Assembly (NCBI GenBank): GCA_947441065.1
Contig: CANESI010000006.1
Coordinates: 29,253-93,252 of the forward strand
From: Caulobacteraceae bacterium
GTDB taxonomy: Bacteria > Pseudomonadota > Alphaproteobacteria > Caulobacterales > Caulobacteraceae
Direction of reading: 5' to 3'
Length of the DNA stretch: 64,000 nt
Both the position numbers and the translations under genes were made by a program. Below are positions 1 to 64,000 of this stretch, piece after piece (position 1 is the stretch's first letter; each line of letters opens with the position of its first letter). Under the pieces are notes generated by a model. The model saw only the letters and a list, made by a program, of their open reading frames with translations, did no database searches and was not told where the DNA came from.

Positions 1-948
1 ATTGGCAAGGCCGGTGCTGACCAGGCCGGTGCGCTGGGGCACATGACCACCTAGGTCGGTGCGGACCGACAGCTTGCCGCCCAGAACATTGAACAGCTCG
101 ATGGCGGGGACCAGACCGATGGCCTGACAGATTGTATCGCAAGTGAAGGTGCGGCTATCGCCCCCCGCTACCGGCACCACCGTCGCGCGCTCGACACCGT
201 CGGCGCCGCCGCTGGCCGAGACGATCACATGGCCGGTCAAGATCTCGATCCCATGGTCGCGCACCTTGTCGGCAAGGGCCGCATCGCCCTGCACCTGATT
301 ACGCACCTCGATCAGAGCCGCGACCTTGAGCCCAGCCGCGACCACCATCAGGGCGGTATTGAGGGCCAGATCACCCGAACCCAAGATCAACACTTGGTTT
401 CCGGCAAAGGCGTCATAGCGTTTGATCAGAGCATGGAGCCCATTGGCCCCCATGACGCCGGGCTGATCCCAGCCTTGGAAGGATAGGCTCAGGTCGCGCG
501 ACCCCGTGGCGAGGATCAGTTGCTTGTAGGCCACCATCCAAGAGCGCTCTTCGTCGGCAAGGCCGACAGCCGCTTCGGGCATGGCGGCAATGCCCGGGCC
601 ATTCTGGAAGGCGCCCCAAGCATAGACGCCCAGAGCCACCTCGACGCCAGCCTCAAAGGCGGCTTCGAGCAGCGGATCAGAGGCGAAGACCTGCTCGATC
701 ATTCGGGCCTTATTGTCGACGGCGCGGGTCATGCGGCCACCGAAATAGAGCGGCGTATCCAAGCCCATCAGGGAGGCGGAGACGGGATTTTCATCGACCA
801 GCAGGACGCTCGCCCCGCCCTTGGCCGCTGCGATGGCCGCTGCGACACCCGAGGGGCCCGCGCCGATCACCACGACATCGGCCTTTTGAGATGCCGAGGG
901 GAAGCGGTTTGTGATCGAATAGCGATCGACCAGTTTGGCGTCGGTCAT
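1..948 (-). CDS. NAD(P)/FAD-dependent oxidoreductase (HcnB / opine-oxidase-A / sarcosine oxidase alpha-like), 3' end outside window
   Basis: Reverse strand open from ATG at 948 to the window edge: MTDAKLVDRYSITNRFPSASQKADVVVIGAGPSGVAAAIAAAKGG (Rossmann GxGxxG), later ILGSGDLALNTALMVVAAG and CQAIGLVPAIELFNVLGGKL. Absent from the ORF track because it has no stop in the window. ATGA overlap with the 945..2201 gene. Confidence 0.85.
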   Translation of the reverse strand, partial: MTDAKLVDRYSITNRFPSASQKADVVVIGAGPSGVAAAIAAAKGGASVLLVDENPVSASLMGLDTPLYFGGRMTRAVDNKARMIEQVFASDPLLEAAFEAGVEVALGVYAWGAFQNGPGIAAMPEAAVGLADEERSWMVAYKQLILATGSRDLSLSFQGWDQPGVMGANGLHALIKRYDAFAGNQVLILGSGDLALNTALMVVAAGLKVAALIEVRNQVQGDAALADKVRDHGIEILTGHVIVSASGGADGVERATVVPVAGGDSRTFTCDTICQAIGLVPAIELFNVLGGKLSVRTDLGGHVPQRTGLVSTGLAN

Positions 949-2201
949 ACGGCCTCCAGAGCCTGAGAAAGATCTGCGATCAGATCATCAATATGTTCAA
1001 GGCCCACCGAGATGCGGATGGTGCCATCATCAATACCCACCTCTTCGCGCTGGGCCTGAGGCACAGCATAGTGGGTGGTGGTCGCCGAGTGGCAGATCAG
1101 GGTCTCGGCCCCGCCAAGGCTGACGGCCATCTTGGCCAGCCGCACCCGATCAAGCATACGGAAGGCCTCGGCCTCTCCGCCCTTGATCTTGAACGAGAAG
1201 GTCGAGCCTGCGCCCTTGCACTGACGATCATAGACGGCGCGGGCGGGCGATCCTTCGGGCAGAAAGCCTAAGTAAGTCACAGCGCGGACCTTGGGATGGT
1301 CGGCCAAGAACCGGGCAATGGCAGCGGCATTGGAACAGGACCGCTCGGTCCGCAAAGACAGGGTCTCCAGCGAGCGCAGCATCAGCCAGCTTGTATGGGG
1401 ATCAAGATGACAGCCAAAGGTCGTGCGCCGCTGTTTCAGACGTCGCACGAGGGCGGCATCACCACTGACAGACCCAGCCAGCAGATCGCTATGACCGCCG
1501 CAATATTTGGTCAGAGACGTCATGGTCAGGTCGGCACCGTGCTTGAGCGGCGACTGAAGAAGGGGGCCAAGGAAGGTATTATCCACGACCACGATGGGCC
1601 GAAATCCGGTCTTGGCCCCGACCTCATCGGCAATGGCGCGGATCATGGCAATGTCTGCTGTCGCCCCCGTTGGATTGGCCGGGCTTTCGATCATCATCAC
1701 TGTCAGAGGCCCGGCCTTGAGGGCCAGATCGACGGCGGCCTGCACATTGGCCCGGTCCACCGCAACGGTAATGCCAAAGGGCTTGATGCCATAGTCGGTC
1801 AGGTGGCCGTTCATCAGCCCATCGGTGCCGCTATAGATCGGGCGGCTATAGACCATGCTGTCGCCGGGACGCAGCAGGGTCATCAGGGTCGTGCTCAGCG
1901 CCGCCATGCCGCTGGAAAAGGCCGCGCAGTCCTCGGCGCCATCGATCACCGCCAACCGCTTTTCGACCATATCCAGATTGGGATGGTTGAGGCGCGAATA
2001 GATATAGGCCCCGGCAGGCTCGCCATCGACCGGACCATTGAAAAACACCCGGTGGGCATCCTTGGCGATCTGGGCGCTGGGATAGACGAAGGTCGAGGTC
2101 AAAAACAGCGGCGGCTTGGCCGAGCCCTGATGCTGAGCCGGATCATAGCCATAGCCGATGGCCAGGGTTTCGAGATGCAGACCCGTGGGATCAGTGGTCA
2201 T
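945..2201 (-). CDS. PLP-dependent Cys/Met metabolism enzyme (cystathionine gamma-synthase / methionine gamma-lyase family)
   Basis: LETLAIGYGYDP...YIYSRLNHPNLDMVEKRLAVIDGAEDCAAFSSGMAA...VVVDNTFLGPLLQSPLKHGADLTMTSLTKYCGGHSDLLAG (PLP lysine SLTKYCGGHSD). Confidence 0.9.
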   Translation of the reverse strand: MTTDPTGLHLETLAIGYGYDPAQHQGSAKPPLFLTSTFVYPSAQIAKDAHRVFFNGPVDGEPAGAYIYSRLNHPNLDMVEKRLAVIDGAEDCAAFSSGMAALSTTLMTLLRPGDSMVYSRPIYSGTDGLMNGHLTDYGIKPFGITVAVDRANVQAAVDLALKAGPLTVMMIESPANPTGATADIAMIRAIADEVGAKTGFRPIVVVDNTFLGPLLQSPLKHGADLTMTSLTKYCGGHSDLLAGSVSGDAALVRRLKQRRTTFGCHLDPHTSWLMLRSLETLSLRTERSCSNAAAIARFLADHPKVRAVTYLGFLPEGSPARAVYDRQCKGAGSTFSFKIKGGEAEAFRMLDRVRLAKMAVSLGGAETLICHSATTTHYAVPQAQREEVGIDDGTIRISVGLEHIDDLIADLSQALEAV

Positions 2202-2218
2202 GGGATCGGTTCCGCCCG

Positions 2219-3427
2219 TCAGCTGTTTGCGTCGATATAGGCCTTAGCCTTGGCGCAATACCAGTCGATGATCCGCAAAACCAAAACTTCGGCCTCAGGC
2301 GAATAGGGGCCAGGTTTGTAACCGATGGAATTGACGCCCTTTTGATTGTTCTCGGCCAGATCGCGGTCTTGGATATTGGTCTTGTTCCAGATGTCGCTCA
2401 GGCCCTCAGCCGTATAGTCGACCCCTTCAACCGCATCCTTGGAGACATACCATTTGGCGACCACATGGGTCTCGTTGGGGGCCACGGGAAGGGCGCTGAA
2501 GATGAAGGTGAAATCGCCCAAGGTGTGACAGAAACTATGGGGCTCGAGCGCCCAACGCATAGTGCCAATATCGCCGTCTCCGACCTTGCCCATGGTCTTG
2601 GCCACCAGCGGCTTGCCATCCTCCGACATGGTTACAAAGCCCGGATTGAGCGGGAAGCGCATGGCTTGCCACCAGTCGCCCTCGACCGGACCGACAGGCA
2701 GACCCATCGATTCCATCTTGCTATTGTAGGCCTCAAGCGCGGCCTTATCGTCATAGTCAAAATAGGCCGTGGTCCCGGTTGGGAAGCTGGCCGACAGCTC
2801 AGGGTGACCGGTCAGACAGTGATAGCACTCGCGCGCATTTTCCATGACCAGCTTCCAGTTGGCCATCTCGACCAAGACGCTTTCATGGGCCAGCTTGGCA
2901 TTGGCAAAGTCATGGGGCGCCATGAGCGGGCCAGCCTTGGCGCGGTACTCATCAAAGGCGGGGGGATTGTCCGACAGACAGATGTGGACCGCACCTTCCA
3001 GAACCTCGATGGCGATCGGGGTCAGGCCATGGTCGTTCATCTCGAAATCTTCGGCCATGCGCGGCGCGCTGACCAACTCACCGGTCAGTTCATAGGTCCA
3101 TTTGTGATAGGGGCAGACGAGGCGCGGCGATGAGCCATGGCCGGTCTTGCAGATCTGGGCACCGCGATGGCGGCACGAATTGTGGAAGGCCCGCAAGGTG
3201 CCATCGCGGCCCCGTACCACGACGATGGGCCAAGGGCCAATATTCATGGCCAAGGTGGCCCCGGCCTTAGGCAGTTCGCATTCCAGACCCAATAACAGCC
3301 AAGACTGACCATAGATGGCCAGTAGATCGAACTCAAAGATGTCCGGATCATTATAGAGCGCCTGTGGCAGGGCATGACCCGTCTTGCGTTGCGCGAACAG
3401 GTCCGAAATTTTTGCCAAGTCCAACAT
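2219..3427 (-). CDS. Rieske non-heme iron oxygenase alpha subunit (GbcA / stachydrine demethylase / choline monooxygenase-like)
   Basis: Rieske motif CRHRGAQIC...CPYHKWTYELTGEL; mononuclear iron motif ENARECYHCLTGHPE; C-terminal NNQKGVNSIGYKPGPYSPEAE. Confidence 0.9.
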   Translation of the reverse strand: MLDLAKISDLFAQRKTGHALPQALYNDPDIFEFDLLAIYGQSWLLLGLECELPKAGATLAMNIGPWPIVVVRGRDGTLRAFHNSCRHRGAQICKTGHGSSPRLVCPYHKWTYELTGELVSAPRMAEDFEMNDHGLTPIAIEVLEGAVHICLSDNPPAFDEYRAKAGPLMAPHDFANAKLAHESVLVEMANWKLVMENARECYHCLTGHPELSASFPTGTTAYFDYDDKAALEAYNSKMESMGLPVGPVEGDWWQAMRFPLNPGFVTMSEDGKPLVAKTMGKVGDGDIGTMRWALEPHSFCHTLGDFTFIFSALPVAPNETHVVAKWYVSKDAVEGVDYTAEGLSDIWNKTNIQDRDLAENNQKGVNSIGYKPGPYSPEAEVLVLRIIDWYCAKAKAYIDANS

Positions 3428-3450
3428 GAGGCCTCCTAAAACAGACCTTT

Positions 3451-3484
3451 AGATTGCCACGTTGCGCGGGGGGCTGGGCAATCT
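3451..3484. promoter_or_regulatory. Candidate operator: perfect 8-bp inverted repeat AGATTGCC-N18-GGCAATCT
   Basis: Read directly in the divergent intergenic region between the Rieske gene and the LysR gene. Confidence 0.45.
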
Positions 3485-3589
3485 TATTTCCTCATATGCC
3501 TATATCGTTTTGACCGCTGCGGCGCTTGACCTCAGCGCAGAATGGCCGTGTGGTGCTTTTTTCTGCAATGGCTTTGAAAGGTCTGACGA

Positions 3590-4522
3590 GTGATCAACCG
3601 CCGATGGCTTCCCCTTAACGCCCTTCGAGCCTTTGACGCGGTCGGTCAGCACCTCAGCTTTACTGCGGGGGCGCAGGCTTTGCACGTCTCGCAAAGCGCC
3701 CTCAGCCGTCACGTGATCGGCCTTGAAGACCTGCTCGGAAAACAGCTTTTCGAGCGCCGCCCTCAGCGTCTGGTCCTGACCGAGGCCGGGGCCGCGCTGT
3801 TGCCCGTCGTGCGCAAATCCTTTGATCGGCTGGAACAGTCGCTCAACACCATTCGCGACAGCAACCGCAATGTCCGCACCCTGCGCATCCATATGCCGCC
3901 GTCCTTGCTGCACCAGATGGGCCTGCCGCTGCTGCGCGATTTTCGTCGAGAATTTCCAGACATATTGATCGATGTCTCTTCGTCCCACGTGACCGGCCTA
4001 CCGGCGCAGGATCTGGATATGGCCGTCGTCTATGATCGCCAGAACGTTGATGACAAGGTCTCGGACCTTCTGTGGCTCGTGCGCGTGACCCCGGTCTGCT
4101 CGCCAGAACTGGCCGAAAAACATGCCGGAAAATCTATCGATCAGTTTTTGGCCGACAATGAGCTGTTACATGTGAAGCTGGAGAGCGAGCCGCGCGGCAT
4201 GCTCTGGTCGATCTATATGCGCCAATGCGGCATTGTCGCCGATACCGATCGGGGCCTGGCTTTCGACACGGCCATCTCGGCGGTCAAATATGCCATTTCC
4301 GGCGAGGGCGTTGCCTTGGCCGATGTGGACATGTTCGCCGAGGAACTGGCCGATGGCAAACTGGTGGCCCCGTTCGATACGGCGCTCGAGGACGGCTTTG
4401 GCTACTATCTGAAATTCCACCCTGAAGATCTGGCCGATCCCGCCGTGGCCCTATTCCGGACCTGGATCATTAGTCGCTTTGCCACCACGAGCGAGCCCGC
4501 CAAGGTCAGCCGCGAGCCCTGA
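3590..4522 (+). CDS. LysR-family regulator, GcvA-like
   Basis: RRWLPLNALRAFDAVGQHLSFTAGAQALHVSQSALSRHVIGLEDLLGKQLFERRPQRLVLTEAG helix-turn-helix. Confidence 0.92.
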   Translation: MINRRWLPLNALRAFDAVGQHLSFTAGAQALHVSQSALSRHVIGLEDLLGKQLFERRPQRLVLTEAGAALLPVVRKSFDRLEQSLNTIRDSNRNVRTLRIHMPPSLLHQMGLPLLRDFRREFPDILIDVSSSHVTGLPAQDLDMAVVYDRQNVDDKVSDLLWLVRVTPVCSPELAEKHAGKSIDQFLADNELLHVKLESEPRGMLWSIYMRQCGIVADTDRGLAFDTAISAVKYAISGEGVALADVDMFAEELADGKLVAPFDTALEDGFGYYLKFHPEDLADPAVALFRTWIISRFATTSEPAKVSREP

Positions 4523-4538
4523 TTTAGCCGGTTAGCGC

Positions 4539-5603
4539 CTAGGTCGGGGGGATGACGACCAGCTTGCCAATATGCCGCTTGGCCAGAAAGTCCTTCTGAG
4601 CCTGTACAAGGTCCGACAGGGGGTAGGTCTGGGCCAACAGAGGCTTGATCTCGCCGCGCTCAATATAGCCAATGAGGGCTTCGAACACCCCCTCCTCTTG
4701 GGCCGTGCAGCCAAAGAGGGTCAAATCCTTCAGATAGAGCTTACGAAGGTCCAAGCTGACCATCGGCCCGGCAATGGCCCCGGAGACCGCATAGCGACCG
4801 CGCGGCTTGAGCACCTCCAGCAGGTCAGGCCAGTCCTCTCCGCCGACCACATCGATAACGACGTCGATGGTATTATCGCCGACGGCCTCTAACAGAGGCT
4901 GATCACGCGAGATGAGGCGGTCGGCACCCAAGACCGCGCAGTCCGCGATCTTTAGCGGTGAGACCACCGCCAGCACCTCAGCGCCCCGGCGCTTGGCCAA
5001 CTGCACCGCTGCCGACCCAACCCCGCCTGTGGCTCCCGTGATCAAGACCCGCTCACCCGCCTTGACGCCGCTGCGCGTCAAGAGGTTCTCAGCGGTGGCA
5101 TAGGAGCAGGGAAAGCTTGCCAGTTCAGCATCGCTCAAGGCGCTGTTGATCCTATGGGCATCGGCGGAGGGAACTGAGACATATTGCGCAAAGCCGCCGT
5201 CGCGCTCTGATCCGAGCCAAACATCCAACAGACCTTGGCGCAGGGAAACCAGGCAGGCCTGAACCAGAACCCGCTGACCGACACGAGCCGGGTCAACCCC
5301 TAGGCCAACAGCCACCACTTCTCCGCAGACATCCGCCCCCTGAACACGCGGAAAGCCCAAGGCCTCGCCCGTCCAACTGCCATCGGTGACGCTGCCATCC
5401 TCAGCCGCACTATTCGAATACCAGCCGATGCGCGTATTGATGTCGGTATTGTTGATCCCCGCCGCCCCGACCCGGATCAGCACCTCACCGGCCAAGGGCG
5501 AGGGGCGCGGAAAATCTGTGCGATAGCTGAGTTGCTCATAGCCGCCGTGACCGGTCAAAACCATGGCCGTCATCAGCGTGGGCAGTGCGGTTTCATCGGA
5601 CAT
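4539..5603 (-). CDS. MDR-family alcohol dehydrogenase / quinone oxidoreductase
   Basis: GGYEQLSYRTDFPRPSPLAGEVLIRVGAAGINNTDI...VLITGATGGVGSAAVQLAKRRGAEVLAV. Confidence 0.88.
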   Translation of the reverse strand: MSDETALPTLMTAMVLTGHGGYEQLSYRTDFPRPSPLAGEVLIRVGAAGINNTDINTRIGWYSNSAAEDGSVTDGSWTGEALGFPRVQGADVCGEVVAVGLGVDPARVGQRVLVQACLVSLRQGLLDVWLGSERDGGFAQYVSVPSADAHRINSALSDAELASFPCSYATAENLLTRSGVKAGERVLITGATGGVGSAAVQLAKRRGAEVLAVVSPLKIADCAVLGADRLISRDQPLLEAVGDNTIDVVIDVVGGEDWPDLLEVLKPRGRYAVSGAIAGPMVSLDLRKLYLKDLTLFGCTAQEEGVFEALIGYIERGEIKPLLAQTYPLSDLVQAQKDFLAKRHIGKLVVIPPT

Positions 5604-5848
5604 TGAGCCTGCTCCGACGGGCCAAAATCACAATCGCCCGGCCTGTCCTTGATAGGCCTCCCAACCGCCCTTGCAAATCCCGTCCCTTTGCGAAAAAAAT
5701 TTTGCATTCCGGTTAAAATATTCAATTGTTTGCTTGTGCTGCGCCTCTCAAAACCGAAGTCCATCGTGGGCTTGACGCCCGCGCCTCGCTGTTCGAAACA
5801 GACTGTATCGAACCGGATCAACGCCTCAACTATGGTCATGAAATTCCA

Positions 5849-6802
5849 ATGAAAATCGGCTTTATCGGACTGGGAAATGTCGGCGGCAAGCTGGCGGGTA
5901 GCCTTCTGCGCAATGGTCACGATGTGACGGTGCGCGATCTGAACCCAGATCTGATGGCGGAATTTGTTGCCAAGGGGGCCAAGAGCGCCGCTTCGCCCAA
6001 GGAAATGGCCGAGCAGGTCGACATGATCATCACCTGCCTGCCCTCCCCCGCTGCCACGGCCCATGTGGTCGAGGCCGAGGATGGTTTCCTTCAAGCCCTG
6101 CGTCCGGGCATGGTCTGGCTCGAGATGAGCACCACCGACTATGAAGAGGTCATCCGCCTAGGCAAACTGGTCGAGGCCAAGGGGGCCATGATCATGGACA
6201 GCCCGGTCTCCGGCGGCTGTCACCGGGCCGACACCGGCAATATCGCCATCTTCGCGGGCGGCAAGCGCGAAGCCTTCGAATATGTGCTTCCCGTCCTGAC
6301 CACCATGGGCCGCCGCATCCTGCACACGGGCGAGCTGGGCTCCGCCTCACGCCTGAAGGTCGTGACCAACTATCTGTGCACCGCCCATCTGGTGGCGCTG
6401 GCCGAAGCCCTGACCACCTGCAAGGTCGTGGGTCTGGACATGAACACCGCCTATGAGGCCATCCGCATCTCGTCGGGCAACAGCTTCGTGCACGAGACCG
6501 AGTCGCAGGTCATTTTGAACGGCAGCCGTGACATCAGCTTCACCATGGATCTGGTGATCAAGGATGTCGGCCTGTTCGACCAACTGGCGCAGGACCATAA
6601 TGTGCCGCTGGAACTGTCGCCTCTGGTCTTGAACATCTTCAAGGACAGCGCCGAACGTTACGGCCAGCGCGAGTTTTCGCCCAACGTCATTCGCCGCTAT
6701 GAAGAGCCTTGCGGCGTCAAGGTTCTGGGCCAAGGCTTCCCCGCCGAAATGACCGACGACGAGCCAGAAGAACCCGGCTACGAAGTGATCGCAAAGCGCT
6801 AA
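5849..6802 (+). CDS. Beta-hydroxyacid dehydrogenase (3-hydroxyisobutyrate dehydrogenase family)
   Basis: MKIGFIGLGNVGGKLAGSLLRNGHDVTVRDLNP; DSPVSGGCHRADTGNIAIFAGG. Start moved to ATG at 5849 from the track start at 5726. Confidence 0.9.
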   Translation: MKIGFIGLGNVGGKLAGSLLRNGHDVTVRDLNPDLMAEFVAKGAKSAASPKEMAEQVDMIITCLPSPAATAHVVEAEDGFLQALRPGMVWLEMSTTDYEEVIRLGKLVEAKGAMIMDSPVSGGCHRADTGNIAIFAGGKREAFEYVLPVLTTMGRRILHTGELGSASRLKVVTNYLCTAHLVALAEALTTCKVVGLDMNTAYEAIRISSGNSFVHETESQVILNGSRDISFTMDLVIKDVGLFDQLAQDHNVPLELSPLVLNIFKDSAERYGQREFSPNVIRRYEEPCGVKVLGQGFPAEMTDDEPEEPGYEVIAKR

Positions 6803-6849
6803 TCGGAACCCTGTTCCGCGCCTATCCCCTATCGCAAGGACCCTTGCCC

Positions 6850-8349
6850 ATGATCCCTCTTGACCATTCGGCCTGGAAGGCGCGGGCCAAGGCTCTGAAG
6901 ATCGAGACCGGCCTGTTCATCGACGGTGCCTTTCGCGCAGCCGCTGATGGGGCCCTGTTCAACGCCCTTGATCCAGCCAATGGCCAGACCGTGGCTGAGG
7001 TCTCTTGCGGCAATGGCAGCGATATTGACCGGGCGGTCGCCTCGGCCAAGGCCGCGTGGGATGATGGTCGGTGGCGGCACATGTCGCCGCGCGCACGCAT
7101 GGCGGTGTTCAGCCGCTTTGCCGATCTGGTCGAAGAAAACGCTGTTGATCTCGCCCTCTTGGAATGTCTGTCCATGGGCAAACCGGTTAGCGACAGTCTC
7201 AATATCGACGTTCCGGAAACGGTCGTGACCATCCGCTATTTCGGCGAGGCCATCGACAAGGTGGCCGGGACGGTGACCAACTCGCCGCACGAAGCGGTCC
7301 AGATCATCGCGCGCGAGCCGCTGGGCGTCGTCGGGGCCATCTCCTCTTGGAACTATCCCCTCCTGATGGCGACCTGGAAGATCGCGCCTGCTCTGGCTGC
7401 GGGCAACTGCGTGGTCCTGAAACCCGCGCAGCAAGCCCCCTTGAGCTGCCTGAAACTGGCGCAGCTCTTTGTCGAGGCGGGCGGTCCCGAAGGCGTGTTC
7501 AACGTCGTCAATGGCCGGGGGCAAGAGGCCGGCAAGGCGCTGGCCCTGCATCAGGACGTGGCCAAGATCAGCTTCACCGGCTCCACCGCCGTGGGCAAGC
7601 AGCTGATGATCTATGCCGGTCAGTCCAACCTCAAGCGCGTCAGCCTCGAGACCGGCGGCAAGAGCCCGCAGATCTTCATGCCCGATCTGGCCGATCTGGA
7701 CGCCGCCGTCGACGGCGCGATCCGAGGCATTTTCGATAATGCTGGACAGGTCTGTAACGCGGGCTCACGCCTGCTGGTCCATGCCGACATCCATGACGAG
7801 TTCATCGCCCGCTTCACCACGCGCTCGGCCGAGCTCTACACGGCAGGCGATCCGCTGGACCCCAGCACCACGCTTGGCCCCATGGTCTCACGCGCTCAGC
7901 AGCGCGACGTGCTCGGATGGATCGAAAAGGGCAAAGAAGACGGGGCCCACCTAGCCTTTGGCGGCACCGAGGTCGAAAGCCTGCCAGACGGCGCCTATGT
8001 CACCCCAACCCTCTTTACCGGCGTCACCCCCGGTATGACCATCGCCAAGGAAGAGATCTTCGGCCCCGTGGCTTCGCTCCTGTCGTTTGAGACGGAGGCG
8101 CAGGCGCTGCAGATGGCCAATGATTCCATCTATGGCCTCGCCGCCAGCGTCTGGACCTCAGACCTTGGCCGCGCCCATCGCATGATCAAGGCCATCGAAG
8201 CGGGAGTCGTCTGGGTCAACTGCTTCGGCGACGGCGACATGACCCAGCCCTTCGGCGGCTACAAGCAGTCGGGCAATACCCGCGACAAGTCGATGGAATG
8301 CCTGTCCGGCTACATGCAGTCCAAGGCGGCTTGGATCAATATCGCGTAG
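6850..8349 (+). CDS. Aldehyde dehydrogenase (betaine-aldehyde-dehydrogenase-like)
   Basis: SWNYPLLMATWKIAPALAAGNCVVLKPAQQ, VSLETGGKSPQIF, FDNAGQVCNAGSRLLV; start ATG at 6850. Confidence 0.92.
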   Translation: MIPLDHSAWKARAKALKIETGLFIDGAFRAAADGALFNALDPANGQTVAEVSCGNGSDIDRAVASAKAAWDDGRWRHMSPRARMAVFSRFADLVEENAVDLALLECLSMGKPVSDSLNIDVPETVVTIRYFGEAIDKVAGTVTNSPHEAVQIIAREPLGVVGAISSWNYPLLMATWKIAPALAAGNCVVLKPAQQAPLSCLKLAQLFVEAGGPEGVFNVVNGRGQEAGKALALHQDVAKISFTGSTAVGKQLMIYAGQSNLKRVSLETGGKSPQIFMPDLADLDAAVDGAIRGIFDNAGQVCNAGSRLLVHADIHDEFIARFTTRSAELYTAGDPLDPSTTLGPMVSRAQQRDVLGWIEKGKEDGAHLAFGGTEVESLPDGAYVTPTLFTGVTPGMTIAKEEIFGPVASLLSFETEAQALQMANDSIYGLAASVWTSDLGRAHRMIKAIEAGVVWVNCFGDGDMTQPFGGYKQSGNTRDKSMECLSGYMQSKAAWINIA

Positions 8350-8372
8350 GGGGGATGGACCCTGTTTTACCT

Positions 8373-8465
8373 GCGTCATTGCGAGCGCAGCGAAGCAACC
8401 CAGAGGACTGACACGAACCTGAATTGATGTTGCCCTAGATCGCTTCGCTGCGCTCGCAATGACGC
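8373..8465. repeat. Palindromic repeat family A: perfect 24-bp inverted repeat pair GCGTCATTGCGAGCGCAGCGAAGC / GCTTCGCTGCGCTCGCAATGACGC
   Basis: Arms 8373-8396 and 8442-8465 are exact reverse complements; a related copy lies at 59054-59087. Confidence 0.9.
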
Positions 8466-8530
8466 GGGGAGAGGGCTAGAACCGATAAGCCCTCTCCCTG
8501 TGGGAGAGGGTTGGGTGAGGGCCTTTTTTT
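8466..8530. repeat. Palindromic repeat family B (GGGAGAGGGCTAGAACCGATAAGCCCTCTCCC...GGGAGAGGGTTGGGTGAGGGCCTTTTTTT), possible terminator
   Basis: CCCTCTCCCtgtGGGAGAGGG hairpin; shares GGGAGAGGGCTAGAACCGATAAGCCCTC with the 37.1 kb copy; ends in a T tract. Confidence 0.8.
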
Positions 8531-8546
8531 AGTTAAAAAAGCCCCC

Positions 8547-9485
8547 CTACCCCGCCTTCAAAAGCTGCTCAGTCTCGGCCGCATTCTGGGCGACCCAGTC
8601 GACAAAGGTCTTGATCCGGTAATTTTCTTTCATGTCGCGCCGGCAGATGAGCCCCCATTCGCCGGGGCAAATGGCCTTGTGCGCGACGGGCCGCACCAGA
8701 CGGCCAGAGGCGAGATCTTGGGTCACGAAGGGGCCGTTGACGAGGGCGATGGCCTCATTGTCCAAGGCCAGTTCCAGCGCGACCGCCAAAGTATCGACGA
8801 CCATAAACTGCGATTCAGGATTAAAGGCGACGCCGGCCGATTCAAACCAGGTGTGCCAGTTCTGCACCTCGGTATTGATGGTCACCAAAGGCCGCTTGAG
8901 CAGGTCAGCGACCTTGGGATTTGGCCCCAACTGCGCGGCCATTTGAGGGCTGCAGACGGGATAGAGGCCATATTCAAACAGTGGCGTCCAATGGAAATGC
9001 CGAGGGTCGGGTACCGTCTCGCAATAGACGAGGCCCACATCGGCATGGACATCATCAAATTCCCACTCGACCGCGCAGGTACTGAGGATCAGCTTAATAT
9101 CGGAATGGTCCTGCAAAAATTGCGGCGCGCGCTTGGCCAGCCAACGGATCGACGCCGTCACATAGGTCTGGACCCGCAAGGGCTTGTCGATCGAATGGCG
9201 CCGAGCGGCCTCGACCCCAGCAATGAGAGATTCAAACGCCGCTCGAACATAGGGATAGAGGGCGCGGCCCTCCTCGGTCGAAACGATCCGGCGGCCCTCC
9301 TGCACGAACAGGGTCACGCCAAGGGCCTCTTCGATCAGTTGGACCTGATGGCTGACCGCAGGGTGGGTCAGGCAAAGCTCTTCGGCCGCCTCGCGGATGC
9401 TTTGGTGGCGGGTGGCCGCCTCAAAGCCGCGCAGGGACTTGAGCGGTGGCAGCTTTCGAAGATCAAATTTGCTTTGCACGCCCAA
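8547..9485 (-). CDS. LysR-family regulator, GcvA-like
   Basis: RKLPPLKSLRGFEAATRHQSIREAAEELCLTHPAVSHQVQLIEEALGVTLFVQEGRRIVSTEEGRAL. Confidence 0.92.
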   Translation of the reverse strand: MGVQSKFDLRKLPPLKSLRGFEAATRHQSIREAAEELCLTHPAVSHQVQLIEEALGVTLFVQEGRRIVSTEEGRALYPYVRAAFESLIAGVEAARRHSIDKPLRVQTYVTASIRWLAKRAPQFLQDHSDIKLILSTCAVEWEFDDVHADVGLVYCETVPDPRHFHWTPLFEYGLYPVCSPQMAAQLGPNPKVADLLKRPLVTINTEVQNWHTWFESAGVAFNPESQFMVVDTLAVALELALDNEAIALVNGPFVTQDLASGRLVRPVAHKAICPGEWGLICRRDMKENYRIKTFVDWVAQNAAETEQLLKAG

Positions 9486-9570
9486 TTACCGCTGTCTGGC
9501 TGGTTCAGAGACCGCAAGCTTACCAGCAGATTGGACGATTGGTAGAAAAAATTGACCGGTTGGGCGAAGC

Positions 9571-11193
9571 TTACTGGACCCGGTCCTCAAGCACCATCGC
9601 CGCACCCTTTTCGGCCACCATGACGGTCGGGGCATTGGTATTGCCGGATGTCACGGTCGGGAAGATCGAGGCATCAATGACCCTAAGGCCCTTGATCCCA
9701 TGGACCCTAAGCCTTGCATCGACCACCGACAGGGTTGGATCAGCGCCCATCATGCAGGTGCCGACCGGATGATAGACCGTATCGGCGCGCTGGCGAAAAT
9801 CCTCCAGCAGCTCTTCATCGGTCTGAAGATGAGCGCCGGGCACCAGTTCCTCGGTGATAATATCGGCCAAGGGCTTGGTAGATGCGACGGTGCGCAGGAG
9901 CCGATTGCCGACCATGGCCTCTTGGATGTCCTTGTCCGTGGACAGATAGTTGGGCTGGATCGAGGGATAGGCCAAGGGGTCGGCAGAGACGATCTTCAAT
10001 GATCCCCGGCTCGTCGGCTTGCAGGCATTGAACGACAGAAGAAAGGCCGAGAACGGGTCCGGGTTCATCAGCTTGCGCTCAGACAGGGGCGTCTTGGTAT
10101 AGCTGACCGGGCTGAAATAGAGCTGAAGATTGGGAAAGGGCTGGTCAGGGTCACTGCGCACAAAGCCGCCGCCCTGATTAACGCTCATCGACAGGGGGCC
10201 GCCCCGGTTCCACAGATAGTGAATGCCCGCCTTGACCTTGCCCAGCAGAGGGCCGAGCTCGTCATTCAAGGTCGGGCGGCGAGATCTATAGAAATAGGAG
10301 ACCGCCAGATGGTCTTGCATATTGCGCCCCACGGCGGGGGCATTCAGAACGGGTGAGATGCCCAAGGAGGCTAGGTGCGCCGCCTCGCCAATGCCGGACA
10401 GTTGCAGCAATTGCGGCGAATTGATCGCGCCGCCGCAGAGGATCACCTCGCGCCGCGCCTTGACCTGCACCGTCTGGCCGCCGCGCCGATATTCCACGCC
10501 CGTGGCCTGCTGGCCCTCAAACAGGATGCGCGTAACCTGAGCCTTGGTACGCAGGGCGACATTGGAGCGCTTCAAGGCAGGCCGCAGGAACGCGTTGGCG
10601 CTGGAGGCGCGCAGGCCCTTGTCGGTATTGATCTGATAGATGCCAACACCCTCTGGCGAGGGGCCGTTGAAATCATCCGTATGGGCAAAGCCTAGCGCCT
10701 CGCCGGTCTTGATGAAGTCTTGGCAAAGGGGATGGGCGCGGCGGGTGATGTCGGTGACATGGATCGGTCCGCCCGCGCCATGATAGGGGCTGGCCCCATG
10801 GTCATGGTCTTCGGACTTGCGGAAAAAGGGCAGGACCTCGTCCCAGCCCCAGCCGGGATTGCCCATGGCTTGCCACTGATCAAAGTCATGCGGCTGGCCC
10901 CTGACATAGACCATGGCATTGATCGAGCCCGACCCGCCGATGACCTTGCCGCGCGGCCAATAGCTGATGCGGCCACCCAGATTGGGTTCGGCTTCGGTGT
11001 CATACATCCAGTTGATCGACCGGTCGAAGAAGGTCCGGCCATAGCCGATGGGCAGTTGAATCCAGACCGTCCGGTCCGACCCGCCCGCTTCGAGCACCAG
11101 TACGGTGGACTTGCCGTCCGCAGACAGACGATTGGCCACGACACTGCCCGCCGTGCCAGCGCCGACGATCACATAATCAAAACTGTCCATCAC
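9571..11193 (-). CDS. GMC-family FAD oxidoreductase (choline/alcohol dehydrogenase-like)
   Basis: DYVIVGAGTAGSVVANRLSADG; WPRGKVIGGSGSINAMVYVRG; C-terminal VYHPVGTCMMG...ASIFPTVTSGNTNAPTVMVAEKGAAM. Confidence 0.93.
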   Translation of the reverse strand: MMDSFDYVIVGAGTAGSVVANRLSADGKSTVLVLEAGGSDRTVWIQLPIGYGRTFFDRSINWMYDTEAEPNLGGRISYWPRGKVIGGSGSINAMVYVRGQPHDFDQWQAMGNPGWGWDEVLPFFRKSEDHDHGASPYHGAGGPIHVTDITRRAHPLCQDFIKTGEALGFAHTDDFNGPSPEGVGIYQINTDKGLRASSANAFLRPALKRSNVALRTKAQVTRILFEGQQATGVEYRRGGQTVQVKARREVILCGGAINSPQLLQLSGIGEAAHLASLGISPVLNAPAVGRNMQDHLAVSYFYRSRRPTLNDELGPLLGKVKAGIHYLWNRGGPLSMSVNQGGGFVRSDPDQPFPNLQLYFSPVSYTKTPLSERKLMNPDPFSAFLLSFNACKPTSRGSLKIVSADPLAYPSIQPNYLSTDKDIQEAMVGNRLLRTVASTKPLADIITEELVPGAHLQTDEELLEDFRQRADTVYHPVGTCMMGADPTLSVVDARLRVHGIKGLRVIDASIFPTVTSGNTNAPTVMVAEKGAAMVLEDRVQ

Positions 11194-12377
11194 AAGACCG
11201 GATGCTGAGTCATTTCGAGGTGCAGCATCGAACCATTATAGGGATTGGCCTCAGCCACCGCCTCGTTCAGTTCGACCCCCAAGCCCGGTTCGGATGAGGG
11301 GATCACGAAGCCCTCTTCCCACTGCACCGGCTTCATCAGGATCTCGCTATGGAAGCCGCCCCAGGTCTCGATGCTTTCCAAGATCAGGAAGTTGGGCGAA
11401 CAGGCCCCGATCTGGATATTGGCCGCCCCGACCACCGGCCCGCAATAGAGGTGCGGCGCGATCTGGGCGTGATAGACCTCGGCCATACCGGCGATCTTTT
11501 TGGCCTCCAAAATGCCCCCGACACGGCCGAGATTCGTCTGAAGGATCGAGGCGGCACCGGCCTGCAACAGGCGGTGGAAGTCATATTTGGTGCTGAGCCG
11601 CTCGCCCGTCGCGATGGGGATCGAGGTCGCGCGCGCCACCTTGGCCATCTCGTCCGGCGCATCGGGCGGCACGGGCTCTTCCAGCCAGAGGGGATCAGAG
11701 GCCTCCAGCCGCTTGGCCAAGCGAATGGCGCTGGAGGCGGTCATCTGGCCATGGGTGCCGAAAAGTAAGTCTGCTTTTGTGCCGACGGCCTCGCGCAGTT
11801 GATTGGCGAACCGCTCGGACAGGTCCAGCGCCTCCAGCGACAGTTGGCGACCATCAAAGGCGGTATAGGGACCTGCCGGATCGAATTTCAGGGCCGTAAA
11901 GCCCATATCGAGATATTCCGCCGCCCGTTCTGCCGCCAGATCGGGGTCGTGATAGACGTCGGTCTTATCGCCGGGACGCGGATAGATATAGGTGTAGGAG
12001 CGAAGGCGCTGATGGACCTGACCACCGAGCAGCTTATAGATCGGCTTGTCAGCCTCCTTGCCGATAATGTCCCAGCAGGCCATCTCCAGGGCGCTGAGCA
12101 CCCCCATCAAGGATAGGTCCGAGTGCTGGGTAAAGCCGCTGGAATAGACCCGCCGCCACATGACCTCAATATCGTGCGGGTCCTGACCGCGCACATAACG
12201 GTCAAAGACGTCCTCGATCATCTTGGCCACCAGATGCGGGCTGAAGGGCACGCAATAGGCCTCGCCAATGCCTGAGACATTGCTGTCCGTGGTCAGTTTG
12301 ACGAACACAAAATAGCGCCCGCCGAAATGGGGCGGAGGATTGCCGACCACAAAGGTCTTGATATCGGTCAGTTTCAT
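11190..12377 (-). CDS. Enolase-superfamily protein (mandelate racemase / muconate lactonizing enzyme family)
   Basis: GVLSALEMACWDIIGKEADKPIYKLLGG; DPLWLEEPVPPD; IPIATGERL. ATGA overlap with the GMC gene. Confidence 0.9.
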   Translation of the reverse strand: MKLTDIKTFVVGNPPPHFGGRYFVFVKLTTDSNVSGIGEAYCVPFSPHLVAKMIEDVFDRYVRGQDPHDIEVMWRRVYSSGFTQHSDLSLMGVLSALEMACWDIIGKEADKPIYKLLGGQVHQRLRSYTYIYPRPGDKTDVYHDPDLAAERAAEYLDMGFTALKFDPAGPYTAFDGRQLSLEALDLSERFANQLREAVGTKADLLFGTHGQMTASSAIRLAKRLEASDPLWLEEPVPPDAPDEMAKVARATSIPIATGERLSTKYDFHRLLQAGAASILQTNLGRVGGILEAKKIAGMAEVYHAQIAPHLYCGPVVGAANIQIGACSPNFLILESIETWGGFHSEILMKPVQWEEGFVIPSSEPGLGVELNEAVAEANPYNGSMLHLEMTQHPVL

Positions 12378-12388
12378 GGACCCGCGCC

Positions 12389-13819
12389 TTATGCGTAAAA
12401 GCCGTTGACGGACTTATATTCGATAAAGTCATGCAGGCCGAATTCGCCCCACTCGCGGCCATTGCCAGACTGTTTGAAGCCGCCAAAGGGCGAGCAATAG
12501 TCTTGGCCTGCGCCATTCAGATGGACGCTGCCCGCCCGGATGCGGCGCGCGACATAGCGGGCCTTGTCCTTGTCGGCGCACTGGACATAGGCGGCGAGGC
12601 CGTAGGGGGTGTCATTGGCGATGGCGATGGCCTCGTCCACATCGGCAAAGGGGATCAGACACAGGACCGGGCCAAAGACCTCTTCGCGGGCAATGGTCAT
12701 CTGGTTGGTCACATCGGCAAAGATGGTCGGCTTGACATAGTAGCCGCGCTCGAACCCGGCGGGCTTGCCCACCCCGCCTGCGATGACCCGCGCCCCCTCG
12801 TCGATACCGACCTGAATCAGGTGCTGGATCTTGTCGAACTGAACCTTGCTGACCACGGGACCCAGATGGGGGCCAGGCTGGGTGGGATCGCCGAGGGTCA
12901 CGGTCGCCGCGACCTTGGCGGCGATCTCGACGACACGCTCATAGACCGAGGCCTCGACCAGCATCCGGGTCGGGGCGTTGCAGGACTGGCCGCTATTGTT
13001 GAAACAGTGACGAACGCCGCGCTCGACCGCTGCCTCAAGGTCGCTATCGGCAAAGACGATGTTGGGAGACTTGCCGCCCAGCTCCTGCGACACCCGCTTG
13101 ACCGTATCGGCGGCAGACTTGGCGACCATGATCCCGGCCTTGGTCGAGCCGGTGAAGGAGACCATATCGACCTCAGGATGGCTGGTCAGGGCGTTGCCGA
13201 CCGAGGCCCCCGTTCCGTGAACCATGTTGAACACGCCAGCGGGGAAGCCTGCCTCATCGATAAACTCGGCAAAGAGCTGGGCTGACAGGGGCGAGACCTC
13301 ACTGGGCTTAAGCACGATGGTGCAACCAGCGGTCAGGGCCGGGCCAATCTTGGCGGCCAACTGATTGATCGGCCAGTTCCACGGCGTGATCAGGACGCAG
13401 ACCCCGACCGGCTCCAGGATCAGATTTGCGCTCGAGCCCATCTTACGTTCCCAATCCAGCGCGTCAGCGGCTTGCAAGGTCGCATCCAGATGGCCGGGAC
13501 CGCAGGCGGCTTGACTACTATGCGACAGATCAAAGGGAGCCCCCATCTCGGTCGTGATGGCCTTGACCATCTCGTCATAGCGCCGCTCGAAGATGGCGAT
13601 CAGCTTTTGGACCAGCACCTTGCGCTCGGCATAGGTCGTCAGGCCAAACTCGACAAAGGCCCGGCGCGCGGCCATGACCGCCAGATCCACATCGTCGGCC
13701 TCGCAGATGGCGATCTCGGCAACTGTGTCTTCGGTTGCGGGATTGATCACGTCCATCCGGGCCTTGCCGTTGACCGGCAACACCCAGCGACCGTCAATAT
13801 AGGATTTCAGAAGGGTCAT
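12389..13819 (-). CDS. Aldehyde dehydrogenase
   Basis: LITPWNWPINQLAAKIGPALTAGCTIVLKPSE, VSQELGGKSPNIVFAD, FNNSGQSCNAPTRM. Confidence 0.93.
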   Translation of the reverse strand: MTLLKSYIDGRWVLPVNGKARMDVINPATEDTVAEIAICEADDVDLAVMAARRAFVEFGLTTYAERKVLVQKLIAIFERRYDEMVKAITTEMGAPFDLSHSSQAACGPGHLDATLQAADALDWERKMGSSANLILEPVGVCVLITPWNWPINQLAAKIGPALTAGCTIVLKPSEVSPLSAQLFAEFIDEAGFPAGVFNMVHGTGASVGNALTSHPEVDMVSFTGSTKAGIMVAKSAADTVKRVSQELGGKSPNIVFADSDLEAAVERGVRHCFNNSGQSCNAPTRMLVEASVYERVVEIAAKVAATVTLGDPTQPGPHLGPVVSKVQFDKIQHLIQVGIDEGARVIAGGVGKPAGFERGYYVKPTIFADVTNQMTIAREEVFGPVLCLIPFADVDEAIAIANDTPYGLAAYVQCADKDKARYVARRIRAGSVHLNGAGQDYCSPFGGFKQSGNGREWGEFGLHDFIEYKSVNGFYA

Positions 13820-14111
13820 AGTCGGTCCTTTAGATCAGCCGCATCTGTGCCGTTGAACAGAGGCAGCGACGATAGGCCAGAGCCGATCTCAAGCCACGGC
13901 GCAATTGGATGCCAGATCATAACATTTTTCGATGCAGCGCTATCTTGCGAGATAGAAGCGCCGATTATGGGCTCAAATAGGTCGAAGTCTCTGAATTATC
14001 GATCTTTCCGCCCGATATGACAAAGCCCCCATTGACTGGCATAAGACGAAGCACTTGAACGGCTCTAGGGCCTGCTTGGCAGGCTCAACGCCCTAGACAT
14101 AGAGGTTCCGG

Positions 14112-15425
14112 ATGACGCGTCCCTTCCTGCCCCTGGCCATCATCCTGTCCCTTGCCTCATCGGCAGTGTTCGCGGCCTCGCCGCCCAGTCGTCCGGGCGT
14201 GGACGCGCCAGAACTGGCCGCCCTTGGGACCCACGCGGTCGGATATAAGAGCCTGACCCTGATCGAGCCGCAGCAGGTCAATCTGGAACTGTTTGACCCC
14301 AAGACCGGTGCCATTCCCAAGACCGATCGCACCTTACGGATCGACATCTGGTATCCAGCGACGACCTCAAAACGCGCCAAGCCCATCACCTATAGCTCTG
14401 AATTTCGCGGCGAACCGCCCCGCCCCGCCGCCGCCTTCACCGTTCCCGGCCTCGCGATAAAGAACGCCAAGCCGGAAGGCTCGGGCCATCCTCTGGTGAT
14501 TGTCTCGCACGGCTATAGCAATACGCCCATTGGTATGACTTGGCTGACCGAGAACCTCGCCTCCAAGGGCTATGTCGTCGCGGCCATCTATCATCAAGAC
14601 CCTGATCCGGACCGGTCCAGCGCCGTGGTCCGGTCCGCGCCGTTCCTGCGTCGTCCGCTCGATATTGGCTTTGTGGCCCGCACGCTTCCGGCCCTGCTTG
14701 GCGAACAGATCGATCCGACCAAGGTTGCCCTGATCGGCTATTCGATGGGCGGCTATGGCGTAGTGACGGCAGGGGGCGCATCGCTCGATGCCAATGGGCC
14801 AACCATTCGCTTTGGCGGCGGCCCTGGCCTAGAGGTGGCCAAGATCGCCAAAGGGGGTCCCGATGAGGCCTTGAGCAAGGTCGCGGGCGTCAAGGCCATC
14901 GTGGCCATGGCCCCAGCCGGAGGCTCGATGGGGGCTTGGAACGCCGAGGGTCTGGCCAATATCAAGGCCCCCATGCTGCTTATCGCGGGTGATCATGATC
15001 AGACGGTGGACTATAAAACCGGTGCCAAGGCCATCTTTGGCGGCGCGGTCAATTCGGACCGCTATCTCTTGACCTTCCGTGAGGCGGGCCACTCGGTCGG
15101 GCTCGGTCCGGTGCCCGAAGAGATGATAGGCCAGCTTTGGGATCAGGACTGGTTTGCCGACCCGATCTGGCGGACCGACCGGATCAACGCCATTAATCTG
15201 CACTTCATTACGGCCTTCTTGAACAGGGCTTTGAACGGCAAGAGCGACCTCGACAGCTACCTCAATGTCGCGACCATCGCGTCCGATGATGGGGTCTGGG
15301 CCTATGATCCAAAGGCACCCTATGGGGCCTATAGTACCGCCACAAACGGGGTCACGGTCTGGAAGGGATTCCAACGCCGCCATGCCCGTGGACTCGAGCT
15401 TCGCCACGCCGCACCGATGCCGTAA
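14112..15425 (+). CDS. Secreted alpha/beta hydrolase (dienelactone hydrolase-like)
   Basis: N-terminal signal peptide MTRPFLPLAIILSLASSAVFAA; GYSMGGYGVV nucleophile elbow; LIAGDHDQTV. Confidence 0.8.
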   Translation: MTRPFLPLAIILSLASSAVFAASPPSRPGVDAPELAALGTHAVGYKSLTLIEPQQVNLELFDPKTGAIPKTDRTLRIDIWYPATTSKRAKPITYSSEFRGEPPRPAAAFTVPGLAIKNAKPEGSGHPLVIVSHGYSNTPIGMTWLTENLASKGYVVAAIYHQDPDPDRSSAVVRSAPFLRRPLDIGFVARTLPALLGEQIDPTKVALIGYSMGGYGVVTAGGASLDANGPTIRFGGGPGLEVAKIAKGGPDEALSKVAGVKAIVAMAPAGGSMGAWNAEGLANIKAPMLLIAGDHDQTVDYKTGAKAIFGGAVNSDRYLLTFREAGHSVGLGPVPEEMIGQLWDQDWFADPIWRTDRINAINLHFITAFLNRALNGKSDLDSYLNVATIASDDGVWAYDPKAPYGAYSTATNGVTVWKGFQRRHARGLELRHAAPMP

Positions 15426-15644
15426 GGTCAATGATTCGAGGGGCGAATCAGGTCAAGAGCGATTTCCCTTGCTAATTGAGCAGTTAGGTGAGACCCTCCG
15501 ACTGTCGAATATCGAAATGGTTCGGTTGCTCTCCTCTGCTCGATCTGGATCGAGCGCCGGACTTGAACTCCTGACCCCCGCCGAATTCTGATCGTGGCCG
15601 CAAACTTTGCCGCTACGTCACTCTATGCCGTAAAGGTTTCTATT

Positions 15645-15854
15645 ATGTCCATCGGGACCGTGAAGTGGTTTAACAGCCAAAAGGGCTTCGGCTTTATCCA
15701 ACCTAACGACGGCGGCAACGACGTTTTCGTGCACATTTCGGCCGTTGAACGCGCTGGCTTGGGTACGCTGAACGAAGGCCAAAGCATCAGCTACGTCCTC
15801 GAAAAGGATCAGCGTAGCGGCAAGATGTCTGCTGGCCAGCTGCAAGCTGTCTAA
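15645..15854 (+). CDS. cspA: Cold-shock domain protein
   Basis: [46 protein letters not shown]; start at 15645 rather than the track start at 15594. Confidence 0.95.
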
Positions 15855-15910
15855 AGCCATAACTGGCCGCGACTGACTTCGGTCTGGCGCGTTCGGTTCT
15901 GACGAAATTC

Positions 15911-15942
15911 TTAGGCCGGTTGGCGAAAGCTAACCGGCCTAA
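15911..15942 (+). terminator. Strong hairpin, 14-bp stem with GAAA tetraloop downstream of the cold-shock gene
   Basis: TTAGGCCGGTTGGC-GAAA-GCTAACCGGCCTAA (one G-T pair); only a weak T-rich tail follows. Confidence 0.75.
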
Positions 15943-15964
15943 GTCTTGTCTGGGGCCTAGATCA

Positions 15965-16819
15965 TCAGGCCTTGCGGGTTAGGTGATGCAGCACAATGCC
16001 GCTGGTGGTCGCCACATTCAGCGAGTCAAAGCCCCCGGCCATGGTCAGGCGCACAGTCTGTGTCCGCGCCAGTACCGAGGCCGACAGTCCCGGTCCCTCG
16101 GCTCCAAACAGCACCGCGCAACGCGCAGGACGCGGGCAGTCAGCCAGTTCTCCCTGCCCCGATGGGCTAAGAGACAGGGTCTCAAAGCCTTGGGCCGCGA
16201 ACAGCTCTACCATATCGACCCCTGGCGCGAGCTGGACAAACGGTACAAGCAGGCCCCCGCCGACCGACACCCGAATGGCCTTGCGATAGAGCGGGTCACA
16301 GCAGTCACTGTCGAGCACCACCGCATCAACGCCAAAGGCCGCCGCATTACGGAAAATCCCGCCGACATTGTCATGGTTCGATAGGCCGCTTAAGCCCACC
16401 ACCAAGGCACCGGGTCTCAAACCCGCCAACAGGGCCGCGCCATCGGTGAGACCAGAGCGGCGGCCAAGGCCCAATATGCCGCGATGGATCGGAAAGCCGA
16501 CGATCTGATCCATGACCGCTTGGGCGGCCTGATAGACCGGCAACTCATCGGGCAAGTCTGCCAAGAGATCGCTCAGCCGCGCGACTTGGCGTTCCGCCAG
16601 TAGCAGCGACAGCATCTGATGTCGCGGCGTGCGTGCTAGGACACGAACCACCACCTCACCCTCGGCGATGAACAGGCCCTCACGCCCCACCAGATCGCGC
16701 TCCTTGACGGCGCGATAGGCGGCAATACGCGGATCATCTGGATCGGTGATGGGGATGATGTCGGGCAAAGGGGGTCTCAAGGACAGTGATCCTGTCGGCT
16801 TAACCCCTCGCAGCACCAA
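15965..16819 (-). CDS. TrmH/SpoU-family RNA methyltransferase
   Basis: GLSNHDNVGGIFRNAAAFGVDAVVLDSDCCDPLYRKAIRVSVGG; CAVLFGAEGPGLS; SLNVATTSGIVLHH. Confidence 0.92.
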   Translation of the reverse strand: MVLRGVKPTGSLSLRPPLPDIIPITDPDDPRIAAYRAVKERDLVGREGLFIAEGEVVVRVLARTPRHQMLSLLLAERQVARLSDLLADLPDELPVYQAAQAVMDQIVGFPIHRGILGLGRRSGLTDGAALLAGLRPGALVVGLSGLSNHDNVGGIFRNAAAFGVDAVVLDSDCCDPLYRKAIRVSVGGGLLVPFVQLAPGVDMVELFAAQGFETLSLSPSGQGELADCPRPARCAVLFGAEGPGLSASVLARTQTVRLTMAGGFDSLNVATTSGIVLHHLTRKA

Positions 16820-16905
16820 TGCAAAGGGATGGCCGGAGCCTTGGCTTGCCTTGCGTGCCGCATCGCCTTACATGATGACCATCATATGAAGCCCAAAGGC
16901 GGTTC

Positions 16906-17520
16906 GTGCGCTATTCCAGTGACCAGAAACTTCAGACCCGAAACCGGGTTCTCAAGGCCGCTGCGGCCCAGATCCGCACCCATGGCCCGCAAGGGGTCGG
17001 GGTTGCGGCCCTGATGCAGGAGGTCGGCCTGACCCATGGCGGCTTCTATGCCCATTTTGCCTCCAAGGACGCGCTGATTGCGGCCGCCGTCAAAACCATG
17101 TTCGAAGATGCCGCGACCCAAAGACACCGGGCCATTGATGATCGCTCTGGCCCAGCCGCCCTTGGGGCCTTCATTGATAGCTATCTGAGCCCAGACCACC
17201 GCGACCGACCCGACCGGGGCTGTCCCGTCGCCTGCCTGCTGGGTCAGTCCGCCCAACTGCCCGCCCTTGCGCGTCCGGCCTTTGATACGGGCGTACGCGG
17301 CATGGTGCGGCTGATGGCAAGCTATCTGCCGGAAACCACGCCAGACCCAATGGCTCTGGCCTCCTCCCTGATCGCAGAACTGGCCGGAGCCCTGGCCCTT
17401 TCACGCGCCGTCGAGGATGAGGCCCTATCTCTTCGTCTTCTAGAACAGTCCCGCCTTGCCCTGCGCGCCCGCGCAGGCCTTACGATCCCTAAACCCGAAA
17501 GTCCCTATCATGACCACTGA
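16906..17520 (+). CDS. TetR/AcrR-family regulator
   Basis: TRNRVLKAAAAQIRTHGPQGVGVAALMQEVGLTHGGFYAHFASKDALIAAAV; stop overlaps the next start. Confidence 0.9.
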   Translation: MRYSSDQKLQTRNRVLKAAAAQIRTHGPQGVGVAALMQEVGLTHGGFYAHFASKDALIAAAVKTMFEDAATQRHRAIDDRSGPAALGAFIDSYLSPDHRDRPDRGCPVACLLGQSAQLPALARPAFDTGVRGMVRLMASYLPETTPDPMALASSLIAELAGALALSRAVEDEALSLRLLEQSRLALRARAGLTIPKPESPYHDH

Positions 17521-17974
17521 ACCCAAAAGCTTCGCCGAAATGTCCGGCCTAGAGCAGCTGCAAACCGCCTTCCAAAGCGGCGGACCCAGGCGAGGCATCG
17601 GCGCGACACTGGGCTTCACCGCCGTCTCGGTCGAAGAGGGCAAGGTCGTGTTCGGCGGCACCCCAACAGAGGACGTCTATAATCCTATCGGCACGGTCCA
17701 TGGCGGCTATGCGGCAACCATGCTCGATTCCGCGCTCGCCTGCGCCGTTCATTCCAAGCTCAAGCCCGGCCAAGGCTATACGACGCTGGAGCTCAAGGTC
17801 AGCTATCACAAGGCCATGACCGCCAAGACCGGCCCGATCACTGCCGAGGGTATCGTCATCACCATGGGCCGCCGCGCCGCCTTTGCCGAGGGCAAGGTGA
17901 CGGACGCGGCTGGGAACCTCTATGCCAGCGCAACCTCCAGCCTGCTGATTTTCGACCTGCCGACAAAGGCCTAA
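17510..17974 (+). CDS. PaaI-like hotdog-fold thioesterase
   Basis: GTVHGGYAATMLDSALACAVHSKLKPGQGYTTLELKVSYHKAM; ATG at 17510. Confidence 0.9.
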   Translation: MTTEPKSFAEMSGLEQLQTAFQSGGPRRGIGATLGFTAVSVEEGKVVFGGTPTEDVYNPIGTVHGGYAATMLDSALACAVHSKLKPGQGYTTLELKVSYHKAMTAKTGPITAEGIVITMGRRAAFAEGKVTDAAGNLYASATSSLLIFDLPTKA

Positions 17975-18042
17975 GGTCGAGCGCAAAGCTGCTATAGAGA
18001 CGGTCTGACCGTCCCTTACTGCCTGCAGGTATAGCCCGTCCC

Positions 18043-20499
18043 ATGGAGCGCCCCGCGCCGTCTTTGCCCCCGACCCTGCCAAGCCCGTTTCTTGACTGGT
18101 TTGCGTCCAAGGGCTGGGCGGCGCGCGACCATCAGATCGCGATGGTGCAGAGGGCAAAGGCCGGCCGCCATGTGCTGCTCATCGCCCCGACCGGCGGCGG
18201 CAAGACCTTGGCCGGCTTCCTGCCCAGCCTGATTGACCTGAGCCAAACCCCGGCCTCCGAAAGGCCTGAGGGCATCCACACCCTCTATATTTCGCCGCTC
18301 AAGGCCTTGGCCGTAGATGTGGCGCGTAACCTCATGGCCCCGATTGAGGAGATGGGTCTGCCCATCCGCGTCGAATCGCGTACGGGCGATACCAACCTGT
18401 CCAAGCGTCAGAGGCAAAAGGCCAATCCGCCGGACATCTTGCTGACCACCCCCGAACAGCTCGCCCTGTTCTGCGCTTGGGACGGGGCGAGGGCCTATTT
18501 TGCCAACCTCAAGACCGTGATCATCGACGAGGTCCATGCCTTGCACGGCTCCAAACGCGGCGACCTGCTTTGCCTTGGCTTGGCCCGGCTGCAAAGTTTT
18601 GCCCCCGCCATGCGCCGGGTCGGTCTGTCGGCGACGGTGGAAGACCCAGACCGCTTGCGCCGCTGGATTGCGCCAAGGCCCGAGGTCGCCGATCTGGTGC
18701 TGGGCACGCCCGGTGCCCCGCCGCGCATCGAGGTTCTGCTCTCCGATCAGCGGGTGCCTTGGGCCGGTCACAGCGCTCAGCACGCTATGGCCGAGGTCTA
18801 TGAGACCCTGAAAACCGCGCGAACGGCCCTCGTCTTCGTCAATACCCGCTGGCAGTCAGAATTTGCCTTTCAAGAGCTTTGGCGGCTGAACGAAGACAAT
18901 CTTCCCATCGCCCTGCACCACGGCGCTCTGGCCCCCGAGCAGAGGCGCAAGGTCGAGGCGGCCATGGCCAGAGGAGAACTGCGGGCTGTGGTCTGCACCT
19001 CCACGCTGGATCTGGGCATAGACTGGGGAGCCGTCGATCTGGTCATTCAACTGGCCGCGCCCAAGGGCTCGTCCCGATTGGTTCAGAGGATTGGCCGCTC
19101 AAACCACAGGCTGGATGAGCCCTCGCGCGCCCTGCTGGTTCCGGCCAACCGATTTGAGATGCTGGAATGTCAGGCCGCCCTCGAGGCGGTAGCGGCAGGA
19201 GCCCTTGATGGAGATCCGCCCCGTACCGGCGCCCTCGATGTGTTGGCGCAACATCTGATGGGGGCCTGCTGCGGTGAGGCCCTGTCGAGCGAGGCCCTGT
19301 TTGCCGAGGCAAGGTCGGCTGCGCCTTACGAGGACATGAGCCAGCAGGATTTCGATGATGTCCTGTCCTTCGTGTCGAACGGCGGCTATGCCCTTCGCAC
19401 CTATGACCAGTTTCGCCGCATCGTGACCGGTCAGGACGGACTTTGGCGCGTGCGTAATCCGCAAACGGCCCAGCGGCACCGGCTCAATGTCGGCGCCATT
19501 GTGGCAGGCGCAACCTTGAACATCCGCGTTTCGTCCGGTCGCCACGGCAGCGCGCGAAAGATCGGTGAGGCCGAGGAATGGTATTTTGAACAACTGACCC
19601 CCGGCGACACTTTCCTGTTTGGCGGTGAGGTCTGGCGCTTTGAAGGGGTCAGCGGCATGGATGCCCGCGTCACCCGCTCTGCCGACAAGGAACCGAAAAT
19701 CCCCAGTTGGGGCGGCACCAAGTTCTCCATGTCTACCCATCTGGCCGAGCGCGTCCGGGATATGATCATGGACCGCGACCACTGGCAGCAGCTTCCCGGC
19801 GATGTGCAAGATTGGCTTGGGGCGCAGGCGGCCCATTCGGCCATTCCCGCCGCCGATGGGCTTCTGGTCGAAACCTTCCCGCGCGGCGGCAAGCACTATC
19901 TGGTCTGCTATCCCTTTGAGGGTCGGCTGGCCCATACCACCTTGGCCATGTTGCTGACCCGGCGGCTGGACCGACTGGGCGTCGCGCCTCTGGGCTTTGT
20001 CTGTAACGACTATGTCCTCTGTATCTGGGCCATGAAGCCGATGGATGGTCTGGACCTTGATGGGCTGTTTCAACAGGACATGCTGGGGGACGATCTCGAA
20101 GCTTGGCTGGATGAGAGTGTGATGCTCAAGCGCATGTTCCGCCACTGCGCCCTGATCTCCGGCCTGATCGAGCGGCGGTTTGCGGGGGCGGAGAAGTCGG
20201 GTCGTCAAGTGACCTTCTCCAGCGACCTGATCTATGACGTGCTACGCAAGCATCAGCCCGACCATCTGTTGCTGCGATGCGCGCGCGCCGATGCGGCTGT
20301 GGGGATGCTCGATATTCGCAGGCTGGGCGATTTCTTGCAGCGGATCGTTGGAAAGGTCCGGGGGATCAGCCTGCCCAAGGTCTCGCCCTTTGCCGTGCCC
20401 GTGATGATGGAGATTGGCCGCGAGGCCATTGCCGGTGCCGCGCAAGAGGCCATTCTAGAAGCCGCCGCATTTGACCTTATCAGTGAGGCCCTCTCGTGA
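18043..20499 (+). CDS. Ligase-associated DEXH-box helicase (Lhr-core family)
   Basis: LLIAPTGGGKTLAGFLPSL, VIIDEVHAL, VGLSATVEDPD, VVCTSTLDLGIDWGAVDLVIQLAAPKGSSRLVQRIGRSNHR. Confidence 0.93.
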   Translation: MERPAPSLPPTLPSPFLDWFASKGWAARDHQIAMVQRAKAGRHVLLIAPTGGGKTLAGFLPSLIDLSQTPASERPEGIHTLYISPLKALAVDVARNLMAPIEEMGLPIRVESRTGDTNLSKRQRQKANPPDILLTTPEQLALFCAWDGARAYFANLKTVIIDEVHALHGSKRGDLLCLGLARLQSFAPAMRRVGLSATVEDPDRLRRWIAPRPEVADLVLGTPGAPPRIEVLLSDQRVPWAGHSAQHAMAEVYETLKTARTALVFVNTRWQSEFAFQELWRLNEDNLPIALHHGALAPEQRRKVEAAMARGELRAVVCTSTLDLGIDWGAVDLVIQLAAPKGSSRLVQRIGRSNHRLDEPSRALLVPANRFEMLECQAALEAVAAGALDGDPPRTGALDVLAQHLMGACCGEALSSEALFAEARSAAPYEDMSQQDFDDVLSFVSNGGYALRTYDQFRRIVTGQDGLWRVRNPQTAQRHRLNVGAIVAGATLNIRVSSGRHGSARKIGEAEEWYFEQLTPGDTFLFGGEVWRFEGVSGMDARVTRSADKEPKIPSWGGTKFSMSTHLAERVRDMIMDRDHWQQLPGDVQDWLGAQAAHSAIPAADGLLVETFPRGGKHYLVCYPFEGRLAHTTLAMLLTRRLDRLGVAPLGFVCNDYVLCIWAMKPMDGLDLDGLFQQDMLGDDLEAWLDESVMLKRMFRHCALISGLIERRFAGAEKSGRQVTFSSDLIYDVLRKHQPDHLLLRCARADAAVGMLDIRRLGDFLQRIVGKVRGISLPKVSPFAVPVMMEIGREAIAGAAQEAILEAAAFDLISEALS

Positions 20500-21215
20500 C
20501 GGCGCCCACCAACCCTCCTGTCCGTTTGCCCTGCGGATCGATCCGGCTGAGGGTCAATGGAGAGGCGGTGACCTTACGTCCCTCCGGCGCCCTTTGGCTA
20601 GAACAGCATCAAACCTTGGTGGTGGCAGATCTGCACCTCGAAAAGGGGTCGGCCTATGCCGCACGCGGCCAGATGCTGCCGCCCTATGACACGGCTGAGA
20701 CCTTGCGCCGTCTTACCCAAGAGGTCACCGCCCTAGGGCCGGGGCGACTGATCCTGCTGGGGGATAGTCTGCATGATGGTCAGGCCGAGGCGCGGCTTGC
20801 CCCGGCCGATGTCGACCAGATTGATCGCCTTGCTCAGGGGTTGGAGTTGCTGTGGGTCATCGGCAACCATGACGCCGACGGCCCCCGCCATCTTCCGGGC
20901 CAGACCATGGATGAGATCCATATCAATCCGTTAATCTTGCGCCACGAACCCTTGCCCGCACCGCAGCCGGGCGAGGTGGCCGGACACCTGCATCCCTGCG
21001 CCAAGGTGGCGGGGAAAGGCCGCAGCGTCAGGCGGCGCTGTTTTGCGACCGATGGCCAAAGACTGATCTTACCGGCCTTCGGGGCCTATGCCGGGGGATT
21101 GAATCTGCGCGACTCCGCCTTCAGCCCGCTCTTTGCCAAGCCCCCGATAGCGGCGGCCTTGGGCAAGGATCAGGTCCACCTGATCGGCTGGAACCAGTTG
21201 GTCGCGGATCGATAG
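20496..21215 (+). CDS. pdeM: Ligase-associated metallophosphoesterase
   Basis: LVVADLHLEKGSAYAARG, LILLGDSLHD, LWVIGNHD, GHLHP; GTG start overlaps the helicase stop (GTGA). Confidence 0.88.
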   Translation: MTAPTNPPVRLPCGSIRLRVNGEAVTLRPSGALWLEQHQTLVVADLHLEKGSAYAARGQMLPPYDTAETLRRLTQEVTALGPGRLILLGDSLHDGQAEARLAPADVDQIDRLAQGLELLWVIGNHDADGPRHLPGQTMDEIHINPLILRHEPLPAPQPGEVAGHLHPCAKVAGKGRSVRRRCFATDGQRLILPAFGAYAGGLNLRDSAFSPLFAKPPIAAALGKDQVHLIGWNQLVADR

Positions 21216-21218
21216 GGC

Positions 21219-21671
21219 TTAGACCCGCAGAGACTGCTCAAAAACAAAGGCCATCGAAACCCCGGCGACCACCGTCAAGGTTGTCCGCAGGGGCGCGTAC
21301 CAATGGGGGGTCTCGGCGGATCCCGTATCCCAAAGCCATTGGGCGAGATAGACCGCGATCAGGCCGCCCAGTTGCCAAGAGAGGGGCACCCAGATCGCAC
21401 CAAGCAAAAGGCCCCAAGCGGCCAAGCTGGGCAAAACCGCTAGGGTGAGGATCCTACCACGGGGTGGATAGTGACGGACGCACTCCATCCCCCAACGCGC
21501 GCCCCCCAAGAACGACAGGATGACGGCGGAATAGGTCAGCATGGCCAAGCTCATAGGACCATGTAGATTTGCAGGTCCCGCGCAATATCCCACTGCCGTG
21601 CCAATGAAGGGCAAGGTACCGCCAAGGCCTAGGACCCAGGCCGCTATGGCCGGTTTTTCTCTTGCGGGCAT
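21219..21671 (-). CDS. DUF3429 family membrane protein
   Basis: GLGGTLPFIGTAVGYC...AMLTYSAVILSFLGGARWGMECV; several TM segments. Confidence 0.75.
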   Translation of the reverse strand: MPAREKPAIAAWVLGLGGTLPFIGTAVGYCAGPANLHGPMSLAMLTYSAVILSFLGGARWGMECVRHYPPRGRILTLAVLPSLAAWGLLLGAIWVPLSWQLGGLIAVYLAQWLWDTGSAETPHWYAPLRTTLTVVAGVSMAFVFEQSLRV

Positions 21672-21677
21672 GAGGAC

Positions 21678-22445
21678 TTAACTCCTGCGGAAGATCACAG
21701 AGGCACCATAGCCGCTGGCGATGGCAAGAAAAACCGCTAAAAATCCATAGGCCCAAGGGCGCTGATGGGCGAACAGATAGATGGTGCGCTCAATCCCGAC
21801 CTTGCGGACCTCTAGGGTGCGTTGGCGGACCTGAACCTCGCGGCCCTCTTGGAACAGATGGATCTCGGCCTGATAGCGACCAATCGGTGCGGCAGTCGGT
21901 AGGTTTATCTCAGCGCGGAACAGGCTCTTATCGACATAGGTTACGCCGCGCTCATTTTGATCATAGAGCCCGGCGGCATGCTTGATCCGCACCACGGCGC
22001 GCCGATAGTCCAGATAGTCACTGCCCAAACGGCTTACCACCAGATCCTTAACGCCAAAACGGGTTTCCACAGCCCCGTCGGCAGGGGTTTTGAAGGCCAG
22101 ATGATCGACCCCGATTGCCAGACGGCGAAGGGTGCCATAGTCGGCGATCTCGCTCAGCGGACGACTGCTCGCCACAGTATAGAAGCCCGGCGCGCCTTGG
22201 AACACGACCGGGCGGCTATTGAGCCATAGGCCAGCGACCTGAACCTTGCGGGCAATACGAACCGGCTGGTCGGGACCTCGAACCACGACCACCACATCGG
22301 CAGGCCGGTCGGTGCTGTTAAACACCGCGCCATAGAGCACGATCTTCTGACCCTTATAGTCCGAGGACACCTCGACCATGGTTGTGGTCAAGGCGGCGGA
22401 AACGCTGGCCGCAGAGACTGGCGGTGGGGGAAGATCAAACGCCAT
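21678..22445 (-). CDS. TIGR02186-family membrane protein
   Basis: MAFDLPPPPVSAASVSAALTTTMVEVSSDYKGQKIVLYGAVFN...C-terminal TM helix. ATG at 22445 overlaps the upstream stop; the track's start at 22904 runs out of frame through the neighbouring gene. Confidence 0.75.
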   Translation of the reverse strand: MAFDLPPPPVSAASVSAALTTTMVEVSSDYKGQKIVLYGAVFNSTDRPADVVVVVRGPDQPVRIARKVQVAGLWLNSRPVVFQGAPGFYTVASSRPLSEIADYGTLRRLAIGVDHLAFKTPADGAVETRFGVKDLVVSRLGSDYLDYRRAVVRIKHAAGLYDQNERGVTYVDKSLFRAEINLPTAAPIGRYQAEIHLFQEGREVQVRQRTLEVRKVGIERTIYLFAHQRPWAYGFLAVFLAIASGYGASVIFRRS

Positions 22446-23368
22446 CAGCCCCCCGCTCCCGGGGCGAGCACAAAGGGATCGGCCGGGGTGACAAACACAC
22501 CCAGCCCCATCTGCAAGCCGACCAGCAAGACGATGACCGCGAGCACGACCCGCAGTTCTTCGGCGCGGAACCGGGCCGACGCCCTCGCCCCCAACTGCGC
22601 GCCAATCACGCCGCCAAACAGCAGCAAGGTCGCCAACATCAGATCCACGGTCTGGTTGCGCCCCGCCTGAAGGATGGTGACGAAGGAGGTGGTGATGATG
22701 ATCTGAAAGAGGCTGGTTCCCACCACGACCCCTGCAGGCATACGCAGCAGATAGACCATGGCAGGCACGAGCACGAAGCCGCCGCCCACCCCCATGACAG
22801 CCGACAGGATGCCGACAAAGACCCCGATCAGAACCGGGGGAATGATGCTGATATAGAGCCGCGAACGCGGGAACTTCATCTTTAGGGGCAGGCCATAGAG
22901 CCAAGCGGGCCGACGATCCTTTACGGCCTCAGGCGGCTCGCCTCGACGGCGGCGCAGCAGGGCACCCAGAGATTCAATCAGCATCAGGCCGCCAATGACG
23001 CCCAGAAAGATCAGATAGGATAGGGATACGACCAGATCGCCCTGCCCCATAAGGCGCAGCATCCGGAAAATCTCGACGCCAAGCAGGGACCCTACCGCAC
23101 CCCCTGCGGCCAAGACCGCGCCCATACGAAAGTCCACCGCGCGCTTTCGGCCATAGGCAAAGACGCTCGAGGCCGAGGAGGCCACAACGTGATTGGCTTG
23201 GCTGGCGACAGCCACGGCAGGGGGAATGCCCATAAAGACCAGGACGGGGGCCATCAGAAAGCCGCCGCCAATGCCAAACAGGCCGGAAATGAACCCCACG
23301 ACCATGCCCAGCCCGATCAATAGCGGCGCATTGACCGACACCTCGGCTATGGGCAGATAGACATCCAA
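22445..23368 (-). CDS. TauE/SafE (TSUP) family transporter
   Basis: GLGMVVGFISGLFGIGGGFLMAPVLVFMGIPPAVAVASQANHVVASS; GILSAVMGVGGGFVLVPAMVYLLRMP. Confidence 0.92.
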   Translation of the reverse strand: MDVYLPIAEVSVNAPLLIGLGMVVGFISGLFGIGGGFLMAPVLVFMGIPPAVAVASQANHVVASSASSVFAYGRKRAVDFRMGAVLAAGGAVGSLLGVEIFRMLRLMGQGDLVVSLSYLIFLGVIGGLMLIESLGALLRRRRGEPPEAVKDRRPAWLYGLPLKMKFPRSRLYISIIPPVLIGVFVGILSAVMGVGGGFVLVPAMVYLLRMPAGVVVGTSLFQIIITTSFVTILQAGRNQTVDLMLATLLLFGGVIGAQLGARASARFRAEELRVVLAVIVLLVGLQMGLGVFVTPADPFVLAPGAGG

Positions 23369-23465
23369 AGGGCCGGGCCTCGCTCACGCTTGACGGTCAG
23401 GTCGTACCGGAGTCTAGGCCAAGAAGGGCTTGAAGATCAATGTGTAACCGCCCGTTTGGTAGTTA

Positions 23466-25661
23466 TCAGGACCCAGCCCTAAAGGCCCGGGCCTGACGCT
23501 CAATTTCAGCCCGCCCACCAGACGGCACCTGAGCCTTGAGTGTGGCCACCTTCTTGAGGGCCTCTTGATCGCCCGTTTGCGCCGCAATCAGATACCAGCG
23601 ATAGGCCTCAGCGCTGTTGGCCGTGACGCCAAGCCCGGTCTCATAGAGCTGAGCCAGATTATACTGGCTGTCGAGCATGCCGCGCTCGGCGGCCCGGCGG
23701 AACCATTGGGCTGCAAGAACCGGGTTCTGAGCCCCACCTTGGCCATAATAGTGATAGAGCCCCATCCGGTGCATCGCCTCGACCACACCCGACCTTGCCG
23801 AACGTTCGGTCCAAAGGCGGGCCGTCGGCAGGTCCTTGGTTAGGCCCAGATCGCCAGTTTCAAACAGCTTTCCCAAGTCGTTTTGAGCCGGAGCATAGCC
23901 CTGTTCGGCAAGGCGCTTGAGCTTGGCCAAACCGGTGCCGTCCGTTGAGGACAGGCTCTTGAGCAGATTGGCATAGTCCCGCGAGGAGATGACAGACCTT
24001 GATTGGGTGACCGATTCAATCGGCGTACCGACATCATTTTGGGTCAAATCAGGGCTAAGGGCGGCAACGGCAGTGCGGGGTGCACGCGGCGTTGAGGGTT
24101 CTGCCGCTTGGACCATCTGGCTGGCATCGGGGATCGGTACAGCGGCTTTCCGTTCACCCTTGAGCGTGGTCATGATCGTCTGGAAGGCTTGAGCGGGAGA
24201 AAGATTTTGCTGGCCAGAGCCGAGGATCGCCAAACCGGCAATGGCGACCGCCACGGAGATAACCGCCAAGCTGGCGACGATGGCCTTACGAGGCACCACT
24301 TGCTTCTGCCGGCGGGTCGCACGGCCTTTGGAGGGCGCGCGCGCAAATAGAACGTCACCATCGCCTTGGATCACTGACAAAGGCGCGGCTCTCGCGGGCT
24401 GATAGGCCTCTGAGACAAGCTTTGGGTCTGGCTCGACCTCTTTCGCTTGGATTTCTGCAGGCACACCGATGATCTCGTCGGCCTGATCTTCTAAACGCTC
24501 ATCCTGCAGGCCGTTGATCTTTGCGGCCAGTTCAGCGGCAAGACCGCTAGAGAAGAAGCTTGCACCCTCATCCCCGTCGATTTCGCCGCCCTCGACGTCG
24601 TCCAGCGAAGGCTCAGGCAGACTTGACCCTGCACCAAGCTCCGCCCAAGAGGGCTCCAACTCACCCTCATCCATGGTCATGAACGGATTGATCAGAGTGG
24701 GTTCAAGAGGACGGGTTTCAGCCATGACCTTCTCAGGCGCGGGCTCAGGCTCAGGCTCAGCGTCAACCTCGACTTCAGCAAGTACAGGCGCAGGACCAAC
24801 AACCCGTTGATCCAGCTTGGTGCGGGCCTCTTCCAAAAGTCGGGCTGTGCGCTCTTCGCTCTGACGAATCCGTTCGGACAGATCCGTTGTGGCCTCAAAG
24901 GTGCGCTCAGCCATGCTGCTGGATAGAAGCGAAAACTCATCCTTGGCTTCTGTAATGGCTTGAGAAGAACGGCGCTCTGAACTGGCAATCCGTTCTGACA
25001 GCCGATCCGTAATCCGATTGATCTCAGCGCCCAGCCGCTCGAGCGAGTCGGACTGAACGATCTCGTAGCGCCCGAGCCTTTGATCCATCGCGCCGCCGAG
25101 GCGGGCCACTTCACCGCTTACCTGTTCAAGAGCGGCAGAAGACCGCCGCTCGGCCGACAGCACATGCCGGCCCATGGCCTCCAAGGCCTTGGCAAGCTGC
25201 GAGAAGCGGCGGTCTGTGCTGGACTTGAGGCTTTGGACCAGATCGCTGCGAACATCCTCGACCTGCTTGTGCAGATCGCGCGCGAGTGCCTCGAACCGAT
25301 GTTCAATCGTGTGACGCTCGCCCAATCCACCGGCCCCGGATTTGGCCAGCCGATCAATGGCCGCCTGCAGGCCTTGGATCGCTTCAGAGGTCGCGGCCTC
25401 GGTCCGATCCAAGCGCTCGTTCAGACGCGCCACGACAGCCTCAGCCAACTGGGCGGTTTGGGCGTCCTGCGCCTTTAGAGGTTTGGTTCGGTCATGGGCT
25501 GGCATCACCAAGCGAACAGCAGAACGCTCTGCTGTCTCTGGGAACTCGGGCTCTGGCCCCTCTACGCTCCAGGGTTCCCCCAAGGCCATCCGATTCGGTC
25601 TCCACCTATTGGGCCCTAGGCTAACGCCGGTTTGATAGGGTGTAAACGAACCATTAACCAC
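23466..25661 (-). CDS. PodJ-like polarity protein: coiled coil, single TM, three Sel1 repeats
   Basis: Long N-terminal heptad-like region, acidic linker, TM KAIVASLAVISVAVAIAGLAILG, then APAQNDLGKLFETGDLG / AMHRMGLYHYYGQGG / SQYNLAQLYETGLGV Sel1 repeats. Start is GTG at 25661 or ATG at 25589. Confidence 0.7.
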   Translation of the reverse strand: MVNGSFTPYQTGVSLGPNRWRPNRMALGEPWSVEGPEPEFPETAERSAVRLVMPAHDRTKPLKAQDAQTAQLAEAVVARLNERLDRTEAATSEAIQGLQAAIDRLAKSGAGGLGERHTIEHRFEALARDLHKQVEDVRSDLVQSLKSSTDRRFSQLAKALEAMGRHVLSAERRSSAALEQVSGEVARLGGAMDQRLGRYEIVQSDSLERLGAEINRITDRLSERIASSERRSSQAITEAKDEFSLLSSSMAERTFEATTDLSERIRQSEERTARLLEEARTKLDQRVVGPAPVLAEVEVDAEPEPEPAPEKVMAETRPLEPTLINPFMTMDEGELEPSWAELGAGSSLPEPSLDDVEGGEIDGDEGASFFSSGLAAELAAKINGLQDERLEDQADEIIGVPAEIQAKEVEPDPKLVSEAYQPARAAPLSVIQGDGDVLFARAPSKGRATRRQKQVVPRKAIVASLAVISVAVAIAGLAILGSGQQNLSPAQAFQTIMTTLKGERKAAVPIPDASQMVQAAEPSTPRAPRTAVAALSPDLTQNDVGTPIESVTQSRSVISSRDYANLLKSLSSTDGTGLAKLKRLAEQGYAPAQNDLGKLFETGDLGLTKDLPTARLWTERSARSGVVEAMHRMGLYHYYGQGGAQNPVLAAQWFRRAAERGMLDSQYNLAQLYETGLGVTANSAEAYRWYLIAAQTGDQEALKKVATLKAQVPSGGRAEIERQARAFRAGS

Positions 25662-25748
25662 GGGAGGCGATTAATTAAACACAATTTTAAGGAGCCTATT
25701 GTCCGAGTAGCCCTTGCGCAGGGGTCATAGGATCGCCATTCAAGGCCT

Positions 25749-25961
25749 ATGGATCAGACGACCACCTTGGTGATTGGCGCAATCGCCGCTCTCTTGACCG
25801 CATTTTTTGGCTGGCGCGGGGCCCTGCCGCCGAACTTCGCTAAGGGGCCGAGGCTCATTCCCTATCGGTTCTTGATGCTATTAAGTGCTGCGGTCCTGTT
25901 GATGATGGTCGTCCATCTGGCCAACCTCCTCGGGATCCAGACCGGCAATGGCCAACGTTAA
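25749..25961 (+). CDS. Small hypothetical membrane protein, two predicted TM helices
   Basis: 70 aa, MDQTTTLVIGAIAALLTAFFGWRGALPP...RFLMLLSAAVLLMMVVHLANLLG, in an otherwise empty gap and not antisense to a known gene. Confidence 0.6.
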   Translation: MDQTTTLVIGAIAALLTAFFGWRGALPPNFAKGPRLIPYRFLMLLSAAVLLMMVVHLANLLGIQTGNGQR

Positions 25962-27616
25962 TTCGAAGGCTCGTCTGGGCGCTTGGGTCGCTTAGCGAGG
26001 CCCACCATACCCCCTGATGCCAGCATGCTCGCATCGGCCAAGAGAATCGGTATGGCCCATTTGTGAGGTGCAGCCACATAGCGCGGCTCCCAGATCGGAT
26101 CATACTTGTCCTTGTAGCGCCGCACGCCCCGGAAATTGTAGATCTCCTCGCCGCGCTCGAACATCAGCCGCCCCACGCGAGACAGGATCGGTGCCAAGGG
26201 ACGATCTTCCAAACCGGCCAAGGGCGCGACGCCAAATTCAAAGGCGACATAGCCCTGACCCACACCCCAGTGCAGCAATTCGACAAACAGATAGTCCATG
26301 ACGTTCTTGGGTGCATCATCGGAGTAGCGCATCAGATCCATCGAAAAGGTCGTACGATCCGGTGTGGTCCAGATGGTGGCGAAAGCAACAATCTTGCCGT
26401 CGACCCGAACCAGGGCGCAGGGGAATTCTGCAACATAGCGCCGAATAAACCCACCCAAGGAGAAGGCCTTATCACCGCCCGCATGGTGCTTAAGCCAAGC
26501 GTCAGAAATGGCTTCAAGCTCGTCAAGGATCGCAGGAACAGCTTGGGCAGGAACCACTTCAAACAGCGCCCCGACCTCGCCAGCCTTGCGCCAATTGCGG
26601 CGTAGAACCTCACGTTTGCGACCCTTGAGGCTGAAACTGTCCAAGGGCACAGCGGCAGATTCGCCGGTCTTTTGGATGGAAAGGCCCAGTTCGACCGCTT
26701 CGGGCAAGATATCGGGTCCAATACCATAGAGCGCCGGACGGGCGGCGTGAGCATCGGCCAGTTCTCTAAACCGCCACAGAAGTTCCATCCGCTCATCACG
26801 GCGTCCGACCGGAGGACCCATCGCGATCCAAGACCTGCCCCGAACACCGAACATCAAAAAGGTTTCACCCGACTGTGAGAACAGGAACCGCTTGTCGCCG
26901 AGCAGGGCGAGGTTGGCTTCGGGAGGGGCATCCTCCGAACCGGCCAAGATGGCGCGGACCCGCTCAAAGGTCGGATCATCATCGCCCACAACCGGCGGCG
27001 TTGCGGGGGTCGAGATCAGCCGCCAAATGCCAATGACCATGAACAGGATCGCGACGCCCGCCGACGCCCGCAGCGAACGGCTCACATCATTGTCCGCCAT
27101 AACCCGCCACCAGAGCTCGTCCGAATAGCCAATATTGTCGAACGACCACAGGCCCAATGACACCGTGCCAACAATCGCCGCCAGGGCCGACAACATCCAT
27201 CCCGGTGTAATCTCGACACGGGTCAGACGGGCCTTGCGCGGAAAGGCTTCATGCATAGGGAGAAGCAAGATCCCGATCAGCCCCAGCGCGACGCTTTCTT
27301 CCCAATTAAACCCTTTCAAGAGCGCCAAGATCGCGCTCAAGGTCACCAGCCCGATTGTCGCGGCCCAAGCCGCATCGAGACGGCGGCGCAGGCCAAAGGC
27401 CAGCAGCACCAAGACCAAACCCAAAATGCTCGACACGAAGTGGCTGATTTCGACCAGCGAAAGGGGCGCGAACTCCACGAGGTTGCGCAACCGTTCCGGC
27501 TCGGACGGTGTGGCTCCAGAGGCCAGCAGTATCAGACCCGCGGCGAGGGCTGCGATAGCTGCAAGGGTTGGCGCGAGGGCCAAAATTCCTGGTTTGATAT
27601 CTTGCGCCCAGCGCAT
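25958..27616 (-). CDS. MprF-like / DUF2156 phosphatidylglycerol lysyltransferase-domain membrane protein
   Basis: N-terminal TM helices, then GDKRFLFSQSGETFLMFGVRGRSWIAMGPPVG...FSMDLMRYSDDAPKNVMDYLFVELLHWGVGQGYVAFEFGVAPLAGL...YNFRGVRRYKDKYDPIWEPRYVA. Confidence 0.87.
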   Translation of the reverse strand: MRWAQDIKPGILALAPTLAAIAALAAGLILLASGATPSEPERLRNLVEFAPLSLVEISHFVSSILGLVLVLLAFGLRRRLDAAWAATIGLVTLSAILALLKGFNWEESVALGLIGILLLPMHEAFPRKARLTRVEITPGWMLSALAAIVGTVSLGLWSFDNIGYSDELWWRVMADNDVSRSLRASAGVAILFMVIGIWRLISTPATPPVVGDDDPTFERVRAILAGSEDAPPEANLALLGDKRFLFSQSGETFLMFGVRGRSWIAMGPPVGRRDERMELLWRFRELADAHAARPALYGIGPDILPEAVELGLSIQKTGESAAVPLDSFSLKGRKREVLRRNWRKAGEVGALFEVVPAQAVPAILDELEAISDAWLKHHAGGDKAFSLGGFIRRYVAEFPCALVRVDGKIVAFATIWTTPDRTTFSMDLMRYSDDAPKNVMDYLFVELLHWGVGQGYVAFEFGVAPLAGLEDRPLAPILSRVGRLMFERGEEIYNFRGVRRYKDKYDPIWEPRYVAAPHKWAIPILLADASMLASGGMVGLAKRPKRPDEPSN

Positions 27617-27788
27617 GCGACTTCCCGAAAGGCCAATTGGTCGAGCTTATATCGTAATTTTCGCAACAGTTTGATGGCTTCGACAGTTTACGACCTAAAC
27701 AATGCAACACAATGGTTTCAAAGGGCTTGCTCCGGCCCGCGCCCTTGATAAGGTCCGGACAAATCCAGACGATGTGAGGAAACCCACC

Positions 27789-28976
27789 ATGGCCGAATTT
27801 GACGATTTCCGCGCCGAGACCCGCGCGTGGCTTGAAACCAATTGCCCGCAGTCCATGCGCACCCCTATGCCGGGCGAGGAAACCCCTTGGGCCGGCCGTA
27901 AGGGCACCTATAAAAATCCCGATACAAAGCTCTGGCTCGACCGCATGGCGGCCAAGGGCTGGACCGCGCCAACTTGGCCCAAGGCCTATGGCGGCGGCGG
28001 TCTGTCACGCGGTGAGGCCAAGGTGCTGGAACAGGAAATGGCGCGTATCAAGGCTCGCCCGCCTCTGTTCTCGTTCGGTCTTTGGATGCTTGGCCCGGTT
28101 CTCTTGGAATATGCCACTGAAGAGCAAAAGCTAGCCCACCTGCCCAAGATCGTCACCGGCGAGATCCGCTGGTGCCAAGGCTATTCAGAGCCCGGCGCGG
28201 GCTCCGACCTAGCCTCGCTGCAGACCCGCGCGGAAGACAAGGGCGACCACTATCTGGTCAACGGCCAGAAGGTCTGGACCTCCTATGCCGACCAAGCCGA
28301 CTGGATCTTCTGCCTCGTGCGCACCGACACGACGGTTAAGCATGAGGGCATTTCGTTCCTGCTGTTCGACATGACCACCCCTGGCGTCGAGCCGCGTCCG
28401 ATCAAGCTGATCAGCGGCGAGTCGCCCTTCTGCGAAACCTTCTTCACAGATGTGAAGGTCCCCAAGGCCCAGTTGGTTGGTAAGCTCAATGGCGGCTGGG
28501 AAATTGCCAAGCGCCTGCTGCAATATGAGCGCCAGAACATCTCCTCCAGCGGCTTTGGCGGCGCGGCGGGTCTGGAACTGGAACAGGTGGCCCTCAGCCA
28601 TGTCGGTGACGTCGATGGCAAGATCGCCGATGCGGACCTGCGCGCCCGGATTGCCGGTCACAAGATGGACGCCAAGGCCTTTGCCCTGACTGTTCGTCGG
28701 GTTGAGGCCGAATCCAAGGCAGGTGGCACCATCAGCCCCGCCACCTCGATCATCAAATATGCCGCCGCCAAGCTGAACCAAGACAAGTGCGAACTTCTGG
28801 TGGAATCTATGGGCCATCAGGGTCTGGGCTGGGAAGGCGAAGGCTTTACCAAGCGCGAACTGATCGAGACGCGCGGCTGGCTGCGCTCCAAGGGCAATTC
28901 CATTGAGGGCGGCACGTCCGAGATCAACCTCAATGTCGTGGCTAAGCGCGTCCTTGGTCTGCTGGATCACCAGTAA
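27789..28976 (+). CDS. Acyl-CoA dehydrogenase (FadE-like)
   Basis: RWCQGYSEPGAGSDLASLQTRAEDKGDHYLVNGQKVWTSYADQADWIFCLVRT; IEGGTSEINLNVVAKRVLGL. Confidence 0.93.
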   Translation: MAEFDDFRAETRAWLETNCPQSMRTPMPGEETPWAGRKGTYKNPDTKLWLDRMAAKGWTAPTWPKAYGGGGLSRGEAKVLEQEMARIKARPPLFSFGLWMLGPVLLEYATEEQKLAHLPKIVTGEIRWCQGYSEPGAGSDLASLQTRAEDKGDHYLVNGQKVWTSYADQADWIFCLVRTDTTVKHEGISFLLFDMTTPGVEPRPIKLISGESPFCETFFTDVKVPKAQLVGKLNGGWEIAKRLLQYERQNISSSGFGGAAGLELEQVALSHVGDVDGKIADADLRARIAGHKMDAKAFALTVRRVEAESKAGGTISPATSIIKYAAAKLNQDKCELLVESMGHQGLGWEGEGFTKRELIETRGWLRSKGNSIEGGTSEINLNVVAKRVLGLLDHQ

Positions 28977-28979
28977 GCC

Positions 28980-29588
28980 ATGCCCAGCCTAACCTTCTGG
29001 TTTGAGTTCGCCTCGACCTATTCCTACCCTGCAGCCCATCGCATCGAAGCCTTGGCTGCGGCGGCAGGGGTGGATGTGGTATGGTGGCCGTTTCAACTCG
29101 GCCCCCTTCTCAATGCCCAGCAAGGCATGACCGACAGCCCGTTCAATGTGGTCCCCATCAAGGGGGTCTATATGTGGCGCGATATGGCTAGGGTCTGCGG
29201 CGAACTGGACCTGCCCCTGCGCAGTCCAAGCCGCTTCCCCCGCAATGGTTTTTTGGCCGCTCGGGTCGTTTTGGCGGACAAGACGCCCGGCTGGGCGAGC
29301 GCCTTCACCAAGGCGGTCTACAGCGCCAATTTTGCTGATGATCTGGAGATTTCGGACCAAGAGGTCGTGACATCCCTGATCACCGGCCTTGGGGCGGACC
29401 CTGAAACGGTGCTGGCCGCGGCAGGCAGTGACGCCATCAAGGCCGAACTGAAGGCCAATACGGCTGAGGCCATGGAACGCGGACTATTTGGTAGCCCGAG
29501 CTTCACCACCGACGACGGTGAGCTGTTCTGGGGCAATGATCGTTTAGAGGCAGCCCTCGCTTGGGCAGCCAATCCCAAAACCCTTTAA
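28980..29588 (+). CDS. 2-hydroxychromene-2-carboxylate isomerase / DsbA-like family protein
   Basis: FWFEFASTYSYPAAHRIEALAAAAGVDVVWWPFQLGPLLNAQG-like N-terminus; RGLFGSPSFTTDDGELFWGNDRLEAAL. Confidence 0.9.
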   Translation: MPSLTFWFEFASTYSYPAAHRIEALAAAAGVDVVWWPFQLGPLLNAQQGMTDSPFNVVPIKGVYMWRDMARVCGELDLPLRSPSRFPRNGFLAARVVLADKTPGWASAFTKAVYSANFADDLEISDQEVVTSLITGLGADPETVLAAAGSDAIKAELKANTAEAMERGLFGSPSFTTDDGELFWGNDRLEAALAWAANPKTL

Positions 29589-29612
29589 AAGAAAAATTAG
29601 AGAGAAACCCCA

Positions 29613-30749
29613 ATGGCTGTCTTGAACGAAGAACAGGTGATGCTGCGGGACGCGGCACGCGACTGGACGCAAGAAAAGTCGCCCGTCGCGGCCCTGCGCA
29701 AGCTGCGCGATACCAAGAGCGCGACCGGCTTTGATGCCGCCGCCTGGACGGACATGGCCCAGATGGGCTGGGCCGGGGTGATCATTCCCGAAGCCCATGG
29801 TGGCGCCGATTTTGGCTATCGTAGCCTTGGACTGGTGCTGGAAGAGACCGGCCGAACCCTGACCGCTTCGCCGCTGGTCTCGACCGCCCTGACCTCTGCC
29901 ACAGCCCTGATACTCGGCGGGAGCGAAGCCCAAAAGGCTGCTTGGCTGCCCAAGATCGCGGCGGGCGAGATTGTCGCCACCCTGGCCGTTGACGAGACCG
30001 CCCATCACCACCCCTCGACCATCGCTCTGACCGCGACCAAGTCCGGATCGGGCTATGTGCTGAACGGTGCCAAGAACTTTGTCCTCGATGGCGGCTCTGC
30101 TGACCTTCTGATCGTCGTGGCCCGCACCAGCGGTGGCAAGTCCGATGAGGCGGGCATCACCCTGTTCCTCGTCGACGGTTCAGCCAAGGGCCTGACGCGT
30201 CAGAACCTGACCATGGTCGATAGCCGCGCGGTAGCGAACCTGACCCTGAGCAATGTCGAAGTGGCCGCCGATGCGGTTCTGGGCCCTGTCGAAGGCGGCT
30301 TTGCCATCCTCGAACAGACCCTTGACCGCGCCCGCGCTGGTCTGGCCGCCGAAATGATCGGCACCGCCACCCAAGCCTTCGAGATCACGCTCGACTATCT
30401 CAAGACCCGCACCCAGTTCGGACAGGGCATCGGTACCTTCCAAGCCCTGCAGCACCGGGCGGCCAAGCTCTATACCGATCTAGAACTGGCCCGCTCCTGC
30501 GTGCAGGCGGCGCTGGACGCCATTGATGAAAAGTCCAACGACATCCGCGCTCTGGCGTCTCTGGCCAAGGCTAAGGCAGGCGACGTGCTGCATCTGGCCT
30601 CCAACGAGATGGTTCAGATGCATGGCGGTATCGGCATGACCGACGCCCATGATGCAGGCCTCTATCTAAAGCGCGCACGGGTCGCTGAGGCCACCTTCGG
30701 CGGGTCCTCCTATCACCGCGACCGCTACGCCAAGCTTGGCGGGTTCTAG
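29613..30749 (+). CDS. Acyl-CoA dehydrogenase (second FadE-like paralog)
   Basis: IIPEAHGGADFGYRSLGLVLEETGRTL; DYLKTRTQFGQGIGTFQALQHRAAKLYTDLE; MVQMHGGIGMTDAHDAGLYLKRARV. Confidence 0.92.
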   Translation: MAVLNEEQVMLRDAARDWTQEKSPVAALRKLRDTKSATGFDAAAWTDMAQMGWAGVIIPEAHGGADFGYRSLGLVLEETGRTLTASPLVSTALTSATALILGGSEAQKAAWLPKIAAGEIVATLAVDETAHHHPSTIALTATKSGSGYVLNGAKNFVLDGGSADLLIVVARTSGGKSDEAGITLFLVDGSAKGLTRQNLTMVDSRAVANLTLSNVEVAADAVLGPVEGGFAILEQTLDRARAGLAAEMIGTATQAFEITLDYLKTRTQFGQGIGTFQALQHRAAKLYTDLELARSCVQAALDAIDEKSNDIRALASLAKAKAGDVLHLASNEMVQMHGGIGMTDAHDAGLYLKRARVAEATFGGSSYHRDRYAKLGGF

Positions 30750-30753
30750 ACCC

Positions 30754-31605
30754 ATGCAGGTCAAGGGCGCTGTTGCGATCATCACCGGCGCGGCCTCAGG
30801 CATCGGCCTTGGCATTGCCAGCGCCCTTGCCCGTCGCGGGGCCAAGGTCATATTAGCCGATATTCAAGCGGATCGCGCCGCTGAGGCCGCCAAGGCCCTA
30901 TGCGATCAGGGTCTTCACGCCGCCAGTGCCAGCCTTGACGTGACCGAGGATGAGAGCTGGGCGGCCCTGGCGGAACTGGCCCCGACCCTCTTTGGGCAAC
31001 CGGTGCAGATGCTGTTCAACAATGCCGGGGTCGGCCTGCGCGGCATGGTCCACACCACGCCCCGGCGCATGTGGGACTGGTCCTTTGCGGTTAATGTCAC
31101 CGGAGCCTTTACCGGTGTCTCCACCTTTGTCCCCGCCATGTTGGCCAGCGGCCTGCCCTGTAAGATCGTCAATACGGCCTCGGAACATGCCTTAGGTCTG
31201 CCTGAAAGTGAGCGGGGCGGTATCTTGGCCCCCTATACCTCGGCCAAACATGCCTTGATGGGCTATAGCCTCTGCATGCGCCGCGACTTTGCGGGCAGCA
31301 ATGTCAGCGCCGGAGTCATCTGTCCGGGCGTGGTGGTCAGTGATATCTGGAACTCTCTGGCCCATCGCCAAGAGCGGTTCGGCGGACCCCGTCAGGTTCC
31401 CACCGATGTGGCCGAGGCCATGATCGCCACGGCCAAGGCCAAGGGGATAACGTTAGAACTGGCCGGTGAGCGTATCGCCGATCAAGTGGAAGCCGACGCC
31501 TTCTTCATCTTCACCAACGGCCCAGACGAGACCGAGGTCGCTACCGACTATCAGACCGAGATCATGGCCGCTCTGGCTAACTTCAACAGTCGCTATCGGG
31601 CCTAG
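30754..31605 (+). CDS. Short-chain dehydrogenase/reductase
   Basis: GAVAIITGAASGIGLGIASALARRGAKVILAD; MLFNNAGVG; YTSAKHALMGYS. Confidence 0.93.
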   Translation: MQVKGAVAIITGAASGIGLGIASALARRGAKVILADIQADRAAEAAKALCDQGLHAASASLDVTEDESWAALAELAPTLFGQPVQMLFNNAGVGLRGMVHTTPRRMWDWSFAVNVTGAFTGVSTFVPAMLASGLPCKIVNTASEHALGLPESERGGILAPYTSAKHALMGYSLCMRRDFAGSNVSAGVICPGVVVSDIWNSLAHRQERFGGPRQVPTDVAEAMIATAKAKGITLELAGERIADQVEADAFFIFTNGPDETEVATDYQTEIMAALANFNSRYRA

Positions 31606-31631
31606 GCCCTCCCCACGCTGGGGGAGGGTTG
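31606..31631. repeat. Family-B-like palindrome between convergent genes
   Basis: GGCCCTCCCCacgctGGGGGAGGGTTGG, immediately after the SDR stop. Confidence 0.55.
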
Positions 31632-31644
31632 GAGCCAATCGGTC

Positions 31645-32751
<1,107 letters not shown>

Positions 32752-32783
32752 GGTCGGTGCTCCAAATCAGTCTGCGCTTTGGC

Positions 32784-34085
32784 CTAAGCTAACATCATCA
32801 GGGGGTCTTCGACCAATGCCTTGAAGTCATTTAACCACTGCGCGCCGATGGTCCCGTTCAGAACCCGGTGGTCACAGGTCAAGGTCACCGTCATCACCGT
32901 AGCGATGGCGAGGCTATCGCCGCGCACCACGGCCCGCTTCTCGCCCGCCCCAACCGACAGGATCGCGCCCTGAGGCTCGTTGATGATCGAGGCGAAGCTC
33001 TTAATGCCGAACATGCCGAGGTTGGAGATCGAGAAGGTGCCGCCTTGGAACTCTTCGGGCTTCAGCTTGCGGGCGCGGGCCCGGGCGGCGAGGTCCTTCA
33101 TCTCGGTGGCGATCTGGGCCAGACCCTTGGTCTCGGCAGCGCGGATGATCGGGGTGATCAGACCACCGTCAATGGCCACGGCCACGGCAATGTCGGCATG
33201 GCGATGGACCGCGATACCCTGCGGCGTATAGCTGGCATTGGCCATCGGCACGCGCTTGAGGGCCAGAGCCGCGCACCGAATGATAAGGTCATTGACCGAG
33301 ACCTTGACGCCTAAGGATTCCAGACCGGCATTGATCCGGGTGCGGGCGTCTAAAAGAGCGTCCAGTTCCAGATCGATGGACAGGGGAAAATGGGGAATGT
33401 CCCTGAAGCTCTCGGTCATGCGCCGCGCGATGGTCTTGCCCATGCCGTCCAGCGGGATCAGATCATAGGAACCCGGCGCAATGCCCATCTCTTCTAAGCT
33501 CTGAACCTGACGTGGTGCTGGGGCCTGTGTCGGCGCAGCTTGGACAGTGACGGGCCTCATGCCCGCCTGAGCGTCAATATCGCGCTTGATGATCCGGCCA
33601 TGGGGGCCGCTGCCGCTGAGGCTTGCAAGGTCCAAACCTACTGCCCGCGCTAGGCGGCGGGCCAGAGGCGAGGCCGCGATACGATCTGAAGCGGGCGAAA
33701 CCCCCTCCACCGCTTCGCGGTCCCCCTCCCCCAGTGGGGGAGGATTTGCCGCGTTCAGATCTTCCCCCTTTGGGGGAAGTCCCGGCGAAGCCGGGGAAGG
33801 GGGTGGCGGTGCAGAGACGGAGATAGCTTCACCCTCACCCTCCCCCTCACTGGCCAACTGAGCAATGACCCTATTGACCTTAACGCCCTCAGTCCCCGCT
33901 GCGACCAGCAGGGCTGAAATCACGCCCTCGTCCACAGCCTCGACCTCCATGGTCGCCTTGTCGGTCTCGATCTCGGCAATGACGTCGCCAGCCTTGACCG
34001 TGTCCCCCACCGCCACATGCCACTTGGCAAGGGTGCCCTCTTCCATGGTCGGAGACAGGGCTGGCATCAAAATGTCGATAGACAT
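32784..34085 (-). CDS. 2-oxoacid dehydrogenase E2 component (dihydrolipoamide acyltransferase)
   Basis: Single lipoyl domain ([17 protein letters not shown]), peripheral subunit binding domain ([33 protein letters not shown]), catalytic domain ending [17 protein letters not shown] at 34085 ([12 protein letters not shown]), not the track start at 34268. Confidence 0.93.
33700..33810. repeat. Composite palindromic element of family C lying in frame inside the E2 gene
   Basis: CCCCCTCCACCGCTTCGCGGTCCCCCTCCCCCAGTGGGGGAGGAT...AGATCTTCCCCCTTTGGGGGAAGTCCCGGCGAAGCCGGGGAAGGGGGTGG; same arm-spacer-inverted-arm layout as the intergenic copies at 52.9 and 59.1 kb. Confidence 0.85.
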
Positions 34086-34089
34086 GGGC

Positions 34090-36444
34090 TTAGCTCCCGT
34101 AATCGAGTGAGGCGGCGGCGGCGTCCAAGATCGCCTCCACATCCAGGCCATAGGTCCGATAGAGGTCGGGCAAATCGCCGGACTGGCCGAAATGATCCAT
34201 GCCAAGGGCCGAAACGCGAGACCCCTTGACCCCGCCCAGCCAGGACAGGGTTGCAGGCGGTCCATCAATGACCGTCACCAGCGAGGCCCCAGCACCGAGC
34301 GATGCCAATAACTTTTCGATATGGGAAGGCTCGCGACGTCCCTTGGCTCGCGCTTTCAAGGCCGCCGACCAGTCCAGATGCAGCCGGTCCGGGCTCGTGA
34401 CCGCTAAGAGGCCGATGCCGGGAATATCTTCGCGCAGTTGCTCAAAGGCCTCCATCGCTTCGGCGGCAATGGCCCCGGTATAGACCACAGCCATTTCTGC
34501 GCCGGGGGCGGGCTCGACCTGCCAATAAGCCCCGGCAATCACATCCGCGATCTGGGCGGCGCTCAAGGTCCGGTCTGGCTGTTCGAGCGCCCGAGTCGAC
34601 AAACGCAAGTAGACCGAATTGCCCTCAGGCTGCTGCATGAAGTCAAAGGCCCAGCGCATGATCTCGACCAGTTCATCGACAAAGGCCGGTTCGAAATAGC
34701 TAAGCTTGTCCTGCGCCATACCGATCAGGGGCGTGTGGATCGACTGGTGCGCCCCGCCTTCCGGCGCAAGGGTCAGACCAGAGGGGGTCGCCACCAGCAA
34801 GAACCGCGCATCCTGATAACAGGCATAGTTCAAGGCATCGAGACCCCGGTTGATGAAGGGGTCATAGAGGGTTCCGACCGGGATCAGCCTTTGCCCCCCA
34901 AACAGATCCCCCGCCAGACCCAAGGCCCCGAGCAGGAGGAACAGGTTGTTCTCGGCAATGCCCAGCTCGATATGCTGGCCATGCGGCCCCATCAGCCACT
35001 TTTGCGGCGAGGCGATGTTGCTGTCCTTAAACTGGTCATGGCGGTTATCGCGCGCAAAGATGCCGCGCTGATTGACCCAGCCGCCCAGATTGGTCGAGAC
35101 CGTCACATCGGGCGAGGTCGAGACGATGGCATCGGCCAGCGGTCCGCCCATCCGGGCCAGATCATTCATCACCTTACCAAAAGCCACCTGCGTCGATTGC
35201 TTACCCGTAGGCCGGGGGAAGGCATTAGCATCGGGCACAGCCACCATCGGGGCCGGTGCGTCCGGCTGGCGCTTGCCGAAGGGGGCATTGTCGATAAAGG
35301 TTTGGTAGTCTGAAGGGCTGCGCGGCAGGCCCGCAAAGGGCTCCCATTCTTGACCCTTAGGCACGCCCATTCTGGCTTGGAAGGTCTCCATCTGGGTCGG
35401 CGTCATCAGGCCCGAATGGTTGTCCTTATGGCCCTGAAACGGCAGGCCAAAGCCCTTGATCGTATAGACGATGAACAGCTTGGGCCTCTGGTCCGTTACC
35501 TCGTGGAAGGTCTCCAAGAGCAGGTCCATGTCATGGCCGGCCAGATTGGTCATCAAGGCCGCCAGCGCCTCGTCGTCATATTGGGCCAGCAACTCAGCAA
35601 TGCCGGCATGGGCGCTCAAATCGGCCAGCAGTTGCTTGCGCCACGCCTCGCCGCCCTGGAAACTCAGGGCTGCGAACAGGTCATTGGGGCAATCATCGAT
35701 CCAGGTGCGCAAATGCTCGCCGCCGGGCTGCGCGAACGCCGCCTCCAGCCGGTAGCCATATTTCAGAGTGATGACGTCCCAGCCCACCGCCGCGAAAATG
35801 TCGGTAAAGCGCAGGAACATGCTGTCAGAGGTGGTGGCGTCCAAGCTCTGGCGATTATAGTCGACGATCCACCAGGTGTTGCGCAGATCGTGCTTGGCCC
35901 CCTCGATCAGGCACTCATAGATATTGCCCTCGTCCAGCTCGGCATCGCCTAAGAGCGAGATCATCCGTCCCTGCCGCGCCGGGGACATGCGCTCATGGGC
36001 CAGCATATAGTCCTGCACGATTGAGGCAAAGGCGGTCATGGCCACGCCCAGACCGACCGAGCCGGTGGAGAAATCCACATCGTCCTGATCCTTGGTCCGC
36101 GACGGATAGGACTGGGCCCCGCCCAGCGACCGGAACCGCTGAAGCTGGTCCAAGGACTGGCGGCCATAGAGATACTGGATGGCGTGGAACACCGGGCTGG
36201 CATGGGGTTTGACCGCAATCCGGTCCTCAGGCCGCAGGACCGAGAAATAGAGCGCCGACATCACCGTGGCCAAGGACGAGGACGAGGCCTGATGGCCCCC
36301 GACCTTTAAGCCATCGCGGCTTTCACGCAGGTGGTTGGCATTGTGAATGGTCCAGGCCGACAACCAATGGACCTTGCGATCCAGGTCCCGGATCAGGTCT
36401 CGGTCGTCATTTCGGGCAGGCGACAGGGCGCTTTGGACAGACAT
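34090..36444 (-). CDS. Homodimeric-type 2-oxoacid dehydrogenase E1 / transketolase-family ThDP enzyme
   Basis: [104 protein letters not shown] at 36444. Confidence 0.85.
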
Positions 36445-36580
36445 GGACAAGAACCACTTTCGTGCCGTTGTGGGTTCTGGTCATATAGGCTAGATTTAAG
36501 AGTGATTATTGCTCATTTGGACCCGTAATATGGACTTGAGCAGTCGTTTTGAACTACGGTTTACGAGATATTGAGCGCAA

Positions 36581-37054
36581 ATGAACGTCACCGAAAAGCT
36601 TGATCGATATGATCTGAAGATCCTTGCCGCCGTGGCCGAAGAGGGCCGTTTGAGCTGGCGCGATCTGGCCGAACAGATTGGCCTGTCCTTGACTCCAACC
36701 CTGCGCCGCGTCCGCCGACTGGAGGAGAGCGGCTATATATTGGGCTATAGCGCGCGGCTGGATGAGACCCGGCTGGGCCATGCCATCAGCGTCTTTGTCT
36801 CGGTGACCCTGACGGCCCAGACAGAAGAGGCGATCTCGGCCTTTGAACGCGAGATCGCCAAGGCGCCGGAGGTGATGAGCTGCTATCTGATGACCGGCGG
36901 CGCGGACTATCTGCTGCGCGTCGTCGCCCCCGATCTGGCCGGTTACCAGTCCTTCCTGATGAACAGCCTAACGCGGATACCGGGCGTGGCCCATATCCAG
37001 TCCAGCTTTGCCCTGCGACCCGTCATTCAACGGGCCGCACCGCCCCTGACCTGA
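36581..37054 (+). CDS. Lrp/AsnC-family regulator
   Basis: LDRYDLKILAAVAEEGRLSWRDLAEQIGLSLTPTLRRVRRLEESGYILGYSARLDETRLGHAISVFVSVTL. Confidence 0.93.
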   Translation: MNVTEKLDRYDLKILAAVAEEGRLSWRDLAEQIGLSLTPTLRRVRRLEESGYILGYSARLDETRLGHAISVFVSVTLTAQTEEAISAFEREIAKAPEVMSCYLMTGGADYLLRVVAPDLAGYQSFLMNSLTRIPGVAHIQSSFALRPVIQRAAPPLT

Positions 37055-37078
37055 GGGGGAGCATGAAAAAGGAAATAA

Positions 37079-37168
37079 GGCCCTCACCCTACCCTCTCCC
37101 ACAGGGAGAGGGCTAGAACCGATAAGCCCTCGCCCCCTTCAGGGGGAGAGGGTTGGGTGAGGGGGGAC
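37079..37168. repeat. Palindromic repeat family B, composite copy
   Basis: CCCTCACCCTACCCTCTCCCACAGGGAGAGGGCTAGAACCGATAAGCCCTCGCCCCCTTCAGGGGGAGAGGGTTGGGTGAGGGG. Confidence 0.85.
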
Positions 37169-37171
37169 TGC

Positions 37172-38473
37172 CTAGGCTTCAACTGGGTTCCTGCGGCAAT
37201 AGAGGCCAAAGGCCGCGATCCCCGCATAGCAGATGAAGGGCACGATCAGCGCCATCCGCAGGCTCGACGCATCGGCCAGCAGGCCTGCCAAGAGCGGCAC
37301 AATGGCGCCGCCAACAATGGCCACACAGAGCACGCCGGAGCCCTCTGCCGCCCGCTCACCCAGACCTTCGGAGGCCAGCGAGAAGATGGTCGGGAACATG
37401 ATCGAGTTGAAGAAGCCAATGGCGATCAGGGCCACGCCCGACACGGTTCCAACGGTTAGGCCAGAGGTGATCAAAAGCACACCGACGCAGGTTGCGGCTG
37501 CCGCTAGCACAAGGCTTGGCGGGAACTGACGCAGGACCCAAGCGCCGATGAAGCGGCCAACCATGGCCCCGCCCCAATAGAAGGTCACGAGCTCGCCCGC
37601 CGTTTGTGCGGCGACCTTAAGCGTATCGGCCTGCATCAGATAGTTGACGAGCAGACTGCCAATCGCCACCTCGCCGCCGACATAGATGAAGATGCCCAAG
37701 GCCCCGAAGGCAAAACGCGGACGCTGCAACAGGGTGAAGGCCTGCATCATGCTGACATTCTCAACCCTCGCCTCTTGCAAACGATTGCGACGTGACCAGA
37801 CCAGAGCCGCGACAGCAGCCAGCGCGACGGCGATGGCCAGATAGGTGTTCACAATGACGCTGGTTTCAGCCGCCAGATAGGCGGTCAAGGCTTCGCCGCT
37901 CAAGGTGCTGGGATCAACCGTTCCTAGCGAGCCCAAGATCAGCTTGGCGCCAAAGAAGGGCGCAACCGTAGTCCCCAAGGCGTTAAAGGCTTGGGCAAAT
38001 GTCAATCGGCTATGGGCCGACCTTGCCGGGCCAAGCAGCGAGATCAGCGGATTGGTCACCACCTGAACCGTGGTGATTCCCGCCGCCAGAACGAAAAGAG
38101 CGATCAAAAAGGCGACAAATAGCCCGGCCAAAGAGGCTGGAATGAACAGCAAACAGCCAACGGTCATGACCACCAGACCGGCCACGGCTGTGCGCATATA
38201 GCCAAAGCGCCGAACCACCGCTGCCGCCGGGATCGAGACCACGAAATAGGCCATGAAGAAGGCGAACTGGACCAACATGGCTTGGAAATAGTTCAGCTCA
38301 AACAGGCTCTTGAGCTTTGGGATCACCACATCATTGAGGCTGGTGATACCCCCGAAAATGAAAAACAGCGCAAAGACAAACCAGCGCAGATCGGCTGGAG
38401 CAGTGTCTCCTGAACCCAAGACCGCCGCCGAGGTGCCGCTGGAGTCACGGGTCTTCAAGGGGGCCGTAGCCAT
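37172..38473 (-). CDS. MFS sugar transporter (FHS / FucP-like glucose-galactose porter)
   Basis: FVFALFFIFGGITSLNDVVIPKLKSLFELNYFQAMLVQFAFFMAYFVVSIPAAAVVRRFGYM; about 12 TM segments. Confidence 0.88.
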   Translation of the reverse strand: MATAPLKTRDSSGTSAAVLGSGDTAPADLRWFVFALFFIFGGITSLNDVVIPKLKSLFELNYFQAMLVQFAFFMAYFVVSIPAAAVVRRFGYMRTAVAGLVVMTVGCLLFIPASLAGLFVAFLIALFVLAAGITTVQVVTNPLISLLGPARSAHSRLTFAQAFNALGTTVAPFFGAKLILGSLGTVDPSTLSGEALTAYLAAETSVIVNTYLAIAVALAAVAALVWSRRNRLQEARVENVSMMQAFTLLQRPRFAFGALGIFIYVGGEVAIGSLLVNYLMQADTLKVAAQTAGELVTFYWGGAMVGRFIGAWVLRQFPPSLVLAAAATCVGVLLITSGLTVGTVSGVALIAIGFFNSIMFPTIFSLASEGLGERAAEGSGVLCVAIVGGAIVPLLAGLLADASSLRMALIVPFICYAGIAAFGLYCRRNPVEA

Positions 38474-38605
38474 GATGCGCTCTCTCCGGTGTACGTCGGC
38501 ACTCTGGCCGCTTACCCAAACCCTAGCGCGATTTGACAGCCATATCAGGGAGAAATTTTACGTGGGTTTGGCTGAAGGGTGAGGAGAAAGAGCAAAGAGC
38601 AGATA

Positions 38606-38696
38606 AGGCCCTCACCCAACCCTCTCCCTGAGGGAGAGGGCTAAGATAAGAAAAGCCCTCGCCCCCTTGGGGGAGAGGGCCTAAGTGAGGGGGACT
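38606..38696. repeat. Palindromic repeat family B, composite copy
   Basis: CCCTCACCCAACCCTCTCCCTGAGGGAGAGGGCTAAGATAAGAAAAGCCCTCGCCCCCTTGGGGGAGAGGGCCTAAGTGAGGGGG. Confidence 0.85.
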
Positions 38697-38699
38697 TCT

Positions 38700-39704
38700 C
38701 TAGATATCCAAGCAGATCTTACCGAAGTGCGTGGCAGAGGCCTGATGGCGGAAGGCGTCGGCGATAGACTCTAGCGGATAGTGGCTGTCGATCACCGGGC
38801 GGATACCCGACACATCAATGGCGCGGATCATTTCTTGCTGCTGACGGCGGTTGCCGACAGTCAGGCCCTGAACGCGCAGTTGCTTGCTCATGATCATCAC
38901 GGTCGAGACCGGTCCGGCATAGCCTGCCAGAACCCCGATCAGGGCGATGTGACCGCCAATGCGCGTCGCCGCAATCGACTGGGCCATGGTACCCGAGCCG
39001 CCAATTTCCACCACATGATCAACGCCGCGCCGACCGGTGAGCTTTTGCGCCGTGACGCCCCACTCCTCGTCCTTGCGATAGTTGATCAGATGATCGGCGC
39101 CCATGGCTTCTAGCCGTTGCAGCTTCTCATCCGAGGACGAGGTGGCAATGACCGTGGCCCCCGCCGCCTTGGCGAACTGAAGGGCGAAGATCGAGACGCC
39201 GCCGGTGCCCTGCACCAAAACCGTGTCCCCGGCCTTAAGATTGCCATTGGGCACCAGAGCGCGCCAAGCCGTCAGGCCTGCGCAGGTCAGGGTCGCGGCC
39301 TCTGCGTGGCTATAGCCCTTGGGCGCGTGGGTGAAGGCGGCGGTGGGCATGGTCACAATCTGACGGGCAAAGCCGTCGGCGCTGTCACCGGGGACATGGC
39401 CCATATTGGACAGGTCCGCATCGCCATTGGGCCAGTTGGGGAAGAAGGTGCTGACGACATTATCGCCCACTGCAAACTCGCTGACGCCTTCGCCGACGGC
39501 TGTCACCACACCCGCGCCATCGGACATGGGGATGCGGCCCTCAGGGGTCGGGATCGCGCCGAGCACGACCATATAGTCGTGATAGTTCAGCGAGCTGGCA
39601 TGGATGCGGACAGTGATCTCACCCCGGCCAGGGGCGGCGGCCTCTGCCGTGCCGACCGTGAGATTGTCCAGCCCGCCGGGCTGCTTGAGACGAATGGCTT
39701 TCAT
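38700..39704 (-). CDS. MDR-family NAD(P)-dependent alcohol dehydrogenase
   Basis: LTCAGLTAWRALVPNGNLKAGDTVLVQGTGGVSIFALQFAKAAGATVIATSSSDEKL. Confidence 0.9.
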   Translation of the reverse strand: MKAIRLKQPGGLDNLTVGTAEAAAPGRGEITVRIHASSLNYHDYMVVLGAIPTPEGRIPMSDGAGVVTAVGEGVSEFAVGDNVVSTFFPNWPNGDADLSNMGHVPGDSADGFARQIVTMPTAAFTHAPKGYSHAEAATLTCAGLTAWRALVPNGNLKAGDTVLVQGTGGVSIFALQFAKAAGATVIATSSSDEKLQRLEAMGADHLINYRKDEEWGVTAQKLTGRRGVDHVVEIGGSGTMAQSIAATRIGGHIALIGVLAGYAGPVSTVMIMSKQLRVQGLTVGNRRQQQEMIRAIDVSGIRPVIDSHYPLESIADAFRHQASATHFGKICLDI

Positions 39705-39816
39705 GGGCGTTCCTCCGGGTCGGTCCCTACAGACCTGTTTATGTTATCGACGTTATCTTGAACCAGCCGACAGACCTTGCCAACCGTGTCGCTGCGTAAG
39801 GCTAGCCCTTGAGCGC

Positions 39817-41103
39817 CTAACCCTTGAGCGCAAGGTCCAGAGCGTCCTTGTCTAGAGCCCCTTCCCAGCGGGCGACCACGATGGTGGCGACCGCATTGCC
39901 GATAAAGTTGGTGATGGCTCGGCATTCGGACATGAACCGGTCAATGCCAAGGATGAGGGCCATGCCCGCCACCGGCACCGATGGCATGACCGACAAGGTT
40001 GCGGCCAAGGTAATGAAGCCCGCGCCCGTCACGCCCGCAGCACCCTTCGAACTGATCATCGCCACGCCCAGCAAGAGGAGCTGATCGCCTAGGCTAAGAT
40101 GAACGCCGGTCGCCTGCGCAATGAACAGGGCCGCCAAGGTCATATAGATGTTGGTGCCATCGAGATTGAACGAATAGCCGGTCGGGACGACCAGACCGAC
40201 AATCGGCTTGGCGCACCCGGCCTTCTCCATCTTGTCCATCAGGCTCGGCAGTGCCGATTCCGACGAGCTGGTACCCAAGACCAAGAAGAGCTCGGTCTTC
40301 AGATAGGCAATCAGGCGAAAGATCGAAAAGCCATTAAACCTAGCCACCAGACCCAGAACCACCACCACAAACAGGGCCGAGGTCAGATAGAAACAGACGA
40401 TCAAGGTGGCGAGGTGAACGAGGGAGCCAATGCCATATTTGCCGATGGTAAAGGCGAAGGCCCCGAAGGCCCCAAGGGGCGCCGCCTTCATCAGGATCGC
40501 AACGAGGCGGAAAAAGCCGTGGCTCAGAGACTCCAGCAGATCAACCACCGGCTTGCCCTTGTCCCCGACCAGAAACAGCGCAATGCCGAAGGTGATCGAG
40601 AAGAACAGGACCTGAAGGATGTTGCCATCGACAAAGGCGCTGGCCACCGTGTCTGGAATGATGGACGTCAGGAACCCGACGATGGTGGTCTCGTGGGCCT
40701 TGGCCGCAAAGTCTGCAACCTTGGTCGTGTCGAGACTGGCCGGATCGATATTCATGCCCGCGCCGGGCTGAACCACGTTGGCGACAATCAAGCCGATGAT
40801 CAGGGCCAGGGTCGAGAAGGTCAGGAAATAGGCAAAGGCCTTGGCCGTGGCCCGGCCAAAGGTCTTCAGATCGCTCATGCCCGCAATGCCGGTGACAATG
40901 GTCAGGAAAATGACCGGCCCGATGACCATCTTGACGAGCTTGATGAAGGCATCGCCCAGCGGCTTGAGGGACTCGCCCAAGGCCGGGTTGAAGTGCCCGA
41001 TCAGGGCCCCGGCCGTAATCGCGATCAAGACCTGAAAATAGAGATGGCTATACCAAGGGGCCTTGGTCGCCCCATCCGTCGTCGTCTCTGCCGTTGTCAT
41101 CAT
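39817..41103 (-). CDS. dctA: C4-dicarboxylate/cation symporter (DAACS family)
   Basis: [73 protein letters not shown]. Confidence 0.95.
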
Positions 41104-41158
41104 CCGCCCCGATTTAATCTGGTCCGCACAGTTGCTGGGTCGGCGACGATAGGCAAGC

Positions 41159-42469
41159 CTACATCACTAAGAACATAGCGGTGACGGCAATGGCCATGAT
41201 CACAGTCGCGGCCCAACCGAAGACTCTTTGTCCCGGAGTAGCAACAAAATCCCCCATGCGACGGCGGCTGGTGGCGACCACCATCATGGCCGCCATGATC
41301 GGAACCGAAATGAAGCCATTGACGACCGCGCTCCAATAGAGGGCCTTGATCGGGTCGATGGGACTAAAACCGAGCGCCACGCCCAAGATCATGGCCGCCG
41401 CGATCACAGCGTAAAAGCCGCGCGCCTCATTGGCCTTTCGCTCTAGCCCCTCAGGCCAGCCCCGCGCCTCGGCAATGGCATAGGCCGCTGATCCGGCCAG
41501 CACCGGCACGGCCAAGAGGCCAGTCCCGATAATGCCAAGACTGAACAGTAAAAAGGCCCCTTCCCCCGCAACAGGCCGCAGGGCCATGGCCGCTTGGGCT
41601 GCCGTCTCGATCTTGGTGATGCCCTGATCATGCAGGGCCACAGCTGCAGCCAGAATGATCGCCATGCTAATCAGATTGGAAAAGGCCATGCCGACATAGG
41701 TGTCTAGGCCAATTCGGCGAAGCTGGGCCGGGGCCTCTTCAGGATGGCTACGCAGATCATGATCGAGCGGCGCAGCATCGAGCTCCTCGACCTCCTGCGA
41801 ACTTTGCCAAAAGAACATATAGGGGCTGATGGTCGTGCCAAAGACCGCCACCACCATGATCAGGGTGTCACGGTTCCAGGTCAGGTGCGGCCAGACCGTA
41901 CGGGCGGCAACCTCCAGCCACGGCACCTGCACCGTCATCACCACCGCGACATAGGAAAAGAGCGACAGGGTCAGCCACTTCAGCACCCGCACATAGCGGT
42001 GATAGGGCATCAAGACCTGCAAAAACAGCGAAAGAACCCCAAACATCAGGGCAAAGCCATGCTCGCCAAAACCCAGCACGAGGGCGGAGGCCTGACCCAT
42101 GGCGGCAATGTCGGCGGCAATGTTCAAGGTGTTGGTGAAGAACAGCAAACCCACCAGAACATTCAGCACCACAGGCGGAAAGGTCTGTTTGATATTGCTG
42201 GCCAGACCTTGCCCGGTGACCCGGCCAATCCGCGCGCTGATCGATTGGATCGCCGCCATCAGGGGAAAGGTCGCGACAATGGTCCAGAGCATATTGAGGC
42301 CAAAGACCGCCCCAGCCTGCGAATGGGTCGAGATTCCCCCCGGGTCGACATCCGCCGCGCCAGTGATGAGGCCCGGACCGAGATTACTCAGAAACGAGGC
42401 CTTACGCGGCGTCTGAGGTACAAGGGGCTTAGGAATATGCAATTCTGTGTTCCAAGAGGGACCGGCCAA
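41159..42469 (-). CDS. NRAMP-family divalent metal transporter (divergent)
   Basis: [51 protein letters not shown]; about 11 TM segments. Confidence 0.87.
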
Positions 42470-42515
42470 GACCCTTCTGCCTTTGGCCAGCCCCTGTCTA
42501 TGGAATTAGATAGTT

Positions 42516-44483
42516 TTAGGGCCGCGTCACGATGGGGAAATCCCCGCCGCCCTTGTCGAACAGTTCGGTCAGCTTGCCAAAGGCCCGCATATCGCCGTCG
42601 ATCTTGGCCTTGCCGGTCATCACCGCTGAGGCCAGCGACGTGCCCATCAGAATGCTCTGCAAGAACAGGGGACGGGGGACGGTCAAGGTCGCATCGACCG
42701 GTCCCGGTGCCGCGCCCGGTTCAGCGATCAGGACGCCATTGCGCACACGGATATAGATGCTCTCATTGCGGTCCGGGAACACCATGGCCAGCTTGAGATT
42801 GACGCCTTCAGCCTTGGCCGCATCGAGCCGCACCGACAGAAGATCAAACAGCATGGCGGTCGGCAGATTGGCCACCATGTCGCTGGCCATGGGTATGGTC
42901 GCCGCCTTTTGCACGCCCTTGCGCAGTTCGGTCGCGCCCATCAGATAGATGTTGCGGCCCAGCGAGCTTTCCTGCTGATAGCCCAACTGATCATAGGCGC
43001 TGGCCAGCATCTCGCGGGCGGCGACATTGGCGCCATCGCCCATGACCACATTGTTCAGCAAGGTTGCGGCCCAGCTATAGTCGCCCTTGTCGATGGACAG
43101 CTTGGCCAGAGCCATGACCTTATCGGCCCCGCCCATGGCTTCGACATAGCGCTTGCCCTCATCGGCAGGCGGCAGATCGGCAAGGTGAGCTGGATTACCA
43201 TCGTACCAGCCCATATAGCGCTGATAGACCGCTCGGCTGTTGAACCTCATGGTCCCGTAATAGCCCCTATTGTACCAGCTATCATTCAGTGCCTTGGGCA
43301 GGACGACCTTGGCCGCGATCTCCTCGCCGGTTAGGCCCTGGTTCATTAGCCGCACCGACTGATCGTGCAGGAACTTGTAGGCGTCCCGGTGATTTTCCAA
43401 GAAGCCATTGACCTCGGCCTTACCAAAGCGCGGCCAGCCGTGGCTGGCGAACATGATGTCCGTATTGGCCCCATAGAGCCGCACCGACTCGGTCAGATAT
43501 TCGGCCCAAGCCTTAGCGTCGCGCACCAAGGCCCCGCGCGGGGTTAGGACATTGTGCATGGTCACATTGGCATTTTCGGCCATGCAGAGAATTTTCAGAT
43601 CGGGCAGGAAGAGGTTCATCTCCGCTGGAGCCTCGGTTCCCGGGGTGATCTGGAACTGCACCCGCACCCCATCAAGGACCATCTCTTCGCCGGTCTTGGT
43701 GATCGAGACTGTGGGCGCGATCAGGGTGGTCGTGCCCTTAGAGACCGCCAGTCCAATGCCATTGCCCATCTGACCTTCAGGCCCCGGCGCTAGAAAATAG
43801 CCGAACTGATAGGTGGCGCGGCGGTTCATCGCAGTTCCAGCAATGATATTTTCCGAGACGACCTGTTCCATAAAGCCGTGCGGGGCGATGACCTGCACCT
43901 TGCCCTCATCGACATCCTTCTGATCGATCATCCCTTTGACGCCGCCGAAATGGTCGCCGTGACTGTGGGTATAGATCATGGCTACGATGGGTCGGGCGCC
44001 GAGCTTTTCATTGACCAGTTCGAGCGCCGCGTTGGCCACCTCGGCGCTAGTCAGGGGGTCGATGACGATCCAGCCGGTCTTGCCCTTGATGAAGGTGACA
44101 TTGGAAATGTCGAAGCCACGCACCTGCCAGATCGTGTCGGACACTTGGAACAGACCGGACTTAGCCAGCACCTGATTATGGCGCCAGAGGCTGGGATTGA
44201 CCGTGTCGGGTGCCTCCCCCTTGACGAAACTATAGGCGTTCAGGTCCCAGGCCACCGCCCCATCAGCCCGCTTGATGATCGGATCACTGCGCGTGCCGAT
44301 ATAGCCGCGCGAGGCAAAGTCAAAGTCCTGGCGGTCGGCAAGGGGCAGGGTCTTGGCCAGCGCACTCTGGGCTGCCTTGGTGGCCGAAGAGGCCGGATCG
44401 CCCGCATGGGCCGGAACAGCGGTGAGGGCGGCCATCGCCACCATGCTCATCAGGGTCTTTCGCAACATCATCTTAAGGTCCAT
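42516..44483 (-). CDS. MBL-fold alkyl sulfatase (SdsA1-like)
   Basis: IVAMIYTHSHGDHFGGVKGMI, alkyl sulfatase dimerisation region YNRGYYGTMRFNSRAVYQRYMGWYDGNPAHL, C-terminal SCP2-like domain; signal peptide. ATG at 44483. Confidence 0.93.
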   Translation of the reverse strand: MDLKMMLRKTLMSMVAMAALTAVPAHAGDPASSATKAAQSALAKTLPLADRQDFDFASRGYIGTRSDPIIKRADGAVAWDLNAYSFVKGEAPDTVNPSLWRHNQVLAKSGLFQVSDTIWQVRGFDISNVTFIKGKTGWIVIDPLTSAEVANAALELVNEKLGARPIVAMIYTHSHGDHFGGVKGMIDQKDVDEGKVQVIAPHGFMEQVVSENIIAGTAMNRRATYQFGYFLAPGPEGQMGNGIGLAVSKGTTTLIAPTVSITKTGEEMVLDGVRVQFQITPGTEAPAEMNLFLPDLKILCMAENANVTMHNVLTPRGALVRDAKAWAEYLTESVRLYGANTDIMFASHGWPRFGKAEVNGFLENHRDAYKFLHDQSVRLMNQGLTGEEIAAKVVLPKALNDSWYNRGYYGTMRFNSRAVYQRYMGWYDGNPAHLADLPPADEGKRYVEAMGGADKVMALAKLSIDKGDYSWAATLLNNVVMGDGANVAAREMLASAYDQLGYQQESSLGRNIYLMGATELRKGVQKAATIPMASDMVANLPTAMLFDLLSVRLDAAKAEGVNLKLAMVFPDRNESIYIRVRNGVLIAEPGAAPGPVDATLTVPRPLFLQSILMGTSLASAVMTGKAKIDGDMRAFGKLTELFDKGGGDFPIVTRP

Positions 44484-44555
44484 TCGAGAGTTCGGCGGTC
44501 GCCGGTTTGTCATCCAATCAAGCGCGCCATCCTTGGTGCGCTTTGTTTCTGTGGC

Positions 44556-45128
44556 CTAAAGGGCCTTGTCCATGCCCGGTAGGATCAGGGGCGGGCGATC
44601 GCCGCCCATCTGTTCTTGGCTTTCAATGTCGACATCAAAGGTGACGAGGAACCGCGAGATCATGAAATAGTAGCCGCAGGTGAGGACCAGCTCTTGCAGG
44701 GGGCGCAGACCGATCAGGTCGATCATCTGATTGAACTGCTCATCGCTGGGCCGACCGAGCGCCAGTACGGTCTCGACCATGGCGCAGACCGCCTGCTCCA
44801 GCGGCGTCAAGGCGGCCATGTCGCCTGCAATGACGGCGTCGATCCGCGCGTCCGCAATCTTGTAGGCCTGAGCAATACGGCGATGCTGATAGACCTCATA
44901 GGCCGATCCGGTGATCACACCGACGCGGAGGATCACGATCTCGCGCAGCCACGGATCCAGCGCGGTGTGAGACAAGAGCTGATTGCCGAGCTTGGTCACG
45001 CCATCGACCAGATCGCCACTATGGGCCAGCATGGCAAAGAGGTTCAGCGGCGGCAGCTTATCCATCGCCGCCTTGGCCCGACCCTCCAGCTTTGAGCGAT
45101 CAAAATAGGGTACGCGCGCCATCAGCAT
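44556..45128 (-). CDS. Carboxymuconolactone decarboxylase family protein
   Basis: LLSHTALDPWLREIVILRVGVITGSAYEVYQHRRIAQAYKI. The CxxC of AhpD-type members reads GSAYEVYQH here. Confidence 0.85.
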   Translation of the reverse strand: MLMARVPYFDRSKLEGRAKAAMDKLPPLNLFAMLAHSGDLVDGVTKLGNQLLSHTALDPWLREIVILRVGVITGSAYEVYQHRRIAQAYKIADARIDAVIAGDMAALTPLEQAVCAMVETVLALGRPSDEQFNQMIDLIGLRPLQELVLTCGYYFMISRFLVTFDVDIESQEQMGGDRPPLILPGMDKAL

Positions 45129-45271
45129 CCTCCTTGAGCACCCGTCTTAAACGGCGGGCTTTGAGGGCTACTGTTTCAGATTTTGACGCCGCTGGCCATG
45201 GCCCCTTAGGCCGAAAGGCGCTCAGATTGGGGCGTGGCGAGAGGGGAAAAGGGGGTCGGTAAAGATGGCAT

Positions 45272-45913
45272 TCACGGCACCCATCTTGGCAAGGCCGCAA
45301 CAGCGGCGGCGGCGCGGGCGGTGATCTCGGCCCAGTTTCCGGCGCGAATGAGGTCGAGCGGCGCGATCCAGGTCCCGCCGACACAGAGCACATTGGGCTC
45401 GGCCAGATAGGCGGCGGCATTATCCAAACTCACCCCCCCGGTCGGGCAGAACATGGCCTCACTGAGCGGCCCGGCCAACGCCCGCAACATGGGCACACCG
45501 CCAACCATTGAGGCGGGAAAGAGTTTCATGGTGGTCATACCGGCCGCCAACACGGCCATCACTTCGGACGCAGTCGCCACGCCGGGCACCAAGGGAATGG
45601 GCGAGGTCTTGGCGGCGGCTAGCAGGTCGGGCGTTGATCCCGGGGACAGGGCAAAGCTTGCGCCCGCCCCGGCCACCGCATGCAGATCCGCAGGCGACAG
45701 AACGGTCCCAGCCCCCACCGCCATCTGCGGCACGTGGCGGGCGATGGTCTCAATTCCGGGCAAACCGGCAGGGGTGCGCAAGGTTATCTCAATAGCGGCA
45801 AGGCCCCCTTCGAGCAGGGCATGGGCCAAAGGCACCGCCTGATCGGCCGCCTCAATCGTCACCACCGGCATGATCCGCGCCTTGCGAAACAGGGCCTGTA
45901 TATCCACGGTCAT
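45272..45913 (-). CDS. eda: 2-dehydro-3-deoxyphosphogluconate aldolase
   Basis: RKARIMPVVTIEAADQAVPLAHALLEGGLAAIEITLRTPAGL; MAVGAGTVLSPADL; LFPASMVGGVPMLRALAGPL; FCPTGGVSLDNAAAYL. Confidence 0.95.
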   Translation of the reverse strand: MTVDIQALFRKARIMPVVTIEAADQAVPLAHALLEGGLAAIEITLRTPAGLPGIETIARHVPQMAVGAGTVLSPADLHAVAGAGASFALSPGSTPDLLAAAKTSPIPLVPGVATASEVMAVLAAGMTTMKLFPASMVGGVPMLRALAGPLSEAMFCPTGGVSLDNAAAYLAEPNVLCVGGTWIAPLDLIRAGNWAEITARAAAAVAALPRWVP

Positions 45914-46917
45914 AGGGGCGACTTTCCTTGAGACGGGGCGGGAATTAACAGATTGGCCGCGCCCAAAAGGCCGGGCTGCGGATGGCGGATCAGGGCGATG
46001 GGTAGGGTCGTCAGCAGATGCTGCGACCGGCCCTTGGCCTCAAAGCGCGAGCGAACCGCTGCTTTATTCAAGAAAGGGGTCATGCGCGGCGCCATGCCGC
46101 CTGCAATGGCGACGGCGGACGCTCCATGGATCAGGGCCACATCGCTCAGCACTGAGCCCAAGATCAGACAGAACCGTTCAACCGCCTCAACCGCCAAGGG
46201 GTCGCTACCCAACAGGGCCGCTTCGAGGATCGCCGGAGCCCCGGGCGAGGTCTTGGCCGTCCCCCGAATTTCCGACAGGGCCTCATAGAGATGGCCAAGC
46301 CCCGGCCCCGACAGGATGCGTTCATTGGAGATCCGCGGGAACTTGCCGAGCAAGAGCCGCAGGATTTCGATCTCCAAGCCATCGATGGGGGCAAAGCTGA
46401 CATGCCCGCCTTCGCTGGCCAAAATCACCTCTGCACCGTCCTTGGTCAGCATCCGGCCGCCGACGCCAAGGCCAGTGCCGGGCCCAACAATCGATACGAC
46501 ACCCGTCAGTCGCTCTGGCCAAGCCGGACCGGGCAGCGATTCCACATCCTTTGCCGTTAGGGCGCCAATCGAATGACCAATAGCGGTGAAGTCATTGACC
46601 ACCTCGAACCGGTCCAGACCAAAGGTCTGTTTCAAGCCCTCGATGCTGAAGGACCAGTCGCGATTGGTCAGCTTGACCTGATCGCCGGTGATCGGACAGG
46701 CGACCCCAAAGGCCGCTTGGGTTGGACGAAGGCTAGGCTCTAACCCATCCAGATAGGCCTGAAGACACAGGGCCAGAGTCGGAAAATCTTCGGCGGCCAA
46801 GTCCTGCCGATGGTCGAGACTCAGGGTGCCGTCCGATGCTCTGTGAGCGAGGGCAAAACGGGCATTGGTTCCGCCAATATCCGCGACCAGTCCGATCTGT
46901 GAGGTCCTAACCGTCAT
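45910..46917 (-). CDS. glk: Glucokinase
   Basis: GLVADIGGTNARFALAHR; GPGTGLGVGGRML; ASEGGHVSFAP; ATGA overlap with eda. Confidence 0.95.
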   Translation of the reverse strand: MTVRTSQIGLVADIGGTNARFALAHRASDGTLSLDHRQDLAAEDFPTLALCLQAYLDGLEPSLRPTQAAFGVACPITGDQVKLTNRDWSFSIEGLKQTFGLDRFEVVNDFTAIGHSIGALTAKDVESLPGPAWPERLTGVVSIVGPGTGLGVGGRMLTKDGAEVILASEGGHVSFAPIDGLEIEILRLLLGKFPRISNERILSGPGLGHLYEALSEIRGTAKTSPGAPAILEAALLGSDPLAVEAVERFCLILGSVLSDVALIHGASAVAIAGGMAPRMTPFLNKAAVRSRFEAKGRSQHLLTTLPIALIRHPQPGLLGAANLLIPAPSQGKSPL

Positions 46918-46926
46918 CTCAACATC

Positions 46927-48762
46927 CTAAACCGGGCTAAAGAAGCCGCCGCCGCGATCTGCGGGCAAGGCAGCGGCTCTAAAGCCTGCAAACAGTTCAC
47001 GCCCAAGCCCCTGAACCGAGCGGGGATCGGGCACAAAGGCTGGCCGGGCCGCCAGCGCATCGGCGGCCACCTCGACCTGCAAAAGGCCCTGCTCTGCATC
47101 TAACAGGACCATGTCACCGTCAATGATCTTGCCAATCACGCCGCCATCCAGCGCTTCAGGCGTCAGATGGATCGCAGCGGGGACCTTGCCCGAGGCGCCG
47201 GACATGCGGCCATCCGTGATCAGGCCAACCTTTTGGCCCCTATCGAGCAAGGCCCCCAGAACCGGGGTCAGATTGTGCAGTTCGGGCATACCATTGGCCC
47301 GGGGCCCTTGCCCCACCACCACGGCGACAAAATCACCGGTCAGGTCACCAGCCTCAAATGCTGCCTGAAGCGCCTCTTGGCTGGCAAAGACCTTGGCCGG
47401 GGCGCGAACCCGGTGATCCTGCGGCTTGAGGGCCGAGGTCTTGAGCACGGCGCGGCCAAGATTGCCGGACAGAAGGGCCAAGCCGCCGTGGGGCGAGAAG
47501 GGATCAGAGGCGGGGCGCAGGACCGACAGGTCGAGGCTTTCGCTTGCTGCTGGGCGCCACCGCAGCACCTCACCGTCCAGCCAAGGCTCCTCGGTCTGAC
47601 GCCGCAGGCCAAAGCCGCTGACGGTCTGAACATCCTCATGCAGAAGACCCGCCTCGATCAGTTCTCGAAACAGGAAGCCGCAGCCGCCTGCCGCTTGGAA
47701 ATGGTTGATGTCGGCAACGCCATTGGGATAGATCCGCGCCAAGAGCGGCGTGACACTGGAAAGATCGGCAATGTCCTGCCAGGTCAGATGGATACCCGCC
47801 GCCGCCGCCATGGCCACCAGATGCAAGGTGTGATTGGTCGAGCCCCCCGTCGCCAAGAGCGCCACCGTGGCATTGACGATCGACTTGACCGTCACCACCG
47901 CATGGAAGGGCGTATAGTCCTCGCCCAAGGCGCTGATCGCCACCGCCCTTTGGGTCGCGGCACGGGTCAGGGCGGTGCGCAGGGGCGTGTTCGGGGCGAC
48001 AAAGGCCGCGCCCGGCAGATGCAGGCCCATGGCCTCCATCAACATCTGGTTGGAATTGGCCGTGCCATAAAAGGTGCAGGTCCCCGGCGCGTGATAGGAA
48101 GCGGCCTCGGCCTCCAACAGCTCCGCGCGGCTAGCCTCGCCCAAGGCATAGCGCTGACGCACCTTGGCCTTGTCCGGATTGGGAAGGCCCGACGCCATAG
48201 GGCCAGAGGGCACAAACAGACTGCCCAGATGAGCAAACCGCGCCGCCGCAATGAACAGACCCGGCACGATCTTGTCGCAGATTCCCAGATAGAGGGCGGC
48301 GTCAAACACATCATGCGACAGGCCAATGGCCGCTGACATGGCCACGACGTCGCGGCTGATCAGGGACAGTTCCATGCCGCCTCGGCCTTGGGTCACCCCG
48401 TCGCACATGGCCGGAACCCCGCCCGCCACCTGAGCCGTGGCCACGACCTCACGCGCCGCCGCCTTAATCTGATCGGGATAGGTCTCATAGGGCTGATGGG
48501 CCGAGAGCATGTCATTATAGGCGGTGACAATGCCGATATTGGGCCGCTCGGCCAGCTTAAGGGTGAGCTTTTCCCAGCCCTCGTCGGCGGCGGCAAACCC
48601 GTGGGCCTGATTGCCACAGCTCAGTCGCCCGCGCGCCGTGCCTGAAGCCGCAGCCTCGTGCATCTGGGCCTCATAGGCCGCGCGACTATCGCGGCTGGCC
48701 TCGGTAATCCGGGCCGTAACCGCCGCCAAGACGGGGTGAAGAGGGATGGTCGATGAGGTCAT
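46927..48762 (-). CDS. edd: Phosphogluconate dehydratase
   Basis: [111 protein letters not shown]. Confidence 0.96.
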
Positions 48763-48766
48763 GGGA

Positions 48767-50242
48767 TCAATCCACCCATTGGCGGCCAGACCGCTCGGTC
48801 AGGCCAAAGGCACCGGACGGTCCCCACGAGCCTGGAAGATAGGGTTTGGGGCTCATCTGCGCCTCGGCCCAGGCCCTTTCCAAGCCATCAATGAAGGTCC
48901 AGGCCTGTTCGACCTCGTCTCGGCGGACAAAGAGCGTGCGGTCACCGCGGAACACGTCGAGCAACAGACGCTCATAGGCAATCCGCCGGCGCCCGCCCTC
49001 GCCGCCATAGCTGGCCGAGAGGCTTAAGGACAGGGGCATATTTTGCAGCCTCATGCCGCCCTGATCCAGACCGGGGCGCTTGTTCATCAAGGTCAGCTTG
49101 ATGTCTTCGTCGGGCTGGAGATCGATCACCAGACGGTTGGGCGACAGGTCGTCTGATCCGGCCTGTTGGAAGATCGAGTGCGGCACAGGCTTGAACTGGA
49201 TGACGATCTTGGTTCGTCGCTCGGCCATACGCTTGCCCGTGCGCAGGAAGAAGGGCACGCCTGCCCAGCGCCAATTGTCGATCTCGCAGCGCAGGGCGAC
49301 GAAGGTCTCGGTATCGGTCTCGCGGCCCACCTCGTCCAGATAGGCCTTGGTCGGGACCCCTTGGATGGACCCGGCCTGATATTGGCCGCGTACACTGTGC
49401 TGCTGAGCCGAGGCATGGGTGAAGGGACGCAGCGAGCGCAGCACCTTGACCTTTTCGCTCCGCACCGAGTCCGGATCAAGGTCGGACGGCGGCTCCATGG
49501 CCACCAGACAGAGGAGCTGGAGTATATGGTTCTGCACCATATCCCGCGCCGCGCCATATTCGTCATAATAGGGCCAGCGCTCGCCAATGCCTTCGGTCTC
49601 GGCAATGGTGATCTGGACGTGATCGATGGTCCGGCCGGTCCACAGCGGCTCAAAAAAGGTATTGGCAAAGCGCAGGGCGATCAGGTTCTGCACCGTCTCC
49701 TTGCCCAGATAGTGATCGATGCGGAAGATCTGCTCTTCATTAGCCACCGCCGCCACGGCGCGGTTGATCGCCTTAGAACTTTCAAGGTCGCGGCCAATCG
49801 GCTTTTCCAAAACCAGACGGCTATTGTCCTGAATAAGCCCCGCCGCCTTCAGATTGGCACAGGCCGCTGCATAGAGACTGGGCGACAGGGCAAAAAAGAA
49901 GGTCAATTGCTCAACAGTGCCAATAACCTCAGCCAGATGGGCCGCGCCTTCGGGCACGGTCACATCGCCGGTGACATAGTGAATGCGCGACAGGAACCGG
50001 TCCAGCACCGCCGCGTTAATCCCATCACGCCCTGAAAGATCTGCGCGTAACCCAGCCTTGAAGCTCTCGTCCGTGCTCTGCAGCCGCGCCACGCCGAACA
50101 GGGCCAACCCCTCAGGCAGCAGACCATCAGCATCCAGATGCAGCAAGGATGGCCACAACATCCGCTTGGCGAGGTCCCCGGTGGCCCCCAACAGGACCAG
50201 AGCGCGAGACCCGCTGATCGATGGCTGATCTGAGGATTGCAT
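48767..50242 (-). CDS. zwf: Glucose-6-phosphate dehydrogenase
   Basis: [58 protein letters not shown]. Confidence 0.96.
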
Positions 50243-50302
50243 ATGGTTTGCGCGTCCCTAGGGTCATTTCTTATCAATTGACAGCGATGTCATAGACGCA
50301 AT

Positions 50303-50314
50303 CCAACCGGTTGG
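50303..50314. promoter_or_regulatory. Candidate LacI-type operator: perfect palindrome CCAACCGGTTGG about 60 bp upstream of zwf
   Basis: Read directly in the divergent zwf / aminotransferase intergenic region; CpG-centred palindrome. Confidence 0.5.
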
Positions 50315-50499
50315 CCAGACCAAAGGTCAAGATTTTGTCCGCCAATCTCTGCCGAACTGCCGATCTGAACGGCGCGCGCCTCGCGGTGGCGTGGGAAAAT
50401 GGCACATAGCTCCATCAAACTCCTGTCCGTGTTCACAAGGCAAGAAAACCCCAAGCCTACGTGCTAGAGGGGGCGATCCAACCTCTATGAGTGCGATTC

Positions 50500-51684
50500 A
50501 TGACCACCGCCCTACCGCCACTCGCTAACCGTACCGATCGGTTCTTTCCCTTTTACGCGATGGAACTGGTCAAGCAGGCGTTGGCTCTGGAAGCGCAAGG
50601 TCGCTCCGTGATCAATATGAGCATCGGCGAGCCGGACTTTACCGCGCCGCCTGCTGTCATCGAGGCCCTCATCGAGGCCGCTCAGGCCGGGAAAACCGCC
50701 TATACCCAAGCCTTTGGCATCACGCCTCTGCGCGAGGCCATCGCCCACTATTACAAGACCGAATATGGCGTCGAGATCGCTCCTGAGCGGGTGGTGGTGA
50801 CGGCGGGGGCCTCTGCGGCCCTGACGCTGGCGGCCTGCGCTCTGGTCAATCCGGGCGACAAGGTGCTGCTCAGCGATCCGACCTATCCCTGTAACAGCCA
50901 ATATATCAACGCCTTTGACGGGGTCCCGACCCTAATCCCGGTCAGCCCCGAAACCCGCTTTCAACTGACCGCCGAACTCATAGATGCCCATTGGAGTGAA
51001 GGGGTGCGCGGAACCTTAATCGCCTCGCCCGCCAATCCCACAGGCACCTCCATCCCGTTTGAGGAACTGGGCAAGATCATTGAGACCGTGCGCGCCAAGG
51101 GCGGGTTCACCATTGTCGATGAGATCTATCTGGGTCTGACCTATGACGGCCACGCCCGCTCGGCGCTGGAATATGGCGATGACATCATCGTCTCCAACAG
51201 CTTTTCAAAGTTCTTCAACATGACCGGTTGGCGGCTCGGGTGGTTGATCGTGCCCCCTGCCTTCGTCTCCACCTTTGAGAAGTTGGCCCAGCACCTGTTT
51301 ATCTGCCCATCAGCCTTGGCGCAGCACGCGGCCTTGGCCTGCTTCACGCCCGAATCCATGGCCATTTATCACCAGCGCAAGGACGAGTTTCGCGCGCGCC
51401 GTAATTATATTGTCCCGGCCCTCAAAGCGCTGGGCTTTGGCGTCCCCGTAGAGCCGGACGGGGCCTTCTATGTCTATCTGGACTGCAGTGCCTTCAGCAC
51501 CGACAGCACCCATTTTGCGCATCATATGCTGCAGGAAATCGGCGTTGCCATGACCCCTGGCCTCGATTTTGGCGTCGACGCGCCCGAACGCTATCTGCGC
51601 CTGTCCTATGCCACCCATCTGGACCAACTGCGTGAAGCGGTCGAGCGGATGCGGGTTTGGCTGCCGACGCAAAGGATTGCCTAG
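50500..51684 (+). CDS. PLP-dependent class I/II aminotransferase
   Basis: VINMSIGEPDFTAPPAVIEALIEAAQAGKTAYTQAFGITPLREAIAHYY; ASPANPTGTSIPFEEL; VDEIYLGLTYD; SNSFSKFFNMTGWRLGWLI. Confidence 0.94.
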   Translation: MTTALPPLANRTDRFFPFYAMELVKQALALEAQGRSVINMSIGEPDFTAPPAVIEALIEAAQAGKTAYTQAFGITPLREAIAHYYKTEYGVEIAPERVVVTAGASAALTLAACALVNPGDKVLLSDPTYPCNSQYINAFDGVPTLIPVSPETRFQLTAELIDAHWSEGVRGTLIASPANPTGTSIPFEELGKIIETVRAKGGFTIVDEIYLGLTYDGHARSALEYGDDIIVSNSFSKFFNMTGWRLGWLIVPPAFVSTFEKLAQHLFICPSALAQHAALACFTPESMAIYHQRKDEFRARRNYIVPALKALGFGVPVEPDGAFYVYLDCSAFSTDSTHFAHHMLQEIGVAMTPGLDFGVDAPERYLRLSYATHLDQLREAVERMRVWLPTQRIA

Positions 51685-51750
51685 GGTTTAGGGGGCTTTG
51701 TAGAGCCCCTCCCCCTTCCCTCATGGGCCTTAGCGCGCTAACTCAGGATC

Positions 51751-52893
51751 ATGACCCTTGATCCCGTCGCCTTTGCGCAGGCCCTGATCCGGCGCCCCTC
51801 TGTCACCCCTGCTGATGCTGGGGCTATGGATGTCCTGCAGTCGGCCCTGTCCGACCTTGGCTTTGTCTGCCGTCGCATGCCCTTTGAGGGTATTGAGAAC
51901 CTCTATGCGCGGCGCGGCACGAGCGGACCAAACCTCGCCTTTGCCGGTCACACTGACGTTGTGCCGGTTGGCGATGCCGCCGCCTGGACCACCGGACCCT
52001 TTGAGGCCCAGATCATTGACGGCGTGCTCTATGGGCGCGGCGCCGTCGATATGAAGGGCTCGATTGCCGCCTGGACCGCCGCCGTCAGCCGCGTTCTGGC
52101 CAAGGGCGAGGTTTCTGGCTCCCTGTCCTTCCTGATCACCGGCGATGAAGAGGGTAAGGCCATCCATGGCACCGGCCCTGTCGTTGAGGCCCTGATAGCT
52201 GAAGGCGAGACCATCGATCACGTGGTACTGGGCGAGCCGACCAGCGCCGCGCGTCTCGGCGATCAGCTCAAGATCGGACGGCGCGGCAGTCTCAATGCCT
52301 GGATCACGGTCGAGGGTGTCCAAGGCCATGTCGCCTATCCCCATCAGGCGGCCAATCCGATCCCGGTCCTGATCCGCCTGTTGGCTGAGATCCAAGCCCA
52401 TGTGCTCGATCAGGGCCATCCACGGTTCCCGGCCTCGAACCTCGAGGTCACGACCATCGATGTGGACAATCCCGTCACCAATGTCATTCCCGCCAAGGCC
52501 ACGGCCCGGCTCAATATCCGTTTTAACCCCTTGCATGATGGTGACAGCCTGATTGCTTGGCTGGAGGAGGCCTGCGCCAAGGCCGCCATGGGCTTTGATG
52601 GGACGGTGAGCCTCGAGCCTGTCCTGACCGGCAATGCCTTCATCACCGAGCCCGGCCCCTTCGTCGACGTACTGGCGGCGGCAGTAAAATCCGTGACCGG
52701 CGAAGCGCCGATCCTGTCCACCACCGGCGGCATATCCGACGCCCGATTCTTGCGCAAGCTCTGCCCCGTGGTGGAGTTGGGCCTGGTGGGGGCGACGATG
52801 CACGCGGTCGACGAACGCACCTCTGTGCAAGAGATCGAAGACCTGACCCGCATCTATGAACAGGTCATTTTAGGATATTTTGCAGCCTTTTAG
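51751..52893 (+). CDS. dapE: Succinyl-diaminopimelate desuccinylase
   Basis: LIRRPSVTPADAGAMDVL; AFAGHTDVVPVGDAAAWTTGPFEAQIIDGVLYGRGAVDMKGSIAAW; FLITGDEEG; STTGGISDARFL. Confidence 0.96.
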   Translation: MTLDPVAFAQALIRRPSVTPADAGAMDVLQSALSDLGFVCRRMPFEGIENLYARRGTSGPNLAFAGHTDVVPVGDAAAWTTGPFEAQIIDGVLYGRGAVDMKGSIAAWTAAVSRVLAKGEVSGSLSFLITGDEEGKAIHGTGPVVEALIAEGETIDHVVLGEPTSAARLGDQLKIGRRGSLNAWITVEGVQGHVAYPHQAANPIPVLIRLLAEIQAHVLDQGHPRFPASNLEVTTIDVDNPVTNVIPAKATARLNIRFNPLHDGDSLIAWLEEACAKAAMGFDGTVSLEPVLTGNAFITEPGPFVDVLAAAVKSVTGEAPILSTTGGISDARFLRKLCPVVELGLVGATMHAVDERTSVQEIEDLTRIYEQVILGYFAAF

Positions 52894-52905
52894 GGGGGGG
52901 GGGCG

Positions 52906-53018
52906 CAGACCCCCTACCCCGGCTTCGCCGGTACTTCCCCCAAAGGGGGAAGATTTGGCTGTAGTAGATCTTCCCCCTTTGGGGGAAGTGGCGCGCAGCG
53001 CCGAAGGGGGCCTTGTTT
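52906..53018. repeat. Composite palindromic element, family C
   Basis: GACCCCCTACCCCGGCTTCGCCGGTACTTCCCCCAAAGGGGGAAGAT...AGATCTTCCCCCTTTGGGGGAAGTGGCGCGCAGCGCCGAAGGGGGCC; near-identical flanks to the 59.1 kb copy. Confidence 0.9.
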
Positions 53019-53019
53019 A

Positions 53020-53115
53020 CCTTCCGTTTTCCCCGCGAAGGCGGGGACCCAGACCCGTCCACTCAGGCCGTTTGTTCGTGAGCCATCCTCATCCTTGGAC
53101 AGGCTCAGCACAAGG
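53020..53115. repeat. Repeat family D (TTCCGTTTTCCCCGCGAAGGCGGGGACCCAGACCC...)
   Basis: Same core as at 58889-58925, followed by GTGAGCCATCCTCATCCTTGGACAGGCTCAGCAC. Confidence 0.8.
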
Positions 53116-53125
53116 AAGCGCCCGC

Positions 53126-54247
53126 CTACTTCAGCCCCATCAGGGTCCGCAAAACGGCCGTACGATTGGCCACCCAATAGCCCGCCCAGCAGGCAAGGCC
53201 CGTAGCGGCAATGATCACGCCGGCCTCGACCAAGACCGGCAGACCCATGCGCTTGATGGCAAAGGCGGTCAGGACAATGGCGGTCTGATGGATGATGTAG
53301 AAGGGAAAGACCGCCCGCGTCAGCAGGGTCAAGGTCGGGCTGCCGCGATGGATGTGGCGATGGGCATAGCCAAACAGGGCCGCAATCACCAGCCAAGCAT
53401 AGGTCGAGCGCAATATATGAGTCTCAAGCCCGACCGGGGCGCCATTGGCCAGCTGAAAGCCGAGGCGCGGGCTGAACAGCGCGATGATCAGGGCCCCTGC
53501 GGCGGCATAATGGCGCCAAGCCACAAACCGCGCCCAAGCCTTGTCCATCTTGGCCAGACCTAGGCCAAGCATAAAGGCAAAGCCAAAATGCAGGTGGGCA
53601 TAGAGATCATCCCAAAGGATGATGGTCTCTGGATGGCTGGGATAGACGAGGGCTCGCAAGGCCAAGAACCCAGCAATCGGGAACAGGAAAAGGCCAGGCC
53701 CTGCCATCAGGCGGTTCAATGCGCGGTCGAGCCAGGGCAACAGCGTCCAAGCCATGGCCGCGACCATGGTGTAAAGCCAAAGATAGCCGACGAACCACAT
53801 ATGGTTATAGGTCGGCAGGAAGATGCCAAAACTCTGATCGCCGCTGAGATACCGGCCCCAAAATTCCAGATAGCCACCGCTAAAGCGCCTCATCTCGGTC
53901 AGTTGAACCCAAGACTGCGGGGGCACAATCACGAGCGCGGCAAAGAGAAAAGGAACCAAAAGGCGCAGGCTTCGCTCGCGCATCAGGACACGGCCTGAGG
54001 TGCGGCGATCGGCAATCTTCTCGCCCATAAACCGGGTCGCGATGCCCGATATGACGAACAGCAGGGTGAGCCGCCAAGGGTTCATCAGACCCATGGCCAG
54101 CGTCAGGTCCGGCAGGATGTGGGTGCTTTTGACGTGCCACCACCACGGGGTATAGACCATGCCCACATGATAGAAGATCAGCAGAAAAAAGGCCCCGACC
54201 CGCAGGGCATCCAGATCATAGCGCCGAGAGGAGGGCGTGGCGTCCAC
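53126..54247 (-). CDS. Acyltransferase 3 / OpgC-like membrane acyltransferase
   Basis: RRYDLDALRVGAFFLLIFYHVGMVYTPWWWHVKS; multiple TM helices; FPFYIIHQTAIVLTAF. Confidence 0.88.
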   Translation of the reverse strand: MDATPSSRRYDLDALRVGAFFLLIFYHVGMVYTPWWWHVKSTHILPDLTLAMGLMNPWRLTLLFVISGIATRFMGEKIADRRTSGRVLMRERSLRLLVPFLFAALVIVPPQSWVQLTEMRRFSGGYLEFWGRYLSGDQSFGIFLPTYNHMWFVGYLWLYTMVAAMAWTLLPWLDRALNRLMAGPGLFLFPIAGFLALRALVYPSHPETIILWDDLYAHLHFGFAFMLGLGLAKMDKAWARFVAWRHYAAAGALIIALFSPRLGFQLANGAPVGLETHILRSTYAWLVIAALFGYAHRHIHRGSPTLTLLTRAVFPFYIIHQTAIVLTAFAIKRMGLPVLVEAGVIIAATGLACWAGYWVANRTAVLRTLMGLK

Positions 54248-54688
54248 TCAGGAGACGCTTTCCCGAGCGCGGGCCTCGACCTTGGCGCGGGGCACGAGAC
54301 GCAAGGTCGAGCTGGCCTTGGCCATGACCTCGCCCTTGGTATTGAGCAGGTGGGCTTCCATGAAACTGGTCGACTTGCCGCGCCGCTCGACCCAGGCCTC
54401 CGCGATCACGAGGCCGGGACTGGTCGGGGCAAAGAAGCTGACCTTTAGCTCCAATGACATGGGCGTATAGTCAAAGCCCGTCACTGCCATGATGCCGTGG
54501 GCCATGGCCGCATCCAGCCAGCCGGTAATGAACCCGCCCTGAACCACGCCGCCCGAATGGCACATGTGCAGTCCGGCCAAATATTCCAGCTTGGCCCGTC
54601 CGGTTTCCGCATCCATCAGGATGATCCGTTGAAGGCCGAGGGTCTGGGACAGGGCGTCTTGTGGCGGCGAAGCGGTCTGGTCGGTCAT
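54248..54688 (-). CDS. PaaI-family thioesterase
   Basis: CHSGGVVQGGFITGWLDAAMAHGIMAVTGFDYTPMSLELKVSFFAPTSPG; ATG at 54688. Confidence 0.85.
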   Translation of the reverse strand: MTDQTASPPQDALSQTLGLQRIILMDAETGRAKLEYLAGLHMCHSGGVVQGGFITGWLDAAMAHGIMAVTGFDYTPMSLELKVSFFAPTSPGLVIAEAWVERRGKSTSFMEAHLLNTKGEVMAKASSTLRLVPRAKVEARARESVS

Positions 54689-54911
54689 GGCAAGCTCCAA
54701 TAGGGTAGAGATTGATTATCGACCGGACCGGGGCCTGTCTTGGGTTATTTTGCCGGGGTTCAAGCGATTGTCACCGAAACCAGTGACCTTCAGCAAGGAA
54801 AGCCATCACTTGACGTGACGGCACGGCTGGACAAGTGGCTGGGATTGGGAACAGTAGATAATCGCTGATCAGGGAGATAACCCTTCACAGCGTCAGGGAG
54901 GCAAAAAGACC

Positions 54912-55658
54912 ATGGGCGAGACCGTATTACGACAGGACCGCGGTGGTATGGCCACCTTGACCATCAACCGGCCCGACAAGCTCAACAGCCTCAATGTCGA
55001 GGTCTTCCAAGATCTGAACGCCCATCTGGCGGCGCTGGAACAGCAGACCGATGAGATCGGCTGTGTGGTGTTGCGCGGCGCGGGCCGCTGTTTCTCCGCC
55101 GGGCACGATCTGGGCGACATTGCCAAGGGCGAGCGCTTGCCGCGTGCCAATTTCCAATCCCATGTCATTGAGCGTCTGGCCAATCTGCCTCAGCCGGTGA
55201 TCACAGCGGTTCACAGCCATTGCTATACGGGCGCGCTGGAACTGGCCTTGGCCGGTGATGTGATCTTGGCTTCGGCTAATGCCAAGTTCGCCGATACCCA
55301 TGCCAAATGGGCCCTGACCCCGGTGTGGGGCATGAGCCAGCGCCTGCCGCGCCGCGTCGGCCAAGCCAAGGCTATGGAGATGATGCTGACCTGTGCGACC
55401 TTAAGCGGCCAAGAAGCCACCGCCATAGGCCTTGCCAATCGATGCCTTCCGGACGAAGGTTTCTTTGAAGCCGTTGAGGCCTTTGTCGATCAGGTGCTGG
55501 CCAATTCGTCCTTCAGCCACCGGGCCAACAAGCGGTTGCTCACAGGTACGGACGGCCTGTCCCTATCGGCGGGTCTGGCCTACGAAGTTTATCAAAACGA
55601 GGGCGTTGGGCCGGATATGCAAGCCCGGATCGCCGCCTTCACCGCCAAAAAGGGCTAG
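54912..55658 (+). CDS. Enoyl-CoA hydratase/isomerase family protein
   Basis: TLTINRPDKLNSLNVEVFQDLNAHL; VVLRGAGRCFSAGHDLGDIAKGE; CYTGALELALAGDVILASANAKFADTHAKWALTPVWGMSQRLPRRVG. Confidence 0.93.
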   Translation: MGETVLRQDRGGMATLTINRPDKLNSLNVEVFQDLNAHLAALEQQTDEIGCVVLRGAGRCFSAGHDLGDIAKGERLPRANFQSHVIERLANLPQPVITAVHSHCYTGALELALAGDVILASANAKFADTHAKWALTPVWGMSQRLPRRVGQAKAMEMMLTCATLSGQEATAIGLANRCLPDEGFFEAVEAFVDQVLANSSFSHRANKRLLTGTDGLSLSAGLAYEVYQNEGVGPDMQARIAAFTAKKG

Positions 55659-55699
55659 GACGTCCTTTTCAATCATAAGACTGAAACTGGGAGAAGATC

Positions 55700-56938
55700 A
55701 TGACTGAAGCTTGGATCATCGACGCCTGCCGCACCCCACGCGGTATTGGCAAGGTCGGCAAGGGCGCACTCGCCGACATTCACCCTCAGCAGCTTGGGGC
55801 CACGGTCCTGAAGGCGCTGAAGGAGCGGAATAATCTCAACACCGCCGATGTCGGCGATGTGATCTGGGGCTGTAGCTCGCAGCGTGGCCCTCAGGGCGGC
55901 GATATGGGCCGTATGTCGGCTCTGGACGCTGGCTATGATGTCCGCTCCAGCGGCGTGACCCTCGACCGTTTCTGCGGTTCGGGCATCACCGTGGTCAACC
56001 TCGCTGCCGCCACCATCATGGCTGGCATGGAAGATCTGGTTGTGGCCGGTGGCTGCGAAATGATGTCGATGGCCGGTCGCCGCACCAGCGATGACGGCCC
56101 GCCCATGATGGACGGTGGCAATCTGCGCCTTCGCGCCAGCCATCCTCAGTCCAACCAAGGCGTTTGCGCTGACGCGATCGCCACCTTGGAAGGCATCAGC
56201 CGCGAAGCCGTGGACGATCTGGCCCTCGAAAGCCAGCGCCGCGCCGCCGTCGCCATCGCCGAAGGCCGCTTCGACAAGAGCCTGGTGCCCGTCTATCATG
56301 AAGATGGCACCTTGGCGCTCGACCGCGAAGAGTTCCCCCGTCCCCAGACCACCCGCGAAGGTCTGGCCGCGCTGAAGCCTTCGTTCGAGGCCATGGCCGA
56401 CTTCCCGCTCGACGATAAGGGCACGACCTATCGCAAGCTGATCTTGCAGGTCCATAATGGCCTCGACATCAAGCACATCCACCATGCAGGCAACTCGTCC
56501 GGCGTTGTGGACGGTTCCGGCGCTCTGCTGCTGGCCTCGCCGACCTATGCGACGAAGCATGGCATGAAGCCACGCGCTCGCGTCATCACCTCGGTCAATA
56601 TGGGTGACAGCCCAACCCTGATGCTGAACGCGCCGGTTCCTGCCGCCCGTAAGGCTCTGGCCAAGGCTGGTCTGACCGTGGACGATATCGATCTGTGGGA
56701 AATCAACGAAGCCTTCGCCGTGGTGGCGGAAAAGTTCATCCGTGACCTGCGCCTTGACCGCGACAAGGTCAATGTCAATGGCGGCGCCATGGCCCTGGGT
56801 CACCCCATCGGTGCGACCGGTTCCATGCTGATCGGCACGATCTTGGATGAGTTGGAACGCCGCGACCTCAAGCGCGGTCTGGTCACCATGTGCGCCGCTG
56901 GCGGCATGGCCCCCGCCATCATCATCGAGCGTATGTAA
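55700..56938 (+). CDS. Acetyl-CoA C-acetyltransferase (thiolase)
   Basis: WIIDACRTPRGIGKVGKGALADIHPQQLGATVLKAL; SSGVTLDRFCGSGITVVNLAAATIMAGMEDLVVAGGCEMMS; NVNGGAMALGHPIGATG; MCAAGGMAPAIIIER. Confidence 0.96.
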   Translation: MTEAWIIDACRTPRGIGKVGKGALADIHPQQLGATVLKALKERNNLNTADVGDVIWGCSSQRGPQGGDMGRMSALDAGYDVRSSGVTLDRFCGSGITVVNLAAATIMAGMEDLVVAGGCEMMSMAGRRTSDDGPPMMDGGNLRLRASHPQSNQGVCADAIATLEGISREAVDDLALESQRRAAVAIAEGRFDKSLVPVYHEDGTLALDREEFPRPQTTREGLAALKPSFEAMADFPLDDKGTTYRKLILQVHNGLDIKHIHHAGNSSGVVDGSGALLLASPTYATKHGMKPRARVITSVNMGDSPTLMLNAPVPAARKALAKAGLTVDDIDLWEINEAFAVVAEKFIRDLRLDRDKVNVNGGAMALGHPIGATGSMLIGTILDELERRDLKRGLVTMCAAGGMAPAIIIERM

Positions 56939-56964
56939 GATCTAGACGCTTGATTTAAGACCAA

Positions 56965-56996
56965 GGGCCTCTGCGAAAGCAGGGGCCCTTTTTCTT
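56965..56996 (+). terminator. Rho-independent terminator after the thiolase gene
   Basis: GGGCCTCTGC-GAAA-GCAGGGGCCC followed by TTTTTCTT. Confidence 0.9.
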
Positions 56997-56998
56997 GG

Positions 56999-58300
56999 TC
57001 AGAGGGCGGCGATGAGGTCCTGTTCAATCGCCCACAGCCGGTCCTGACCCCAGCGGGCCTCGCCGTCATTGATGCGAAAGGACGGCACGCCCCAAAGACC
57101 GCCCGCAAACATCTCTTCGCGATTAGCCTCTGCCATGGCGCGCCAGCTCTCATCGGCCAGAGCGGCCTTGACGGTGGCATCGCTCACCCCCGCGCGCTGG
57201 GCCAGCTGCGCTAGCCCAGCCTCGGTCGTGGCATCGATCCCGTCGGCAAAGGCACCTTGCGTAAACGACAGGGCAAAGTCATAGGCCTGCCCCTCTTGGA
57301 TCGCATGGTGCAGCACAGCCAGACCGCGTTCGACCCCTAGGCCGACCGGATCGACCATGGTGCCATAACGCAGGCCCACGCGCTCGGCCTCACGCTTGGT
57401 GTCCATGGTGATGTAATACTGTTTCGCGCGCGGCACCGGCAGGCCGCGCATGACCATCGGCATGATGAAACGCAGGCGCAGCTCGGCCCCATAGTGATCG
57501 GCCAAGGCCTTGGCGCGCGGCAGGCAAATATAGCTGTAGGGACTGCGGAACGAGATGAAAGCGTGCAGCACGGGCTGCGGCTTGGCGGTCTTGCCCTTGG
57601 CCTTGGGTACTGCGCCGAGGGTGATCTCATGGGCGGGATAGTTGGGCGCGCCTCCGGTGCGGTCTAAACCCTGCTGGTTCAGGCGGCTTTCCAAGAAATG
57701 CAGGCGATCCACGCCCCAGTACCATTCGCCCTCAAACTGGAAGGTGGCCCCCAGATAGTGACCCAGTGACAGGCGAAGGGCTTGGCCCCCTTCCTGCTGG
57801 ACCTTGGCGGCTTCAGGGGTGGCCAGCGGTAAGCCTGACAGGGCGGTCTTGTCATTGGCCCAAAGGGCCGCGCCGATCTTGACCGCGTCAGACAGGAAGG
57901 TCCCGCCCTCAAGGGCTGCCGTCAGGGCGCGATTGGCCAGATCGGTCATCTCGTCCGAGGGCAGGCTGGCTGTAGCCGGAAGGTCTAGCCCATTGACCGA
58001 GGCCAGCAGCGCCGCATCGCGAAGGCCCCATCCGGCCAGCTTCTCGCGCTCTGGCGCAGCCGCTTCAATCGGGGCTGGGACCAGATGACAGCGAAGGTCG
58101 ACATCATAGCGGGCGGCGAACTGTCCAAGGGCTTGGGCGGTCAGATGGCTATAGGGATCGGCGGCCTCATGGAAATAGTGCACGACGGGGCGAGCCCCCT
58201 TCAGTTGCCGGACCATGGCGCGGGTCTGGCGGGCGTTCTGACGCAGTTTGGGACTGGTCATCACCGTGGTCACGGTCCGCATAAGAAAGGCTTTGATCAT
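56999..58300 (-). CDS. Tandem DsbA-like / HCCA-isomerase-like two-domain protein
   Basis: Domain 1 VVHYFHEAADPYSHLTAQALGQFAARYDVDLRCHLV...YWGVDRLHFLE; domain 2 LHAFISFRSPYSYICLPRAKALADHYGAELRLRFIMPMVMRG...GLWGVPSFRINDGEARWGQDRLWAIE. Confidence 0.85.
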   Translation of the reverse strand: MIKAFLMRTVTTVMTSPKLRQNARQTRAMVRQLKGARPVVHYFHEAADPYSHLTAQALGQFAARYDVDLRCHLVPAPIEAAAPEREKLAGWGLRDAALLASVNGLDLPATASLPSDEMTDLANRALTAALEGGTFLSDAVKIGAALWANDKTALSGLPLATPEAAKVQQEGGQALRLSLGHYLGATFQFEGEWYWGVDRLHFLESRLNQQGLDRTGGAPNYPAHEITLGAVPKAKGKTAKPQPVLHAFISFRSPYSYICLPRAKALADHYGAELRLRFIMPMVMRGLPVPRAKQYYITMDTKREAERVGLRYGTMVDPVGLGVERGLAVLHHAIQEGQAYDFALSFTQGAFADGIDATTEAGLAQLAQRAGVSDATVKAALADESWRAMAEANREEMFAGGLWGVPSFRINDGEARWGQDRLWAIEQDLIAAL

Positions 58301-58451
58301 GACCCTGAAGGTTCCTGCTGTTGTCGAGGCGCTTATGGCCTTTCACGTGCCAAATTATGGCCCTGTGGTCCGATAGGTCAATCCAAGGCTTGACGATCTG
58401 GAGAGTTAATGGCGCTATCCATGTCAAAATAAACATCTGGAGGAAACCCTC

Positions 58452-58865
58452 ATGAACGTCGTCAACGCCGTCTATCCTGAACCCGAACAGGCCAAGGCCT
58501 TTTTTACCGGCGAAGAGGATGGTCCCTTCGTGATGGTCAATCTGCTCAGGTTCAAACCCAAGGCCACCTATGAGGACGGCTCCAATCCTGACATGACCGG
58601 CAAGGAAGCCTATCAGATCTATGGCGACGCGGTGGCCAAGTTGGTTGAGGGCTTGGGCGGTAAGATCCGTTTTAGTGGTGATGTGACCGGCCTGATGCTG
58701 GGCGAGGTAGAAGACCTATGGGACATGGTGGCTCTGGCCGAATATCCCTCCCTCGCCGCCTTCCGCGCCATGGCGGTTTCACCCGAGATGCAGGCCATAG
58801 GCCATCACCGCTCGGCGGGTCTTGCGGGTCAGTTGAACATCAAGACCAAATCTGTTCGCGACTAG
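58452..58865 (+). CDS. DUF1330-like dimeric alpha-beta barrel protein
   Basis: GPFVMVNLLRFKPKATYEDGSNPDMTGKEAYQIYGDAVAKLVEGLGGKIRFSGDV; YPSLAAFRAMAVSPEMQAIGHHRSAGL. Confidence 0.8.
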   Translation: MNVVNAVYPEPEQAKAFFTGEEDGPFVMVNLLRFKPKATYEDGSNPDMTGKEAYQIYGDAVAKLVEGLGGKIRFSGDVTGLMLGEVEDLWDMVALAEYPSLAAFRAMAVSPEMQAIGHHRSAGLAGQLNIKTKSVRD

Positions 58866-58888
58866 GGTCAGGGGCACCCTCGCCCTTC

Positions 58889-58935
58889 CGTCCGTTTTCC
58901 CCGCGAAGGCGGGGACCCAGACCCTTTCACTCAGA
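58889..58935. repeat. Repeat family D (TCCGTTTTCCCCGCGAAGGCGGGGACCCAGACCC)
   Basis: Same core sequence as at 53022-53056. Confidence 0.85.
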
Positions 58936-58998
58936 TGGGAAGGGACCCGCTGGAATTCTGTTTTGCGGGAACGTGCCGGAGGGGGAAGTGGATGAATA

Positions 58999-59042
58999 CC
59001 CCCCACTCCCAACCCTCTCCCCCTCAAGGGGGGAAAGGGCTT
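58999..59042. repeat. Repeat family B-like (CCCAACCCTCTCCCCCTCAAGGGGGGAAAGGGC)
   Basis: Imperfect copy by eye of the 8.5/37.1/38.6 kb repeat. Confidence 0.6.
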
Positions 59043-59053
59043 TATTTAATCAT

Positions 59054-59087
59054 CGCGTCATTGCGAGCGTCGCGAAGCAATGACGCG
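59054..59087. repeat. Repeat family A, single copy CGCGTCATTGC-gagcgtcgcgaa-GCAATGACGCG
   Basis: Perfect 11-bp arms; same core as at 8373-8465. Confidence 0.8.
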
Positions 59088-59122
59088 GAAGAAGCGAGGA
59101 CATAGGGCAGGGTGAGGAAACA

Positions 59123-59233
59123 GGACCCCCTACCCCGGCTTCGCCGGTACTTCCCCCAGAGGGGGAAGATTTAAAGCGTCAAGATCTTCCCCCTCTGGGG
59201 GAAGTGGCCCGAAGGGCCGAAGGGGGCCTTGTT
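59123..59233. repeat. Composite palindromic element, family C
   Basis: GGACCCCCTACCCCGGCTTCGCCGGTACTTCCCCCAGAGGGGGAAGAT...AGATCTTCCCCCTCTGGGGGAAGTGGCCCGAAGGGCCGAAGGGGGCCTTGTT. Confidence 0.9.
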
Positions 59234-59247
59234 GCCTCGCCCAACCC

Positions 59248-59985
59248 TCAATAACCCACCCCGGTCAGATAGAGCCCATCGGCCGGGGCCACAGGGCCGC
59301 AGGCTTGGCGGTCGCGGGCTTCGAGTAGGGCCTTGATGTCCGCCGCTGTCCAACGCCCGATGCCGACCTGACACAGGCTTCCCGCCATAGAACGAACCTG
59401 ACGATGCAGGAATGAGCGCGCTTCAAAGACCAGATGCACCTCTTGGCCCTCACGCCACACCCGCGCCACATCCAGCGTCTTGAGCGGGGATCTGGATTGG
59501 CACTGCATGTCGCGAAAGGTGGTGAAGTCATGATGACCGACCAGCACCTGCGCGGCCTCATTCATCGCCTCAACATCAATCGGTCGCCTCACATGCCAGA
59601 CCCGGCCCTGATCGACGGCCGGGGGGCTGCGACGGTTGAGGATGCGATAGAGATATCGCCGCCCCGTGGCCGAAAAGCGGGCATGGAAATCATCAGCAAC
59701 CTTCTCGGCCTCAAGGATCGAGATCGGCTGGGGCATCAGATAGGCATTGAGCGCATCGCGCACCACAGCGGGGCGCCAATCGTGCTCCAGATCCATATGG
59801 ATGACCTGTCCAGTAGCGTGGACGCCGGTGTCGGTCCGGCCAGCCCCTATGAGGCGAATCTTTTGGCCGCTAAAGCCTAGCACGGCCTTCTCGATGGCCC
59901 CTTGGATCGAAGGCAAGCGCTCCTGCGCCTGAAAGCCGCGATAGGGGCGGCCATCATATTCGACGAGAAGACGATAGCGCGGCAT
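59248..59985 (-). CDS. truA: tRNA pseudouridine(38-40) synthase
   Basis: [73 protein letters not shown]. Confidence 0.96.
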
Positions 59986-60911
59986 CAGACGAGCCGGGTT
60001 CCAGCGGCTAGGGCAAAGCCGCGTACAAAGATCTCGGCCTCTTGCGCCGCCTTGCCCTCACGCTGCGCCCGCAAGAGCCGGACCGCGCCAGTGCCGCAGG
60101 CGATCAGCAGTTGCTCATCCAACACCTCGCCGGGCGCACCTGAGGCTGGCTCGACCCGCGATAAGAGGGCCTTGATCCTCACAGGGCCCTTTTCACCGGG
60201 CGCCTCAAACCAAGCCCCCGGAAAGGGCGACAGGCCGCGAATGTGACAATCGACCTGCTCGGCAGATAGGGACCAGTCAATGCGCGCCTCTGCAGGCTTG
60301 ATCTTCTTGGCATAGGTGATGCCGTCGAGCGGCTGCGCCATCTCCACGGCTGCACCGCGCTCCACTGCCGCGAGGGCGCGCGGTGCCAGATGGGCACCTA
60401 CAGCGGCCAAGCGCTCATGCAGGCTGCCGGACGTATCGAGCGGTTCGATTCGGACCGTTTCGGACAGCAGCACCGGTCCCTCGTCCAGACCCTCGCTCAT
60501 ATGCATGACCTGAACGCCGGTGACCGCATCGCCCGCCATGATCGCACGCTGGATCGGGGCCGCACCGCGCCAGCGGGGCAGGAGCGAAGCATGGAGGTTG
60601 AAACAGCCCAGACGCGGCGCATCGAGCACCTCTTTCAGCAAGATCTGGCCATAGGCGACGATGACAGCGGCATCCAGATCCAGCGCCTGAAAGGCGGCGA
60701 TCTCCTCTGGAGCCTTCATCGACGCGGGCGTGCGGACCGTTAGGCCAAGGCTGTCGGCAAAGGCGTGAACCGGGGAAGGTTTGAGCTCTTGGCCCCTGCC
60801 GCGCGGGGCGGGGGGCTGAGAATAGACCGCCACGACCTCATGCCCTGCGGCGACCAACTCGGCCAGGGTTTGAACGGAGAAATCAGGGGTGCCCATGAAA
60901 GCAATACGCAT
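59985..60911 (-). CDS. fmt: Methionyl-tRNA formyltransferase
   Basis: [88 protein letters not shown]. Confidence 0.96.
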
Positions 60912-60943
60912 AGCCGCTCTTTACCCTTCGGCGCGCCGAGAGG

Positions 60944-62380
60944 CTAGACCGTGATGGCCTCAGGATTGTTTGAGGTCCGGGTAAGCCACTCAAACCGCAG
61001 GCCCATGGCCACAGCCGCCACGGACAGGCCCGCCGCAAGGCCGATCCAGACCCCAAAGCCCTTAAGATCAAAGGGAATGGCCAAGATCAGGCAGATCGGT
61101 GCGCCCACCAGCCAGTAGCTCGCCCCCGCAATGATCATCGGCACCCGCGCGTCCTTCATCCCCCGCAGGGCCAGACCGCCGATCACTTGGAGGGCGTCAA
61201 AGATCTGAAAGGCAGCGGCGATCATCAAAAACTGGGTGGCATAGGTGATGACCTGCGTCTCTTGGGTGGTCGGCGTTCCGAAATAGAGGCTGGCGATCTG
61301 ACGACCGGCAAAGGCCATGGCGACACCGCACAGGCTGATGAACCCGACCCCCACGACCATCGCGACAAATCCTGACAGGCGCGCGGCGGCCATATCGCCT
61401 CGGCCAGTCGCCAGCCCGACCCGCACAGTCGCGGCCATACCAATGCCGAGCGGCACCATAAAGGTCACCGAGGCAAAGTTCAGCGCCACCTGATGGGCGG
61501 CCAATTGATCGGTACCAAAGGTGCCCATCACCAGGGTCATGACATTGAACAACATGGCCTCAAAGATCATGGTCATGCCAATGGGGACGCCCAGACGAAA
61601 GACCTCGGTCAGCAACCTATGGGCCGGGACGAACAGACCCTTGAACGGCTGATAGACGCGAAGGTCCGGATCAAACCGGATAATCAGCACCATAGCGACA
61701 AAGCTGAAAATGCCTGAACTGGCCGTCGAGATCCCGGCCCCGACCATCTCCAGGCGCGGAAAGCCAAAATGACCAAAGATCAGCGCATAGTTGGCGAGGG
61801 CGTTCCACAGGATCGTGGCCAACATGACCCACATGGCCGCCCTTGGCTTTCCGGTGGCGGTGGCAAAGTTGCGTAAGACCAAAAAGCCCAGCGTAAAGGG
61901 CATGCCAATGGCCAAGACGCTGACAAACTGCCCCGCGCCCTTGGCCAGCACGGGGTCCTGACCCAGATGCAACAGGATCCATTCGGCGGAGACGAGCAGA
62001 GCCGCCATCGGTAGGGCCAAGAGGGCCACAGCCCACAGTCCCATCCGCACAATGGTGCGCACCGCCTCGCGATTGTTCGGATCGGCCCCCAGACTTTGCG
62101 CGATCATCGGCGAGACCGCTGAAGACGGCCCGGCCCCGATCAGCCACGCAAAATAATAGATCGTGCCGCCAATCGCTCCAGCGGCCAGCGCGGTCTGGCT
62201 CAAACGGCCCAGCATGATCACGTCGGTGGTCATCACCGCCATCTGCGCCAACTGGGTAAAGACCAGCGGAATGGCGAGGGTCACCAGCGCCACCGTCTCC
62301 ACGCGCCAAGCCTTCCACCGCGATGGGGCGGCGGCAACAGGCGAGATTGAGGGCGATGTCAAAGGGTCAGTCACGGTCAT
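60944..62380 (-). CDS. MATE-family multidrug/cation efflux transporter (NorM-like)
   Basis: LAIPLVFTQLAQMAVMTTDVIMLGRLSQTALAAGAIGG; MTLVMGTFGTDQLAAHQVALNFASVTFMVPLGIGMAATVRVGLATGRGD. Confidence 0.93.
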   Translation of the reverse strand: MTVTDPLTSPSISPVAAAPSRWKAWRVETVALVTLAIPLVFTQLAQMAVMTTDVIMLGRLSQTALAAGAIGGTIYYFAWLIGAGPSSAVSPMIAQSLGADPNNREAVRTIVRMGLWAVALLALPMAALLVSAEWILLHLGQDPVLAKGAGQFVSVLAIGMPFTLGFLVLRNFATATGKPRAAMWVMLATILWNALANYALIFGHFGFPRLEMVGAGISTASSGIFSFVAMVLIIRFDPDLRVYQPFKGLFVPAHRLLTEVFRLGVPIGMTMIFEAMLFNVMTLVMGTFGTDQLAAHQVALNFASVTFMVPLGIGMAATVRVGLATGRGDMAAARLSGFVAMVVGVGFISLCGVAMAFAGRQIASLYFGTPTTQETQVITYATQFLMIAAAFQIFDALQVIGGLALRGMKDARVPMIIAGASYWLVGAPICLILAIPFDLKGFGVWIGLAAGLSVAAVAMGLRFEWLTRTSNNPEAITV

Positions 62381-62474
62381 TCTTCAATCTAGGGCGGCCC
62401 AAGGACCAGACGGGCTAGGGCGTAGCGCACGGGGTAAACCGGGTGCCCTCCATTGTCAAAGTCCGGGCTAGTCT

Positions 62475-62516
62475 TGGTTTGGAAAAACCACCTACCCATG
62501 GTAAGCATTCTTACCA
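62475..62516 (+). promoter_or_regulatory. Tandem small inverted repeats upstream of a 62-aa ORF
   Basis: TGGTTT-GGAA-AAACCA (62475-62490) and TGGTAAG-CATT-CTTACCA (62499-62516). Confidence 0.5.
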
Positions 62517-62535
62517 GCATTTCGGCAGTGAACGA

Positions 62536-62724
62536 ATGGATCCCAACGACCAAAACCATGAGGCCAACGCCACCGGCAAGGGCCTGACAGGGGAGATCAC
62601 GCAGCCCGCTTCGATGGCGAGCGCCCTGATGCAGATCGCCCGCGATAGCGCCGGTCTTTTCAAACATCCCTATGACCAGATCGATCACGGCACTTGGCTC
62701 TATGATGATCTGGGCCTGCCCTAA
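62536..62724 (+). CDS. Hypothetical 62-aa protein
   Basis: MDPNDQNHEANATGKGLTGEITQPASMASALMQIARDSAGLFKHPYDQIDHGTWLYDDLGLP in the gap between MATE and the dCTP deaminase gene; not antisense to a known CDS. Confidence 0.5.
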   Translation: MDPNDQNHEANATGKGLTGEITQPASMASALMQIARDSAGLFKHPYDQIDHGTWLYDDLGLP

Positions 62725-62736
62725 AACCCTAACCCC

Positions 62737-63753
62737 TCACCAGTCCTTAAAGTGCTTGGACAGTTTCAGGCCTTGGCGCTGATAGTGCGAGCCGCCGGTG
62801 CCATAGAGGCGGTTGGGGCGGGCTAGGAGCGGTTCATAGACGAGGCGAGCGACCGTCTGGCCGTCTTCGAGCAGGAAGGGGGTCTCGTGGCTGCGGACCT
62901 CGAGAACGCCGCGCGATCCGACGCCGCCTGCCTCTTCGGTGCCAAATCCCGGATCGAAAAACCCTGCATAGTGGACGCGAAACTCGCCGACCGAGGGATC
63001 AATCGGGGTCATTTCGGCGGCTTGAAGGACCGGGATCTCTACGGCTTCTTTCGAGGCCAGAATGTAGAACTCGCCCGGATCGAGCATTAGTTCGCCTCGG
63101 CGCGGCTCCAACGGCTCCCAAAAATCGCGCGGATCATGGCCGCCCACATTGTCCAGATCGATAACGCCGGAATGGCGACGGGCCCGATAGCCGGCCAGAT
63201 CACCGGTCAGATCGACCCCGACACTGCGGGTCTCAAGATGGGCGGGCTGACCCTGTTTGAGCCGAAGCTGGTTTAGCCGCGTGCCGGTGCGCACGAGGAT
63301 GGAAAAGGTCTGGGGCGCGATTTCAATATAGAGCGGGCCATCATAGCCGCTGGCCACATCGTCAAAGGCGCGGCTGTGATCGGTCAAGAGGCGCACAAAG
63401 ACATCAATGCGTCCGGTCGAGCTCTTAGGATTGCCGCGCGCGGAAAGGCCCGGTGAAAGCTGAAGACGCTCTTGCACCTCCGCAATATAGACGCAGCCAC
63501 GCTCCAGCACCGCACCCTTGGACAGGTCGATCTCGTGCATGGCCACATCGGCCATCCTTTGGCGCACCGTGCGGTGAAGGCCGGGCAGGAACGAGGCCCG
63601 GATACGCCAGCAGCGCAGGCCAAGGCGCAGGTCCAGACTGGCTGGCTGAACCTGATCGGCGTCAAAGGCGCTCAACGACGTGATCGCGCCCTCGGCAATC
63701 AGCGCGTCAATCGATTGGCTGGGCAAAATGCCCGATGAAAGTTGCTCACTCAT
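62737..63753 (-). CDS. 2'-deoxycytidine 5'-triphosphate deaminase, long alphaproteobacterial form
   Basis: SGILPSQSIDALIAEGAITSLSAFDADQVQPASLDLRLG; GNPKSSTGRIDVFVRLLTDHSRAFD; NVGGHDPRDFWEPLEPRRGELMLDPGEFYILAS. ATG at 63753. Confidence 0.88.
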   Translation of the reverse strand: MSEQLSSGILPSQSIDALIAEGAITSLSAFDADQVQPASLDLRLGLRCWRIRASFLPGLHRTVRQRMADVAMHEIDLSKGAVLERGCVYIAEVQERLQLSPGLSARGNPKSSTGRIDVFVRLLTDHSRAFDDVASGYDGPLYIEIAPQTFSILVRTGTRLNQLRLKQGQPAHLETRSVGVDLTGDLAGYRARRHSGVIDLDNVGGHDPRDFWEPLEPRRGELMLDPGEFYILASKEAVEIPVLQAAEMTPIDPSVGEFRVHYAGFFDPGFGTEEAGGVGSRGVLEVRSHETPFLLEDGQTVARLVYEPLLARPNRLYGTGGSHYQRQGLKLSKHFKDW

Positions 63754-63896
63754 TGGCGCGACAGTCCGCGACTCCCTGCCGAATGGCAAGTCTTCAGGTG
63801 CCGCCAAGGCCAAGATCATGGCCAGCGCCAAGACGCCCCCTTGACCTGACCCCCTTCGATGCCTTTGATGCCGCGCGCTTTGAGAAGGAAATTGCG

Positions 63897-64000
63897 ATGT
63901 CTGAAGATCCGAAGACTTGGGAAGCAGCAACTCGTTTGGTTCGCGGCGGCACCATGCGCTCGGCGTTCAATGAGACCTCTGAAGCGCTCTATCTGACCCA
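63897..64000 (+). CDS. metZ: O-succinylhomoserine sulfhydrylase, 5' fragment
   Basis: MSEDPKTWEAATRLVRGGTMRSAFNETSEALYLTQ, runs off the window; N-terminus typical of alphaproteobacterial MetZ, divergent from the dCTP deaminase gene. Confidence 0.8.
   Translation, partial: MSEDPKTWEAATRLVRGGTMRSAFNETSEALYLT

Follow-up and report, generated by a model that had tools for sequence, protein, structure and literature searches.

The E2 gene in this window (the whole stretch of 64,000 nucleotides that was analysed) raises the question of how one and the same palindrome can lie dispersed between genes and sit in an open frame inside the gene of a conserved enzyme, and whether it is the peptide or the nucleic acid that is being kept. 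We consider it very probable that a dispersed palindrome was inserted in frame into E2 in the ancestor of the genus and was tolerated there as linker, and that insertions into E1-beta and glyS came later. The E2 features concerned are:

32784..34085, minus strand: dihydrolipoamide acyltransferase E2 gene, PDH type, 433 aa (TIGR01349 and domain matches)
33702..33803, minus strand: in-frame palindromic repeat, type A/C, 102 nt, 34 codons, E2 residues 95–128
33782..33794, minus strand: outer hairpin of the A half (CCGGC-loop-GCCGG), from sequence
33761..33779, minus strand: inner hairpin of the A half (CTTCCCCC-AAA-GGGGGAAG), from sequence and folds
33744..33760, minus strand: variable spacer joining the A and C halves (12/13 sites vary among 8 E2 copies)
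33725..33743, minus strand: inner hairpin of the C half (CCTCCCCC-ACT-GGGGGAGG), from sequence
33709..33721, minus strand: outer hairpin of the C half (ACCGC-GAA-GCGGT), from sequence; the C half is near-invariant, synonymous sites included

The gene matches TIGR01349 with 477 bits (cut-off 445), lipoyl, E3-binding and catalytic domains were found in its product, and its nearest named relatives lie in the Caulobacterales. The first-pass annotation had described a coding palindrome here, and its sequence, coordinates and peptide are as described, the exact element being the 102 nt at 33702–33803 with a few more matching bases in the flanks, out to 33699–33810. Its placement between the lipoyl and subunit-binding domains, free of in-frame stops, agrees with our analysis as well, in that the insert (residues 95–128) falls between the Pfam lipoyl (5–77) and E3-binding (137–170) domains and is open for 34 codons. 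The window's own genome (G000; 2.92 Mb in 83 contigs, Caulobacteraceae-like) has two PDH-type E2 genes, one in the window (32784–36450) and one at L061. The former adjoins a transketolase-like E1, with an AsnC/Lrp regulator close by, and the second (C36) adjoins E1-beta; the two proteins are 91% identical, and the branching of these paralogues was not resolved in the E2 tree.

Aligned copies of the repeat share the order outer hairpin, inner hairpin (CTTCCCCC-nnn-GGGGGAAG), spacer, inner hairpin and outer hairpin, and the E2 copy accordingly has two arms with two hairpins each and a variable spacer in the middle. The outer stem of the A half is preserved in the E2 copies apart from G002_C6, its loop being variable. 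Two forms of the repeat occur, one with a type B end (...GGGGGAAGTGGCCCGAAGGGCCGAAGGGGG), which prevails in G000, and one with a type C end (...GGGGGAGGGGGACCGCGAAGCGGTGGAGGGGG), which is the prevailing one in G004 and G005. Type C is what the genus members have in E2 (the G001 copy is cut by a contig end), and the full-length G000 copies outside the two E2 genes reach at most 84% identity to the E2 copy among the 40 of 125 candidates that were scored. The likeliest reading is that an older form of the repeat survives in E2. Each of the 11 complete coding copies that were examined measures 102 nt, or 34 codons, and the coding copies found automatically are all 102 nt long and stop-free (9/9), as against non-coding type-C copies, 9/17 of which have this length and 7/17 a stop in that frame.

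Within E2, the peptide and the palindrome have had different fates. In a small sample (six E2 genes for divergence, 8 E2 copies for site variability) amino-acid divergence is 0.192 in the element versus 0.057 in the rest of E2, and synonymous divergence is 0.063 in the element versus 0.269 in the rest; the C half, at 0.042, lies below all other 15-codon windows (360/360). The glyS genes of G004 and G005 follow the same trend (0.115 in the element versus 0.383). Among the E2 copies, 11/80 sites vary in the stems and other positions versus 8/9 in the loops (Fisher p=8e-6), and 12/13 vary in the spacer. The differences within the E2 element are spread about evenly over the three codon positions, and a test for perfect hairpins against synonymous shuffles was suggestive, and weak per gene. 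Since the peptide varies while the stems stay near-frozen, the peptide appears to be nearly neutral and the palindrome not, and we argue for either a constraint on the hairpin as DNA or RNA or its continual re-correction (by template switching or conversion), rather than a constraint on the peptide.

Gene conversion or repeated replacement by other copies, in place of selection or plain vertical descent, is a possible though doubtful source of the stem conservation. The spacer divergence of 0.51, compared with the gene's synonymous divergence of 0.27 (on partly different gene sets), fits such a process, as does the turnover evident from the swapped halves in the G005 E1-beta gene; but in G000 no type-C copies turned up outside the two E2 genes, which leaves the C half, the better conserved of the two, with few potential donors. 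We think it unlikely that the palindrome is kept in E2 for a nucleic-acid task (an mRNA hairpin slowing translation from one domain to the next, for example, or an effect on transcript stability) with the peptide as its by-product. Stems that are near-frozen even at synonymous sites beside a variable peptide, and codon positions hit about equally, speak for this, but the same repeat is abundant between genes, outgroup E2s manage without it, re-perfection of the palindrome or conversion gives the same pattern, and the sample amounts to 6–8 genes.

How the segment came into E2 is best judged from sites that are empty in one genome and filled in another. In other genera of the family and order, E2 orthologues lack the repeat and have an Ala/Pro linker of the usual kind; the E2 site is filled in every genus member, the empty state being seen in other genera only. 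E1-beta, which likewise has a lipoyl domain and a linker, carries an in-frame repeat in G004 and G005, and its site is empty in G000, G001, G002, G003 and G006. In glyS (glycyl-tRNA synthetase beta) an in-frame repeat follows GGYYARAEGL in G004 and G005, with an empty site and a short loop in G000, G003, G006, G009 and G010. The intergenic copy at 52909–53018 is precisely missing in G002 and present in G006. These empty and filled sites show true insertion for E1-beta, glyS and the intergenic copy, and no clear target duplication was seen at the insertions. In the E2 tree G004 and G005 group as sisters, so there were at minimum three coding insertion events in the genus (E2, E1-beta and glyS), all in a single orientation and a single frame; the shared frame could be partly chance (about 0.035 by our own estimate from open-frame counts). 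The G005 E1-beta gene (L069 1595–1209) has two half-elements in swapped order, which suggests tandem duplication and loss, or movement of halves.

The first-pass annotation had proposed that a dispersed repeat became the E2 linker, and the genome copies, the outgroup E2s and the empty sites elsewhere support this. It had named E2 orthologues in distant relatives with the same linker but no repeat copies in their genomes, or intergenic copies of unrelated sequence, as contrary findings. Neither holds: distant orthologues lack this linker, and the intergenic copies belong to the same repeat. All relatives within the genus carry the segment, and a genome search with the element yielded dispersed copies in the own genome and in the genus, where they are plentiful. 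It is very improbable that the linker was there first and gave rise to the genomic repeats: the presence of the repeat in E2 of all genus members is what such an origin would produce, but outgroup linkers are unrelated, the same segment also went into glyS and E1-beta, other genera have related repeats, and empty sites other than E2 disfavour it.

Our survey of the genome was built on searches and sampled stretches. With the E2 copy as query, at least 40 copies were found in the own genome (40 of the 125 first-look candidates were scored), the best match being the second E2 gene (E=2.8e-38); among the candidates scored, dozens of dispersed copies lie at E values of about 1e-19 to 1e-23. Chance likeness among GC-rich, Pro-coding DNA has next to no standing, for although Pro and Gly codons make C- and G-runs, the dozens of genome-wide copies at E values of 1e-38 to 1e-20, with hairpins in register, refute it. 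The repeat is present in 7/7 genus genomes, and a few other genera give weak matches. Within 464 kb sampled from the own genome, partly for their known matches, 22 copies were found, of which only that in E2 lies deep within a real gene. Three long ORFs with the element near their start (G006:C81, peptidase-like; G006:C60; G000:C18) were rejected as coding cases; they look like spurious N-terminal extensions. The intergenic copies in the window are:

52909..53018, plus strand: intergenic copy, type A/B (site empty in genus-mate G002, filled in G006)
59125..59233, plus strand: intergenic copy, type A/B, from sequence comparison

Both had been reported at slightly wider bounds (52906–53018 and 59123–59233); they are real copies of the same repeat, and only the bounds needed correction. 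Likewise, the string AGATCTTCCCCCTTTGGGGGAAGT, said to be common to all, is exact at 52966–52989, and the copy at 59182 reads AGATCTTCCCCCTCTGGGGGAAGT, one base off.

We suggest that a palindromic repeat, non-autonomous and about 104 bp long, with two arms of two hairpins each, would have entered E2 in the genus ancestor, landing so that it is open over exactly 34 codons in the direction and frame in which the gene is read. Lying between the lipoyl and E3-binding domains, the unstructured linker would have tolerated the insertion, which may be why it survived, and the insert would then have been inherited as linker; later the same repeat would have entered E1-beta and the glyS surface loop on the G004/G005 branch. 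Barring a stop or a frameshift the peptide would be nearly free to drift, and the stems may be conserved at the nucleic-acid level, through a constraint on the mRNA/DNA hairpin or re-perfection by template switching or conversion. Mobilization was presumably by an enzyme acting in trans; no RAYT/Y1 transposase (PF01797) was detected in the seven genus genomes (two >90% complete, five <90%), the controls being positive.

A floppy acceptor site is likewise predicted for glyS. In an AlphaFold2 model of G005 GlyS (mean pLDDT 83) the insert forms a loop with pLDDT <50 at 414–438, between helices 400–409 and 437–455, at a position between residues 421 and 424 of E. coli GlyRS beta (7yse); in this model the insert is a predicted disordered surface loop.

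Other alphaproteobacteria, further Caulobacterales among them, have other dispersed repeats in frame at the same sites. The E2 linker of G013 matches a repeat of its own genome at 89% over 79 nt, the E2 gene of G035 contains a dispersed 24-bp repeat, and a Sphingomonadales MAG (L118) carries an E2 repeat with 97 matches in its genome (for a query 95% identical to the locus), part of this repeat occurring again at a second place within the same gene. For Mesorhizobium sp. AR07 the E2 repeat gave 68 further matches, at up to 95% identity over 56 nt, and for L091 it gave three; in glyS, the loop of G031 has 49/49 nt in common with a repeat of its own genome. Judged by sequence resemblance, the G013 and G031 repeats may be distant kin of the type-C end, and no relation to the genus repeat is apparent for those of G035, L118 and Mesorhizobium. 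When 74 alphaproteobacterial E2 linkers were compared by BLAST, 17 matches to their own loci were obtained, mostly Ala/Pro low complexity; among them L118 alone, with L075 as a possible second, appears repeat-like. Tentatively, the E2 linker and the glyS loop may be a recurrent landing strip across the Alphaproteobacteria for unrelated palindromes, the hairpins within genes being held at the nucleic-acid level while the peptide drifts (dual-function coding palindromes). Long insertions in the same glyS loop were also seen in G008 (L237), where it does not resemble a repeat, and in G015 (L247), with palindrome-like pieces; the linker or loop insertions of G008, G015 and G016 are odd-looking and unsupported as repeats, and the glyS case of G007 is weak.

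The behaviour of the element is already known from two kinds of repeat. Rickettsia palindromic elements (RPE; Ogata et al., 2000/2002) are described in PMC10969869 and PMC2229807 as palindromes of about 100–150 bp that lie between genes and, tolerated in frame, in conserved proteins. The present repeat shares this dispersal between genes and within conserved proteins, and both intergenic and in-frame copies and relatives with empty sites were found; the parallel with RPE drawn in the first-pass annotation holds as a likeness in what the repeat does. In contrast to RPE, it belongs to a Caulobacteraceae-like, GC-rich lineage, has few coding versus many intergenic copies, and consists of two half-modules with exchangeable ends. 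The second kind, intragenic REPs of the GTAG and CGTC superfamilies, are presented by Di Nocera et al. (2013; PMC3733652) as hairpin dimers, mostly intergenic and some coding for 20–30 aa, with cases in tRNA synthetases of S. alaskensis and E. litoralis and two Xanthomonas whose recB genes carry different REPs at nearly the same place. Our repeat, too, consists of hairpin dimers that are mostly intergenic and in some cases in frame within known proteins. However, it differs from GTAG REPs in that the E2 copy has no GTAG and no RAYT was found in the genus (the string, which may or may not correspond to the REP tag, occurs in 20/22 G000 copies and 10/18 G004/G005 copies and is absent from the E2 copy), and the present case differs from intragenic REPs in that the recurrent use of a site, here the E2 linker and the glyS loop, extends over several orders. 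The CIR elements of Caulobacter (Chen & Shapiro, 2003), GANTC-bearing and strictly intergenic as reported in PMC2229807 and PMC10969869, are similarly alphaproteobacterial, of about 110 bp, with two hairpin arms and a linker; membership in CIR was rejected, GANTC being present in 0/40 copies. No Rfam match was obtained within the window, and a literature search of limited extent found no paper on repeats in E2 linkers or glyS. What is new is the family, the lineage and the recurrent landing site.

Outside Rickettsia, and with empty sites at hand, the repeat offers a route from selfish DNA to protein in core enzymes, and parasitic DNA may repeatedly turn into protein where the protein is floppy. 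That unrelated repeats have settled in the same linker in several orders amounts to a natural experiment on the insertion tolerance of proteins, and a free peptide with a fixed hairpin makes an intragenic RNA or DNA role testable against mechanical re-perfection. There is also a warning that linker ‘conservation’ and low-complexity protein matches can be repeat DNA.

Further repeats were observed in the window. A second dispersed repeat (TTTTCCCCGCGAAGGCGGGGACCCAGACC; 53020–53066 and 58888–58934) often adjoins the palindromic element, and since many genomic matches span both, they either move as a pair or accumulate together. Inverted repeats of the CGTCATTGCGAGCGCAGCGAAGCAA type (8370–8468 and 59054–59081) show a resemblance, and a resemblance only, to the CGTC REP family as presented in PMC3733652. 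A further dispersed palindrome, AGCCCTCTCCCTGTGGGAGAGGGTTGGGTGAGGGC, lies at 8488–8529, 37073–37114 and 38605–38642.
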